Of a stretch of 49,188 bases of DNA, positions 1 to 49,188 are shown piece after piece. The position numbers and the translations under genes were made by a program. The number at the start of each line of letters is the position of its first letter. Positions within the stretch are counted from its first letter, which is position 1. The DNA comes from Halobacteriales archaeon QS_8_69_73. Its GTDB lineage: Archaea; Halobacteriota; Halobacteria; Halobacteriales; Haloarculaceae. Where the stretch lies: the NCBI GenBank assembly GCA_003022945.1, contig PXRZ01000062.1:1-49188 (forward strand). The letters run 5' to 3'. The notes beneath the pieces were generated by a model. It saw only the letters and a program-made list of their open reading frames with translations, searched no databases and was not told the DNA's origin.

Positions 1-1163
1 TCCATGAACCCGGTGAAGGAGACGGCGAGGACGTCGCCGAACATCTCGAGCACCTCGTCGGGGACGCCGGGGATGGGCGTCGAGTCGTCGCCACAGCAGC
101 CGACCGCCGAGCAGACCGCGTCGCCGCCGAGTTCCGTTCCCGCCATCATCTCCAGCCACTGTTCCTCGCCGATCATCGCGGACATCTGCTGGTACAGCTC
201 CGGGGAGACGTACTGTGCGAGCGAGGAGATCTTGCCGTCGTCGCCCCGGACCAGAATAGAGGCCATCTGGCAGGTGGCCGAACAGCAGGGAATCGGCATG
301 AAGTCCCGCTGGCCGATCCCGTCGAGCTGGTCGGCCAGGGCGCCGGCGGCCTGGTCCAGGCTGAAGCGGCCGCCGTGTTCCTCGTAGCGACCGAACTGCG
401 CCACCGGCTGGAAGTTGACCGACTCGATCACGTCGAGGTTGTCCATCGCGAACGACACTATCTCGCCCATCTCGTCGTCGTTGACGTCCGGAACGACCGT
501 CGGAACCAGCACGACCGGGAGGCCGGCCTCGCGACAGGCCTCGATCGCCGCTCGCTTCTCGGCGACGATGTCGACCTCGCGGATATCCTCGCTCGCCTCG
601 CCGCTGAGCCCGTCGAACTGGAGGTAGATCGCCGTGACGCCGGCGTCGGCCAGTCGCCGGGCGTAGCCGTCTTCGGTGCCGAGGCGGATCCCGTTCGTGT
701 TCACCTCGATGTGCGAAAAACCCATACCGCCGGCCAGCTCCACCAGCTCGGGCAGGTCGTCGCGCACGGTCGGCTCGCCGCCGGAGAACTGGATCGGCCG
801 GGCCTCGCCGTCCTGTTTGACCGTTTCCAGCAGGTCGATCACCTCCTCGGTCGGGCGGTGGGCGCCGCTCGGGCTGGAGCTGGCAAAGCAGAACGAACAC
901 GAGAGGTTGCAGCTTTCGGTCACCTCCACCACCGCGAGACAGGCGTGGTCGTGGTCTACGACGAGGTCCTCTTCGGGGGCGGGCTCCGGGGAGACGTCGC
1001 CCGCCATTTCGTGAGCCCACTTCCAGTGGTCGACCGACCCCCACACCTGCCGGCTGCTGGCCCCGTGGTCCGGGCACTCCCGGGCGAGGTGGACGTGGTC
1101 TCCGCGAACCTCGTAGCGGCCGGGGCCTATCGGTCGACGCTTGGAAAATAAATCTATTCCCAA
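1..1163 (-). CDS. Radical SAM protein, MJ0619/Tes-like (partial, runs off the left edge)
   Basis: The reverse strand reads as an uninterrupted frame through the left edge of the window. A cysteine-histidine element (ECPDHG) is followed by the radical SAM cluster motif CNLSCSFC (CxxxCxxC), a GGEP-type SAM-binding motif (FSGGEPT) and a cysteine-rich C-terminal half (PCCSATC, SAVGCCGD). The ECPDHG element ahead of a CxxxCxxC barrel resembles the MJ0619-like family, which contains the tetraether lipid synthase Tes; which radical reaction this copy performs is not shown by the sequence. The paired N-terminal CPxC half of the zinc element is not visible. No in-frame ATG precedes the conserved part; TTG at 1163 is the nearest candidate and an A+T-rich, TATA-like tract lies just upstream, so the start is uncertain. 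A plain MoaA-like radical SAM enzyme is the alternative. Confidence 0.75.
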   Translation of the reverse strand, partial: MGIDLFSKRRPIGPGRYEVRGDHVHLARECPDHGASSRQVWGSVDHWKWAHEMAGDVSPEPAPEEDLVVDHDHACLAVVEVTESCNLSCSFCFASSSPSGAHRPTEEVIDLLETVKQDGEARPIQFSGGEPTVRDDLPELVELAGGMGFSHIEVNTNGIRLGTEDGYARRLADAGVTAIYLQFDGLSGEASEDIREVDIVAEKRAAIEACREAGLPVVLVPTVVPDVNDDEMGEIVSFAMDNLDVIESVNFQPVAQFGRYEEHGGRFSLDQAAGALADQLDGIGQRDFMPIPCCSATCQMASILVRGDDGKISSLAQYVSPELYQQMSAMIGEEQWLEMMAGTELGGDAVCSAVGCCGDDSTPIPGVPDEVLEMFGDVLAVSFTGFM

Positions 1164-1283
1164 ATGTGACCAAAATATACGGGGTACACACCCGGTGGTA
1201 ACGGGCCGACGCTCGGGCGATTTTGGTTCGTCCACCCGGGGTAGGGCGGAGCCACGCCGGGACTGCCGCTGCGGCGGTCCGTG

Positions 1284-1550
1284 CTACACCGCCAGGTCGC
1301 CGGTGGCCTTCACCACGTCGATCGCGCCGGCATCGACGTCCTCGACGTCCATCCGCATCGGGATGAAGTTCCGCTTCTCGAAGTCCTCGCGTTCGTCTTC
1401 GGTACCGACGGTGCACCACAGTTGCGGCCGGTCGGGACCGTGCCACTCGCCCTGCCGGGAGACCCCGAAGCAGACGTACTCCTGGCCGTCGTACTCGATG
1501 ACGGCGTCCTTGCGGATGCCAGGGTCGCCGTGGATGATCAGCCGCTTCAT
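1284..1550 (-). CDS. HAH_0734 family small conserved haloarchaeal protein
   Basis: This 88-residue acidic protein starts MKRLIIHGDPGIRKDAVIEY and contains a WCTVGTEDEREDFEKRNF segment. I recognise it as the conserved haloarchaeal HAH_0734 family, whose function is unknown. It has no signal peptide or membrane segment and is probably cytoplasmic. A TATA-like box (TTAACC on the minus strand, about 1574-1579) lies roughly 26 nt upstream of the ATG, which fits a leaderless transcript and supports this start. The gene stands alone between the radical SAM gene and the disrupted membrane protein, both on the same strand. The family often lies near the rpl44e-rps27e ribosomal cluster, as it does here. 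Confidence 0.8.
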   Translation of the reverse strand: MKRLIIHGDPGIRKDAVIEYDGQEYVCFGVSRQGEWHGPDRPQLWCTVGTEDEREDFEKRNFIPMRMDVEDVDAGAIDVVKATGDLAV

Positions 1551-1573
1551 ACGCCGTCGTTAGCCGGAGTCGT

Positions 1574-1581
1574 GGTTAAGC
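1574..1581 (-). promoter_or_regulatory. TATA-like box of the HAH_0734 gene
   Basis: CTTAACC on the minus strand about 26 nt upstream of the ATG at 1550, the usual spacing for haloarchaeal leaderless promoters. Confidence 0.5.
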
Positions 1582-1609
1582 GCTTCGAAGGGACCCGGCC
1601 CGGGCCAGG

Positions 1610-2389
1610 TCACGCGGGCCCGTCGTCGACCGTCGCCGCCCGCAGGTAGAGCCCGCCGCCGCCGAGGCCAGCCGCGAGGAGCATGCTGACCGCGAGCAGC
1701 GGCCAGAAGTACAGTACCCCGAGGCCGCCGCTCGGCCACTACGGGTGTCTCGCCGCGACCATGGTAACGTACGGGACCGTAGCCAGCGCGACGCCGGCGG
1801 CGACCGGCCGCCGGGGGAGGCGGGTCCCTTCGAGCCGGTAGCCGCCGTAGGCCGCGCCGACGACGACCAGCAGTCCGAGGGCGTAGCGGCCGTAGAGCCC
1901 CGCGTCGAGCGGTTCCGGCGTCGTCACGACCGCACTCCGCTCCCCGGCGGTCGCGCCCGACCCGATGATGACGTACGTCTCGCCCGGTTCGGGGGCCTGC
2001 CGGGTACCGTCGCCGTCGCCGTCGCCGTCGGTCGCCGCGACGCCGGTCCAGACGGCCCGGCCGTTCTCGACGGTCGCGACGGAGGGATCGTTGACGAACC
2101 GCTGACCCTCCGGCGGCTCGACGACCAGTTCGTCGGCGTTGATGACGTACTCGGTCACGCGCTTCTCGCCGTTGAGGTACGGCACCACGAGGAGGCCGAG
2201 CCGCTGTCTGGCCGCCCCGCGATCGACGAACTCGACGGTGACGGTCCCGTCGCCGACCTCGACCGTCGGCTCGGAGGAGTCGGCCGGTGGGGCCGCCGAC
2301 GAGGACCGCCGTGCCGCCCGAAACGGTCGGCAAACCAAACCCGTTTTAACCTGCGACGCGCTACCGGCCGGTAACGATGGAGATGCCAC
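1610..2389 (-). pseudogene. Haloarchaeal membrane protein with an in-frame amber stop
   Basis: The frame encodes a hydrophilic beta-rich N-terminal half (VEVGDGTVTVEFVDRG, VVPYLNGEKRVTEYVIN) followed by two hydrophobic segments (YGRYALGLLVVVGAAYGGY and VAAGVALATVPYVTMVAA). It then hits TAG at 1739-1741. Translation in the same frame beyond TAG gives a third, well-formed hydrophobic segment (GVLYFWPLLAVSMLLAAGL) and ends at TGA at 1610-1612, so the gene looks cut by one nonsense change. The 5' end is also unclear: the frame runs into the rpl44e promoter, the N-terminus has no signal peptide, and start codons near 2330-2389 are all weak. It may be N-terminally truncated too. I do not recognise the family. 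If read through it would be an exported or membrane-anchored protein with its soluble domain outside. Confidence 0.6.
2342..2351 (+). promoter_or_regulatory. TATA-like box of the rpl44e-rps27e operon
   Basis: CGTTTTAACC lies about 30 nt upstream of the rpl44e ATG at 2377, with no Shine-Dalgarno sequence, consistent with a leaderless ribosomal-protein transcript. Confidence 0.5.
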
Positions 2390-2658
2390 GCCGGTTCAAC
2401 TCGCACTGTCCGCACTGCAACTCACACCAGGAGATCGAAGTCGAGAAGGTCCGAACGGGCCAATCCTCGGGGACGAAGTGGGACGCCCGCCGCACCCGCC
2501 GCGGGAAGGCCGTCATCGGCAACGCCGGGCGGTTCTCCAAGGTGCCCGGCGGCGACAAGCCGACCAAGAAGACCGACCTGAAGTACCGTTGCAGCGACTG
2601 CGGCAAGGCCCACCTCCGGGAGGGATGGCGGGCCGGGCGGCTCACCTTCCAGGAGTAA
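2377..2658 (+). CDS. rpl44e: 50S ribosomal protein L44e
   Basis: The 93-residue product begins [20 protein letters not shown] and has two CxxC pairs (CPHC near residue 11 and CSDC near residue 72) that bind one zinc ion, the hallmark of L44e. It is basic in the middle ([11 protein letters not shown]) where it contacts 23S rRNA near the E site. Length and motif order are normal for archaea. It is followed two bases later by rps27e, so the two are co-transcribed, an arrangement widely conserved in archaea. A TATA-like box sits about 30 nt upstream of the chosen ATG. Confidence 0.98.
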
Positions 2659-2660
2659 CC

Positions 2661-2834
2661 ATGGCGGGGAACTTCTTCAGCCTCCGGTGTGACGACTGCG
2701 AGAACGAGCAGGTCGTCTTCGGCAAGGCCGCAAGCGTCGTCGACTGTGCGGTCTGTGGGTCGACGCTGGCGACGCCGACCGGCGGCGAGGCCGACTTCCA
2801 CGGCGAGGTTCTCGAGGTCGCCGAGGCCAGATAA
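2661..2834 (+). CDS. rps27e: 30S ribosomal protein S27e
   Basis: The 57-residue product begins MAGNFFSLRCDDCENEQVVF and contains two CxxC pairs (CDDC and CAVC) forming the S27e zinc ribbon. The ATG at 2661 follows the rpl44e stop by two bases, with the purine-rich end of rpl44e (AGGAG at 2651) acting as a ribosome binding site for the second cistron. Length is typical for haloarchaea. Downstream lies a GC hairpin followed by a T run, a likely transcription end. Confidence 0.98.
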   Translation: MAGNFFSLRCDDCENEQVVFGKAASVVDCAVCGSTLATPTGGEADFHGEVLEVAEAR

Positions 2835-2948
2835 CGGCGGACCGGCGGACGAACGGCAGGTGGAAACCCGGTTGCTGGCAGATTTATAACTCATCGTAAA
2901 ACAAGCCAGTCCAGCATCCGCGAGCGACCGACGGGAGCGAGCGGTTCC

Positions 2949-2982
2949 CCGGCGGCGACCGGAGGGAGCCGCCGGCCTTTTT
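2949..2982 (+). terminator. Hairpin plus T run after rps27e
   Basis: CCGGCGGC (2949-2956) pairs perfectly with GCCGCCGG (2968-2975) and is followed by TTTTT (2978-2982), with a second TTTTT at 2991. Placed between the rpl44e-rps27e pair and the eif2a promoter, it fits an intrinsic-type terminator. Confidence 0.5.
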
Positions 2983-3003
2983 CATCGACGTTTTTCAAGG
3001 AGT

Positions 3004-3028
3004 GGTTCGCGAGCGGAGCGAGCGAACC
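3004..3028. repeat. Short palindrome upstream of eif2a
   Basis: GGTTCGC (3004-3010) and GCGAACC (3022-3028) are inverted copies flanking GAGCGGAGCGA. Such GAGCGAGCGAACC tracts are common in haloarchaeal intergenic DNA; the role is unknown. Confidence 0.4.
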
Positions 3029-3050
3029 CGACGCAGAAAAAGGTCGGAGG

Positions 3051-3058
3051 GTTTATTC
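3051..3058 (+). promoter_or_regulatory. TATA box of the eif2a-nop10 operon
   Basis: GTTTATTC lies about 28 nt upstream of the eif2a ATG at 3082, the standard leaderless spacing. Confidence 0.6.
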
Positions 3059-3081
3059 TCGTCACACGGCTACCATATCAT

Positions 3082-3936
3082 ATGCAGTACAGCGGCTGGC
3101 CCACGCCGAGCGAACTCGTCGTCGGACGCGTCGACGAGATCGAGGACTTCGGCGTGTTCGTCGACCTCGAGGAGTACGAAGACAAGCGCGGGCTGGTCCA
3201 CGTCAGCGAGGTGGCCTCCGGCTGGATCAAGAACGTCCGCGACCACGTCAACGTCGACCAGATGGTCGTCTGCAAGGTGCTGGAGGTCGACGAGGACGCC
3301 CAGCAGGTCGACCTCTCCATCAAGGACGTCAATGACCACCAGCGCTCCGAGAAGATCCAGGAGTGGAAGAACGAGCAGAAGGCCGATAAGTGGATGGAAC
3401 TGGCCCTCGGCGAGGGCGTCGACGACGAGACGTTCGGCCGGGTGGCCAACGAACTTATCGACGAGTACGGCACGCTGTACGACGGCTTCGAGGAGGCCGC
3501 CATCCACGGCCCCGAGGCGCTCGAGGGGACCGACCTCGCGGACGACGAACTCGAGGCCGTCGTCGAGACCGCCCGGGAGAACGTCTCGGTGCCGTACGTG
3601 ACGGTGACGGGCTACGTCGACCTGGAGGCGCCGGGGCCGGACGGCGTCGAAGACGTCCGCGAGGCGCTGTCGGCCGCCGAGGGCAACGGCGAGGCCCTCG
3701 CGAGTGCGAACGGGGGCGAGGGCTCGGAGGGCGGTCCGTCCGCCGGGGTGGCCGGGGAGGTCGACCTTGAGGTCACCTACGTCGGCGCCCCGGAGTACCG
3801 CATCCGGGTGCAGGCGCCCAACTACAAGACCGCCGAGTCCCAGCTGGAGGAAAGCGCCGACCGCGCGGGCGAGGCCATCGAGGCCGTCGGCGGGAGCGCC
3901 GACTTCCACCGCGAGCGCCGCACCGACGAGGAATGA
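3082..3936 (+). CDS. eif2a: Translation initiation factor aIF2 alpha subunit
   Basis: This 284-residue protein begins with an S1-type OB fold ([20 protein letters not shown], then [20 protein letters not shown]), followed by a helical domain (residues about 90-170) and a C-terminal alpha-beta domain ([20 protein letters not shown]). This three-domain order is that of archaeal IF2 alpha, which with the beta and gamma subunits delivers initiator tRNA to the small ribosomal subunit. A haloarchaeal acidic Gly/Glu/Ser-rich insert (residues about 200-225) precedes the last domain. The stop overlaps the nop10 ATG, so the two genes are translationally coupled. Confidence 0.97.
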
Positions 3937-4106
3937 GGGCCGACATCCGGGTCTGTTCGGCGTGGGCGACCGAACACGACGCGCCCGTCTACACCCTCGG
4001 CGAGGTCTGTCCGGAGTGCGGCGCCGACGCGGAGAACAGTGCCCCCGCGCCGTACAACCCCGAAGACCCCTACGGCGAGTACCGCCGACAAGCCAAACGC
4101 GAGTGA
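3933..4106 (+). CDS. nop10: H/ACA RNP component Nop10
   Basis: The 57-residue product starts [20 protein letters not shown] and contains [11 protein letters not shown] and a [13 protein letters not shown] tail, which identify Nop10 of the H/ACA pseudouridylation complex (with Cbf5, Gar1 and L7Ae). Usual archaeal Nop10 has two CxxC pairs; here only the second is present and the first is reduced to one Cys with a nearby His, a change I recall from other haloarchaea. The ATG overlaps the eif2a stop (GAATGA), as expected for this conserved gene pair. Confidence 0.95.
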
Positions 4107-4185
4107 GAGCCGACACGCTCTCGCTCGGTAACTACCGGCCGGCGTGGTAATCCGCTATCATCAGGTAACGGTGGTCCATAACTCA

Positions 4186-4193
4186 CTTATACT
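4186..4193 (+). promoter_or_regulatory. TATA-like box of the lipoprotein gene
   Basis: CTTATACT about 26 nt upstream of the ATG at 4215, inside an unusually A+T-rich stretch (4170-4215). Confidence 0.5.
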
Positions 4194-4214
4194 CAACCTA
4201 TCAATTATAATATA

Positions 4215-4754
4215 ATGTCTACTCGCCGGAAGATACTGTTATCGGTCGGCGCGTCAGCAGTCGCTGGCGTTGCAGGCTGTGTATCCACCCTGAGTTCCCC
4301 CGATACGTCCCCCCCGAATGCAAACGAGTGCCCGGACGAACCACAGGTCCCGGCCATCGAAGGTGGAACCACGGAACAAGAGGCCCCGGAGATTCCATCG
4401 TCAGTAAATTCACTGACCGAAGACGACGTCGTCAAGTACGTCGAGACCTACGAGTACGCGTACGCCTGGCGCCGAAATACCCGCCGGGGCGTGTTGCGGG
4501 AATTCTACCTGGACCGGACGGCCGACCCCGTTTGGTCCGGCGAAGACGGGGTGTTCTGCGAGTTCGATACCCTCGCTGCCCACGGGAAATACGAAGCCGA
4601 CGACGGCGAGGAGTATTACTTCGACCTGGCGCCGTACGCCGCCAGTTATCTGGTGACCGACGACGCAGTCTGGCGGGCCGAGACCGATCGAGCAGATCGA
4701 CCGCCGGAGCCGCCGGATCCGAAAGAAAACGGAAAAATCTTAGAATGCTTCTGA
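4215..4754 (+). CDS. Secreted haloarchaeal lipoprotein, unknown function
   Basis: The 179-residue product opens with a signal region (MSTRRKILLSVGASAVAGVAG) ending at a lipobox Cys (VAGC, Cys near residue 22), with an RRK that suits the Tat route. The mature part is acidic, starts with a Ser/Pro/Asn linker and continues with a compact domain (VVKYVETYEYAYAWRRNTRR, VFCEFDTLAAHGKYEADD) ending in a cysteine. It resembles short conserved haloarchaeal lipoproteins; I cannot assign a role. It is monocistronic, with its own TATA-like box. Codon use is slightly less GC-rich than in its neighbours, which may indicate later acquisition. Confidence 0.85.
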   Translation: MSTRRKILLSVGASAVAGVAGCVSTLSSPDTSPPNANECPDEPQVPAIEGGTTEQEAPEIPSSVNSLTEDDVVKYVETYEYAYAWRRNTRRGVLREFYLDRTADPVWSGEDGVFCEFDTLAAHGKYEADDGEEYYFDLAPYAASYLVTDDAVWRAETDRADRPPEPPDPKENGKILECF

Positions 4755-5017
4755 AGTCGAACGTGAGACGGCATACAGTACGACAGCGAACGAGATCCCC
4801 GGACCCGTCTGCTGGACCGGACCTTGGATGGTAGATGACAGCGCGGACGGGTCGAAGGCGGAACCGCTGCGGATGTACCACTGAAATCGGACCGCCGCTT
4901 CGCAGTCCTCTTATCAGAGCCACGAGACTGCTTAAGCGGCGACCAACGGCCGTCAGGGATCGCCGTCACGTCCTGCAAATCGTCTCGGAGTCGCCGTCCC
5001 CGTCGGCCATTCCGGAC

Positions 5018-5026
5018 AACTTAAGC
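5018..5026 (+). promoter_or_regulatory. TATA-like box of the PAC2 gene
   Basis: ACTTAAGCC about 28 nt upstream of the ATG at 5050. The rest of the 295 bp between 4755 and 5049 shows no gene. Confidence 0.45.
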
Positions 5027-5049
5027 CTCGTGGGGCGCCGGTTCCAGGC

Positions 5050-5799
5050 ATGGATGCATTCGAGATCGAGGCGCCGGCCGACCCCGATCTCAAGGCGCCG
5101 GTGCTCGTCGAGGGCCTGCCCGGCGTCGGCCACGTCGGCAAGCTGGCCGCCGAGCACCTGTTGGAGGAGTTCGACGCCGAGCTGGTCCGGCGGGTGTACT
5201 CCGAGCACTTCCCACCGCAGGTGACCGTCGAGGACGGCCGGACGACGCTGGCCGGCGCCGAAATACACGCGATCCGCGACGCCGACCGCGACCTGCTGGT
5301 GCTGACCGGCGACCACCAGGCCGGCGACGGCCCGGGCCACTACCGGCTGACCGAGGGCTTCCTCGACGTCGCCGAGCGGTTCGGCGTCGAGCGCGTCTTC
5401 GCGATGGGCGGCGTCCCGACCGGCGAGCTCGTCGACGAACCGGACGTGGTCGGCGCGGCGACGACGGACGCGCTCGTCGACGAGCTCGAGGGCGTCGGCG
5501 TCGAGTTCCGCGAGGACGAACCCGCCGGCGGTATCGTCGGCGTCTCCGGGTTGTTGCTGGGGCTGGGCGAGCGCCGCGGGCTGGAGGCCGCCTGCCTGAT
5601 GGGCGAGACGAGTGGCTACCTGGTCGACCCACGGAGCGCCCGCGTGGTGCTGGAGGCGCTGCAGGCGGCCGTCGGCTTCGACGTCGGCTACGACGCCCTC
5701 GCGGACCGCGCCGAGGAGATGCAGGAGGTCGTCGAGCGTGTCCAGCAGATGGAAGACGGCCCGGCATCCGGCGACGAGGACCTCCGGTACATCGGCTGA
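5050..5799 (+). CDS. PAC2-family proteasome assembly chaperone-like protein
   Basis: This 249-residue protein begins MDAFEIEAPADPDLKAPVLV and shows the PAC2-family pattern: a VEGLPGVGHVGKLAAEHL strand-loop-helix, LLVLTGDHQ, a GGVPTGE loop and GLLLGLGERRGLEAACLMGE. Archaeal members are annotated as proteasome assembly chaperones or ATP-grasp-like proteins, but their role is inferred from the eukaryotic PAC2/PSMG2 relationship. A coiled-coil-like tail (EEMQEVVERVQQMED) ends the protein. Its place directly after nop10 (with one lipoprotein between) matches the conserved haloarchaeal cluster, which supports vertical inheritance. Cytoplasmic. Confidence 0.9.
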   Translation: MDAFEIEAPADPDLKAPVLVEGLPGVGHVGKLAAEHLLEEFDAELVRRVYSEHFPPQVTVEDGRTTLAGAEIHAIRDADRDLLVLTGDHQAGDGPGHYRLTEGFLDVAERFGVERVFAMGGVPTGELVDEPDVVGAATTDALVDELEGVGVEFREDEPAGGIVGVSGLLLGLGERRGLEAACLMGETSGYLVDPRSARVVLEALQAAVGFDVGYDALADRAEEMQEVVERVQQMEDGPASGDEDLRYIG

Positions 5800-5819
5800 C
5801 ACGTAGCGAGCGGAAGCCC

Positions 5820-5833
5820 ACCCCTTCGGGGGT
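5820..5833 (+). terminator. UUCG-loop hairpin after the PAC2 gene
   Basis: ACCCC (5820-5824) and GGGGT (5829-5833) form a five-base-pair stem closed by TTCG, about 20 nt after the stop codon. No T run follows, so its termination role is only suggested. Confidence 0.35.
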
Positions 5834-5881
5834 TAGGTGCGAGCGACAGCACAGCCACTCAATCCACCGCCAGCGTCTCAA

Positions 5882-5912
5882 ATGATTAATATGAAGGAAA
5901 CGATACAAAGCG
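5882..5912 (+). promoter_or_regulatory. A+T-rich promoter-like stretch before the non-coding block
   Basis: TGATTAATATGA and CGATACAAAG stand out in an otherwise GC-rich background, 25-50 nt before the start of the structured block at about 5935, as expected for a promoter of a stable RNA. Confidence 0.35.
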
Positions 5913-5929
5913 GTACGCAAGACGGCGAA

Positions 5930-6312
5930 AACGTGGCTGTTGGGTTGGGGTCAGCCCGGATGGCCGAAGCCTACCACAGCGTCCCCGCGAGGGCGGCGCC
6001 GCGGCCCGCGAGGGCACACAAAAAGCAACCCTGCGCCGGCTTGGGACGCGCCGCCATCGGTGGCGGCGTGTCGGGTCGATGGCCCGGCCCGCGGCCTCGG
6101 GTGAACCGAGGGGCTACGGCCGCCGGTAGTGGATACGACCCGCAAGGGCGAACACGCCAGACCCCGCACATGGGGCCACCCCGGTGCCCGCGAACCGGAG
6201 TACCCGCAAGGGGAAATTTGCCGGCGGGTGTGGCATCGCCGGGATGCTCGCCGCGACCGGAATCCCACGGCCGAAGCCGTGGGAGGAGGTCAACGGGTCC
6301 AACACGCTCTTA
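5930..6312 (+). ncRNA. Structured non-coding block ending in an IS200/IS605 (tnpB)-type hairpin; reRNA/PATE candidate
   Basis: No plausible protein is encoded here. The 3' part holds a perfect hairpin, CCCACGGC-CGAA-GCCGTGGG (about 6265-6284), inside GGAATCCC...GGAGGAGGTCAAC. I know this arrangement from the right ends of haloarchaeal IS1341-type tnpB elements, where the guide RNA (reRNA or omega RNA) is encoded. The ends also pair: TGTTGG and TTGGGGTC near 5938-5952 match TTGACCTC and CCAACA near 6288-6305 in inverted orientation. Several internal GC stems are visible. Reading: a non-autonomous derivative (PATE) or remnant of a tnpB element with its guide RNA region, or a separate stable RNA. 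RNase P RNA and SRP RNA were considered, but their core signatures are missing. Strand is given by the hairpin orientation. Confidence 0.45.
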
Positions 6313-6315
6313 ACC
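6307..6315 (+). promoter_or_regulatory. TATA-like box of the J-domain gene
   Basis: CTCTTAACC about 25 nt upstream of the GTG at 6336; it marks the likely downstream limit of the preceding non-coding block and supports the GTG start. Confidence 0.5.
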
Positions 6316-6335
6316 GGGTCGCTCCAACGTCAGCC

Positions 6336-7055
6336 GTGGTCGAACCGCTGTCGTCGCTGCCGCGCTGGGTCTATCTCGGCGTCGCCGCCGGTGCCGTCGC
6401 GACCGTCGGCGTCGCCGTCACCTTCGTCGTCGCCGGGCGACTCCTCCCGGACGGCTCCGCCGCCGACGGCGGAGGGTCGGGGCGGTCGAACCGGTCGGAT
6501 CAGTCGGACCGCTCGGGCAGGTCGACCGAGGATATCCGCCGCGAGGAGATCAGAGCCTACCTCGACGACATCGACGAGCGGTTCACCGAGGACGCCGACG
6601 TCGCCGGCGAGCGAGTCGCCTTCCACCTCCCCGAGCGGGACGTCGCCGTCACCTTCGACGCGCGGACGTTTCTGGCACTGGAACGGGGCCCGACGCACGC
6701 CATCCTCGCCGAACACGAGATGCCGGGCGTCGCGCTCGGCAACCGGCTGCCGTTCGAGACGCCGGAGCCGTCGCCCGGCGCCGACGCGGGCCGGGGCGCA
6801 AACACGAACACGCGCGCTGGCCCAGGCGGTCCCCGCGGCGCCGGAACCGCCGGCGCCGACCGCCTCGAAGGCCGGACGGACGTCGCCGAGGCCGCCTTCG
6901 ACGTGCTGGGGCTGTCCCCCGGCGCCGACGAGGCGGCCGTCCGGCGGGCCTACCGCCGGCGCGTCAAGGAGGTCCACCCCGATCACGGCGGCGACGAGGA
7001 GGAGTTCCGCCGGGTGCAGGAGGCCTACGACACCGCTAGACGGCGTGCATCGTGA
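6336..7055 (+). CDS. Membrane-anchored J-domain (DnaJ-like) protein
   Basis: From the GTG at 6336 the product is about 239 residues: a single N-terminal membrane segment (WVYLGVAAGAVATVGVAVTF), a Ser/Arg/Asp-rich linker (SNRSDQSDRSGRS), a central domain and a C-terminal J domain. The J domain carries the HPD tripeptide (KEVHPDHGGDEEEF) needed to stimulate an Hsp70 ATPase. It lacks the Gly/Phe and zinc-finger regions of full DnaJ, so it is a type III J protein, probably recruiting DnaK to the membrane. Longer upstream frames run into the non-coding block, and the TATA-like box 25 nt upstream supports the GTG start. The following small gene begins 11 bp later. Confidence 0.85.
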   Translation: MVEPLSSLPRWVYLGVAAGAVATVGVAVTFVVAGRLLPDGSAADGGGSGRSNRSDQSDRSGRSTEDIRREEIRAYLDDIDERFTEDADVAGERVAFHLPERDVAVTFDARTFLALERGPTHAILAEHEMPGVALGNRLPFETPEPSPGADAGRGANTNTRAGPGGPRGAGTAGADRLEGRTDVAEAAFDVLGLSPGADEAAVRRAYRRRVKEVHPDHGGDEEEFRRVQEAYDTARRRAS

Positions 7056-7066
7056 CGTGATACGAA

Positions 7067-7279
7067 ATGACACGGATCGACATCACCGACGACGTGGTTC
7101 GCCAGCTCCGGGACGTCCTCGAGGCGGAGGTCCTGGACGACGAGCACAACTACATGGGCGCGCGCTTCGCCGCGATGGACCTCGGCCACGACGAACTGGC
7201 CGTCTTCGTCCGCGAGGCCGACGCCGCCACCTACTACGAGGCGCTCCAGCGGGCCAAGCGGCCGGAGCGGCCGGAGTAG
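7067..7279 (+). CDS. Small conserved acidic protein
   Basis: The 70-residue product begins MTRIDITDDVVRQLRDVLEA and has an amphipathic helix followed by GARFAAMDLGHDELAVFVRE. It has no signal or membrane segment. I do not recognise a named family; short proteins of this type occur behind J-domain genes in haloarchaea. With only 11 bp between the genes it is probably co-transcribed with the J-domain gene. Composition and codon use agree with a real haloarchaeal gene. Confidence 0.65.
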   Translation: MTRIDITDDVVRQLRDVLEAEVLDDEHNYMGARFAAMDLGHDELAVFVREADAATYYEALQRAKRPERPE

Positions 7280-7391
7280 CGGTCATACTATTATTGCGGG
7301 TCTTCACCGCCGATATCGGGGTAAATCGGGTTCTTAGAGCCCAAACGGCCTCTTTTCGTTGCCATGCTGAAAATTACCGCAATAATCAGTA

Positions 7392-9158
7392 TCAGTCGTC
7401 GGCGGCGTCAGCGTCGGCGTTCCACTCGGCCTCCGAGAGCGTCCGCTGGACGACATCGGTGTCGACCGACCGCGCCAGCGTCCGGAAGCCGGCTTCCTCC
7501 TCGCGGTCGTCGGCGTCGGCGACCAGCCGCGAAACGATGAACTCCGGCGTCGACCGGCCGACCTCGCCGAACCGGGGCTGGTAGTCGACCTCCAGTTCGA
7601 GGTCGTCGGTGAGCCCTTCGGCGAAGATGCCGTCGACGCGGGCCGGCTCCGGCAGCGGCTCCAGATCGTCCGCGAGGTGCGTCACGAACGTCCCGAGGGC
7701 GCCCTCCTCGACGGTTAGATCGACCAGCCCGTATAGCAGGTCCGCCGCCCGGCCGGGCTCGGTGATGGCCTCGAACTCATCGACCAACATGAGCGTCCGG
7801 TCGCCGGAAACCAGCGGCGGGACGACCGACCGCAGCGTCGACTCGAGGACGCCCGCGTTGAAGCTGGCGTGACGCCGGTGGAAGACGACGCGGTCGCACG
7901 GCGAGACGACGGCCCGCTCGGCCGGCACCGGCAGACCCATGTGCGCGAGCAGCTGCACCTGACACAGCGTCTCCAACAGCGTCGTCTTGCCGCCGCTGTT
8001 GGCGCCGGTCAGCACCGACACCCGGTCGTCGATCGGCGGCGAGAGCCCGTGGTCGCCGAGGGCGTAGGTCACCGGCTGGACGGACCCGTCGGCGGCCGCA
8101 AGCGAGAGGTTCCGGGCGTCCGCGACGGCGAGGGTCCCCCAGTCGGCGTAGTCGGGACGCGTCAGGTCGAAGGCCTCGGCGAAGCGGGCAATGGAGAGGT
8201 CGCGGCCGACCTCGGCGACGGCCCGGCGGGCGCGGTCGACGTCGCCGCCGGCGGCCTCGAGGTCGGCTTCCAGCTCCTCGCGGACGGCCGTCTCGCGCTC
8301 GTCGGCCGCCGCGTCGAGCTCCGCCCGAAGCGCCCGCAGTGACTCGGTAACGAACGCCGTCGCGTCGGCGGCCTCGGTCGCCGCCGCTTCCCGGACCCGG
8401 GCGGGATCGACGGTCGTCTCCGCCCGCACGTGGTCGACGAGCCCCTCGCGGACGTCGGCGGCCTCGCGGACGCCCTCCGAGCGGAGCTCCTCGACGACCG
8501 AGGCGGCGTCGGCGACCATCGCGTCGACGGCCTCGCGGTCGGCCCGCAGGCGGTCGAGCTCTTCGTCGGCGCCGGCCAGCCGGTCGTCCGACAGCGCCTC
8601 CAGCGCGGTCGCGGCGTCCGCCAACTGGTCGGCGTCGAGGTCGGCTATCGGCTCGAAGGCCGGCCCCGAGACGCCGGCCTCCTCGAGGGCGACGACGGCC
8701 CGAACGGCCGCCAGCCGGCCGCCGTCGGCGGGGTCGTGCTCCTCGAAGGCCACGAGCACGTCCCGGCGGGTCGCGTCGTCGAGGCCGGCCCACGTCTCGA
8801 CGGCGGCCTCGACGGCGTCGAGTCGGGTCTCGATGGCCGCCCGGTCGGTCAGCGGCGTCAGCGTCCGTACCCGCCCCGCCGCGTCGTCGTTGACCGCGAA
8901 CACGGCGGCCGCGTCGATGAGTTCCTTGTACACCGATCTGGCGTCGCGGGTCGCCAGCAGCTCCATGCCGTCCTTACTATTGGCCCGCCGGAGAACCCGA
9001 GTCGCCCGGTGGCGGTCGATGCCGGCGTCGACGAGCGTCCAGATATCGCTCGTCTCGATGGCCTCGACGGCGGCCGCCCGGCCGACCGTCGACTCCAGCG
9101 TCGCCGTCGTCTTCGGGCCGACGCCCCAGTAGTCCTCCAGCTCCAGCTCCAGGTCCAT
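7392..9158 (-). CDS. MutS-like ATPase (MutS5/MutS2-type)
   Basis: This 588-residue protein starts with a helix-hairpin-helix-like segment (DYWGVGPKTTATLESTVGRA), continues with a long, very acidic helical clamp-like region (residues about 150-340) and ends in a MutS-type ABC ATPase. The ATPase has Walker A TGANSGGKTTLLE near residue 383, a FNAGVLESTLR signature segment and Walker B TLMLVDEFEA near residue 453. The mismatch-recognition domain I and the classical connector of MutS1 are absent, and so is a Smr nuclease domain, so this is the haloarchaeal MutS5/MutS2-like group whose cellular role is unclear. The ATG at 9158 was chosen because the upstream 44 codons are non-conserved and basic. 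It is divergent from the LVIVD gene. Confidence 0.85.
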   Translation of the reverse strand: MDLELELEDYWGVGPKTTATLESTVGRAAAVEAIETSDIWTLVDAGIDRHRATRVLRRANSKDGMELLATRDARSVYKELIDAAAVFAVNDDAAGRVRTLTPLTDRAAIETRLDAVEAAVETWAGLDDATRRDVLVAFEEHDPADGGRLAAVRAVVALEEAGVSGPAFEPIADLDADQLADAATALEALSDDRLAGADEELDRLRADREAVDAMVADAASVVEELRSEGVREAADVREGLVDHVRAETTVDPARVREAAATEAADATAFVTESLRALRAELDAAADERETAVREELEADLEAAGGDVDRARRAVAEVGRDLSIARFAEAFDLTRPDYADWGTLAVADARNLSLAAADGSVQPVTYALGDHGLSPPIDDRVSVLTGANSGGKTTLLETLCQVQLLAHMGLPVPAERAVVSPCDRVVFHRRHASFNAGVLESTLRSVVPPLVSGDRTLMLVDEFEAITEPGRAADLLYGLVDLTVEEGALGTFVTHLADDLEPLPEPARVDGIFAEGLTDDLELEVDYQPRFGEVGRSTPEFIVSRLVADADDREEEAGFRTLARSVDTDVVQRTLSEAEWNADADAADD

Positions 9159-9298
9159 GCGCGGGGCATCGTCCACCCGGCAGTTAGCTCCGACGGTCGC
9201 CGGGGGCGTCGTTTGGACGTCTCTGTCACAATCCCTTTTTACACGCGTTCCGGAGTGAAGCATACGACGGACGGACACGACCGCCGTCACTCCTACAC

Positions 9299-10819
9299 AT
9301 GTACGACAGACGCAGCTTCCTCAAGGCGAGCGGAGCGGTGCTCGGCACGAGTCTCATGTCGGGTGCCGCGGGCGCACAGTACGACCAGTTCGAAGGATAC
9401 CGGCTCGTCGGCGAGGCGCCGGTGCAGGGCATCAACGAGGTGGTCGCCCGGGGCGACTGGGCGTACGCGACCTCGCAGGGCTCCATCACCACCATCAACA
9501 TCAACGACCCGACGACGCCGTTCGTCGCCGGCCGGGCGGAGGGCGAGGATGCCACGGACACGCCGGACGTGGACGTGGCGGGCGACGTCGCCGCGCTGGC
9601 GCACAATGACGGCGTCCCCGGCGTCAGCCTCTTCGACATCTCCGACCCGACGAATCCGACCTTCGAGACGTTCTACGAGGACAAGGACACCGTCCACAAC
9701 TGCTTTCTGAAGGAGGACCCCGACGACGGTCGGATCTACGCGTATCTCTGTATCAGCGACTCCTTCGCGAAGGCCCGGATGGTCATCGTCGACGTGACCG
9801 ACCCGGCCAACCCCGAGACGCTCGAAGGCAAGGACCCGTCGTACACGAGCGGCAGCGAGGACGTCCCGGACGGCTCGGGCGACTCCGATGACGAGCGCGG
9901 CACCGGCGGCGCCTGGATGCTCCAGGACGCCCAGCCGAAGATGGCCAACGGCAGCAACAGCCCCATCCACGACATGTACGTGGCGGAAGACGACGAGGGC
10001 AACCAGCTGGCGTACAACTGCTTTTGGGACTCCGGGATGGTCGTCGTCGACGTGACCGACAAGCGCAATCCCGTGGCGGTCGGGCACTTCGGCGGCACGT
10101 CGGACGCCACCGGCGACCTCGTCGACTACATCGTCGGCGAGAAGACCAACGCTCACTACTGTCAGCCGACGCCGAACCAGGACTACGCGTTCGTCGGCGC
10201 CGAGACCTTCCCCGGGCCGGCGGCGCCGCCGGGCGAGGACACCGTTCAGCCGAACGGCGACCACGGCGGTCTCCGCGTGTTCGACACCCGCGACGTGCAA
10301 CCGCTGGCGAAGGGCGGCCGGGCCGTCTATCCGGAGGTCGACCGCCGCGCCATCAAGGAGCGGGGGTACACCGTGAGCGACGTCGGCGACCGGTACAGCC
10401 GACTTTCGGAGGAGGACCGCCCGGACCCCTACCAGAACCCCAGCCCGGACCGGGGTAACGGCCGGAAGTCCGCGAACATGGTGGCGTACCTCGATGCACC
10501 GGAGGGCGCCGACGACGCGGCGCTGACGTCGCACAACTTCGACGTCACTGACGAGATGCTGGTCTCGTCGTTCTACCAGGGCGGCGTCCGAGCGTACGAC
10601 CTGACGACGCTGTACAGCGGCGGCGACTACGAGAACCACGCCCGCCAGCCGCGGGCGCCGGTCGAGATCGGCGCCTTCGCCCCCGACGGGATGGCCTTCT
10701 GGACGGCCGTCGACGTCGACTACGAGGAAGACCCCGACCGGATCTTCACGATGGGCGCCGACATCGGCAAGGGCGCCGTGATGCTGGAGCTGGAGCGCGG
10801 CGGCAGCAGCCCGATCTGA
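9299..10819 (+). CDS. Tat-exported LVIVD-repeat beta-propeller protein
   Basis: The 506-residue product opens with a Tat signal (MYDRRSFLKASGAVLGTSL). The mature protein has repeated segments of the type SLFDISDPTNPTFE, MVIVDVTDPANPETL and MVVVDVTDKRNPVAV, the LVIVD repeat that builds beta-propellers. It is therefore a secreted or surface propeller; no catalytic residues can be named. An acidic Ser/Gly/Asp insert lies near residues 180-200. A T-rich element (CCCTTTTTACACG, about 9232-9245) lies in the 140 bp divergent region shared with the MutS-like gene. Gene order gives no hint of a partner. Confidence 0.88.
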   Translation: MYDRRSFLKASGAVLGTSLMSGAAGAQYDQFEGYRLVGEAPVQGINEVVARGDWAYATSQGSITTININDPTTPFVAGRAEGEDATDTPDVDVAGDVAALAHNDGVPGVSLFDISDPTNPTFETFYEDKDTVHNCFLKEDPDDGRIYAYLCISDSFAKARMVIVDVTDPANPETLEGKDPSYTSGSEDVPDGSGDSDDERGTGGAWMLQDAQPKMANGSNSPIHDMYVAEDDEGNQLAYNCFWDSGMVVVDVTDKRNPVAVGHFGGTSDATGDLVDYIVGEKTNAHYCQPTPNQDYAFVGAETFPGPAAPPGEDTVQPNGDHGGLRVFDTRDVQPLAKGGRAVYPEVDRRAIKERGYTVSDVGDRYSRLSEEDRPDPYQNPSPDRGNGRKSANMVAYLDAPEGADDAALTSHNFDVTDEMLVSSFYQGGVRAYDLTTLYSGGDYENHARQPRAPVEIGAFAPDGMAFWTAVDVDYEEDPDRIFTMGADIGKGAVMLELERGGSSPI

Positions 10820-10850
10820 ATCGGCACGCCGCCGCACCTGCCGGCCGGCG

Positions 10851-11656
10851 TCACTCGTAGGTCTTCGTATAGCCGCCGTCGAATAGCAGGTCGCCGCCGT
10901 TGAGGTGGCGGGCGTGCGAGGAGAAGCCGAACACGAAGAGGTTCCCCACCTCGACGGGCATCATCAGCTCCTTCGTGCGGGCCTCTGATCGGCCATCAGC
11001 GGCGTCAGCACGTAGCCGGCGCTGATCGAGAAGCTCCGCAACGTCCCCCCGCCCTCGGCGGCGACCGCCCGGGTCAACCCGTTGAGACCGTGCTTGGCGG
11101 TGATGTAGGCCGGCTTGTCCCGCGTCGCGTAGCGGCCGTGGACAGACGACATGTTGCCGATCGCCCCGACGCCGTCGTCGGTCGCCCGGACGTGCGGCAT
11201 CACCAGCTTCGACAGCAGGAACGGTGCCCGCAGCATCACGCCGAGCACGTCGTCGTAGGCGTCCATCGGGAACTCCGGGACGGAGGCGATGTGCTGCATG
11301 CCGGCGATGTTGGCGAGATAGCGTATCTGTCCCTTCTCGGCGGCGGCTTCGATTGCGGTCTCGCAGGCCGCGTCGTCGGTCAGGTCGGTCGGCGCGGCGA
11401 CCGCCCGGCCGTCGGCGTCCAGTGACTCGACCGTCTCGACGGTGTCGTCCAGCCCCTCGGCGTCAACGTCGAGGCCGACGACCGTCAGGCCATTGACGGC
11501 CAGCGCGACCGCCGTCGCCCGGCCGATGCCGGAGGCCGCGCCGGTCACCACCGCGACGTTGTCGGGGTGGAACCGCTCGTCGTCCAACTGGAGCACCCGG
11601 TCTTCGGTTATCGGCGGCGGCGACAGTTCGCCGTCGGCGTCCGGTCCCGAACTCAT
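10851..11656 (-). pseudogene. Short-chain dehydrogenase (3-hydroxybutyrate dehydrogenase-like), internal deletion with frameshift
   Basis: The N-terminal part is a normal classical SDR: cofactor motif TGAASGIG (residues 38-45 from the ATG at 11656), catalytic Ser in NMSSVHG and the YITAK Tyr-Lys pair, then GYVLTPLMADQ. At about 10980 the frame breaks and soon meets a stop at 10964. Another frame continues with a typical C-terminus (ARTKELMMPVEVGNLFVFGF, then NGGDLLFDGGYTKTYE) to TGA at 10851-10853. Relative to the family, about 20-25 residues of the substrate-loop region between these parts are missing. Full-length relatives oxidise 3-hydroxybutyrate or similar substrates with NAD. As it stands the product would lack a substrate lid and C-terminus. 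Assembly error is an alternative. Confidence 0.8.
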
Positions 11657-11724
11657 GTCACGGCCTCGCGCACAGAACGGCATGGCTCCCCGGGTTCATA
11701 TGCGAACCACGACCGGACCGGCGC

Positions 11725-13044
11725 TCAGAACTCGCCGCCGGCGACGTAGAACCCCGTCGTCGTGTCGGACACCTCCGCCCACCGGGTGGCGTCGGGGCTG
11801 CGGACCTCGGCGGGGCCGAACTCGTAGCGTCCGGACTCCTCTGGCACGTCGATGAGGTACTCCAGGTCGTAGTCGTCGGCCGGGCCCTCGAAGTACACCT
11901 CCCGGATGCCGAGGTGGGGTCGCGGCGCGACCGCGGTGATGGACTCGTCGCGTTCCATGTAGACGTCGGCGGTGTAGGGCACCCGGTCCCGGAGCAGGAC
12001 GGGCCCGCTGGCGTCGACCGACAGCCCGACCCGGGCGGTGCCGCCGCCGACGTAGATGCTGCCGTCGGTCTCGCGGGACCCTTCGGCATCGACCTCGGTC
12101 GCCCGGTCCGGCCGGCCGGCGTCGGAGTCGGTGACCCACTGGTAGATGAACTCGATGGCCGGCTCGCTGGCCCGGGCGGCGTTGTGCGCCCGCGCCGAGA
12201 GGACGACGTTGGCGTTGGCACCCTCCAGTTCGGGGCTGTCGGGGTTGTCGGCGAAGAAGTAATCCAGGTTCCCGCGGATGGTGTAGTAGTCGACGTCGCC
12301 GGGCGTCTCGTCGGGGTTGTTGAGCCGGAAGAGGGGGCCGCCGGGCTCGGTGCAGTCCGGCGAGATGAACCCACAGACCCGGTTGGCGCCGGGGCCCTGC
12401 GAACAGCCCGGGCCGCATGTCGAGGTGCCCTCGTTGGCGCCGGCGCAGCCGACGAAGGTGTCGACGACGTCGTACCGGGGGCCGACGCCGACGTCGAACC
12501 GCTCGTCGACGTCGGCGAATTCGTCGCTGTCGGCCATCCAGAACCGGACGCCGGTGACGCCGAGGCTGTGGCTCACCACGTCGACGGTGTCGGCGCCGGC
12601 GTAGTCGAGGACGTTCGTCACGAAGTCGTCCAGCTGGCGGGCCATCTCGTCGTGGGTGGCGCTTTCGTTCGCGAAGGTGATCGACCACAGCTGGTCGCCG
12701 CCGTAGCCGCGCCGCAGGTAGCGGGTGGCGTGGTCCGACCAGTCGCAGGCGTCGCGGGTGTTGCCGTGGACGAACACGACCGGGTTCTCCCCGCCCGGCA
12801 GCCCCGGCTCAGTGGCGTGGTACTCGTGGCCGCCCCAGCCGCCGTAGGCGCCGCCCGTGTCGAACGGCAGGTAGCGGTCGTCGGTGCGGTCGACGTCGCA
12901 TTGCGTGCCGCCGAGGCCGGCGAAGGGGTTGCCCTCGACGTCGTCGTGGTTGGCCGCCGCGGTTCCGGTCGACGCGAGCGCGCCGCTCGCGGCCGCCGCC
13001 CGCAGGAACCGTCGTCGGTCGAGTCCGGGAACTGGGTCGCTCAT
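11725..13044 (-). CDS. Tat-exported alpha/beta-hydrolase (lipase-like)
   Basis: From the ATG at 13044 the product is 439 residues. It has a twin-arginine signal (GLDRRRFLRAAAASG), an oxyanion-hole type VVFVHGNTRDACDW motif and the nucleophile elbow VVSHSLGVTG (Ser near residue 158). Several cysteines (GCAGANEG, CGPGC, VCGF, DCTEP) suggest disulfides outside the cell. The last 110 residues (LLRDRVPYTADVY to FYVAGGEF) form a separate domain also seen at the ends of the metallophosphoesterase at 37622 and the CocE-type hydrolase at 45865. The fold and elbow match haloarchaeal secreted lipases; the substrate is unknown. The longer frame upstream of 13044 is basic and unlikely to be translated. 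Confidence 0.85.
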   Translation of the reverse strand: MSDPVPGLDRRRFLRAAAASGALASTGTAAANHDDVEGNPFAGLGGTQCDVDRTDDRYLPFDTGGAYGGWGGHEYHATEPGLPGGENPVVFVHGNTRDACDWSDHATRYLRRGYGGDQLWSITFANESATHDEMARQLDDFVTNVLDYAGADTVDVVSHSLGVTGVRFWMADSDEFADVDERFDVGVGPRYDVVDTFVGCAGANEGTSTCGPGCSQGPGANRVCGFISPDCTEPGGPLFRLNNPDETPGDVDYYTIRGNLDYFFADNPDSPELEGANANVVLSARAHNAARASEPAIEFIYQWVTDSDAGRPDRATEVDAEGSRETDGSIYVGGGTARVGLSVDASGPVLLRDRVPYTADVYMERDESITAVAPRPHLGIREVYFEGPADDYDLEYLIDVPEESGRYEFGPAEVRSPDATRWAEVSDTTTGFYVAGGEF

Positions 13045-13392
13045 CTCCCCAACCTGCGCCGGCGGCGTACAAACGCGTTGTGGCGAACCCGTCCGAACCG
13101 GCCGGGTGATAGGTGAATCCGTCGTTCGATGCGCGCTCCGGCCGGCAAGAGATATGGACCGCGAAACGGGGGCGACGGCGGGAACGAGCCGACTCCAGCG
13201 GCCGCCGGGCGGCGCCAATGCCCGCCCGGGTCGCGGAGTACGCGGTCCCCGCGTCGTTCGTGATGGTCGAAACGCCGCCCCGGCGCGAGCGACGGCGGTC
13301 GACCGCGCCGCCGTCCGGGAGCGCTTCGGCCCGCAGGGCCGAAACTGCGCCGTGGTGAACGGTTATGTGCGTGGGGCCGATAGGGTCGGCTC
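13045..13392. other. 348 bp intergenic region without a recognisable gene
   Basis: This divergent region between the lipase and the Bat-type regulator gene contains only low-quality frames. A TTATGTG element near 13364 could serve the rightward gene. I see no RNA gene, repeat or insertion sequence end here. Confidence 0.4.
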
Positions 13393-14097
13393 ATGCTAGA
13401 CGTCACCATGGAGATGGAGCAGTTCGACTGCCCCTTCATCGACGCGACCGTCGACCACGAGGTGGCGTTTTCGACGATGCACTGGCAGCTCGACGCCGCG
13501 GCCGAGGAGCTGGAGACCCGGATGGTCGTCGAGGCCGCGGACAGGGGGGCTCTCGACGACGGCCTGTCGGCGCTGCGGGCCCACGAGAACATGACCGACT
13601 ACCGGCTGTTCACCAGGCGGGACGACACCGCGATGATCCGGGCGGTCATCGAGGAGACCGACGCGATGGAGACTATCCACGAGGGCGGCGGCTACATCAC
13701 CGGGCCGTTCCACATCGAGGACGGCTCCGAACGGTGGCAGGTCGGCTTCGACGACGGTGGAGCCGCCGACGAGACGCTGTACGAGCTGGACGGGAACAAC
13801 CACTACGAGGTCACCGCCCGCTCGGACCTGGAGCTGGACCAGCTGTTCGACGTGCTGACGAACGCCGACGCGGCGACGACGATGCTGGACGCCTGTCGGT
13901 CGCTGTCGGCCGTCGAGGAGGAGACCGTCCGGACCGCCGCCGAGGCGGGCTACTTCGACACGCCGCGGGAGGCGACGCTGTCGACGCTGGCCGACGAGTT
14001 CGACGTCTCGACGACCGCCGTCTCGAAGAACATGCGCCGCGGCGAGAAGAAGGTGCTCCGCGGACTCGTCGAGGCGCTCGAACGGATCGACGAGTGA
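13393..14097 (+). CDS. Bat-type HTH_10 transcriptional regulator
   Basis: This 234-residue cytoplasmic protein has an N-terminal sensor-like region of the Bat/HTH_10 family (DHEVAFSTMHWQLDAAAEEL, NMTDYRLFTRRDD) and a C-terminal helix-turn-helix (LSTLADEFDVSTTAVSKNMR followed by GEKKVLRGLVEAL). This architecture, without PAS or GAF domains, is common among haloarchaeal regulators whose ligands are unknown. It stands alone; no target can be read from the context, although the next gene on the same strand is an esterase. It is distinct from the larger Bat encoded near 25,000. Confidence 0.85.
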   Translation: MLDVTMEMEQFDCPFIDATVDHEVAFSTMHWQLDAAAEELETRMVVEAADRGALDDGLSALRAHENMTDYRLFTRRDDTAMIRAVIEETDAMETIHEGGGYITGPFHIEDGSERWQVGFDDGGAADETLYELDGNNHYEVTARSDLELDQLFDVLTNADAATTMLDACRSLSAVEEETVRTAAEAGYFDTPREATLSTLADEFDVSTTAVSKNMRRGEKKVLRGLVEALERIDE

Positions 14098-14298
14098 CGC
14101 GCGCGGCCGGCAGACGGGCGGCGCCGACCGGGCGACCGGTAGAGTGCAACGGTTGGGCGACCGACGGAGTGCGCCGACCGGACGACCCGGGCGCCGGCCG
14201 ACGGTTGATACTCGAACCTCCCGTTTTTGATGCGGTCGTCGCCAACTCCGCTGCATGCGACACCGGCGCCCTTCGTCCCGTACGTCGGGGAGGCGAGC

Positions 14299-15252
14299 AT
14301 GACCGAGCGCGATTCCGGGCTGGACCCGCAGGCCGCGACGCTTCTCGCGGAGTTCGAGTCGGGCATCGCGCCGCCGTCGTCGACGCTGTCGGTGGAGACG
14401 GGCCGGGCGCTCATCGACGATCTCTTCGCCGTCGAGACGCCGGAGCCCGTCGGCGAGGTCGCGGACCTCGGGATCCAGGGGCCGAACGGGCCGATACCGG
14501 TCCGGGTTTACGCCCCCGAGGGCGAGGGTCCGGTTCCGGTGTTCGTCTTCTTCCACGGCGGCGGCTGGATCCGGGGGTCGCTGGACGCTTACGACGGGCT
14601 GTGTCGGCTGCTGACGAACGAAGCCGACTGTGTCGTCGTGTCGGTCGACTACCGTCGGGCGCCGGAACACCCGTTCCCGGCGGGGCTGGAGGACTGCTAC
14701 CGGGCCACGGAGTGGGCGGCGGCCAATGCCGCCGACCTCGGCGGCGACCCCGACCGGGTGGCCGTCGGCGGCGACAGCGCCGGCGGCAACCTCGCGGCGG
14801 CCGTGGCGCTGGCCGCCCGCGACCGCGACGGCCCCGACCTCGACGGCCAGGTACTCGTCTACCCGGTCGTCAACCCGCCGTCCGTCCGGTGGTTCGACTC
14901 CTACGACGACTACGGGACGGGCTACTTCCTCGAGATGGACGGCGTCGAGTGGTACCTCGAGCAGTACCTCCGGGGGCCGGCGGAGCTCGGCAATGCCTAC
15001 GCCTTCCCGCTGCGGGCCCGTAGCCTCGCGGATCTGCCGCCGGCGACGGTCCTGACGGCCGGCTTCGACCCGCTGGCCGACGAGGGCGCCGCCTACGCCG
15101 ACCGTCTCGGGGCCGACGGCATCGCCGTCGAGCACCGCCACTACGACGCCCAGATACACGGCTTCTGCAGCCTCTACGAGCGCATCGACGAGGGACGGGC
15201 CGCCCTCGGGTACGTCGCCGACCGCGTCGCCGGGATCGGCGGCCGCGGTTGA
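14299..15252 (+). CDS. HSL-family alpha/beta-hydrolase (esterase)
   Basis: The 317-residue product shows the hormone-sensitive-lipase signature: HGGGW (about residue 86) for the oxyanion hole and GDSAGG (about residue 157) with the catalytic Ser. The usual Asp (TAGFDPLADEGAAYADRL) and His (IHGFCSL) follow. VDYRRAPEHPFPAGLEDCYR is also typical. No signal peptide is seen, so it acts in the cytoplasm on short acyl esters. ATG at 14299 was preferred to 14227 because the extra residues are non-conserved and Pro-rich. Confidence 0.9.
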   Translation: MTERDSGLDPQAATLLAEFESGIAPPSSTLSVETGRALIDDLFAVETPEPVGEVADLGIQGPNGPIPVRVYAPEGEGPVPVFVFFHGGGWIRGSLDAYDGLCRLLTNEADCVVVSVDYRRAPEHPFPAGLEDCYRATEWAAANAADLGGDPDRVAVGGDSAGGNLAAAVALAARDRDGPDLDGQVLVYPVVNPPSVRWFDSYDDYGTGYFLEMDGVEWYLEQYLRGPAELGNAYAFPLRARSLADLPPATVLTAGFDPLADEGAAYADRLGADGIAVEHRHYDAQIHGFCSLYERIDEGRAALGYVADRVAGIGGRG

Positions 15253-15297
15253 CATGTGAACCGTTTCCCTTTTGTCGGCCTGTGGAGAGGTTAGCAC

Positions 15298-16707
15298 ATG
15301 GCAGAGGACCAGACGCGACGGCAGTGGATCAAAGCCGCCGCGGCGGGGACGGTCGGTATCGCGGGGCTGTCCGGCTGTACCGACGACTCGGGCAGTGGCG
15401 ACGACGGCGACGGCGGCACCGATGACGGCGACGGCGGCACCGACACCGGCGACGGCGGCACGGGCGCCGAGGGGACGATTTCCATCGGCATCATGCAGCC
15501 GCTGACGGGCGGCGTACAGTACTACGGCCAGCAGTCGCTGTGGGGCTTCCTGTCGGGGCTGGCCTACAAGTACGACCGGGAGCCGCTGGACGTCTCGACG
15601 GCCGGTACCGAGACGATCGAGGCCGGCGACGTCACCTACGAGCTGGTCGTCGAGAACTCGGAGTTCAGCGCCGACGCGGCCCAGACCGTCGCTCAGGACC
15701 TCGTGTTGGACGAGGAGGTCGACATGCTGTTCGGCGTCGCCTCCTCGGACGCCGCCAGGCGGGTCATCGAGACGGTCGTCCTCGAGGCGAACGTCCCGTA
15801 CGTCGCCGGGCCGGCGGCGTCGGCGGGCATCACCTCCGACACCGACCTCTGTAACGAACTCGTCTTTCGGGCCAGCGAGAACACCGCGATGGACGCCCGG
15901 TCGGGCGGCCGCTACGTCGCCCGGGAGACCGACGTCGAGCGGGTGTTCATCATGACCGCCGACTACTCCTTCGGGCGCGCGGTGGCGGAAAACTACCGGG
16001 CCGTCCTCGAGAGCGAGGGCATCGAGATCGTCGGCGAGCGGTTCGTCCCCCGGGGGACGGAGGCCGGCGAGTTCGAGGGGTTGTACAGCAACGCCGTCGA
16101 GGCGGACGCCGACGCGGTCGTCGGTGGGTTCACCGTCCAGACGCTGCCTGCGTTCCTGCGGACCGGGCTGTCGGGCGACTACGGCCTCCGGCTGTTCGGC
16201 GGCTTCGCGACCGAGATCTCCACGGCGGCGGTCGGCGGCGTCGCACAGAACGTCCTCGGCGAGGACTTCACCGCCCAGGATATCCGCGACGCCGAGCTCG
16301 GCCCGTTCACCACGCGGTACCACTGGAACCAGTACGACAACGAGATCAACGACGCCTTCGTCGACGCCTACACCGCGGCGTACGGCAAGGTACCGGACCT
16401 GTTCAGCTCGGGGACGTTCGCGGCGGCCTCCTCGGTCGTCCAGGCCGTCGAGGCCGGCGGCTCGACGGACGGCGCCGACATCGCCGCCGAGATGCGCGGC
16501 ATGACGATCGCCGAGACGCCGAAGGGCACCGACGCCTACACCTACCAGGAGTACAACAACCAAGCCCGCTCGGAGATGACGGTCGCCTACCCGGTTCCCA
16601 ACGACGAGGAGAACTGGGAGGCGCCGATCAAGCCGGGCGAGCCGCTGGCGCGCATCCCCGCCGACCGGACGACCCTCTCCGACGACGCGACGGACTGCTC
16701 GCTGTAA
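15298..16707 (+). CDS. ABC importer substrate-binding lipoprotein, branched-chain amino acid/amide type
   Basis: The 469-residue product has a twin-arginine lipoprotein signal (TRRQWIKAAAAG ending in LSGC), an Asp/Gly repeat linker (DDGDGGTDDGDGGTDTGDGG) and a periplasmic-binding-protein type I (LivK-like) domain starting at GTISIGIMQPLTGGVQYYGQ. Conserved parts include VDMLFGVASSDAARRVIE and VFIMTADYSFGRAVAENY. The solute could be branched-chain amino acids, amides or urea; the sequence does not decide. The next gene starts one base after the stop, and five transport genes follow with overlaps, so this is the first cistron of an operon. The protein would be lipid-anchored on the outer face of the membrane. 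Confidence 0.92.
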   Translation: MAEDQTRRQWIKAAAAGTVGIAGLSGCTDDSGSGDDGDGGTDDGDGGTDTGDGGTGAEGTISIGIMQPLTGGVQYYGQQSLWGFLSGLAYKYDREPLDVSTAGTETIEAGDVTYELVVENSEFSADAAQTVAQDLVLDEEVDMLFGVASSDAARRVIETVVLEANVPYVAGPAASAGITSDTDLCNELVFRASENTAMDARSGGRYVARETDVERVFIMTADYSFGRAVAENYRAVLESEGIEIVGERFVPRGTEAGEFEGLYSNAVEADADAVVGGFTVQTLPAFLRTGLSGDYGLRLFGGFATEISTAAVGGVAQNVLGEDFTAQDIRDAELGPFTTRYHWNQYDNEINDAFVDAYTAAYGKVPDLFSSGTFAAASSVVQAVEAGGSTDGADIAAEMRGMTIAETPKGTDAYTYQEYNNQARSEMTVAYPVPNDEENWEAPIKPGEPLARIPADRTTLSDDATDCSL

Positions 16708-16708
16708 G

Positions 16709-17560
16709 ATGGTGCTACGCACGCGCGGCCTCACCAAGCGCTTCGGCGGCGTCAGCGCGGTCGACGGCGTCGACTTCGAACTCGGCGAGGAGTGCTGTTC
16801 ACTTATCGGCCCCAACGGCGCCGGCAAGACGACGTTCTTCGACCTGCTGACGGGCGTGCTGTCGCCGTCGGCCGGTAGCGTCGAGTACCGCGGCGACGAC
16901 GGCTACGTCGACATCACCGACCGCGCGCCCCACGGGACGGCGCAGGCGGGCATCCACCGCTCCTATCAGATCACCAATCTCTTCGCGACGTCGACGGTGC
17001 TGGAGAACGTCCGGGTCGCCGCCCAGGCCCACGGCGACGACTCCTGGCGGGCCTGGCGCAACGTCGACGCCTTCCCGGAGTACGAGCGGGAGGCCCGGCG
17101 CGTCCTCGACCGCGTCGGGCTGGCCGACGAGGCCGACGCCGTCGCCGAGACGCTCAGCCACGGCGAGAAGCGCAACCTCGAGGTCGCCGTCGCGCTGGCC
17201 GGCGACCCGGACGTGCTGCTGCTCGACGAGCCGACGGCCGGCGTCTCCAGCGACGGCATCGACGAGCTGACCGGGCTCGTCAACGACATCGCCGACGATC
17301 ACGCCGTCCTGCTCGTCGAGCACAACATGGAGGTCGTCATGGAGGTGTCGGACCGCATCGCGGTGCTCAGCCAGGGGTCGCTCATCGCCGACGACGACCC
17401 GCGGGCGGTCCGCAACAACGAGCGCGTCCAGGACGCCTACCTCGGCGGCTACGAGCGCGAGGCCGGCGTCTCCAGCGGTAGCGGCAGCAGCGACGGCGGC
17501 AGCGACGGCGGCAGCAGCGACGGTAGCGACAGCGACAGCGGCGGAGGTGAGCCCGCGTGA
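16709..17560 (+). CDS. livG: ABC importer ATPase, LivG type
   Basis: The 283-residue product has Walker A GPNGAGKTTFFD, a variant signature (LSHGEKRNLEVAVAL), Walker B VLLLDEPTAG and the H-loop LLVEHNMEVVMEV. The long insert after Walker A and SYQITNLFATSTVLENV are typical of LivG. The last 35 residues are a low-complexity tail of Ser, Gly and Asp (SSGSGSSDGG and repeats), not expected in the family. The start is ATG at 16709, one base after the binding-protein stop. The stop overlaps the GTG of livF. Confidence 0.93.
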   Translation: MVLRTRGLTKRFGGVSAVDGVDFELGEECCSLIGPNGAGKTTFFDLLTGVLSPSAGSVEYRGDDGYVDITDRAPHGTAQAGIHRSYQITNLFATSTVLENVRVAAQAHGDDSWRAWRNVDAFPEYEREARRVLDRVGLADEADAVAETLSHGEKRNLEVAVALAGDPDVLLLDEPTAGVSSDGIDELTGLVNDIADDHAVLLVEHNMEVVMEVSDRIAVLSQGSLIADDDPRAVRNNERVQDAYLGGYEREAGVSSGSGSSDGGSDGGSSDGSDSDSGGGEPA

Positions 17561-18255
17561 GCCTGCTTGAAGTCGACGACGTCCACAGCTACTACGGCGA
17601 GAGCCACGTCCTGCGGGGCGTCTCGCTGTCGGTCGACCGCGGGGAGACGGTCGCGCTCATCGGCCGCAACGGCGTCGGCAAGACGACGACGCTGCGGTCG
17701 GTGCTCCAGCTGACGCCGCCGCGCCGCGGGACGGTCACCTACGACGGCACGGACGTCACCGGCCGGCCGACCCACGAGGTCGCGCGGATGGGCATCGGCT
17801 GGGTGCCGGAGAACCGGCGGATGTTCTCGCATCTGACCGTTGACGAGAACGTCCGCATCGCGACGCCGCCGGACGGCGACGTCGGGGCGGCCTTCGAGAC
17901 GGTCTACGGCGCCTTTCCGGAGCTCGAAGACCACCGCGACCGCGAGGCGGGCGATCTCTCGGGCGGCCAACAGCAGATGGTCGCCATCGCCCGCGGGCTG
18001 GTCGGGGGAAACGAGACGCTGCTGGTCGACGAGCCGAGCGAGGGGCTGGCGCCGCAGATCGTCGAGGCCGTCGCCGACGCGCTGTCGGCGGTTGCCGCCG
18101 AGGCGACGGTGCTGCTCGTCGAGCAGAACTTCCCGCTGGCGATGGACCTCGCCGACCGGTTCTACCTGCTCGACCAGGGGACGGTCGTCGCGTCAGGCTC
18201 GACCGAGGGCGTCACCCGCGAGGACGAGACGATACGGAGGTATCTGTCGGCGTGA
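17557..18255 (+). CDS. livF: ABC importer ATPase, LivF type
   Basis: The 232-residue product has Walker A GRNGVGKTTTLRS, the signature LSGGQQQMVAIARGL, Walker B LLVDEPSEGLAPQI and H-loop LLVEQNFPLAM. IGWVPENRRMFSHLTVDENV is the characteristic LivF segment. It starts with GTG inside the livG stop (GTGA) and its own stop overlaps the livH GTG in the same way. It pairs with LivG to energise the LivH-LivM channel. Confidence 0.94.
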   Translation: MSLLEVDDVHSYYGESHVLRGVSLSVDRGETVALIGRNGVGKTTTLRSVLQLTPPRRGTVTYDGTDVTGRPTHEVARMGIGWVPENRRMFSHLTVDENVRIATPPDGDVGAAFETVYGAFPELEDHRDREAGDLSGGQQQMVAIARGLVGGNETLLVDEPSEGLAPQIVEAVADALSAVAAEATVLLVEQNFPLAMDLADRFYLLDQGTVVASGSTEGVTREDETIRRYLSA

Positions 18256-19244
18256 CGGCCGTCGCTGCGGTCGAGACCGTGCCGCTGTTCGCGCCCGCCG
18301 ACGTCGGCATCAGGGCCGTCTCGAAGGCCGCCCTCTACGTCGTCATCGCCAGCGGGCTCAGTCTCATCTTCGGGCTGATGGGCGTGTTGAACTTCGCCCA
18401 CGGCTCGCTGACGATGATCGGCGCCTACCTCGGCGGCGCCGTCATGGTCGCGACGGTGTCGGCCGGCACCGGCGGAGTCGCGCGGTTCGTCCTGTTCTTC
18501 CTGGCGGCGGCGGCCGTCTTCGGGCTGCTGACCGGCGTCGGCGCCGCCGTCGAGGTGGCGCTCATCCGGCCCATCTACGACCGGGAGCCGCTGTTTCAGA
18601 TCCTGCTGACCTTCGGGCTGGTGCTGGTGCTGGACGAGGCGGCCCGCATCGTCGTCGAACTCGCCGGCCTGCAGCCGCAGACGGAGTGGCAGGACGCCAT
18701 CGGCACCGCCCCGGCGTTTCTCGGCGCCCGCTACGACATCCTCGGCGTCGATACCCGGTGGGGGCTCTACGCCTTCGAGGCGCTCGTCGGACTGACCGTC
18801 GTCGTCGCCATCCTGCTGTTCCTCGGCGAGACGCGGTACGGCCTCTACATCCGCGCCGGCAGCGAGGACGCCGAGATGGCCCAGGCGCTCGGAATCGACA
18901 TCCGGCGAGCGTTCACGGTCGTCTTCGGCGTCGGCGCCGGCCTGGCCGGGCTGGCGGGCGTCCTGCTGATGTGGGACCCCCGGTTCGGCGCCAGCGTCCC
19001 GCTGAGCGTCGAGACGCTGCTCGTCGCGTTCATCGTCGTCATCGTCGGCGGCCTCGGCTCGTTCAAGGGAACCGTCGTCGCCGGCGTCCTCGTCGGCGTC
19101 GTCGACGCGCTGATGTCGTGGCTGTTCATCAACGTCGTCGACTTCCCCGGTCTGCCGGAGCTGGTGCTGTTCACCGTCCTCGTGACGGTGCTCGTCGTCC
19201 GCCCGAAGGGGCTGCTCGGCGTCGCGGAGGTGGGCGGCCATTAG
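18252..19244 (+). CDS. livH: ABC importer permease, LivH type
   Basis: The 330-residue hydrophobic protein contains the LivH pattern GLSLIFGLMGVLNFAHGSLTM near the N-terminus and GSEDAEMAQALGIDIRR in the cytoplasmic coupling region, with about eight membrane segments. GTG at 18252 overlaps the livF stop. VVIVGGLGSFKGTVVAGVLV near the C-terminus is typical. It forms the translocation pore together with LivM. The stop TAG at 19242-19244 overlaps the reading frame of livM, whose start is abnormal. Confidence 0.93.
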   Translation: MTAVAAVETVPLFAPADVGIRAVSKAALYVVIASGLSLIFGLMGVLNFAHGSLTMIGAYLGGAVMVATVSAGTGGVARFVLFFLAAAAVFGLLTGVGAAVEVALIRPIYDREPLFQILLTFGLVLVLDEAARIVVELAGLQPQTEWQDAIGTAPAFLGARYDILGVDTRWGLYAFEALVGLTVVVAILLFLGETRYGLYIRAGSEDAEMAQALGIDIRRAFTVVFGVGAGLAGLAGVLLMWDPRFGASVPLSVETLLVAFIVVIVGGLGSFKGTVVAGVLVGVVDALMSWLFINVVDFPGLPELVLFTVLVTVLVVRPKGLLGVAEVGGH

Positions 19245-20778
19245 CGACGACGGGCCGGCGGGCGCGAACGACGACCGCGACCCGACGGGCAACGACGGGC
19301 CAGCGGACGGGCCGGCGAACGGCGACGGACTAGCGGACGGGCCGACGAGCGACGACTGGCCGACCGGCGCGAGCGGCGACCGCGAGCCGACGAGCGACGA
19401 CGGGCCGGACAGTCCCGGACAGACGAGCGACGATGGGCCGGACGGCTCCGGGCCGACGGGCAACGACGGGCCGACGAGCGACGAGAGCCGCGGCTACCTC
19501 GCGACCCACGCCGCACACATCGCCGTCGTCGGGGTCCTGGTCGCCTACCCGCTGCTGTACCGGGTCCTCGTCAGTCTCTCGGTCGGCGTCCCCGGGACGG
19601 GCGTCCCGCTCGGACAGTTGCTCGACGTGGTTCTGCCGCGGGTGACGACGATGATCGTCGTCCTCTACGTCGGGCTGTTCGCGATGAGCTTCGACTTCGT
19701 CAGCGGCTACACCGGCTACCTCTCGTTCGGCCACGCGATGTTCTACGGTATCGGCGCGTACTTCGTGGTTCTGGCCGGCTCCGGGAAGGTGCCCGGGCTG
19801 GCGGCGGAGACGCACTTCATGCTGCTACTGGTGCTCGGCGCGGTGCTCGCCGCCCTCGTCGCGCTGGCGGTCGGCGCCGTCTCCTTCCGGCTGACGGGCG
19901 TTTACTTCGCGATGGTGACGCTCGGCTTCGCCGAGGTGGCCCACGTCTTCGTCCGCAACTGGGACTACGTCGGCTCGAACCCCCGCGACGGCGCCGGCGT
20001 CGTCGGCCGCGAGGGCTTCGCCGTCGGCTACCCGGGGCTGCCCGACTTCCTGGACGCACTCCCCGGCTTCCTGACCGACCCCCGGGAGGTCCGGCTCGGC
20101 CGCCTCGCCGGCGACGGCGTCGAGAACCTCCTCGGGACGGGGCTGGACCTCGAGCCGGCGGTCGTCTCCTACTACGCCATCGGCGCCGTCGCGCTGCTGT
20201 GTTACACCGCGATGCAGCGGATCATCCACTCGCCGTTCGGCCGGGTGATGGTCGCCATCCGCGAGAACGAGGAGCGCGCCGAGGCCGTCGGCTACGACAC
20301 CTTCCGGTACAAGCTCGGCGCCTTCGGAATCAGCGGCTTCTTCGCCGCCATTGCCGGCGGGCTGTTCGCGGGCTACCGGCGGTCGGTCGCCCCGGAGAAC
20401 ACCTTCGACCTCTTCGTCACCGCCGACGCACTGCTGGCGGCCATCATCGGCGGCTTCGGGACGCTGGCCGGCCCGTTGTTCGGCCACCTCTTCCACGAGA
20501 CAATCGCAGGCGTCCTCTCGACGGAGTCCCACGGCCTCGCACGGGTCCTCCGGGACGAGTTGCCCGGCGGCGTCCTCTCGGCCGGCGTCGGCGAGTTCAC
20601 CGTCCTCGAGTTCATCAACGTCTTCGTCGACGGCCGGGCCGACCTCTATCTCGGGCTGGTGTTCGTCCTCTTCGTTCTCTACGTGCCGCGGGGCATCCTC
20701 GGCACGCTCCGAAACCGGCTGGGCGGCACCGTCGCCGAGAAACTACCCGAGCGGCTCGACCGCTACCGCCGTCGGTAG
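19240..20778 (+). CDS. livM: ABC importer permease, LivM type, with repeat-rich N-terminus and unclear start
   Basis: The core is a normal LivM permease: FDFVSGYTGYLSFGHAMFYG, LTGVYFAMVTLGFAEVAHVF, VMVAIRENEERAEAVGYDTF and IIGGFGTLAGPLFGHL. In this frame the DNA is open from upstream of 19201, but there is no ATG, GTG or TTG before TTG at 19618. Starting at 19618 would remove the first membrane segment (HIAVVGVLVAYPLLYRVLV). An ATT at 19240, overlapping the livH TAG, is the only candidate start of coupled type and would add a segment of about 85 residues of repeats (SDDGP, TGNDGP, TSDDGP). Either a rare ATT start is used or the real start has been altered. The coordinates give this maximal frame. 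Confidence 0.85.
   Translation: MSDDGPAGANDDRDPTGNDGPADGPANGDGLADGPTSDDWPTGASGDREPTSDDGPDSPGQTSDDGPDGSGPTGNDGPTSDESRGYLATHAAHIAVVGVLVAYPLLYRVLVSLSVGVPGTGVPLGQLLDVVLPRVTTMIVVLYVGLFAMSFDFVSGYTGYLSFGHAMFYGIGAYFVVLAGSGKVPGLAAETHFMLLLVLGAVLAALVALAVGAVSFRLTGVYFAMVTLGFAEVAHVFVRNWDYVGSNPRDGAGVVGREGFAVGYPGLPDFLDALPGFLTDPREVRLGRLAGDGVENLLGTGLDLEPAVVSYYAIGAVALLCYTAMQRIIHSPFGRVMVAIRENEERAEAVGYDTFRYKLGAFGISGFFAAIAGGLFAGYRRSVAPENTFDLFVTADALLAAIIGGFGTLAGPLFGHLFHETIAGVLSTESHGLARVLRDELPGGVLSAGVGEFTVLEFINVFVDGRADLYLGLVFVLFVLYVPRGILGTLRNRLGGTVAEKLPERLDRYRRR
19243..19490 (+). repeat. Imperfect repeats encoding Ser/Asp/Gly/Pro units at the livM 5' end
   Basis: The unit AGCGACGACGGGCC and variants (AACGACGGGCC, GCGGACGGGCC) recur about a dozen times in register, giving SDDGP, NDGP and ADGP motifs. 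The tract lies between the livH stop and the first LivM membrane segment. Confidence 0.75.
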
Positions 20779-21449
20779 TCATAAACGTCGGTGAGGGCGT
20801 CACGGAATGATTTACCAGCTGCTGTCTGCACCCGAAATTCGGTAAACGAGTGTTAGAAACCCTCGCGTTATGGGTGATTCGTGTTGAACTGCTCTGCAAC
20901 GGACCGCAACACCTCGAAAGCCCTCGCGGCGCTCGGGGCGCCGCGGCTCGCTGTGCGCTTCGGTCGCTCCGCTCCCTCAGTGCTTGTTCCGGACGACTCC
21001 CTTCGGTCGTCGTCCGACGTTCGCCTCACTTCGTTCGGCTCACCGTCGCCGGGGCACCGCCGAGCGCCGCTCGCCCTTTCAGTCCACCAGGGACAGCCGG
21101 TGGACCAGTCGGCGCCCTGGCGGACTGAAAGGGCGAGGCCGGCTCCGGGAAGCACGGCGACGCAAGCACCGTAGGGAGCAACGCGACCGAGGCGCGCAGC
21201 GAGCCGCGCGACCGGAGCCGGCCGAGGGCTTTCGAGGTCCTTACCTCAAGTCACTCGTCGCCACAACGACCCGACACATACACAACCTGTATCGACCGAT
21301 TCACTCCGTGACGACGGGCGGGGTACGTGAACCGTTCCATCACACCTCTGTCGGCGTGATCTCCGAGAGAATCGCTCCGATACGCCGGCCGACGGACGGC
21401 ATGGACCCTCGGAACTCGGACGCTCGCGCCCGAGACAGTTACCCTCGTA
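20779..21449. other. 670 bp intergenic region with a palindromic element
   Basis: The livM gene is followed by sequence (20800-20900) without a gene, then the palindromic element at 20911-21238, then about 200 bp with no recognisable feature. No tRNA or transposase frame was found. Short frames here are Arg/Ser-rich and not convincing. Confidence 0.5.
20911..21238. repeat. MITE-like palindromic element with nested inverted repeats
   Basis: ACCTCGAAAGCCCTCG (20911-20926) and CGAGGGCTTTCGAGGT (21223-21238) are perfect 16-bp terminal inverted repeats. A second pair lies inside: CGCCCTTTCAGTCCACCAGGG (21072-21092) and its inverted copy at 21115-21135 with one mismatch, giving a long central hairpin. 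The left arm continues with alternating direct and inverted CGCTC/CTTCG motifs. No transposase is encoded. The form fits a non-autonomous, fold-back repeat spread in the genome, or a transcribed double-stranded RNA structure. No target duplication could be defined with confidence. Confidence 0.6.
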
Positions 21450-21962
21450 TCAGTACAGGTCGGTCACGAACGGCCCGAGCGCGCCGGCGACGGCCGTCGA
21501 CAGCGCCTCCGTGCGGTCGACCCGGCCGCCGGTCAGGGCCCCGACCGCGCCGCGGCCGCGCGCGACGCCCGACTCGCCGAGGCGGTCGTCCATCACGGGC
21601 CCGAGTTCCTCGCCGTCCCGGACGCGGTCGGCGACCGCCGCCGGCAGTCGGACCGCCGGCCCCGCCCCACGCTCGAGGCGGTCGCCGTCGGTGACGGTGG
21701 CCCACATCACCAGGTAGAGTCCGGGTGCGGCGTCGACGTCGGCGACGCCGCCCTCGATGCCGACGCCGAGGTCGTAGCCGCCGGCCGCGAGGGCCCGCTC
21801 GGCGCGGGTCTCGGCGCCGGCGACCGTTTCGGCCCGGCCGGTCGGCTGTTCGGATACGCCCGAGTCGACGGCGACGGCCTCGACCGTCGCGTCCGGCCGC
21901 TCGAGCGCCGCCACCACCGCCCGCCGCTTGACCGGGTTCTCGCTTCCGACACCGACGTCCAT
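21450..21962 (-). CDS. Inosine/xanthosine triphosphatase, DUF84 family
   Basis: The 170-residue product from ATG 21962 begins MDVGVGSENPVKRRAVVAAL and contains SGVSEQPTGRAETVAGAETR, YDLGVGIEGGV and a C-terminal GAVGALTGGRVDRTEAL. These are the motifs of the YjjX/DUF84 family, which hydrolyses non-canonical ITP and XTP to keep them out of nucleic acids. The phosphate-binding SENPVK and the GIEGGV metal region are intact. The 37 codons upstream in the open frame are unlike the family, so ATG 21962 is chosen. It is divergent from the rhodopsin gene, 110 bp away. Confidence 0.9.
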   Translation of the reverse strand: MDVGVGSENPVKRRAVVAALERPDATVEAVAVDSGVSEQPTGRAETVAGAETRAERALAAGGYDLGVGIEGGVADVDAAPGLYLVMWATVTDGDRLERGAGPAVRLPAAVADRVRDGEELGPVMDDRLGESGVARGRGAVGALTGGRVDRTEALSTAVAGALGPFVTDLY

Positions 21963-22019
21963 ACCGACGCGTCCGGGGGGTGCCACAAGAGCGTTCCGAA
22001 CCCGGCGACGGCGCCCGGA

Positions 22020-22034
22020 TCCAAACCAGTTGGG
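22020..22034 (+). promoter_or_regulatory. Bat upstream activating sequence (UAS)-like site before the rhodopsin gene
   Basis: TCCAAACCAGTTGGG matches the bop UAS consensus ACCcnactagTTnGG in the conserved CC, AC-AG, TT and GG positions. It lies 39-53 nt upstream of the ATG at 22073. In Halobacterium the UAS sits just upstream of the bop TATA box at this distance from an almost leaderless start. A weak A/T stretch (GATTGAAGAG, about 22041-22050) could be the TATA box. Confidence 0.6.
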
Positions 22035-22072
22035 GAGGTGATTGAAGAGTGGTCCGCGAGTAGAACCGAACA

Positions 22073-22834
22073 ATGACGTCGGTCCTCGGTACCGAAGAGA
22101 TGTGGCTGTGGCTCGGGACGGCCGGCATGCTCGCGGGCACGCTCTACTTCCTCGTCGACGGCTGGGGCGTCGAGGACCGGCGGCGCCGGGAGTTCTATGT
22201 CGTGATACTGTTCGCTTCCGCCACGGCTTCCGTCAACTACCTGGCGATGGCGCTCGGCTTCGGCATCACCACACTCGAGTTCGGCGGTCGTCCAGCCACC
22301 GTCTACTGGGCTCGGTACACGGACTGGATCTTCACGACGCCGCTGCTGTTCATCGCGCTCGGGCTGCTTGCGGGGGCGACCCGCCGCCAGTTGGCGCTGC
22401 TGGTCGGCCTCGACGGGCTAATGGTGGCCACGGGCGTACTGGCGACGCTCTCGACGGGGACCGGCGCCTACGTCCCCGTCGGCGGGCCGTTCCTCTGGTG
22501 GGGGGTGTCGACGGCGATGCTGCTGTCGCTGCTGTACTTCCTGTTCGGCCCGCTGACGGCACGGACGGACGCCAAGCCGGCCGAACTGCGGTCGACGTTC
22601 GTGACGCTGCGGAACCTCGTCGCGGTCGTCTGGCTCTGCTACCCGGTCTGGTGGCTCCTCGGCACGAACGGCGCCGGCCTGACCGGATCCTACGTCGAGA
22701 CCGCGGGCTTTATGACGCTCGACCTGATCGCCAAGCTTGCGTTCGGATACGTCCTGCTGTCGAGCGACGAGGCCCTCGACGCCGCCGGACGGGCGGCCGA
22801 CGCGGCGTCGGGCGCGAGCTACCCCGCCGACTGA
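22073..22834 (+). CDS. bop: Microbial rhodopsin (bacteriorhodopsin family) with Ala at the proton-donor site
   Basis: The 253-residue protein has seven membrane helices. Helix C reads ARYTDWIFTTPLLFIALG: Arg81, Asp84 and Thr88 match bR Arg82, Asp85 and Thr89, but the bR Asp96 position is Ala95. Helix G holds Asp217 and the retinal Lys221 (TLDLIAKLAFGYV), matching bR Asp212 and Lys216. Of the proton-release pair, Glu209 (bR Glu204) is kept but bR Glu194 is Asn199 (LLGTNGAG). Asp114 (bR Asp115), Tyr56 and Trp85 are present. The protein therefore binds retinal with an Asp counter-ion but lacks the normal cytoplasmic donor. It could be a slow or altered pump, or a sensor; no transducer gene is adjacent. 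It precedes crtY, brp and bat, and a Bat-type UAS lies upstream. Confidence 0.9.
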   Translation: MTSVLGTEEMWLWLGTAGMLAGTLYFLVDGWGVEDRRRREFYVVILFASATASVNYLAMALGFGITTLEFGGRPATVYWARYTDWIFTTPLLFIALGLLAGATRRQLALLVGLDGLMVATGVLATLSTGTGAYVPVGGPFLWWGVSTAMLLSLLYFLFGPLTARTDAKPAELRSTFVTLRNLVAVVWLCYPVWWLLGTNGAGLTGSYVETAGFMTLDLIAKLAFGYVLLSSDEALDAAGRAADAASGASYPAD

Positions 22835-22927
22835 CACCACCATGACGACGACACGCTCCAGCCGCCGACCGTTACTCGCCCGTGAACGCGCCGACCGCCG
22901 GGTCGACCAGACGGCCCGTGATGGCCC

Positions 22928-23737
22928 GTGGTGACCGGCCCCTCCTACCTCCAGTTCCACGTCGCGTTCATCGTGCCGGTGCTGTCGATGCTAACGGCGG
23001 CGGCGGTCGTCTCCCGGACGCGGACGACCCGCCGGACCGTCTGGTCGGTCGGCGGCCACGACTACTGGATCGGCGTCGCCGTCGTCACCCTGCTGGCGGT
23101 CGTCTACACGACGCCGTGGGACAACTACCTCATCGCGGAAGGGGTGTGGGGGTACGGCGACGGTCAGACGCTGGTCCGATTCGGGCTGGCGCCGCTCGGG
23201 GAGTACCTCTTTTTCCTGCTGCAGCCGACCGTGACGGCGCTGTGGCTGGGTCAGCTGACGCTGCGGGACGGCTGGCCGACGCCGGACCCCCTCCGGGATG
23301 CCGGCGCCGTCGCCTCTTCTCGGGAGCTCGTCGACCTCGCGGCGCTGTCGACCTGGCCGCGGCTGCTGGCCGGCGGCGCTGCCGCCGGGCTCGGCCTCCT
23401 CGGTGCCTGGCTGCTGACGTCGCTGCCGACGTTCTACCTCGGGGCCATCCTCGCCTGGAGCGCCCCCGTCCTGTTCATCCAGTGGGTTGTCGGCGCGCCG
23501 CAGTTGTGGCACCAGCGCCGCGTCGTCGCCCTCGGGGTCGCCGTCCCCACCGTCTATCTGTGGGTCGCCGACCGGGTCGCCATCGCGACCGGCATCTGGC
23601 ACATCTCCGAGGCCCACACCGTCGGGCTAGAGATCGTCGGACTGCCGGTCGAGGAGGCGCTGTTTTTCGCCGTGACGAACCTCTTCGTCGTCCAGGGACT
23701 GGTGCTGTTCCAGTGGGTCGTCGAACGATGGGGGTGA
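22928..23737 (+). CDS. crtY: Lycopene beta-cyclase, fused CrtYc-CrtYd type
   Basis: The 269-residue membrane protein has two homologous halves, each with about three helices. The first contains TTPWDNYLIAEGVWGY and LGEYLFFLLQPTVT; the second contains GIWHISEAHTVGLEIVGLPVEEALFFAVTN. The PxEE/GEYxFF motifs define the haloarchaeal and actinobacterial heterodimer-type lycopene cyclase, here in one chain. It closes lycopene ends to beta-carotene, the precursor of retinal. The start is GTG at 22928 or 22931. Its TGA overlaps the brp ATG. The gene lies 93 bp after the rhodopsin and is probably in the same regulatory unit. Confidence 0.92.
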   Translation: MVTGPSYLQFHVAFIVPVLSMLTAAAVVSRTRTTRRTVWSVGGHDYWIGVAVVTLLAVVYTTPWDNYLIAEGVWGYGDGQTLVRFGLAPLGEYLFFLLQPTVTALWLGQLTLRDGWPTPDPLRDAGAVASSRELVDLAALSTWPRLLAGGAAAGLGLLGAWLLTSLPTFYLGAILAWSAPVLFIQWVVGAPQLWHQRRVVALGVAVPTVYLWVADRVAIATGIWHISEAHTVGLEIVGLPVEEALFFAVTNLFVVQGLVLFQWVVERWG

Positions 23738-24735
23738 GAACCCCCGACGCCGCGCGAGCCGCCTTCGACCGGGTCGCCACCCGTCCGGCCTGGGCCGCCT
23801 GCGGGCTCGTCGTCGCCCTGTCGGTCGCGTCGGCGCTGGCCGGCGTCGCCCCCAGGCCGGCGCTGCGGTATCTACCGCTGGCGGCCAGCGTGGTCGTCCT
23901 CGGGTTGCCCCACGGCGCGGTCGATTACCTCGTCCCGGCCCGGCTCGGCGACCGGTCGCTGCCGACGTCGATGGCGCTGGTCGGCGCCGTCTACCTGCTG
24001 TTGGGCGGCGCCTACGCCGCGCTGTGGCTGGTCGCGCCGGGCCCGGCGGCGGCGTTTTTCATCGCGATGACGTGGTTCCACTGGGGCCAGGGCGACGTCC
24101 ACGCGCTGGTGGCCTTCGTCGGCGCCGACCACCTCCGGCCGCGGCCGCTGCGGGCGGCGACGCTGTTCGTCCGCGGCGGCCTGCCGATGTTCGTCCCGCT
24201 GCTGGCGTTTCCCGGCCGGTACCGCGAGGTCGTCGCGGCGTGGATCGAGCTGTTCGGGTCGGACCTGACGGCGACGTGGCTGTTCGCGCCGACGACGCGG
24301 CTCGTCGGCGGCGGCACCTTTCTCGCGGTCACGGTGGCGACGCTTCTGGCCGGCCGGCTCGTCGCCGATGACCGCCGCGGCTGGCGGATCGACGCCGGCG
24401 AGACCGCGCTGCTGTGGACGCTGTTCCTGACGGTGCCGCCGCTGGCCGCGGTGGGCGTTTACTTCTGCGTGTGGCACTCCCTGCGGCACGTCCTTCGGGT
24501 GGTCGCCGCCGACGGGACGACGGCCGTCCGGGCCGGCCTCGGCCGGTTCGCCCGCGAGGCCGCACCGCTGACCGTGCTGGCGCTGGTCTTGCTCGTCGGC
24601 TTCGGCGCGGTCGTGCCGGCCTCGCCGTCGACGCCCGCGGAGCTGTCGGGGCTGTATCTGGTGTTCATCGCCGTGCTCACGCTGCCGCACGTCGCCGTCG
24701 TCACGTGGATGGACCGCCGCGAGGGCGTCTGGTAA
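23728..24735 (+). CDS. brp: Brp/Blh-family beta-carotene 15,15'-dioxygenase
   Basis: The 335-residue protein has about eight membrane helices and the conserved histidines of the Brp/Blh family: VLGLPHGAVDYLVP, TWFHWGQGDVHAL, CVWHSLRHVLRV and LTLPHVAVVTWMD. These bind the iron that cleaves beta-carotene into two retinal molecules. Its ATG overlaps the crtY stop, so the last two steps of retinal synthesis are coupled. It ends 18 bp before the convergent bat gene. All the histidines usually found are visible. Confidence 0.92.
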   Translation: MGVRTPDAARAAFDRVATRPAWAACGLVVALSVASALAGVAPRPALRYLPLAASVVVLGLPHGAVDYLVPARLGDRSLPTSMALVGAVYLLLGGAYAALWLVAPGPAAAFFIAMTWFHWGQGDVHALVAFVGADHLRPRPLRAATLFVRGGLPMFVPLLAFPGRYREVVAAWIELFGSDLTATWLFAPTTRLVGGGTFLAVTVATLLAGRLVADDRRGWRIDAGETALLWTLFLTVPPLAAVGVYFCVWHSLRHVLRVVAADGTTAVRAGLGRFAREAAPLTVLALVLLVGFGAVVPASPSTPAELSGLYLVFIAVLTLPHVAVVTWMDRREGVW

Positions 24736-24753
24736 GCCGCGGGGCGAGCGGGG

Positions 24754-26737
24754 TCAACCGTGCGAGACCGCCCGCTCGAAGAACGCCTCCGTCAGCTTCC
24801 GCTCGGCGGCCCGGAGGTGCTGGTGGTACGTCGAGCGGTCGATATCCATCGACTCGGCCAGCTCCTCGCCGGTGACCGAGCGGTTCCACTCGTAGTAGCC
24901 GCTGACGTGGGCCTTCCGCAGCGCCGTCAGCTGGCGCTCGGTGAGCCGCTTCTCGAGGTCGGCGATGAACCCCCGCTTCGTCTGCGGCGGCCGCTCCCGC
25001 TCGCGGTGAGCGGCCAGCTCCGTCTCCGGGTACCGCTCCTTGATCAGCCCGACGATGGCCCGGATCTCGCTTTCCTTCGGGAGCTCGATGGACAGTTCGG
25101 CGGTGCCGTTGTCGGCCTCGATCGACTGCACCTTGACGCCGCGTTCCGCCAGAATCGCCGTGATGGAGTCGTCGGTGACCCCGAACTCCCACAGCGTCGT
25201 CTCGTCGTAGTCGTGAATGGGCGTCGCCGACCGGATGTTCGCGGAGTCGTCGACGATGTCCCGGACGGCCTCGGCGTCGGCGTCGGTGTCGAAGAACATC
25301 AGCACCGAGCCGTCGTCGCGGTAGACCGACCCCTGGAACTCCAGCGAACAGCCGGCCGTCGCCGAGACGTCGACGAAAAAGAGATCGGCGTCGGTCGTCT
25401 CGAGGGCGAGTTCGGTGACGCTATCGGAGGCGAGAATGCGACCCCGCTCGAGGGCGTTGATCGCCGTCCCGGCCGCCCGGCCCAGCGCCTCCAGGACGAC
25501 GGCCTCGTGTTCGTTCAGCGCGTCGCCGTCCGTCGTGTACAGCGTCAGCACGCCGTACGTCGTCTCGCCGTACGACAGCGGTACCGCGGCGATGCCGGAC
25601 AGCGCTTCGGCGTCGAGCCACGGCATCCCGTCGGCCGCCGCCGCGAGGGCGTCGTCGTCCCTGACGACTTCAAGTTCGCCCATCTCGTAGGCGGTCACGG
25701 TCGGGTCGGGCTCCGACGTCTCGTAGGCCGTCACGGTCGGACCGGGCTCCGACGTCGAGAGGTCGACCGTCAGGGCGTCGTCCGGCGGGGCCCACTCGCC
25801 GGCGTGCGTGCTGGCGACGAGCGTCTCCGTGGAGAAGTCGGGGACGCCGACCCAGCCGAACTCGTAGGTGTCGACGACCGCCACCCGGTCGCAGACGGCG
25901 GCCTCGATTTCCGACCGCGAGCCGGCCTGCACCAGCTCCCGGGTGACGTCCTGCAGGAGACCGTCGATGCGGACCAGCAGGTGCTCCAGTTCGGCCTCGC
26001 GGTGTCTGGCCTCCATTTCCGCCTGCTTCCGGTTGGTGATGTCGGTCTGGAAGCCGACGAAGTTGGTCACGTCCTCGGGGCCGTGGACCGGCGCGAGGTC
26101 GACCCGGTTCCAGAACGGCTCCCCGTCGGCCCGGTAGTTCAGCAGCTCGACGGACACCGGCTCGCCTTGGTCGACGGCCTCCCGCATCGCGTCGATGGCC
26201 TCCTGGTCGGAGTTCTGCCCCTGGAGGAACCGGCAGTTGCGGCCGACCGACTCCGCCTTGTCGTAGCCCGTCAGCCGCTCGAAGGCGTCGTTGATGTATA
26301 TCATCGGGTTGTCGGGCCTGTTCGGGTCGGTGATGGTGATGCCGACCGGCGCCTCGTCGATGGCCGACCGCCGCCTCGACGCGGTCGGTCAGCAGCGACC
26401 CGACTTCGGGGTCCGACGCCGGGACGAACTCCGAGACGTCGGCGGCGACGGCCCGGCTGGCGACCCCGCCGTCGTCCGGCTCCGCCAGCAGGACGACCGG
26501 CAGCGACGGCGCCGACTCCCGGACGGCCTCGAGGAACGCGAGCCCGTCGGTGGCCTCGTCGTGGGTGGCGACGATGCAGTCGACGTCGGAGCCGACGTCG
26601 CCGGCGTCCGGGATCCCGTCCGCGGTGGTCACCGAGAGGCCGTCCTGCGCGCCCAGCGCGGACCGCGCCGTCTGCCACCGGCCGGGCCGGTCGGTAACGA
26701 ACAGTACGCGTGCCGCCGGACCCATCATTTCCATCAT
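24754..26737 (-). pseudogene. bat: Bacterioopsin activator Bat, split by a frameshift
   Basis: From ATG 26737 the first 120 residues form a degenerate receiver-like domain (ARVLFVTDRPGRWQTARSAL, SLPVVLLAEPDD) that breaks off at about 26365. A second frame then continues without loss of the conserved segment: a PAS domain with the LOV-like sequence GRNCRFLQGQNSD, a PAC region (FVGFQTDITNRKQAE), a GAF domain (GIAAVPLSYGETTYGVLTLY), the Bat-specific domain and the HTH_10 (RLTERQLTALRKAHVSGYYE, EELAESMDIDRSTYHQHLR). One base removed near 26362 would join the frames, but the inter-domain linker is also shorter than usual. The GRNCRFLQG cysteine would allow a flavin adduct. From 26304 the rest could still be made as a PAS-GAF-HTH protein. 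A 12-residue tandem repeat (SEPGPTVTAYET/SEPDPTVTAYEM) lies in the GAF region. Confidence 0.85.
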
Positions 26738-26765
26738 CGTGCTCTCTCTGACTAAGGTGCTTCTG

Positions 26766-26775
26766 TGTAATAAGC
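26766..26775 (-). promoter_or_regulatory. TATA-like box of bat
   Basis: GCTTATTACA on the minus strand about 30 nt upstream of the bat ATG at 26737. Confidence 0.5.
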
Positions 26776-26950
26776 GTGGCTAGTCGTGGTAGTCTGGCGC
26801 CGCCGTCGCTTCGGATGGAAATTCCTGGTCGATCCGGACTTCGCGCCGGGCCGGCCGGGCGGACGGCACGGTCGGTCCGGGCGGGCGGTATCTAAAACGG
26901 CTCTTTGTCCTTAGCGGAGGTGTTTACCGGTGGTCGCAGTAGCCGGCTCC

Positions 26951-28879
26951 ATGAGCCGGACCGCCTCGCTGTCGACCGTTCAGGTGGCCGTCGTCCTCGC
27001 TGTCATCCTCGCCGCCGGCGGCATCGGCGCGGTCGTCCTGGCGGACGTGTCGCCGGCCGACCGCCCCGCGGACGGTACCGTCCAGGAGCCCACGGTGTCG
27101 ACGTTCGACTCCGCCGAGGAGTTCCGGTCGTACCTCCGGGCGACCGACCGGCCGAACCGGGCGTTTCGGGGCGACGAGGTCTCCCGGGAGGTCGAGACCG
27201 CCGATGCGGGCGGCGACGCGGCACCGGGCGATGACGCCCCCGTGCAGACCGGGACGCCCGTCGAGGAAGCGTCCACCCGGAGCGCCGACGCTACCGACGG
27301 CGAGCGCCGCGCCTCCGACACCAACGTCCAGGTGGCAGGCGTCGACGAACCTGACGTCCTGAAGACGACGTCGGAGACGGTCTACTACTCGCCGCGGGAC
27401 CGCCCCAAGGTGGTCCGCGACGCTGGCGACGACAACCTAGGCCGCGAGACGGGCGTCCGGCTCATCGACGCGAGCGACCCCGCTGCCCCGGCGGTCGCCG
27501 GCCGGCTAGACGTCTCCGGGAAGCTACTGCTGGCCGGCGACACCCTCGTCGTCTTCGGCGGCGACGCCGTCGTCGGCTACGACGTCGCCGACCGCGAGGA
27601 CCCCGAGCGGACGTGGTCGCGGGAGCTGTCGAGCCGCGTCGTCACCGCCCGGCTCCACGCCGACACCGTCTATCTGATCACCGCCGACGGCGTCGACCGG
27701 CGCGAACCCTGTCCCGTCGAGCCGATGGACGGCGTCTCGGTGCCCTGCACCGAGGTCCATCACCCCGCGGAGCCGACGGCCGTCGACACCACCTACACGG
27801 TGACGCTGCTCGACCCGGCCGACGGTTCGGTCGACGACTCCGCGTCGTTCGTCGGCTCGGGCGGGGACACCGTGGTCCACGTCTCGCCCGGCACCGTCCA
27901 CGTGACCTACCCCCAGCAGGTCGACCGTACGGAGGTGATGGCCCGATTCCTGCAAGAGAACCAGTCCGACAGACTAGACGACGAGACGCTCGACCGCATC
28001 GAGGAGATACAGGGCTACGACATCGGGCCGCGGGCGAAGCGGATCGAGCTCCGACGGGCGGTCCGCAACTGGCTGGCCGGCCTTCCCGAGTCCGAGCGTC
28101 GCGAGGCCGAACGGGAGTTCTTCGAGGACAGACGGGCGTGGGCCGCCGAGAACAAGCGTCAGTTCGTCCGCACCGGTATCGTCGCCTTCGACGTGACGGG
28201 TGTCGACGGCGAGAACCCGACCGTCGCGGCCGGCGCGACCGGGTCGGTCCCCGGGCGGCCGCTCGACCAGTTCTCGGTGGACGTCGACGACGGCGAGTTC
28301 CGCATCGCCACCACCGTCCCCGGCGCGATGGGGGCCGACAGTGAGAACGACCTCTACATCCTCGACGAGTCCCTGGAGGTGACCGGCTCCGTGACGGGGA
28401 TGGGCGTCACCGAGCGCATCTACTCGGTCCGCTACGTCGGCGACGAGGCCTACGTCGTCACGTTCCGGAAGCTCCCCGGCTTCTCGTCGTACCTCCATCC
28501 CCTCCCGGGCGACCGCGTGCTCGGCATCGGCGAGGAGGACGGCAAGGTGAAGCTCGTCGTCTTCGACGTCTCGGACCCCTCGAATCCGACCGTCGAGACC
28601 GACCGGACACTCGACGCCCGGTTCTCGGCGGTCGCCGACAGCCACCACGCGTTCCTGCTGGACCGCCGCAACGGGGTGTTCTTCTTGCCCGCCGGCGAGA
28701 CGGCCTACGTGTTCGATTACACCGACGGCCTCTCCGTGGAGACCACCGTCGCCACCGGCGACCGTGTCCGGCGGACCGCCTACGTCGGCGACTATCTCTA
28801 CGTCTTCGACGACGATTCCATCACCGTCATCGACGAGCGCGACTGGGAGCGGACCGAGGAGCCGCCGCTCGCGGGGTAA
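26951..28879 (+). CDS. Secreted beta-propeller domain protein with an in-frame deletion
   Basis: From ATG 26951 the product is 642 residues with an N-terminal membrane/signal segment (TVQVAVVLAVILAAGGIGAV), an acidic Ser/Thr/Asp linker and a beta-propeller of the Beta_propel (PF09826-like) family: TNVQVAGVDEPDVLKTTSET, RIYSVRYVGDEAYVVTF, PGFSSYLHP and VVFDVSDPSNPTVE. The family normally has about 22 residues of the type DPFYVLDLSDP...GEL between VTFR and the KLPGFSSYLHP segment; here VTFR is joined directly to KLPGF (about 28470). The frame is kept, but one blade strand set is missing. A TTTACC box 26 nt upstream favours ATG 26951 over GTG 26930. It faces outward; ligands are unknown. Confidence 0.85.
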   Translation: MSRTASLSTVQVAVVLAVILAAGGIGAVVLADVSPADRPADGTVQEPTVSTFDSAEEFRSYLRATDRPNRAFRGDEVSREVETADAGGDAAPGDDAPVQTGTPVEEASTRSADATDGERRASDTNVQVAGVDEPDVLKTTSETVYYSPRDRPKVVRDAGDDNLGRETGVRLIDASDPAAPAVAGRLDVSGKLLLAGDTLVVFGGDAVVGYDVADREDPERTWSRELSSRVVTARLHADTVYLITADGVDRREPCPVEPMDGVSVPCTEVHHPAEPTAVDTTYTVTLLDPADGSVDDSASFVGSGGDTVVHVSPGTVHVTYPQQVDRTEVMARFLQENQSDRLDDETLDRIEEIQGYDIGPRAKRIELRRAVRNWLAGLPESERREAEREFFEDRRAWAAENKRQFVRTGIVAFDVTGVDGENPTVAAGATGSVPGRPLDQFSVDVDDGEFRIATTVPGAMGADSENDLYILDESLEVTGSVTGMGVTERIYSVRYVGDEAYVVTFRKLPGFSSYLHPLPGDRVLGIGEEDGKVKLVVFDVSDPSNPTVETDRTLDARFSAVADSHHAFLLDRRNGVFFLPAGETAYVFDYTDGLSVETTVATGDRVRRTAYVGDYLYVFDDDSITVIDERDWERTEEPPLAG

Positions 28880-28914
28880 GCGGCTCGCCACCCGGCGGGC
28901 TATCGTCTCAGTTC

Positions 28915-29904
28915 TTAATCATCGCCGACGTTCAGCAGCGAGTGAGCCTCGGCGACGTTGCCGCCGTTCTCGGCGGTCCGGCGGACGCTCTCGACGGCCC
29001 GGCCGTAGAGGTACGCCGCCTCGCCGCCGTCGTCGTACAGCCGGCGGTCGAGGGCGTCGAGTTCCGGGCGGATCTCCGCCCGGCGCTCCAGTGCCGTCGT
29101 CGCATCACCGTCGAGCGCTGCCGTCAGGATGCCGCGGGCGTCGCCGGCCAGCTTCTCGAGACGGTCGCCGACGGCCGGCGACGGGGCCGCCGGCTGTCGG
29201 GCCGCCACGTCGGCGACCCGTTCGGCGTGGTCGGCCACCCGCTCGAGGTAGCGGGCGACCCGGAACCGGGTGAGCGCCTCGAGCCGGCCGGCCTCCAGAC
29301 GGTCGGCCTCGCGAACGTCGCCCAGCACGCGGTAGAACTGCCGGCAGACGAGCGCGAACAGCCGGTCGACGTCGTCGTCGCGGGCGGCGACGTGCTCGGC
29401 GAGCGCCGCGTCGTCGGCGACGACGGCTTCGACGGCCTCCCGGTGCATCGGTACCACGAGCCCGCGCAGTTGGTCGACGGTCTCCGCCGGCGACACCTCC
29501 GTCGAGTCCAGCAGGCTCCGGACCGTCAGCTCCGAGTCGGTCTCGCCGGCCACCTGAACGCCGACCAGCTCCGTGACGGCCGACATCGCCGCGCGGCGCT
29601 TCTCGGCGCCGAGGCCCGTCGGCGAGCGGACCGTTATCTCGTCGGCGCCGGCGGCGTACGCCGCCCGAACCCGGCGCCGCAGGACGTCGGCGCCGAGCCG
29701 GTCGGCATCCAGCGTGGCCGCCCGGTCGCCGTCGGGTCCGGCGGCGACCACCAGTCGGTCCTCGAAGGGATAGATCGACAGCCCCGTCCCGGGGCCGATG
29801 TCCCGGTCTTGGGCCCACCCCTTCGGAATGGAAACGGTGAACGTCGAGCCGCCGGCCAACTGTACCGTCCGTTCGACCGGGCCGTCAGAGGCGTGCGGAC
29901 TCAT
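28915..29904 (-). CDS. AbrB-domain plus PhoU-domain regulator
   Basis: From ATG 29904 the 329-residue product begins with a SpoVT/AbrB-like DNA-binding fold (RTVQLAGGSTFTVSIPKGWA, GLSIYPFEDRLVVAA) and continues with PhoU-type helical repeats (LVVPMHREAVEAVVADDAAL, RVARYLERVADHAERVADVA). This fusion is common in haloarchaea, where it is the last gene of pst operons and is thought to link phosphate uptake to transcription. Its ATG overlaps the phoU stop (TAATG), showing coupling. It ends 35 bp from the convergent beta-propeller gene. Cytoplasmic. Confidence 0.92.
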   Translation of the reverse strand: MSPHASDGPVERTVQLAGGSTFTVSIPKGWAQDRDIGPGTGLSIYPFEDRLVVAAGPDGDRAATLDADRLGADVLRRRVRAAYAAGADEITVRSPTGLGAEKRRAAMSAVTELVGVQVAGETDSELTVRSLLDSTEVSPAETVDQLRGLVVPMHREAVEAVVADDAALAEHVAARDDDVDRLFALVCRQFYRVLGDVREADRLEAGRLEALTRFRVARYLERVADHAERVADVAARQPAAPSPAVGDRLEKLAGDARGILTAALDGDATTALERRAEIRPELDALDRRLYDDGGEAAYLYGRAVESVRRTAENGGNVAEAHSLLNVGDD

Positions 29905-30569
29905 TAGTAGAGGAGCTCGTCGTCTTGATCGTCCATGTAGACGACGCGCGCACAGACGTTGACGGCGTGGTCGCCGACCCGCTCGAGGTCCCGGACCGTC
30001 AACAGGAGCCGCCGGGCGTCCGCGAGGATGGTTCCGGTGTCGTCGCCGTACTCCGTCCGGAGCAGGTCCCCGACGACGGTCTCGGCGGCCGTCTCGCAGA
30101 GCCGGTCGATCTCGTCGTCGCGGGCGGCGACCTCCCGGGCGGCCGCCGCGTCGCCGTCGTCGTACGCCTCGAGGGCGTCGACCAGCATCGACCGCGCGCG
30201 CTCGCCGACGTGGCGGATGTCGACCTCCGGGTAGCGCTCTCGCTCGGCGGCGACGGCGTGCGCCGCGAGGTTGGTCGCCAGGTCGGCGACGCGCTCGAGG
30301 TCGGTGATGATCTTGAACGACGAGGCGACGAACCGGAGGTCGCCGGCGACGGGCTGTTGCAGCGCGAACAGGTCGATACAATCGCCCTCCAGCTCGAGAT
30401 AGCGGTCGTTGATGACGTCGTCGCCGTCGATTATCTCCGCGGCCAGCGTCTCGTCTTTCGATTCCAGCGCCGCCAGGGCGTCGTCGTAGGCCGACACCAC
30501 CATCTCGCCCATCGCGAGAACGTCTCCCCGGAGCGAATCGAGCTGCCGTTGGTAGTCGTTGCGGGCCAT
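29904..30569 (-). CDS. phoU: Phosphate uptake regulator PhoU
   Basis: The 221-residue all-helical protein has the two PhoU repeats, each with the metal-binding E/DxxxD signature: KIITDLERVADLATNLAAHA and LTVRDLERVGDHAVNVCARV. MARNDYQRQLDSLRGDVLAM is a normal N-terminus. PhoU restrains phosphate import through PstB and, in bacteria, signals to PhoR; haloarchaea lack that kinase pair in this locus. It starts 2 bp after pstB ends, so the two are co-transcribed. Confidence 0.95.
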   Translation of the reverse strand: MARNDYQRQLDSLRGDVLAMGEMVVSAYDDALAALESKDETLAAEIIDGDDVINDRYLELEGDCIDLFALQQPVAGDLRFVASSFKIITDLERVADLATNLAAHAVAAERERYPEVDIRHVGERARSMLVDALEAYDDGDAAAAREVAARDDEIDRLCETAAETVVGDLLRTEYGDDTGTILADARRLLLTVRDLERVGDHAVNVCARVVYMDDQDDELLY

Positions 30570-30571
30570 CG

Positions 30572-31441
30572 CTATCCGAACTTGCCGGTGATGTAGTCCT
30601 CGACGCGCTGGTGCTCCGGGTTCTCGAAGATCTTCTCGGTGTCGTCGTACTCGACGAGTTCGCCGCCGGTGAGGAACACGGCCGTCCGGTCGGAGATGCG
30701 GGCGGCCTGCTGCATGTTGTGGGTGACGATGACGACGGTGTACTCCTCGGCGAGGTCGTCGATGAGGTCCTCGATCTTCGAGCCGGCGACCGGGTCCAGC
30801 GCGGAGGTGGGCTCGTCCATCAGGATCACTTCGGGGTCGACCGCAATGGCCCGCGCGATACAGAGCCGTTGTTGCTGGCCCCCCGACAGGTCCATCGCGC
30901 TCTCGTCGAGCTGATCGTTGACTTCGTCCCACAGTGCTGCGTCCTTCAGCGCCTGTTCGACCTTCTCGTCGAGGTGTTCCGTGCGGTTCTGGACCCGAAG
31001 TCCGTACGCGACGTTGTCGTAGATGCTCTTCGGGAAGGGGTTCGGGTGCTGGAAGACCATCCCGATGCGTCGACGGAGCGCGACTGGGTCGACGTCATCG
31101 CCGTACATGTCCATTCCCCCGAAGCGGACCTCACCCTCGATGATCGCCGCTTCGACGAGGTCGTTCATCCGATTGATACACCGGAGGTAAGTCGACTTCC
31201 CGCAACCCGACGGTCCGATGATGGCGGTCACCTCCCGCTCGTGGATCTCCATGTTGACGTCGTGGAGCGCGCGTTCGTCGCCGTAGTAGACGTTCAGGTC
31301 CCGTGTCTCGATGACCGCCTCTTCGGTTCCGGGTCGTCGATCCTTCGTGTCCGTATCGGCGACCTCCATGCCTATCAGCGAGGAATCCACCGCACCCTCG
31401 CTTTCGTCGTCCGATTCGTCGTCGAGTTCTTCCTTGCTCAT
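30572..31441 (-). CDS. pstB: Phosphate ABC transporter ATPase PstB
   Basis: The 289-residue product has an acidic haloarchaeal N-terminal extension (about 45 residues), Walker [34 protein letters not shown], signature [15 protein letters not shown], Walker [14 protein letters not shown] and the H-loop [21 protein letters not shown] and [10 protein letters not shown] mark it as PstB rather than another ABC ATPase. It lies 18 bp after pstA. Confidence 0.96.
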
Positions 31442-31459
31442 TGTGATCAGTCCCGTGGA

Positions 31460-33313
31460 TTACGTATCGTTCGTCTGATATCGGTTCCGGAGGAGTATCG
31501 CGACGGCGTTCATCGTGAGCATCAACGCGAGCAACACGATAGCCAGGGCCGCGAGGACGCCTTTCCTGTATTCCGGAATCGCGTTGGCTGACGACGAGTA
31601 GATTCGCAGCGGGAGCGCGACACCGCTGGCGAACAGCCCGTCCGGGGTGCTACCCGACACCGCCAGAGAGATGATGAGCAGCGGCGCGGTCTCCCCGATC
31701 GCTCGCCCCAGCGCGAGGATGGTGCCGGTCAGGATGCCCGGCACTGCCTCCGGAAGCACGACGTTCCGGAGGGTCTGCCACCGGCTCGCACCCATCCCGT
31801 AGGAGCCCCGACGGAGGGAGTCCGGCACCGCGCGGATGGCCTCCTGAGCGGAGACGATCACGATCGGCAGTATCAGTAGCCCGAGCGTCGCCCCTGCGGT
31901 GAAGACGATTCCGGGCGGGAAATCGAGAACGTTGTTGAACAGGGCGAGGCCGAGCAGCCCGTACACCACGGACGGAACCCCCGCCAGGTTCGCGATGTTG
32001 ACCTCGGTGAAGTTCGCGAACCGTCCCGCCAGCCCCGTATTCGGCGCGTACTCCTCGAGATATATCGCCGCGCCGACCCCGACCGGGAACGACATCAGTG
32101 CCATGACGCTAACGATCATGATCGAGCCGACGATCTCGGGATATGCACCGGCTTCCGTCGGGTCGAGTCCGTTCCAGGTGCTCAATAGTAGCGTCGGCGT
32201 GATCCACGTATCGGGGCCGGTGGCATTGATAACGTCCTCGAGGAGCGCCCCGAGCAGGACGCCACCGATGAGCACGAACGGCCCGAGGAGTCCGATGCGT
32301 CCCTCGCGGTCCGCGATGGCGGCGTCGCCGACGACGTACGCCACCGGAACCACCGTTCCCGAGAACATGACGACCCAGAAGGATGGATCGAGAGAGCGTG
32401 CGAGCGCGACACCGCCGACCGCCAGGTTTCCGGCGACGACGGCGCCGCCCGCGACCAGGCCCTCTCTGACGGTCGCACGGCGTCTGACCGCCAGCGCGAC
32501 GACCGCCGCGACCGGCACCCCGACGAGACAGACGTACGCGACCCACGCCGCGAGGACGTCGACGTACGGTTGAAACCAGAAGTCGAATCCGGCCGTCCCG
32601 AGACCACTCAGCGCCGCCACGACCGGCACGAGGACGAACGCCCGTCGCGGGGCGTCTCGCCGGACGAGGTACCAGAGCACGGCGAGCGTCGGGACGCCGG
32701 CCGAGACGGCAGTGACGAGGGCCGGGAGGCCGACCGGGAGTCGAAGCGACCCGAGGACCGGGATCCAGCCGAACAGGAGACCGATCAGATCGAACAGGGC
32801 GAAGACAAAGACCTCGGTGCCGAGAGTCCAGAGGAGCACGACCAGCGTGGACATGACCATCGCCGGACCGACGAACATCGATCGCTCGACGTACTTCGCG
32901 TACCCGGCTATGAGGAGCGGCGAGACGCTGGCCAGCAGAATGTAAAGCAACGGGCCGCGTGGCCCGGTCGCATCGAACACGACCCACGCGGCGAGGCTGA
33001 ACGCGAGCCCACCGAACACCGCCGCGAATGCTCTCGCGTTCATCCGTCGGACCGCCGGTCTCCGGCGGCTGTACAGCGCGAACGCCGACGTGGGAGCGAC
33101 CAGGGTCCCGAAGAACAGGAGATACCACTTCGCCGACGCGGCCTGCGGACCGACCGCGTCGAAGAACATGTACCCGAACAGGACGAGCAGGGCGACGATG
33201 CCGACGAGGGTCGCCGCGATCAGCACTCCCTCGAATGCCTTGCCTTTGAGCTCTTTGAGGCTAAATCGGCCGTCCCGACGGATCGACTCGGCGGGTTCGG
33301 GCTTCGTCGCCAT
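31460..33313 (-). CDS. pstA: Phosphate ABC transporter permease PstA
   Basis: The 617-residue protein is twice the bacterial length. The C-terminal 290 residues are the transport domain (PEIVGSIMIVSVMALMSFPV, GAAIYLEEYAPNTGLAGRF, and the coupling loop RRGSYGMGASRWQTLRNVVL). The N-terminal part adds about eight extra membrane segments, as known in haloarchaeal PstA. The stop of pstC and this ATG are one base apart. Codon and base use fit the operon. Confidence 0.93.
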   Translation of the reverse strand: MATKPEPAESIRRDGRFSLKELKGKAFEGVLIAATLVGIVALLVLFGYMFFDAVGPQAASAKWYLLFFGTLVAPTSAFALYSRRRPAVRRMNARAFAAVFGGLAFSLAAWVVFDATGPRGPLLYILLASVSPLLIAGYAKYVERSMFVGPAMVMSTLVVLLWTLGTEVFVFALFDLIGLLFGWIPVLGSLRLPVGLPALVTAVSAGVPTLAVLWYLVRRDAPRRAFVLVPVVAALSGLGTAGFDFWFQPYVDVLAAWVAYVCLVGVPVAAVVALAVRRRATVREGLVAGGAVVAGNLAVGGVALARSLDPSFWVVMFSGTVVPVAYVVGDAAIADREGRIGLLGPFVLIGGVLLGALLEDVINATGPDTWITPTLLLSTWNGLDPTEAGAYPEIVGSIMIVSVMALMSFPVGVGAAIYLEEYAPNTGLAGRFANFTEVNIANLAGVPSVVYGLLGLALFNNVLDFPPGIVFTAGATLGLLILPIVIVSAQEAIRAVPDSLRRGSYGMGASRWQTLRNVVLPEAVPGILTGTILALGRAIGETAPLLIISLAVSGSTPDGLFASGVALPLRIYSSSANAIPEYRKGVLAALAIVLLALMLTMNAVAILLRNRYQTNDT

Positions 33314-33314
33314 C

Positions 33315-34427
33315 TCAGTACACCTCCCTGAACCGGCGGCGGACGAGTTCTGCGAGTATGTTCATCGTGAGCGTCAGTCCGAACAGCGTCAGTCCGATGG
33401 CGAACATCGCCTCGTACGTGGCCGTTTGCCCGAGCGACTCCGCGCTTGCGATCTTGACTATCGACGCGGTCATCGCCTCGATCGAATCCGTGAAGTTCCG
33501 CAGCACGTTCGGGAAGTAGGGCATTTTCGGGCTCTGGCCGGCGGCCATCGTCACGATCATCGTCTCCCCGATCGCCCGCGAGAGCGCGAGCACGTACGAG
33601 GAGATGATGCCGGAGGCAGCCGCCGGAACCACGACCGACGTCGAGACGTCGAACTTGGTCGACCCGAGCCCGTAGGCGGCCTCACGGAGGCTGTCGGGGA
33701 CCGCACTCATCGCGTCCTCGCTGATGGAAGACACCATGGGGATGATCATGATACCGACGGCGATGCTCGCCGACAGCGCGTTGAACGCCCCCAGCGACGG
33801 GACGACGAACACGAACTCCGAGACGACGAGTGTGAACTCCGGGACGACGAGCGTAAACTCGGGGAGAAGCGGCACGCCGCCGGGGATGATCGGCACCGAG
33901 AACGTCAGCCACGACGGGATGATCGGTACCGAAAAGCCCAGCCACGACGGGATGATGACCTGTTCGATTGGGAGCGGGGCATCGAGAATCGGCGTCAGAT
34001 ACACCAGCGCAAAGTACCCGTAGATGACGGTCGGCACGCCGGCGAGGATTTCGAGCGCCGGCTTCACGACCGAGCGAACGCGGGGGTCCGCGTATTCGCT
34101 GAGATAGATGGCGGCACCGAGCCCGATCGGCAGCGCGACGACGGCCGACCCGACCACGATGATGAGGGTGCCGCTCACGAGCGGCAAGACCCCGTATTCC
34201 GATGGGGCGACGAGCGGCGACCAGTTCGTTCCGGTGAGGAACTTCACGATCGATACGTCCCCGAAGAACGTGAGCGCCCCATTCGACAGCGACAGGATGA
34301 TGCCGAGCGTGACCGCGACGGTCAGGGCGGCACACCCGGCCAGCAGGCGACGGTACAGTCGCTCCTTTCGAACCACGAAGTCCGGACGTTCGAGCGAGGG
34401 CCCGTCCGTACCGCTTTGTCGGCTCAT
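33315..34427 (-). CDS. pstC: Phosphate ABC transporter permease PstC with a repeat-expanded loop
   Basis: The 370-residue protein has the PstC core (GTLIIVVGSAVVALPIGLG, AAIYLSEYADPRVRSVVKP, ILAGVPTVIYGYFALVYL, coupling loop LREAAYGLGSTKFDVSTSVV). Between the helix ending LTPIL and the helix starting FNALSASIAVGIMIIPM it has about 60 residues where relatives have about 20. The extra part is repeated: FSVPIIPSWL twice followed by FSVPIIPGG, then PEFTLVV, PEFTLVV and SEFVFVV. The loop should lie outside the membrane or form a re-entrant hairpin. The gene is otherwise intact and 67 bp from the broken pstS. Confidence 0.93.
   Translation of the reverse strand: MSRQSGTDGPSLERPDFVVRKERLYRRLLAGCAALTVAVTLGIILSLSNGALTFFGDVSIVKFLTGTNWSPLVAPSEYGVLPLVSGTLIIVVGSAVVALPIGLGAAIYLSEYADPRVRSVVKPALEILAGVPTVIYGYFALVYLTPILDAPLPIEQVIIPSWLGFSVPIIPSWLTFSVPIIPGGVPLLPEFTLVVPEFTLVVSEFVFVVPSLGAFNALSASIAVGIMIIPMVSSISEDAMSAVPDSLREAAYGLGSTKFDVSTSVVVPAAASGIISSYVLALSRAIGETMIVTMAAGQSPKMPYFPNVLRNFTDSIEAMTASIVKIASAESLGQTATYEAMFAIGLTLFGLTLTMNILAELVRRRFREVY
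33825..33961 (-). repeat. In-frame tandem repeats in the pstC loop
   Basis: A 36-bp unit containing CACGACGGGATGATCGG (about 33890-33961) is repeated with few changes, next to a 24-bp unit containing CTCCGGGACGACGAG (about 33815-33865). Both keep the pstC frame and give the FSVPIIPSWL and PEFTLVV repeats. Confidence 0.75.
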
Positions 34428-34494
34428 TGGTTGTGGCTATCGTCCGTTGCTGGCGGTATATACGAACCGAATCGTGTTCGAACCATGCGCTTGT

Positions 34495-35467
34495 TTACGA
34501 CATCTCCGAGATCTTGGTGTCGAGTTTGTCGAGGTTGTCCTGGACCTGGGAGTCGCTGCTCGGGACGTAACCGATGTCGCTGGCGATGTAGTCCTTGCCG
34601 GCCTCCTCGATGTAGAACCTACAGAACTCCTGCACCGTGGCACTCTCGGCGAGTTTGTTGTCGTTCGCGTAGAAGAACAGCGGTCGTGCAAGCGGGTACT
34701 CGCCGCTCTGGGCTGCCTCCAGGCTGGGCTGGACCCCATCGCCGCCGCCCTCGATGACGCTCAGGGCCTTGACACTGTCGGGGTTGTTCACGTAGTAGGC
34801 GAACGGCAGGTAGCCGAAGCCGTACTCGCTCGACGAGACGCCGCTCGCGATCTGGTCGTCGCGTTCGGTCCCCTCGAAGTCCTCTCGAATCTTGTCCTCC
34901 TCGCCGACGACGGCCTTGGTGAAGTAATCGAACGTCCCCGAGGTGGTCGCCGCGCCGAACAGCTCGAACGGCTCGTCGGGCCAGTCGGAGTTGACGTCGG
35001 CCCACGTCTCGGGTTCGGTGTCCGGCGACCAGATCTCGCCGATCGTCTCGACCGTCATCGAGTCCACCCAGTCATTGTCGTTGTTCACGACGATCGTCAG
35101 GGCGTCCTGAGCGATCTGGAACCCGATCGGGTTGATAGTTGTTGATGTCGCTGTCGCCCGGGATGAAGACGTTCCGGAATCCACCGCCGCTGCCGTCTTT
35201 GGTCACGTCGACTTTGGCCTCGGGATGCACTCCGTTCTGGTCGTCGGCGAACTTCCGCTTGACCTCCTCTGCAACGGGGAACACCGTACTGCTCCCGGAG
35301 ACAAGAACACTCCCGGTCAGTTCCATGTCGCCGTTGCCGTTGCCGCCGCCGCTCCCATTCCCGTTACCCCCTCCGGACGTACAGCCCGCGACGGCGACCG
35401 CGCCGGCTCCGCCGAGCGTCTTGAGCGCGGTTCGCCGCGACAGGCTGTCGGAATGGCTGTCTGCCAT
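34495..35467 (-). pseudogene. pstS: Phosphate-binding protein PstS, internal deletion with frameshift
   Basis: From ATG 35467 the frame has a Tat lipoprotein signal (SLSRRTALKTLGGAGAVA with lipobox VAGC), a Gly/Asn linker and the phosphate-site motifs SGSSTVFPVAEE and DGSGGGFRNVFIPGDSDINN. After DINN (about 35135) the frame is lost and stops at 35072. Another frame resumes with GFQIAQDALTIVVNNDNDWV and runs normally to the stop at 34495. The missing piece is the ASRPI...CADNG-type region, about 20 codons, conserved in all PstS I know. The product would lack part of the phosphate pocket and the whole second lobe. The rest of the pst operon is intact, so an assembly deletion must be considered. 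Confidence 0.85.
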
Positions 35468-35757
35468 CGCGTGTAAGTCTCCGTGGGTGGGTTAAATACG
35501 GTGCTAATATCGGTATATCCCGGACCGGACCCGCACCGACCTGAACGTTCGAGAATATATATCTATATACCTGCTCGCACGGCCGGTCGCGGCACTCGGG
35601 AAGCGTCGCCGCCCGACCCTGTCGTGGTATACATACCCGAACGTGGAGATGGTTTCACCGACGAAGAACAAATATCTGGACGTAGAGAACCTGTACCACA
35701 AACTTTTGGACGCTTCTGTTAGAGGGTTTATTCACCCCGCCGCCGTACGTATCGGTG
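35468..35757. promoter_or_regulatory. Divergent promoter region between pstS and phoD
   Basis: GTATTTAAC (minus strand, 35491-35499) is a TATA box about 27 nt before the pstS ATG. GTTTATTC (plus strand, 35726-35733) is one 28 nt before the phoD ATG. Between them lies a marked A+T-rich palindromic tract, GAATATATATCTATATAC (about 35552-35569), and GGTATACATACC near 35626. As both flanking units serve phosphate scavenging, these may be shared phosphate-response elements; that is inference. Confidence 0.55.
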
Positions 35758-37629
35758 ATGCCAACGAACACGAGCGAGCGAGGCGAGGAATCGACGGCCA
35801 CGCGGCGGGCGGTGCTGGAGGCCGCCGGCGCCGGGTCGGCGGTCGGCGCGATGGCGACGCTGTTCTCGACGGGCGCGGCGGCGACGGACGTCGACCCGGA
35901 GCCCGCGTCGGGCGGCGACGACCTCTTCGACGTCGAGCGGACCGCTCGGGCGGTCTTCCCGCAGTCGGTTGCCAGCGGCGGCCCGACGCCGGCCGGTGCC
36001 ATCGTCTGGACGCGAATCGACGAGGCCGCCTACGAGGCCAACGAGCCGGTCGGCCTGCAGGTGACACCCGCGCCCGACGACTCGACGCCGAACGAGGCGG
36101 CGGACTTCTCGACCGATACGCAGCACTTCCGCGTGCCCGCGGCCGAACTCGCTCCCGGGGATGACTACACGCTGAGCGTCGACCTGGACGGCGAACTGGA
36201 CGCCGATCGGTTCTACTTCTACCGGTTCGTCTTCGACGGCGACGCCTCGCCGGTCGGCCGCCTCCGCACCCTCCCGGAGCCGGACGCCGACCCCGACCGC
36301 CTGAAGCTCGCGTGTGCGTCGTGCAACCGCTACGAGCAGGGCTACTACGGAGCCTTCGCACACATGGCCCGCGAGGACGCCGACTACATCGTCCACCTCG
36401 GGGACTTCATCTACGAGTACGGCGGCAGCGGCGACTTCCCCGGCCGCGGCATCCAGCTCCCGTCGGGGAAGGGTGTCGCCCACACCCTCGAGGACTTCCG
36501 GCACCTCCATCGGACCTACCGCGGCGACGAGCTGATGCAGTCGGCGCTGGAGCGACACACCTTCGTCATGACGTGGGACGACCACGAGATCGTCAACAAC
36601 CGGTGGTGGAACTACGAGGAGGGCTACCCGAACACCACCTCCCACCCGTACGGCGACGACCCCGAGAAGATGCGGCAGCTGTACGTCGAGGGCATCGCGG
36701 CGCTCGTCGAGTACCTGCCGTTCCGCGTCGACTACGACCCCGACGCCGAGGAGCTGTTCGACCGGTTCGAGCTCTACCGGCGGTTCCGGTTCGGCGGGCT
36801 GGCGGAGATCCTGATGACCGACGAGCGGCTCTACCGCTCGCCGCCGCCGGAGGACGAGTTCGGCCAGCGGGACACCGCAACGCCGCCGTCGCGGGAGGCC
36901 GACGACCCCGACCGAACGATGCTCGGCACCGAACAGCGGGAGTGGTTCGTCGACGGCGTCACGAGTTCGCCCGCGACCTGGAAGATCTGGGGCAACTCCG
37001 TGCTGAACGCCGCCCTGAAGACGACCAACCTCGGCGAGCAGGGCAGCTTCTATCTCAACTACGACGCCTGGGACGGCTACGAGTACGAGCGCCAGCTCAT
37101 CATGGGCGAGCTGAAGCGGGAGGCCCGCTCGCGCGGGCAGGCGCTCAACCTGGTCACGCTGACGGGCGACATGCACGCCTACGTCGCCGGCTACCTGAAG
37201 ACCGACTACAGGGAGCCCGAACGACAGGCGCCGTTTCCGGGCGCCGAGAAGTCACGGGTCGGCGTCGAGTTCATGTCGCCGGGGGTCTCCAGCGACAGCC
37301 TCGGCGAGGCGAGTCCGACGCCGGCCGACCTGGAGGAGGATGCCGTCGAGGCGGCCGTCGAGTCCCAGAACCCCCACATCGAGTGGTTCAACTGGTCGCG
37401 GAGCGGCTACACCACGATCGAGTTCACCGACGACGGCGCGGTGTACACCGCCTACGAGGTCGACCGGAGCGTCGACGCCGCCGACGCGTCGAAGCGGCTG
37501 CTCCGGGCATACCGCGTCCCCGAGGGCGAGGTCGAACTCCAGGAGTTGAGCGGCAGTCGGACCGACGTCACCTCCGCGACCTCGAGTGCGACCGACGTCG
37601 ACGCGACGGAGGAGGCCAGCGATGACTGA
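35758..37629 (+). CDS. phoD: PhoD-family alkaline phosphatase
   Basis: The 623-residue product has a Tat-like signal (ATRRAVLEAAGAGSAVGAMA), an N-terminal beta domain (FPQSVASGGPTPAGAIVWTR) and the PhoD catalytic domain: LACASCNRYEQGYYGAFAHM with the metal-binding Cys, VHLGDFIYEY, VMTWDDHEIVNN, a GNSVL loop and TLTGDMHAYVAGYL, then EFMSPGVSSDSL. It would hydrolyse phosphate mono- and diesters outside the cell using iron and calcium in known homologues. The stop overlaps the next ATG (GATGACTGA), so the two phosphatase genes are coupled. The divergent pst operon supports a role in phosphate scavenging. Confidence 0.94.
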   Translation: MPTNTSERGEESTATRRAVLEAAGAGSAVGAMATLFSTGAAATDVDPEPASGGDDLFDVERTARAVFPQSVASGGPTPAGAIVWTRIDEAAYEANEPVGLQVTPAPDDSTPNEAADFSTDTQHFRVPAAELAPGDDYTLSVDLDGELDADRFYFYRFVFDGDASPVGRLRTLPEPDADPDRLKLACASCNRYEQGYYGAFAHMAREDADYIVHLGDFIYEYGGSGDFPGRGIQLPSGKGVAHTLEDFRHLHRTYRGDELMQSALERHTFVMTWDDHEIVNNRWWNYEEGYPNTTSHPYGDDPEKMRQLYVEGIAALVEYLPFRVDYDPDAEELFDRFELYRRFRFGGLAEILMTDERLYRSPPPEDEFGQRDTATPPSREADDPDRTMLGTEQREWFVDGVTSSPATWKIWGNSVLNAALKTTNLGEQGSFYLNYDAWDGYEYERQLIMGELKREARSRGQALNLVTLTGDMHAYVAGYLKTDYREPERQAPFPGAEKSRVGVEFMSPGVSSDSLGEASPTPADLEEDAVEAAVESQNPHIEWFNWSRSGYTTIEFTDDGAVYTAYEVDRSVDAADASKRLLRAYRVPEGEVELQELSGSRTDVTSATSSATDVDATEEASDD

Positions 37630-39481
37630 CGGGGACCTCGAGCGGCGCGACCTGCTCCGCGGGGTCGCCGGGGCGGCGACGGCGCCGTTCTTCGTCTCCT
37701 CGGTCGCGGGCCAGCAGGCGCCGGACGAGGGGCCGGCCGGCGTCCACGCCGCTTACGGCCGCGACCCGGCCTCGACGCTGCGGATCGGCTGGTCGGGCGC
37801 GCCCGCCGCCGAGGCCCGCCTCGAGATCGGCCGGCCGGACGAGCCGAAGACGACCGTCGCCGCCGAGGCCAACCCCCTGCCCGGCCAGGAGGCCGTCGCC
37901 TACGCCGCGACGATCACCGGCCTCGCCTCGGACGCGACCTACGAGTACGAAGCCGTCCTCGACGGCCGGCGTGCGGGCCCGTTCGAGATCGAGACGGCGC
38001 CGGACACGACGGACGGCTTCGTAGTGACGGCCGTCAGCGACCACGGGGTCGCCGACCCGGAAAACGCCTTCCAGCGGCCCGACGACGAGAACCCCGACGA
38101 GGTGATGGAGGTCGCACGGTCGCTGGATTCGGACCTCCAGATCCTCGCCGGCGACATCTCCTACGCCAACGGCGTGCCGTCGACGTGGGAGCTGTACTTC
38201 GACACCTTCGAGGACTTCTTCGCGGAGACGCCGTTCATGACCGCCGCGGGAAACCACGAGGCCGAGCCCGGAACCGCGCTCATCCAGTACGACCGGCGGC
38301 TCAACGACCTGATGCCGATCGACGACCCGCTGAGCCCGGACGACACGCAGCACGAACAGCGGTGGTACCACTTCGACTACGACAACACCCGCTTCGTCGC
38401 GCTGTCGACGTCGACCGACGGCTGCGGCGACGTCAGCCGCGGCGAGGAGTTCGTCCCTATCTACGACCCGCGCTGCGAGGCCGGCGGCGTCACCTACGGC
38501 GACGTCCAAGATGAGTACCTCCGGAACGTCCTGGAGGACGCCGTCGCGGACGACGACGTGACGTGGAAGGTCGTTTACTTCCACGGGCCGCTGTGGACGG
38601 ACTCGCCGGACCACGCCCCCCGAGACCTGCTGCGGGACCGCTGGGGCACCATCTTCGACGAGTACGGCGTCGACCTCGCCTTCTGCGGCGACAACCACGT
38701 CTGGGAGCGGACCAAGCCCATCACGGCCCGCCCCGGCCGGGACGACTACGCGCCGGCCAGCGCCTGGGAGTACGACGAGACCGACCTCGGTACCACCTAT
38801 CTCACGAACGGTACCGGCGGCGTCTCCCACTACGGCTTCGGCAACCGGCAGCCCGGCGACTACCTCGCCCGACGGACGAACGACCACTACGGCGTCGAGC
38901 GGCTGGACATCACCGACGAGCGGATTCGCGTCGAGTACGTCACCACCGACAGCCTCGACGGCGACGGTGGTCTCGACGACGAACTCGTCGTCAGGGACAG
39001 CTTCGAGATTCGCAAAGCCGACGAGCGGACCGACGCCGGCGCCAGGCGACCGAAACAGACGAGCGACTACGACGGTCCGGTCGAGGACGACGTCGTCGTC
39101 CAGGGCGGCCGCGACGACGACGGCTCCGTCTTCACCGCGGGGCAGACAAATCAGGTCACGCTGACCTACGACGCGACCCGGGAGGTCGAGATTCGTGACC
39201 GTATCCCGGCCTCCTGGGATGTCGAGGGCGGCGACGCCGTCCGGACCGACGACGGCGCCCCCGGCGACACCCAGTGGGTCTACTTCGACGGGTCGAACGG
39301 GTCGGGGACGAGCGGGACGGTGGACTACTTCGTCGAGGTGCCGACGGGAGCCGACGACACCGGGCGGTACACGCTCGGCCCGTCACAGGCGCGGGACGTC
39401 GAGAACGACCAGAACGGCGACGATTGGCTCGACGTTCCGGGCACCGAGAGCCAGGAGACGGTCGCGGGCGTCGAGACCTGA
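37622..39481 (+). CDS. Secreted metallophosphoesterase (purple-acid-phosphatase type)
   Basis: From ATG 37622 the 619-residue product has an export signal (ERRDLLRGVAGAATAPFFV), a fibronectin-like N-terminal domain (TLRIGWSGAPAAEARLEIG) and a calcineurin-type metallophosphatase domain: AVSDHG, LAGDISYANG, TAAGNHEAEPG, VVYFHGPLW and FCGDNHVWER. The last 110 residues (EIRDRIPASWDVEGGD to QETVAGVET) form a separate beta-rich domain also found in the lipase at 11725 and the hydrolase at 45865. It is translationally coupled to phoD and thus part of the phosphate unit. The first metal motif is SDHG rather than the common GDxG. Confidence 0.92.
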   Translation: MTDGDLERRDLLRGVAGAATAPFFVSSVAGQQAPDEGPAGVHAAYGRDPASTLRIGWSGAPAAEARLEIGRPDEPKTTVAAEANPLPGQEAVAYAATITGLASDATYEYEAVLDGRRAGPFEIETAPDTTDGFVVTAVSDHGVADPENAFQRPDDENPDEVMEVARSLDSDLQILAGDISYANGVPSTWELYFDTFEDFFAETPFMTAAGNHEAEPGTALIQYDRRLNDLMPIDDPLSPDDTQHEQRWYHFDYDNTRFVALSTSTDGCGDVSRGEEFVPIYDPRCEAGGVTYGDVQDEYLRNVLEDAVADDDVTWKVVYFHGPLWTDSPDHAPRDLLRDRWGTIFDEYGVDLAFCGDNHVWERTKPITARPGRDDYAPASAWEYDETDLGTTYLTNGTGGVSHYGFGNRQPGDYLARRTNDHYGVERLDITDERIRVEYVTTDSLDGDGGLDDELVVRDSFEIRKADERTDAGARRPKQTSDYDGPVEDDVVVQGGRDDDGSVFTAGQTNQVTLTYDATREVEIRDRIPASWDVEGGDAVRTDDGAPGDTQWVYFDGSNGSGTSGTVDYFVEVPTGADDTGRYTLGPSQARDVENDQNGDDWLDVPGTESQETVAGVET

Positions 39482-39551
39482 GGCGGTCGGCGGCACTCCT
39501 CGCGGCCGGACGACCGGACCGCCGGTCCGTCGGCCGCGAACGGAACGACCG

Positions 39552-40334
39552 TCAGTACCGGATTCTGAACTCCGACGCGAGGACGTCGGTCCACTCCCCG
39601 GGGTCGACGGCTCGCTCGCGTTCCTCGCCGTCGACGATCTCGACGAGGGAGTCGGCCGTCAACCGTCTGTACCCCCGCTCGGTGCCGACGTTGACCGTCG
39701 GGTCGCCGGTGAACGGCGACTCGGGGGCCGTCGTCAGGTAGTCGCAGGTCGCAGCGAAGTACTCGAGATCCCGCGGCGTCGTGGTGAGGACGTATCGGTC
39801 GGTCCAGCCGCTGCCGTGCCGGCTGAACCGGGCGACGTAGTCGGCGTCGGGGCGGTCGCTCTCGACGGTCGCCCACTCGACGCCGGCGGTGTCCGGGCCG
39901 GCCCGGCCGCCGACCGGCACCGGCCGCCGGAGCTTCGGCGTCCCGAGGCCGACGTCGATCAGGTACGGCTCCCCGAGCCGCACCTGGAGGGCGTGGTGGT
40001 TCGCGGGCGGCCGGGGGGACCCGTCGTCGCCGAGAACCGCGGCAGCGAGGCGGTCGACGTCGAAGCCCAGCTCGGCGAGCAGCCAGCCGAACAGCCCGTT
40101 CAGCTCGTAGCAGAAGCCGCCGCGTCCGTTCTCGACGATCTTCTCGTACAGCGCCGGCAGCGAGAGGGTGACGCCGTCGCCGGGCGGCGCATCGGGCGGG
40201 CCGGTGATCGACAGCGTCTCGAAGGGAACCGTCCGGACGTGGGCCGATTGCAGGCAAGCGAGCGTCTCGAGCGTCGGCGGCCACGCCCGGCCGGGGTCGA
40301 GTCCGAGACGGGCGAGGTAGGCGTCGGCATCCAT
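39552..40334 (-). CDS. Arylamine N-acetyltransferase family protein
   Basis: The 260-residue product from ATG 40334 contains the three catalytic residues of the NAT family in context: Cys in GRGGFCYELNGLFGWLL, His in ANHHALQVRLG and Asp in PYLIDVGLG. VPFETLSITG is the usual N-terminal motif. It transfers acetyl or other acyl groups from CoA to amines; the natural substrate in haloarchaea is unknown. The gene is monocistronic and convergent with the metallophosphoesterase gene. The longer upstream frame lacks similarity and is not used. Confidence 0.93.
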   Translation of the reverse strand: MDADAYLARLGLDPGRAWPPTLETLACLQSAHVRTVPFETLSITGPPDAPPGDGVTLSLPALYEKIVENGRGGFCYELNGLFGWLLAELGFDVDRLAAAVLGDDGSPRPPANHHALQVRLGEPYLIDVGLGTPKLRRPVPVGGRAGPDTAGVEWATVESDRPDADYVARFSRHGSGWTDRYVLTTTPRDLEYFAATCDYLTTAPESPFTGDPTVNVGTERGYRRLTADSLVEIVDGEERERAVDPGEWTDVLASEFRIRY

Positions 40335-40699
40335 ACCCGCGGTAGGGCGGTCGGCGACTAAAACGCTCGCTGAACGGCGTTTCTGTGACCGAGGCGGGGC
40401 GATCGACCGCTCCGCTCCGGAGCTCCGGTAGCCAGGGCAGACCGCCGAAACGGGACGACCGATCGAGTGTGCCGTCTCGTTGCGTCGCGGTTCACACTTC
40501 ACGCGCACGCTCGCGAGCATGGTGCATCCACGTCGCATACGCGCCGTCGGCGAGGTGATGGTAGTGTCGGAACTGATACCGATCGCCGCGATGATCCGGC
40601 ACGACGGTGAAATCGAGGCTGCTTCGGGTATCAACGATCGGTTCTTTCGGCGCTCGGCGACGGGCCACAGCACGCACTACGAGACGGGACCGCCGGCGC
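40335..40699. other. 365 bp region without a convincing gene
   Basis: Only a short minus-strand frame (40492-40677, 61 codons, containing FTVVPDHRGDRYQFRHYHHL) has a natural-looking composition with several His residues. It could be a small protein or a remnant; I do not recognise it. No RNA or repeat was found. Confidence 0.3.
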
Positions 40700-41164
40700 T
40701 CACTCCACGGCGTCGGCGCCGTCCCGGACGAAGGTCACGGGCCGGTCGGCGTTCATCAGCACGCGGTGGGAGGTGCTGCCGAAGACGGCCTTGCCGGTCG
40801 GCGAGCGGCGGCGGCCGCCGACGACCAGCCGGTCGGCGTCGACGGCCGCGGCGCCGCGGAGGATGCCCGCCTCGCGGTCGCCGACCTCGCCGCGGACGCG
40901 GTGCTGGACGCCCGCCTCGCGGAGGCGAGCAGCGACGGCGTCGACCGGCTGGAGCCGCGAGGCGAGCGTGTCGGCCGACGGCGGGTCCGCCGGGTCGTAG
41001 CCCGCCTCCCGGATTCCCTCCTCGTAGGCCGACTCCGAGAAGACGTGCAACAGGACGACGACGGCGTCGGTCGGCACCGCGACCTCGGCGGCGGTTCGTG
41101 CCAGGCGCTCGGCGCGCGGTTCGTCCTCCGGGCCGACGGCGACGACGATCGTCCGGATACTCAT
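40700..41164 (-). CDS. Universal stress protein (UspA family)
   Basis: The 154-residue product from ATG 41164 starts MSIRTIVVAVGPEDEPRAER and ends with the nucleotide-binding signature DADRLVVGGRRRSPTGKAVF, GSTSHRVLMNADRPVTFVRD, matching G2xG9GS/T of ATP-binding Usp proteins. It is cytoplasmic and usually dimeric. It is divergent from the FNT channel gene, an association often seen for Usp proteins next to transporters, where they may tune transport activity. Confidence 0.93.
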   Translation of the reverse strand: MSIRTIVVAVGPEDEPRAERLARTAAEVAVPTDAVVVLLHVFSESAYEEGIREAGYDPADPPSADTLASRLQPVDAVAARLREAGVQHRVRGEVGDREAGILRGAAAVDADRLVVGGRRRSPTGKAVFGSTSHRVLMNADRPVTFVRDGADAVE

Positions 41165-41222
41165 ACCCGCACCTCGGGCCACACGATCAAAGAGCGGACG
41201 GTCTCGGTCGGCGGACGGGGCG

Positions 41223-41230
41223 CTTTTATC
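41223..41230 (+). promoter_or_regulatory. TATA box of the FNT gene
   Basis: CTTTTATC lies about 26 nt upstream of the ATG at 41253. Confidence 0.55.
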
Positions 41231-41252
41231 TGTCCCGCTTGCAGGTCGTGGT

Positions 41253-42221
41253 ATGAGTGGTTCGTCGGGGCCGGACGAGGAGTCGGTCCGCGAGGCCGTC
41301 GAGCGCTCCCGCAGCGGCGCCCCGGCCGCCGGCGCCGTCGTCCGGGACCGATTCGAGACCGACGAGGTGTTCCAGCGCATCGTCGTCGCCGCCGACGAGG
41401 AGATCGACACCGGCACCCGGGAGCTGTTCTTCAGCGGGCTCGCGGCCGGCTTCGCCATCACCATCACCTTCCTGGCGTACGCCGCGATGAGTGCCAAGTA
41501 CCCGGACGACCCGCTTCTGGGGGCGGCGCTGTACCCGCTGGGGTTCGTCTACATCATCCTCGGCGGCTACCAGCTGTTCACGGAGAACACGCTCCCGCCG
41601 GTCGCGCTCGTGCTGGAGCGGCTGGCCAGCATCCCCGCGTTGCTGTGGACCTGGTCGGTCGTCCTGGCGGGGAACTTCGTCGGCGGGGCCCTGGGAGCGC
41701 TCGCGCTGGCGTACGCCGGCGTCTTCGAGCCGGCGACGGCCGCGACTGCGGCCGACATCTCCGGCAAGGGGCTCGCGACGCCGCCGCTGGCGCTGTTCTT
41801 CAAGGGCGCCTTCGCCGGGCTGGTCGTCGCCGGCGTCGTCTGGCTCGACTACGCCGTCCGGGACACCATCTCCCGGCTCGTGCTCGTGTACATCGCCTTC
41901 CTCCTCATCCCGCTGGGCGACCTCTTCCACGTGGTCGTCTCCTTCACCGAGCTGATGTACCTCGTCTACCTCGGCGAGGCCGCGCTTGCGGCCGGCGTGG
42001 TCGGCTTCGTCCTGCCGGTCCTGCTTGGCAACACATTGGGCGGCGTTCTGCTGGTCACCGTCGTCAACTACTTCCAGACGACCGAACGCCGCCTGGAGAC
42101 CGCCCGCACCGACGGCTCCGAGCGCCAACTGTCGGTCAGGGAGTGTCTCGGCGGCAGCAGCGTCGGCCGGACGTACGTACCGGCCGACGGCGACGGGGAG
42201 CGGCAGCGCGGCGACGACTGA
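41253..42221 (+). CDS. Formate/nitrite transporter (FNT) family channel
   Basis: The 322-residue protein has an acidic N-terminus, six membrane helices and an acidic C-terminal tail. FFSGLAAGFAITITFLAYAA, LYPLGFVYIILGGYQLFTEN and WSVVLAGNFVGGALGALALA carry the FNT broken-helix motifs (LFTENTL and GNFVGG). It would form a pentamer moving formate, nitrite or similar small anions. The usual pore His is not obvious where I expect it, so substrate is open. It is divergent from uspA. Confidence 0.9.
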   Translation: MSGSSGPDEESVREAVERSRSGAPAAGAVVRDRFETDEVFQRIVVAADEEIDTGTRELFFSGLAAGFAITITFLAYAAMSAKYPDDPLLGAALYPLGFVYIILGGYQLFTENTLPPVALVLERLASIPALLWTWSVVLAGNFVGGALGALALAYAGVFEPATAATAADISGKGLATPPLALFFKGAFAGLVVAGVVWLDYAVRDTISRLVLVYIAFLLIPLGDLFHVVVSFTELMYLVYLGEAALAAGVVGFVLPVLLGNTLGGVLLVTVVNYFQTTERRLETARTDGSERQLSVRECLGGSSVGRTYVPADGDGERQRGDD

Positions 42222-42338
42222 TGCTGCCGGCTGTAACCGAGTGAAGCGGTCCCGTCCGGACGACGAGATTCTGGACCGTATCCGCCCGGATATCGTCGAG
42301 AAATCTTGAAAGAGTTACACCGGCGGTATAAGCCGGAC

Positions 42339-43106
42339 TCACCCGTCGAAGACGCCGACCAGCTCGCGCTGCCGCTCCAGGACGGCGGGGTCGAGGTCGA
42401 CGACGAGGTCGCGTGCGGCGGTGTCGAGTTCGGCCCGGACGCCGCCGTCCGGGCGGGCGACGAGCGACCGGCCGGCGTAGTCGGTGACCCGGGCGTCGGC
42501 GACGTCGCGACGGCCAGTCCGGCCGGCGCCGATGGCCCACCGGACGCCGTCGAGCGCTCGCGCGCGCAAGAGGAGCCGCCAGTTGTCGGCGTGCGTCGCC
42601 GGCCAGGCGCCGGCCACCAGCAGCGCTTCGACCGCCTCGGCGGCGAGGGCGGCGCTCTCGTCGACGAAGTTCAGGTCGTAGCAGGTCAGCAGTCCCGTCG
42701 ATCCCAGCGGCGTCTCCAGGGTAACGTGCGCGTCGCCGGGCGCCAGGACGGCCTCCTCGCCGCCCCAGGGGTGTCGCTTCCGGTAGACCGTCCGCGAGCC
42801 GTCGGCGCCGAGGTACGCCGTCGCGTTGTAAAAAGCATCGTCGCCGGCCTCGATGTAGCCGACGAGGACGTCGGTCCCGGTCGCCGCGGCGACGGCCGCG
42901 ACCCGGTCGAGTTCGGGGCCGTCGCGGGTCAGCGCCGCCTCGTGGATGCGGCCGTCGGGAACGAACCCCGTCAGCGCCGTCTCGGGGAAGCAGGCGACAT
43001 CGACGCGGGCGGGAAGCGCCTCGAGCCGGGACTCGACGGTCTCGAGGTTCGAGTCGACGTCCAGGTCGTCGACGGCCGTCTGGCAGGCGGCAATAGTCGG
43101 TGGCAT
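42339..43106 (-). CDS. Carbon-nitrogen hydrolase (nitrilase superfamily)
   Basis: The 255-residue product carries the Glu-Lys-Cys triad of the superfamily: Glu in CFPETALTG, Lys in YRKRHPWGGE and Cys in LLTCYDLNF. The start MPPTIAACQTAVDDLDVDSN is typical. Members hydrolyse amides (omega-amidase, carbamoylputrescine or NAD-linked types); the subtype cannot be fixed from sequence alone. It is followed downstream by no co-directional partner, and the methyltransferase gene lies 37 bp upstream on the same strand, so co-transcription is likely. Confidence 0.9.
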   Translation of the reverse strand: MPPTIAACQTAVDDLDVDSNLETVESRLEALPARVDVACFPETALTGFVPDGRIHEAALTRDGPELDRVAAVAAATGTDVLVGYIEAGDDAFYNATAYLGADGSRTVYRKRHPWGGEEAVLAPGDAHVTLETPLGSTGLLTCYDLNFVDESAALAAEAVEALLVAGAWPATHADNWRLLLRARALDGVRWAIGAGRTGRRDVADARVTDYAGRSLVARPDGGVRAELDTAARDLVVDLDPAVLERQRELVGVFDG

Positions 43107-43143
43107 GCCGGTCGTAGCGGCGGCCCGAACAAAGCCGCGGCGG

Positions 43144-43695
43144 TCAGCGGACGGCCGCCAGCAGGAACGTCTCGATTCGCGACTCCGCCCGCCGGACGGT
43201 GAAGCCGGCGTCGTCGACCGCCGCGGCGGCCGTCCAGGCGTCGAACCGCTCGGCGGGCGGCGGGCCGGCCTCGCCGGGGCCGGACGCCGTCCAATCGGCG
43301 ACGACGAGTCGCCCGCCGGGGCGGACGACGCGTGCCAGCTCGTCGAGTGCCGCCGCCGGCAGCTCGTGGTAGGTCATCGTCGAGACGGCGACGTCGACGG
43401 CGTCGGCGGCCAGCGGCAACCGGCCGGCGTCGCCGGCCACGAGGTCGACGCCGTCGGGGACGCCCCGCTCGCGGTAGTGGGCCGCCATCGCCGGCTGGAG
43501 GTCGACGGCGTGGACGCGGTCGGCCACCCCGGCGAGGGCGTCCGTGTAGAAGCCGGTGCCGCTGCCGACGTCGAGAACGCAGTCGTCGGCGGCGAGGGCC
43601 GCGGCACCGACCAGCTCCGCCGCCGAGAGGTGCTCGTACCGCGAGGGGTCATCTAAGGCGTCGGCCATCTCGACGTCGAAGGTATGATGTCCCAT
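43144..43695 (-). CDS. Class I SAM-dependent methyltransferase
   Basis: From ATG 43695 the 183-residue product has motif I VLDVGSGTGFYTDALAG, motif II VHAVDLQPAMAAHYRE, DAGRLPLAADAVDVAVSTMT and the post-motif VVRPGGRLVVADWT. This is the Methyltransf_11 fold. MGHHTFDVEMADALDDPSRY is a natural N-terminus and the longer frame upstream is a shadow of rtcA. The substrate is unknown. It lies 50 bp after rtcA on the same strand. Confidence 0.92.
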   Translation of the reverse strand: MGHHTFDVEMADALDDPSRYEHLSAAELVGAAALAADDCVLDVGSGTGFYTDALAGVADRVHAVDLQPAMAAHYRERGVPDGVDLVAGDAGRLPLAADAVDVAVSTMTYHELPAAALDELARVVRPGGRLVVADWTASGPGEAGPPPAERFDAWTAAAAVDDAGFTVRRAESRIETFLLAAVR

Positions 43696-43744
43696 CGCCG
43701 GCCCTTCGGCCCGCGACGGCATCGGCGTTTGGGTCGCCGGCGGG

Positions 43745-44767
43745 CTACCCCGACCCGGACCCGGAGCCCGGTCCGGACAGCCGGACGCCGCCGTCGCGGC
43801 GCTCGACGACCGGGTCGTTGCCGAAGGCCGCGACGACCGAGCGGTTGGTCTCGACGTGGGCTGTCGCCTCCGGGGCGGTCGCCTCGCCGCCGGCCAGCGC
43901 CAGCGGGAGCTGGAGCTGGTCGGCGAGGTGGCGATCGACGGCCGCGTCGCCGCCGTCGAACCGCCGGAAGGCTTCGACGGCGTCGGCGGCGACAGCCTCG
44001 GACGGCCGCCCGGCCTCCCCGAGAGCGGTGAAGCCCGCCCGGCTGCCCTCGTAGACGGCGACGAGGACGACCGACGAGCCGGCACAGTCGGCGTCGGCGT
44101 AGGTGGTCTCGGTGCCGACCGGGGCCGCCTCGATCGCCTCGGCGGCCGCGGCGGCCTGCCGTTCGGCCACCTCGGCGTCGGCGAGCCGTCCGTCGGCGAC
44201 GGAGTGGACCTCGACCCGGCGGAGCGCTCCCCGGTCGGCGACGGCGACGGGCTCCGGCGACGACGGCCGTAGCCGCAGGGTCACCTCGCCGCCGCCGAGC
44301 GGGTAGAATCCCCGCGACTCGACCGACAGCTCGGCGTCGAAACCGAACGCCGCCAGCAGCGGCAGCTTCACGCGCCGGAGGTAGTCGATCGGTGGCGCCC
44401 ACTCGACGTCCGTGCCGCCGGTCACCGTTACGGTCGCCGGTGCCGACAGCGCGGTCGCCAGCGGCAGCACCGCGTCAAGGACGAGCGCGACGCTGCCGGC
44501 AGTGCCGACGTCGACGGCGACGTCGGTCGCCCGCACCGCGTCGGGCCGGAAGACGAGGTCGTCGGCGCCCTCGCTGGCACCGTCGACGGTCGCAGAACAC
44601 AGCGCCGCGGCCGCCTCGACGGCCGCGACGTGCTGCGGCCGCATCCCTGGTTCCGGGCGGTCGCCGCGGACCTCGGTGACCCGAACCGCCTCGCCGGTCA
44701 GCGCCGACAGCGCCACCGCCGTCCGGACCACCTGGCCGCCGCCGTCGTCGCCGTCGATCTCGAGCAC
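43745..44767 (-). CDS. rtcA: RNA 3'-terminal phosphate cyclase
   Basis: The 340-residue product begins MLEIDGDDGGGQVVRTAVAL, the conserved RtcA start, and has RPEPGMRPQHVAAVEAAAAL, GTAGSVALVLDAVLPLA, the RGFYPLGGGEVTLRL motif and VDRHLADQLQLPLALA with the His that accepts AMP. It converts RNA 3'-phosphates to 2',3'-cyclic ends using ATP. The C-terminus ends in a Gly/Ser repeat. It is probably co-transcribed with the methyltransferase and nitrilase-family genes. Confidence 0.95.
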   Translation of the reverse strand: MLEIDGDDGGGQVVRTAVALSALTGEAVRVTEVRGDRPEPGMRPQHVAAVEAAAALCSATVDGASEGADDLVFRPDAVRATDVAVDVGTAGSVALVLDAVLPLATALSAPATVTVTGGTDVEWAPPIDYLRRVKLPLLAAFGFDAELSVESRGFYPLGGGEVTLRLRPSSPEPVAVADRGALRRVEVHSVADGRLADAEVAERQAAAAAEAIEAAPVGTETTYADADCAGSSVVLVAVYEGSRAGFTALGEAGRPSEAVAADAVEAFRRFDGGDAAVDRHLADQLQLPLALAGGEATAPEATAHVETNRSVVAAFGNDPVVERRDGGVRLSGPGSGSGSG

Positions 44768-44863
44768 GACCGGAGGTCGGCGGCGGCCGGTAACAAGCGT
44801 TGCGACCGCACCGCCTCCGGACCGTCGCGGGCGCCCCGGGGCGACGACCCGCGACGACCGGTA

Positions 44864-45442
44864 TCAGTTGCCCTGGATGGCGTCGATGACCATCGCCGCC
44901 GCGACGACGGCTTCCTTGGGGACGGAACTGGCGTCGTCGATGGTTACCTCGTAGCGGTCCCGGACCGACAGCTGGCCTTCGATGTTGCCGACGTGGCCGC
45001 CGTCGGCGTCGGTTATTTCGTACTCGTGGGGGATGAGGGTGCCGAACGGGACGTAGTGGCGGGCGAGCGTCACGAAGGCGCCGCGGGAGTCGATCTGGGC
45101 GAGCTTGGCCTCGGTGTCGGCGTCCCGTATCTTCCAGGTATCCTGAAAGATCGAGTAGTCGTTGTCCAGGACGACCAGGTCCTCGCCCGTCTGGGCGTCC
45201 GAGAGGACGTAGTTGCCGGCCACGTCGATGATGCCGCCGGCCGTGACGGTGAAGACCTCGGTGCCGTCGCCGTCGGTGAACGGGAACTCCTCCTTCATCT
45301 TGAACATCTTCTGCTTGCCGCGCAGCACCGTGTCCCCGTCGGCGTCGTAAGCGGCGTACTTGTTCCGAACGAAGCTCTGTTCGACGGTATAGGAGTCGTC
45401 GGTGAGGTCGATCGCCGCGATGTCGGGGTCAGCCGTGGCCAT
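44864..45442 (-). CDS. LURP-one-related (Tubby-like fold) protein
   Basis: The 192-residue product from ATG 45442 has the LURP-one pattern: YTVEQSFVRNKYAAYDADGD, LRGKQKMFKMKEEFPF, YSIFQDTWKIRDADTEAKLA and YEITDADGGHVGNIEGQL. The fold is a twelve-stranded barrel round a helix, related to Tubby and phospholipid scramblases. The C-terminal helix (AVVAAAMVIDAI) is hydrophobic and may sit in the barrel. Function in archaea is unknown. It is divergent from the CocE-type gene across a hairpin-rich spacer. Confidence 0.88.
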   Translation of the reverse strand: MATADPDIAAIDLTDDSYTVEQSFVRNKYAAYDADGDTVLRGKQKMFKMKEEFPFTDGDGTEVFTVTAGGIIDVAGNYVLSDAQTGEDLVVLDNDYSIFQDTWKIRDADTEAKLAQIDSRGAFVTLARHYVPFGTLIPHEYEITDADGGHVGNIEGQLSVRDRYEVTIDDASSVPKEAVVAAAMVIDAIQGN

Positions 45443-45864
45443 GGGTCGTTTGGCCCGCGACGTCAAATCAATGTTCCGCTGGGGGGTCGGGTAGTGTGTA
45501 GCTACGAGGGGGTAGCGTGCTTCGGCGGTGATGACGGCGTCTTCGAACGCCCTCCCGCTCACGGGCCGTGCCTCGCTGTCTCCGGAAATCAACGATTTCC
45601 GGGAGTGAGCGGATCGGAGATCCGCGATCTACGGAAGAGCTTCGCTCTTCCGGTACGACGAACGACGGCTCCGCGAGCCGTCGTTCGAACCACGCTCCCG
45701 TGTCTGCGCTCCTCTCGCTCGTCCCGCGAGCGGTCGGCTCCGTTCGAGGTCCCGCCCGACGCCGACTGAGCGGCTGGCTCTCGGTCGATTGAACACCGCC
45801 GGGGCCGGTCCTTTTGACGGAGTTGTCAGAATTCCTTTTAGGCGGGACTGTAACGAACCCAAAC
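45443..45864. other. 422 bp divergent spacer carrying a cluster of hairpins
   Basis: Besides the hairpin cluster at 45582-45687, this spacer holds a TATA-like box, CCTTTTAGG (45834-45842), about 27 nt before the ATG at 45865. No gene was found; frames in the spacer are Arg/Ser-rich and end in stops. Confidence 0.5.
45582..45687. repeat. Four consecutive perfect short hairpins
   Basis: Perfect inverted repeats with very short loops follow one another: 45582-45602 (CCGGAAATC, loop AAC), 45610-45624 (CGGATC, loop GGA), 45632-45652 (CGGAAGAGC, loop TTC) and 45659-45687 (CGAACGACGGCT, loop CCGCG). Arms differ in sequence, so this is not one repeated unit. Confidence 0.8.
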
Positions 45865-48147
45865 ATGGACGAAGACCACGACCTGACGCGACGGGCACTG
45901 CTGCGGACCGGGGTCGTCGCGGGGGCGGCGACCCTGCTCGGCGGCGCGGCCGGCGGCAGCGCCGTCGCCGTCCCGAACGACGACTACGAGACGACCACCG
46001 GTGAGACCGAACCGACTTTCGAGAAAGGTACCCCCGAAGAACATTACGTCGAGACGGAATACACGCTGCCGGAGGCGAAGGGCGGCGACACGGAGTCGCC
46101 GACGCTGTTCGGCGAGATAATCTGGCCGGTCGACCCCGACACCGGCGAGACGGTCAAAGACGTCCCGGTCATCCTGACGTACTCGCCGTACAACGACATC
46201 TCCTCCCCGCAGTCGGAGGCCGCCAGCATCGCAAACGGCGGCCTCGCGAACTACTACGTCCCGCGAGGGTACGCGCGGGCGGTCTTCGACCTGGTCGGCT
46301 GCCGCAACTCCGGGGGCTGTTACGACTACGGCGGCTACCGCGAGCGGATCACCGGTAAGCAGCTAGTCGAGTATCTCGGTGGCGAGCCGGACGCCGCGGA
46401 CAACTACGTCGACGACGACGGCGGCAGCGCCGGTACCCGCGACGTCGGCATGATCGGCGCCTCATACAACGGGACGACGGCACTGGCGGCGGCCGTCGAG
46501 GACCCCGAGCACCTGGCGGCCGTCGTTCCGCAGATCGCCATCGACCGGTGGTACGACTACGCCTTCGGCGGCGGCGTCCGGTACTTCCTCAACAACGAGT
46601 ACCCGACCGACGAGGGGTTCGACACGCCGCTGGCGTTCGACCTCGGCTTCGGCTTCGTCCCGGGACTGAACGCCGACGACGGTGGGCAGTTCGTCGAGAC
46701 GAACGAGCGGCGGTTCGCACCGTGCGACGGCGTCGAGCACACCGAACGCGCCTACGAGTACGACCCCGACTACGACACCTTCTGGGACCGCCGGGACTAC
46801 CGCCAGCGGGCGACCGGTTACGTTCCCGAGAAGGGCACCGACGCGGCGGCCGAGGCCGACGAGGGCGAGACAATCCGGGGCGTGAACTGCGCCGTCTTCC
46901 TCGAGTCGGGTTGGCTCGACCACAACGTCAAGCACTGGGACTCCACGCGGTTCTTCGACGCGCTGCCCGACGACGTGCCGAAGAAGCTCGTGATGGGCCA
47001 GTGGCCCCACACCGACTCGAACTTCGAGGATGCCCGTGACGTCCGTCACGCCTGGTTCGACAGGTTCCTCAAGGAACTCGACACCGGCGTAACCGACCTG
47101 CCGCGGGTCGACACGCAGGTCTCGACGGGCGAGCGCCTCCAGCACGACGACATGCCGCCGGCGGAGACGACCGTCGCCCGGTTCGACCTGAGGCGGGGCG
47201 AGCCGTCGGAGACCAGCCTCGCGCTACAGGGGTCGGTGCCGGTGTACACCGACCAGACGCCGCCGGTGACGGAAGCGCAGATCTTCGCGACCGACGAGAG
47301 CGACGCGGGTCACCTCAAGTTCGAGTCCGCGCCGCTGTCGGAGCCACTCCGGGTTACCGGCAGCCTGCCGTACGACGACGACTGGCGGGTGCCGCTGCTG
47401 GAACTCGTCACCAGTGTCACCGACGACTCCGTGCAGTTCACGCCCATCCTCTACGAGCGGTTCCCCGACGGGAGCACGGACGTCATCACTCGCGGGTTCC
47501 TAAACGCCCGGAAGCGCAACGGCCTCCGCGAGGACGAGTCCGTGCCGACCGACGAGCCGTTCACGGCGCCGACGCAGTTCTGGGACACCGACCACGCGCT
47601 TCAGGCGGGGAGCCGGCTGGGGCTCGTGATCGCCTCCGACAACCGCGAGTGGTGTCTCGACGACCCCGACGGGACCGCCGTCGTCGAGACCATCCTCGGG
47701 GCGCCGGGGGAACCGGGCGGGACGACCCTCCGGCTGCCGGTGGCGGACGCACCGGACGGGCTCGACCTGCCGATCGTCTCGGGCAGCCGCGAGGACGACG
47801 CCTCCGTCTTCACCGGCGGGCAGACGGACGAGATCAACATCTCGGTGAAGGCCGAAAGCGACGACATCGAGATCCGAGACACGGTGCCGGAGGGATGGTC
47901 GGTGTACGACGCCGGCGACGCCGACCGCGTCGAAACGAACGACGACGGACCGGACGTCGTCTACTTCGGATCGACCGGCAACAGTATCGACGTGACGTAC
48001 TTCGCGGAGGCGCCGTCCGGCGCCACCGAGACGGGCGAGTACACCTTCGGACCGGTCGAGGCACGGAGCGTCGACGGCGACAGCGACGAGTGGGTGACGG
48101 TCGCCGGGACGGCGGACACGAACGCGGTCGTCGGGCCGGAGACCTGA
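45865..48147 (+). CDS. Tat-exported CocE/X-Pro dipeptidyl-peptidase-type hydrolase
   Basis: From ATG 45865 the 760-residue product has a Tat signal (LTRRALLRTGVVAGAATLLG), an alpha/beta-hydrolase domain with the nucleophile elbow VGMIGASYNGTTALAAA (Ser near residue 200), an Asp in ESGWLDHNVKHWD and a His in MGQWPHTDSN. A C-terminal jelly-roll of the X-Pro dipeptidyl-peptidase/CocE type follows (about residues 420-640). The final 110 residues (EIRDTVPEGWSVYDAGDADR to AVVGPET) are the extra domain shared with the lipase at 11725 and the phosphoesterase at 37622. The enzyme should cleave Xaa-Pro peptides or acyl esters outside the cell. A TATA-like box lies 27 nt upstream. Confidence 0.92.
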   Translation: MDEDHDLTRRALLRTGVVAGAATLLGGAAGGSAVAVPNDDYETTTGETEPTFEKGTPEEHYVETEYTLPEAKGGDTESPTLFGEIIWPVDPDTGETVKDVPVILTYSPYNDISSPQSEAASIANGGLANYYVPRGYARAVFDLVGCRNSGGCYDYGGYRERITGKQLVEYLGGEPDAADNYVDDDGGSAGTRDVGMIGASYNGTTALAAAVEDPEHLAAVVPQIAIDRWYDYAFGGGVRYFLNNEYPTDEGFDTPLAFDLGFGFVPGLNADDGGQFVETNERRFAPCDGVEHTERAYEYDPDYDTFWDRRDYRQRATGYVPEKGTDAAAEADEGETIRGVNCAVFLESGWLDHNVKHWDSTRFFDALPDDVPKKLVMGQWPHTDSNFEDARDVRHAWFDRFLKELDTGVTDLPRVDTQVSTGERLQHDDMPPAETTVARFDLRRGEPSETSLALQGSVPVYTDQTPPVTEAQIFATDESDAGHLKFESAPLSEPLRVTGSLPYDDDWRVPLLELVTSVTDDSVQFTPILYERFPDGSTDVITRGFLNARKRNGLREDESVPTDEPFTAPTQFWDTDHALQAGSRLGLVIASDNREWCLDDPDGTAVVETILGAPGEPGGTTLRLPVADAPDGLDLPIVSGSREDDASVFTGGQTDEINISVKAESDDIEIRDTVPEGWSVYDAGDADRVETNDDGPDVVYFGSTGNSIDVTYFAEAPSGATETGEYTFGPVEARSVDGDSDEWVTVAGTADTNAVVGPET

Positions 48148-48319
48148 GGCGGGGATTCAACCGCCGAGGCCGCCGGTGGCGGTACCGTCGCCGCTCTCGT
48201 CGTCGGTGGGGCCGTCGACATCGTCGATGTCGTCCGTGGTGCCGCCGTCGTCGACGTTCACCTCGCCGTCCACGAGGTCAGCGTCGTCCTTGTTGTCGAC
48301 GGCGCCGCGGGGCCGCGGA
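48148..48319. other. Short spacer with a possible remnant of an acidic C-terminus
   Basis: The minus strand (48157-48300) reads as a very acidic stretch (LVDGEVNVDDGGTTDDIDDV, GPTDDES) ending in a stop at 48157. No good start codon precedes it, so it may be the end of a decayed gene or a short protein starting at GTG. I do not recognise it. Confidence 0.3.
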
Positions 48320-48844
48320 TCAGTCTTCGATGGCGTCCTCGAAGCCCCACTCCTCGGCGCGGCGCTCGGCCTCGGCGCGGGCGGTCTCGCGGATGTCCTC
48401 GATCGTGTCCTCATCGTCGAGGAAGGCCGCGACGGCGCCGTCGTCGATCGTCTCGGGTTCGTCGGCGACCCGGCGGGTCCGGTCGGCGAGGTCGGAGGCG
48501 CCGGCGAGCCGCTCGGCCGGCATCCCCGGCGGGACGCGGAGTTCGTCGGTCGTATGCGGGACGGTCAGGTGCGCTGGATCGAGGTCGTACAGCTCCAGCC
48601 GGTGGGGGCCGGCGCCGATGTCGGCCAGCGCCGGCGGCCCACCACGGTCGGTGCTGGCGTGGTAGGCCAGCGTCGGCACCCCCGCCTCGAAGGTGATGAC
48701 GCCGCGGTCGTCGTCGTCGGACAGTAGCGTCTCTCGGGGCGCCAGCACCACGTAGCCGTCGAGCCGGCGGTCGAGGGCGTCCTCCAGCGGGGCCGCGAGA
48801 TCCGTGACGACGCGCGCCCGGAGCAGTTCGCCGTCGGGGATCAT
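48320..48844 (-). CDS. Conserved haloarchaeal acidic protein, unknown function
   Basis: The 174-residue product begins MIPDGELLRARVVTDLAAPL and has a compact alpha-beta part (YVVLAPRETLLSDDDDRGVI, GVPTLAYHASTDRGGPPALA) followed by a long charged helix (DDEDTIEDIRETARAEAERR). No signal or membrane segment is present. Its ATG overlaps the stop of the upstream MinD/ParA gene (ATGA), so the two are translated as a unit, and a role with that ATPase is plausible. I cannot name the family. Confidence 0.8.
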   Translation of the reverse strand: MIPDGELLRARVVTDLAAPLEDALDRRLDGYVVLAPRETLLSDDDDRGVITFEAGVPTLAYHASTDRGGPPALADIGAGPHRLELYDLDPAHLTVPHTTDELRVPPGMPAERLAGASDLADRTRRVADEPETIDDGAVAAFLDDEDTIEDIRETARAEAERRAEEWGFEDAIED

Positions 48845-49188
48845 GGCGGGTCGGGGATGACGGCCGTCCGGAACCGCTCGGCGACGTCGTCGGAGTCGCC
48901 GTCACGGGGGTCGAGGGTGGCGGCGGCCTCGCGGTAGGCCGCGGCGGCCGCCGACTCCGGCGCGTGCGCCAGGAGTGGCTCGCCGGCCGACCGCGCCGCC
49001 CGGGCGGCGTCGCTTTCCGGTATCGTCGCCAGCAGCGGCCCCTCGAAGTAGCGGTCGACCCGTTCCCGGACCGCCGTGACGTCGCCCTGGACCCGGTTGA
49101 ACAGCGTCCCCGCGATCTCCGAGCCGTAGGACAGCGCGTACTCCTGGACCTTCAGTCCGTCCGAGATGGCCGGGATGGTCGGCTGCAG
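48841..49188 (-). CDS. MinD/ParA-type P-loop ATPase (partial, C-terminal part)
   Basis: The visible 115 residues read from the right edge: PTIPAISDGLKVQEYALSYG, TLFNRVQGDVTAVRERVDRY, FEGPLLATIPESDAARAARS and ETA-like C-terminal repeats (AAAAAYREAAATLDPRD). The segments GTLFNRV, LLATIPES and AGEPLLAHAPES match the second half of haloarchaeal MinD/ParA-like ATPases, where the Walker A motif lies outside the window. Such proteins act in positioning or partitioning. The stop overlaps the ATG of the next gene. Confidence 0.8.
   Translation of the reverse strand: MQPTIPAISDGLKVQEYALSYGSEIAGTLFNRVQGDVTAVRERVDRYFEGPLLATIPESDAARAARSAGEPLLAHAPESAAAAAYREAAATLDPRDGDSDDVAERFRTAVIPDPP

Follow-up and report, generated by a model that had tools for sequence, protein, structure and literature searches.

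The rhodopsin gene of the window (the whole 49,188-nt contig analysed here, part of a 2.63-Mb draft genome, G000, that is 76% complete) encodes a protein that has lost the cytoplasmic proton donor of bacteriorhodopsin (bR), Asp96, together with the donor's hydrogen-bond partner Thr46 and the proton-release residue Glu194. On phylogenetic placement it is a cruxrhodopsin-type bacteriorhodopsin by descent, and donor-less proteins of the same clade were found in four of the 20 genomes of the genus that were searched. We favour, with moderate confidence, a reading drawn from the sequence and from analogy with published mutants, namely that the protein would be a slow-cycling, M-accumulating pigment, weakly pumping or serving as a low-flux switch, and not a receptor coupled to an Htr transducer.

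Residues, carriers and locus

The features of the locus, by position in the window, are as follows.

17557-20778, + strand: liv-type branched-chain amino-acid ABC transporter genes; synteny kept in G010 and G005
21453..21962, - strand: DUF84 NTPase gene, divergent neighbour (PF01931, 1.7e-46); shared by the four carriers, though truncated in L057 (G018), where the contig ends
22025..22034, + strand: upstream box ACCAGTTGGG, of the type ACYAGTTKGG, candidate Bat-type activator site (11 upstream regions aligned)
22073..22834, + strand: donor-less cruxrhodopsin-type bop gene, 253 amino acids (PF01036 Bac_rhodopsin, E 2.4e-56); four of the 20 genomes of the genus carry this clade
22205..22207, + strand: codon 45, Ile, at the site of bR Thr46, the hydrogen-bond partner of Asp96 (codon checked)
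22355..22357, + strand: codon 95, Ala, where bR has its cytoplasmic proton donor Asp96 (aligned with deltarhodopsin and HmBRI; codon checked)
22667..22669, + strand: codon 199, Asn, at the site of bR Glu194, of the proton-release group (codon checked)
22733..22735, + strand: codon 221, Lys, retinal-binding, equivalent to bR Lys216 (alignments; codon checked)
22928..23737, + strand: crtY, lycopene cyclase (PF18916, 1.9e-06); syntenic in all four carriers
23764..24735, + strand: brp, beta-carotene 15,15'-dioxygenase family (PF15461, 5.6e-77); syntenic in the four carriers
24754..26737, - strand: bat regulator (PAS-GAF-BAT-HTH_10), reading frame shifted by the loss of 89 nt near 26363-26365

Alignment to deltarhodopsin, HmBRI and the relatives agrees with the residues read in an earlier note on this DNA: Lys221, Asp84, Thr88, Arg81 and Asp217 are retained, Ala95 stands at bR Asp96 and Asn199 at Glu194, and these substitutions recur in related genomes. 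In bR numbering (given, for sites unmarked in the literature, as offsets from Asp85, Asp96 and Lys216), Arg82, Asp85, Thr89, Glu204 (Glu209 of the window protein), Asp212, Ala215 and Lys216 are all kept, and the protein thus has the retinal lysine, Asp85, Thr89, Arg82 and Asp212 of a cruxrhodopsin-type pigment. The earlier note had not listed the loss of Thr46 (Ile45 here), a residue that contacts protonated Asp96 in bR (PMC6120890). Across the three distinct sequences of the clade the donor and partner of a bR-type pump are replaced by Ala/Ala/Gly and Ile/Val/Val, respectively, and the release pair is broken at Glu194 (Asn/Asn/Gly) with Glu204 present. The AlphaFold2 model of the window protein (mean pLDDT 89.1) was matched by Foldseek to the structures 4jr8 and 4pxk with an rmsd of 1.5 Å and 57-59% identity.

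The rarity of these losses was assessed by searching 146 genomes of the family (E 1e-60; 91 of 95 matches read) and 392 genomes of the order (E 1e-50; 60 matches from outside the family read), thresholds at which remoter bacteriorhodopsins are incompletely sampled. Removal of duplicates left 168 distinct regions. Seven T-S-A, one D-T-F and four D-T-Y sequences, all halorhodopsin- or sensory-type at 27-37% identity, were set aside along with one fragment lacking helix C, leaving 155 bacteriorhodopsin-type sequences with a readable helix C. The motif was D-T-D in 152 of these and the remaining three were the donor-less clade. Thr occupies the Thr46 site in 151 of the 152 D-T-D proteins, and Glu194 occurs together with Glu204 in 151. 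Conserved polar or ionisable sites, defined as D/E/K/R/H/C/Y/S/T common to more than 130 of the 152, numbered 28; T46, D96 and E194 are lost in all three donor-less sequences, Thr16 is altered in two of them, and 24 are unchanged in all three. By alignment, the three shared losses are the donor, the donor's partner and one member of the release pair. When N, Q and W were added (37 sites), Asn105 -> Arg also proved to be shared by all three. No description of a haloarchaeal bacteriorhodopsin naturally without Asp96 was recognised among the open-access papers searched by title and opening of the abstract.

The four carriers are G000, G010, G018 and G005, with A, A, A and G at the donor site, respectively, and the same locus. 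The rhodopsin of G010 (88% complete) is identical to the window protein; that of G018 is 91% identical, with Ala at the donor and Asn at Glu194; and that of G005 (99% complete, two contigs) is 74% identical, with Gly at both sites. As the four genomes represent one evolutionary event, the sequence counts are not counts of independent losses. A scan of genome contigs with two peptide patterns gave matches in PXRL01000021.1 (QS_4_69_225) and JAHENN010000007.1, which seem to correspond to G010 and G018, judging by contig number, coordinates of the match and identity. No relative of the window rhodopsin was found on viral contigs, and the nearest of eight records from a plasmid search (Haloplanus rallus, 64%) is D-T-D.

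It is exceedingly improbable that the residue changes are a sequencing, binning or assembly error in a draft genome. The G000 assembly is indeed a fragmented draft with two frame-shifting deletions, in bat and in the halorhodopsin gene. However, identical changes are seen in other genomes, with two matching named records, and the D-T-G relative sits in the nearly complete, two-contig genome of G005. Error or chimera was therefore rejected as the source, since other genomes repeat the change.

In all four carriers the donor-less bop adjoins the DUF84 gene, crtY, brp, bat and a beta-propeller gene, and on the far side of DUF84 come the liv transporter genes in the three loci long enough to show them (L057 of G018 is too short). 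The earlier note called the bop-crtY-brp-bat locus complete. All four genes are present in that neighbourhood, but bat in the window is frame-shifted relative to G010, a deletion that may reflect either true loss of the regulator or a mistake in assembly; in G010, G018 and G005 bat reads through without a break. Each carrier genome has one full-length brp match, at the donor-less bop locus, and G018 has one partial match besides. We take the ACYAGTTKGG-type box upstream of bop to resemble a Bat activator site. In counts given without a chance control, the match is perfect at all four donor-less loci and at two of six D-T-D crux loci, and three further D-T-D crux loci have one mismatch; in the alignment of 11 upstream regions the box was not seen at the orphan G009 copy. 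Because donor-less and D-T-D loci share this candidate box, the donor-less bop may still be under bop-type control.

The second bop that the earlier note suggested searching for is present in all four carriers and is D-T-D; the surrounding 7-10 kb that was read contains no match to crtY, brp or bat. The third rhodopsin gene is a T-S-A halorhodopsin in G000 and G010; at about position 3996 of G000 contig C3 (L185) it is broken by a 118-nt frame-shifting deletion relative to the open, 294-aa gene of G010. Across the genus, in the genomes with a bop2-like gene (G000, G001, G005, G006, G010 and G018) the crux-type gene lacks the donor, survives as a remnant or was not found, and the genomes with a D-T-D crux-type gene (G002, G003, G009, G012, G016 and G017) yielded no bop2-like gene. 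A rule by which the crux-type gene is released once a second bop is present would suit the genus and fails beyond it, because Haloarcula marismortui has two working bacteriorhodopsins (PMC6450946) and several genomes of the order search have two or more matches; a second bop is kept here as a condition and not as a cause.

Other rhodopsin loci were noted in passing. In G001, a crux-type bop remnant (L025, G001:C4:6577-7014) retains a crux-like start codon region and a still open frame but lacks most of the first hundred residues, the match beginning at query residue 101; its contig also carries a second, D-T-D bop at a distance of about 3 kb. Crux-type D-T-D proteins closely resembling one another are encoded at L009 (G009), L118 (G337) and L187 (Haloplanus rallus plasmid pMBLA003601), and this orphan bop, found in different families and once on a plasmid, seems from its sequence to move between haloarchaea. 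A divergent opsin homologue in G008 (L019, G008:C1:2284889-2285416) has Arg at the retinal Lys site and no RYxDW motif, resembling opsin-related proteins without the retinal lysine that have been described (PMC4915679).

Descent, rate and selection

In a tree of 89 rows, the donor-less sequences group together with 100/100 support, their stem measuring 0.79 changes per column, and are nested within a 30-row crux-type clade (97/95) whose name rests on similarity to 4jr8 and 4pxk, structures outside the 89 rows. The nearest group consists mostly of the genus's ordinary crux-type proteins, by a weakly supported link (92/69), and the tree carried warnings of long outgroup branches and of the odd letter make-up of the G005 row. 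The window protein falls away from the sensory-type rows. Membership of the xenorhodopsins, which have no row in the tree, is unlikely given the firm placement inside the crux clade. Nor does the window's D-T-A motif match the T-S-A of halorhodopsins, and the seven distinct T-S-A sequences are 27-31% identical to the window protein.

Conservation of bop was compared with that of crtY across 11 loci. Between D-T-D loci bop was the more conserved of the two in 21 of 21 pairs (e.g., 85.0% against 60.7%), whereas between donor-less and D-T-D loci it was the less conserved in 25 of 28 (e.g., 61.6% against 70.2%; two pairs equal, one reversed), pairs that are not independent since two of the four donor-less rows share one bop protein. 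By this contrast the speed-up lies in bop, on the donor-less branch. Within the clade the substitution pattern is constrained: the bop genes of G000 and G010 differ by 13 synonymous and no nonsynonymous changes, and dN/dS is 0.23 against G018 and 0.32 against G005 (0.23-0.34 within the clade), within the span seen for crtY, brp and the second bop of the same genomes. After its long stem branch, then, the donor-less bop is by this pattern under purifying selection. Partial relaxation of constraint is possible, because the only D-T-D pair compared, the two G009 copies, has a tighter dN/dS of 0.09 (dS 1.0).

The rival account at this point is that a redundant pump gene is drifting to decay under relaxed selection with the second bop doing the work. 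The D-T-D bop in every carrier, the crux-type remnant in G001 of the same genus, which shares its contig with an intact second bop about 3 kb away, and a dN/dS above that of the one D-T-D pair are all compatible with it. Nevertheless, we consider it very unlikely in view of the excess of synonymous change and the low ratios just given, the bop frame that is open in all four carriers and the 24 of 28 conserved polar sites left intact; a pseudogene was ruled out because of the substitution pattern. The earlier note's preference for altered function over decay is thereby strengthened, the clade being conserved in four genomes with dN/dS well below 1.

Expected photocycle and cellular role

We propose that a single loss event in a Natronomonas-like ancestry removed Asp96, Thr46 and Glu194. 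The sequence shows that the retinal-binding residue, the counterion pair, Arg82 and Glu204 were all retained. Light would still isomerise the retinal and pass the Schiff-base proton to Asp84, forming M. With donor and partner lost, reprotonation would have to come straight from the cytoplasm via a hydrophobic half channel, and the photocycle would therefore be slow (hundreds of milliseconds to seconds), pH-dependent and accelerated by azide. In bright light M would be expected to pile up, with pumping weak and voltage-limited, as in the published mutants. The second, D-T-D bacteriorhodopsin would probably carry out the bulk of light-driven pumping, leaving the donor-less protein as a low-flux, self-limiting pump or photoswitch with no role in Htr-coupled phototaxis. 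Loss of Glu194 should, as in bR mutants, delay proton release.

Slow reprotonation, which the earlier note had expected of a D-T-A protein, is supported by data on mutants of bR and deltarhodopsin. PMC3760879 gives the stationary current of bR D96N and D96G at 0 mV as about 3% of wild type, with a long-lived M and strong azide rescue, and the D104N mutant of the archaeal pump deltarhodopsin shows negligible pumping and slow, pH-dependent M decay (PMC8387761). Donor removal has been described as "effectively disabling H+ pumping" (PMC12538430). Single-residue mutants may nonetheless be a poor guide to a protein that has had time to compensate.

Such compensation could have left the protein an efficient pump, with a hydrated or remodelled cytoplasmic half channel or a stand-in residue such as Tyr226 or Cys189, an outcome we regard as unlikely. 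Y226 and C189 are newcomers fixed in the clade, as are changes close to the donor, along the chain or by depth, at bR 49 (Ala), 94 (Phe), 119 (Val) and 217 (Leu); those at 49 and 94, together with Ala or Gly at the donor itself, could create a route for water and hasten the uptake of protons. Bacterial D-T-G/S rhodopsins pump via a different donor (PMC10154332), and PMC8387761 refers to the open-channel bR mutant D96G/F171C/F219L as one in which M decays fast. In oocytes, however, that same triple mutant shows slow M decay and about 3% of wild-type pumping according to PMC3760879. Moreover, no replacement donor emerged: among residues common to the three sequences, no newly gained Asp, Glu, His or Lys falls within the membrane-embedded stretch of the cytoplasmic half (delimited by bR topology), and the new charges lie at helix ends or in loops. 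Clade-specific changes are enriched in the cytoplasmic half to a degree that depends on the cut-off (p 0.016, 0.066, 0.21 and 0.33), a weak spatial clustering that was not relied on.

The other account to be weighed makes the protein a light sensor, in which a slow cycle lets M persist long enough for a partner protein to read it, as in sensory rhodopsins. Slow photocycles are typical of sensors (PMC6450946) and sensory rhodopsins are likewise donor-less, the SRII-like protein of G007 having Phe at Asp96 and Leu at Thr46. Against this, PF00015 (MCP-signal), PF00672 (HAMP) and PF01584 (CheW) had no match in the genomes of G000, G010 and G005, which counts against an HtrM-like, HAMP-only partner as well, and these three carriers thus lack the cognate Htr of a sensory rhodopsin as far as the three models detect it. 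G018 has five MCP matches, one of them beside its own sensory-type rhodopsin gene on C300; the short HAMP model found only three proteins there, so the HAMP search can miss some. The absence of a transducer rests mainly on G005, because G000 and G010 are incomplete. At the locus itself, as the earlier note stated, no htr is adjacent, and the window has no gene-sized space between bop, crtY, brp and bat (the relatives' flanks were compared with the window's genes only).

The residues point the same way. The changes that turn bR into a sensor are A215T, P200T and V210Y (PMC3274258), whereas the window protein has Ala220, Gly205 and Thr215 at these sites, with Val at the V210 site in G005. With neither MCP, HAMP nor CheW in three carriers nor the SRII signalling residues, an Htr-type sensor is unlikely by sequence; the Htr-linked version was rejected for G005 and is unlikely for G000 and G010. 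A sensor of any kind reading M through a partner seems to us about as improbable as the efficient pump. Three of the four carriers, one of them 99% complete, yielded no match for the unlinked htr that the earlier note proposed to look for. The earlier note's signalling or middle-rhodopsin option, for a protein nested among the cruxrhodopsins, keeps little of its support.

The slow-cycling, weakly pumping or low-flux pigment thus stays the preferred reading. A further-reaching reading, doubtful yet somewhat more plausible than either the efficient pump or the sensor, is that natural selection turned a haloarchaeal proton pump into a long-M photoswitch that pumps barely or not at all and needs neither an Htr nor a chemotaxis system, the second bacteriorhodopsin having taken over energy conversion; such a switch would be either a photosensor read by a partner or a voltage-limited "starter" pump. 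If the photoswitch reading is true, the switch sits beside the only full-length brp, the retinal-forming gene, found in each carrier genome. More broadly, a protein that dropped donor, partner and half of the release pair and kept the photoswitch core offers a natural test of the cellular role of these residues, and a test case of a pump changing its role beside a second pump instead of becoming a classical sensory rhodopsin. Should long-lived M accumulate, nature would also have supplied an equivalent of the D96 mutants that have been considered for optical storage (PMC3760879).

Comparison with known systems

Among sensory pigments, sensory rhodopsin II (represented by the G007 protein) shares with the clade the absence of the donor and of Thr46, but the clade differs from it in Ala at A215, in its placement among crux-type proteins and in that searches of three of the four carriers found no Htr. 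The earlier note's suggested analogue was SRM of Haloarcula marismortui, which we take to be the "middle rhodopsin". SRM also has a slow photocycle (PMC6450946), but it has a downstream HtrM partner and no such gene was found at the donor-less locus.

Bacterial rhodopsins provide a second set of parallels. The D-T-G/D-T-S "mirror" proteorhodopsins and MpR-like rhodopsins resemble the clade in having no carboxyl donor at Asp96. The MpR-like clade includes two D-T-A sequences, and one of its members is described as a Na+/Li+ pump (PMC10154332). The same source gives the bacterial D-T-G pumps a His at the Thr46 site as the suggested donor, whereas this site is Ile45/Val/Val in the donor-less clade. 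The closest plasmid-borne rhodopsins of Pantoea and Methylobacterium are 31-34% identical.

The closest solved relatives are cruxrhodopsin-3 (4jr8, E 7.9e-84) and HmBRI, the bacteriorhodopsin I of Haloarcula marismortui (4pxk, E 1.4e-85). Cruxrhodopsin-3 has the donor of a D-T-D protein, a Thr at the Thr46 site and a Glu at the Glu194 site, and the donor-less clade lacks all three. In the 4pxk structure (D94N) the donor of a D-T-D protein was mutated by design, in contrast to the natural loss in the clade. Further parallels are the bR mutants D96N, D96G and D96A (2i1x, listed as D96A), which have the same donor loss; these were made in the laboratory, whereas the loss in the clade is natural, conserved and joined with those of Thr46 and Glu194.
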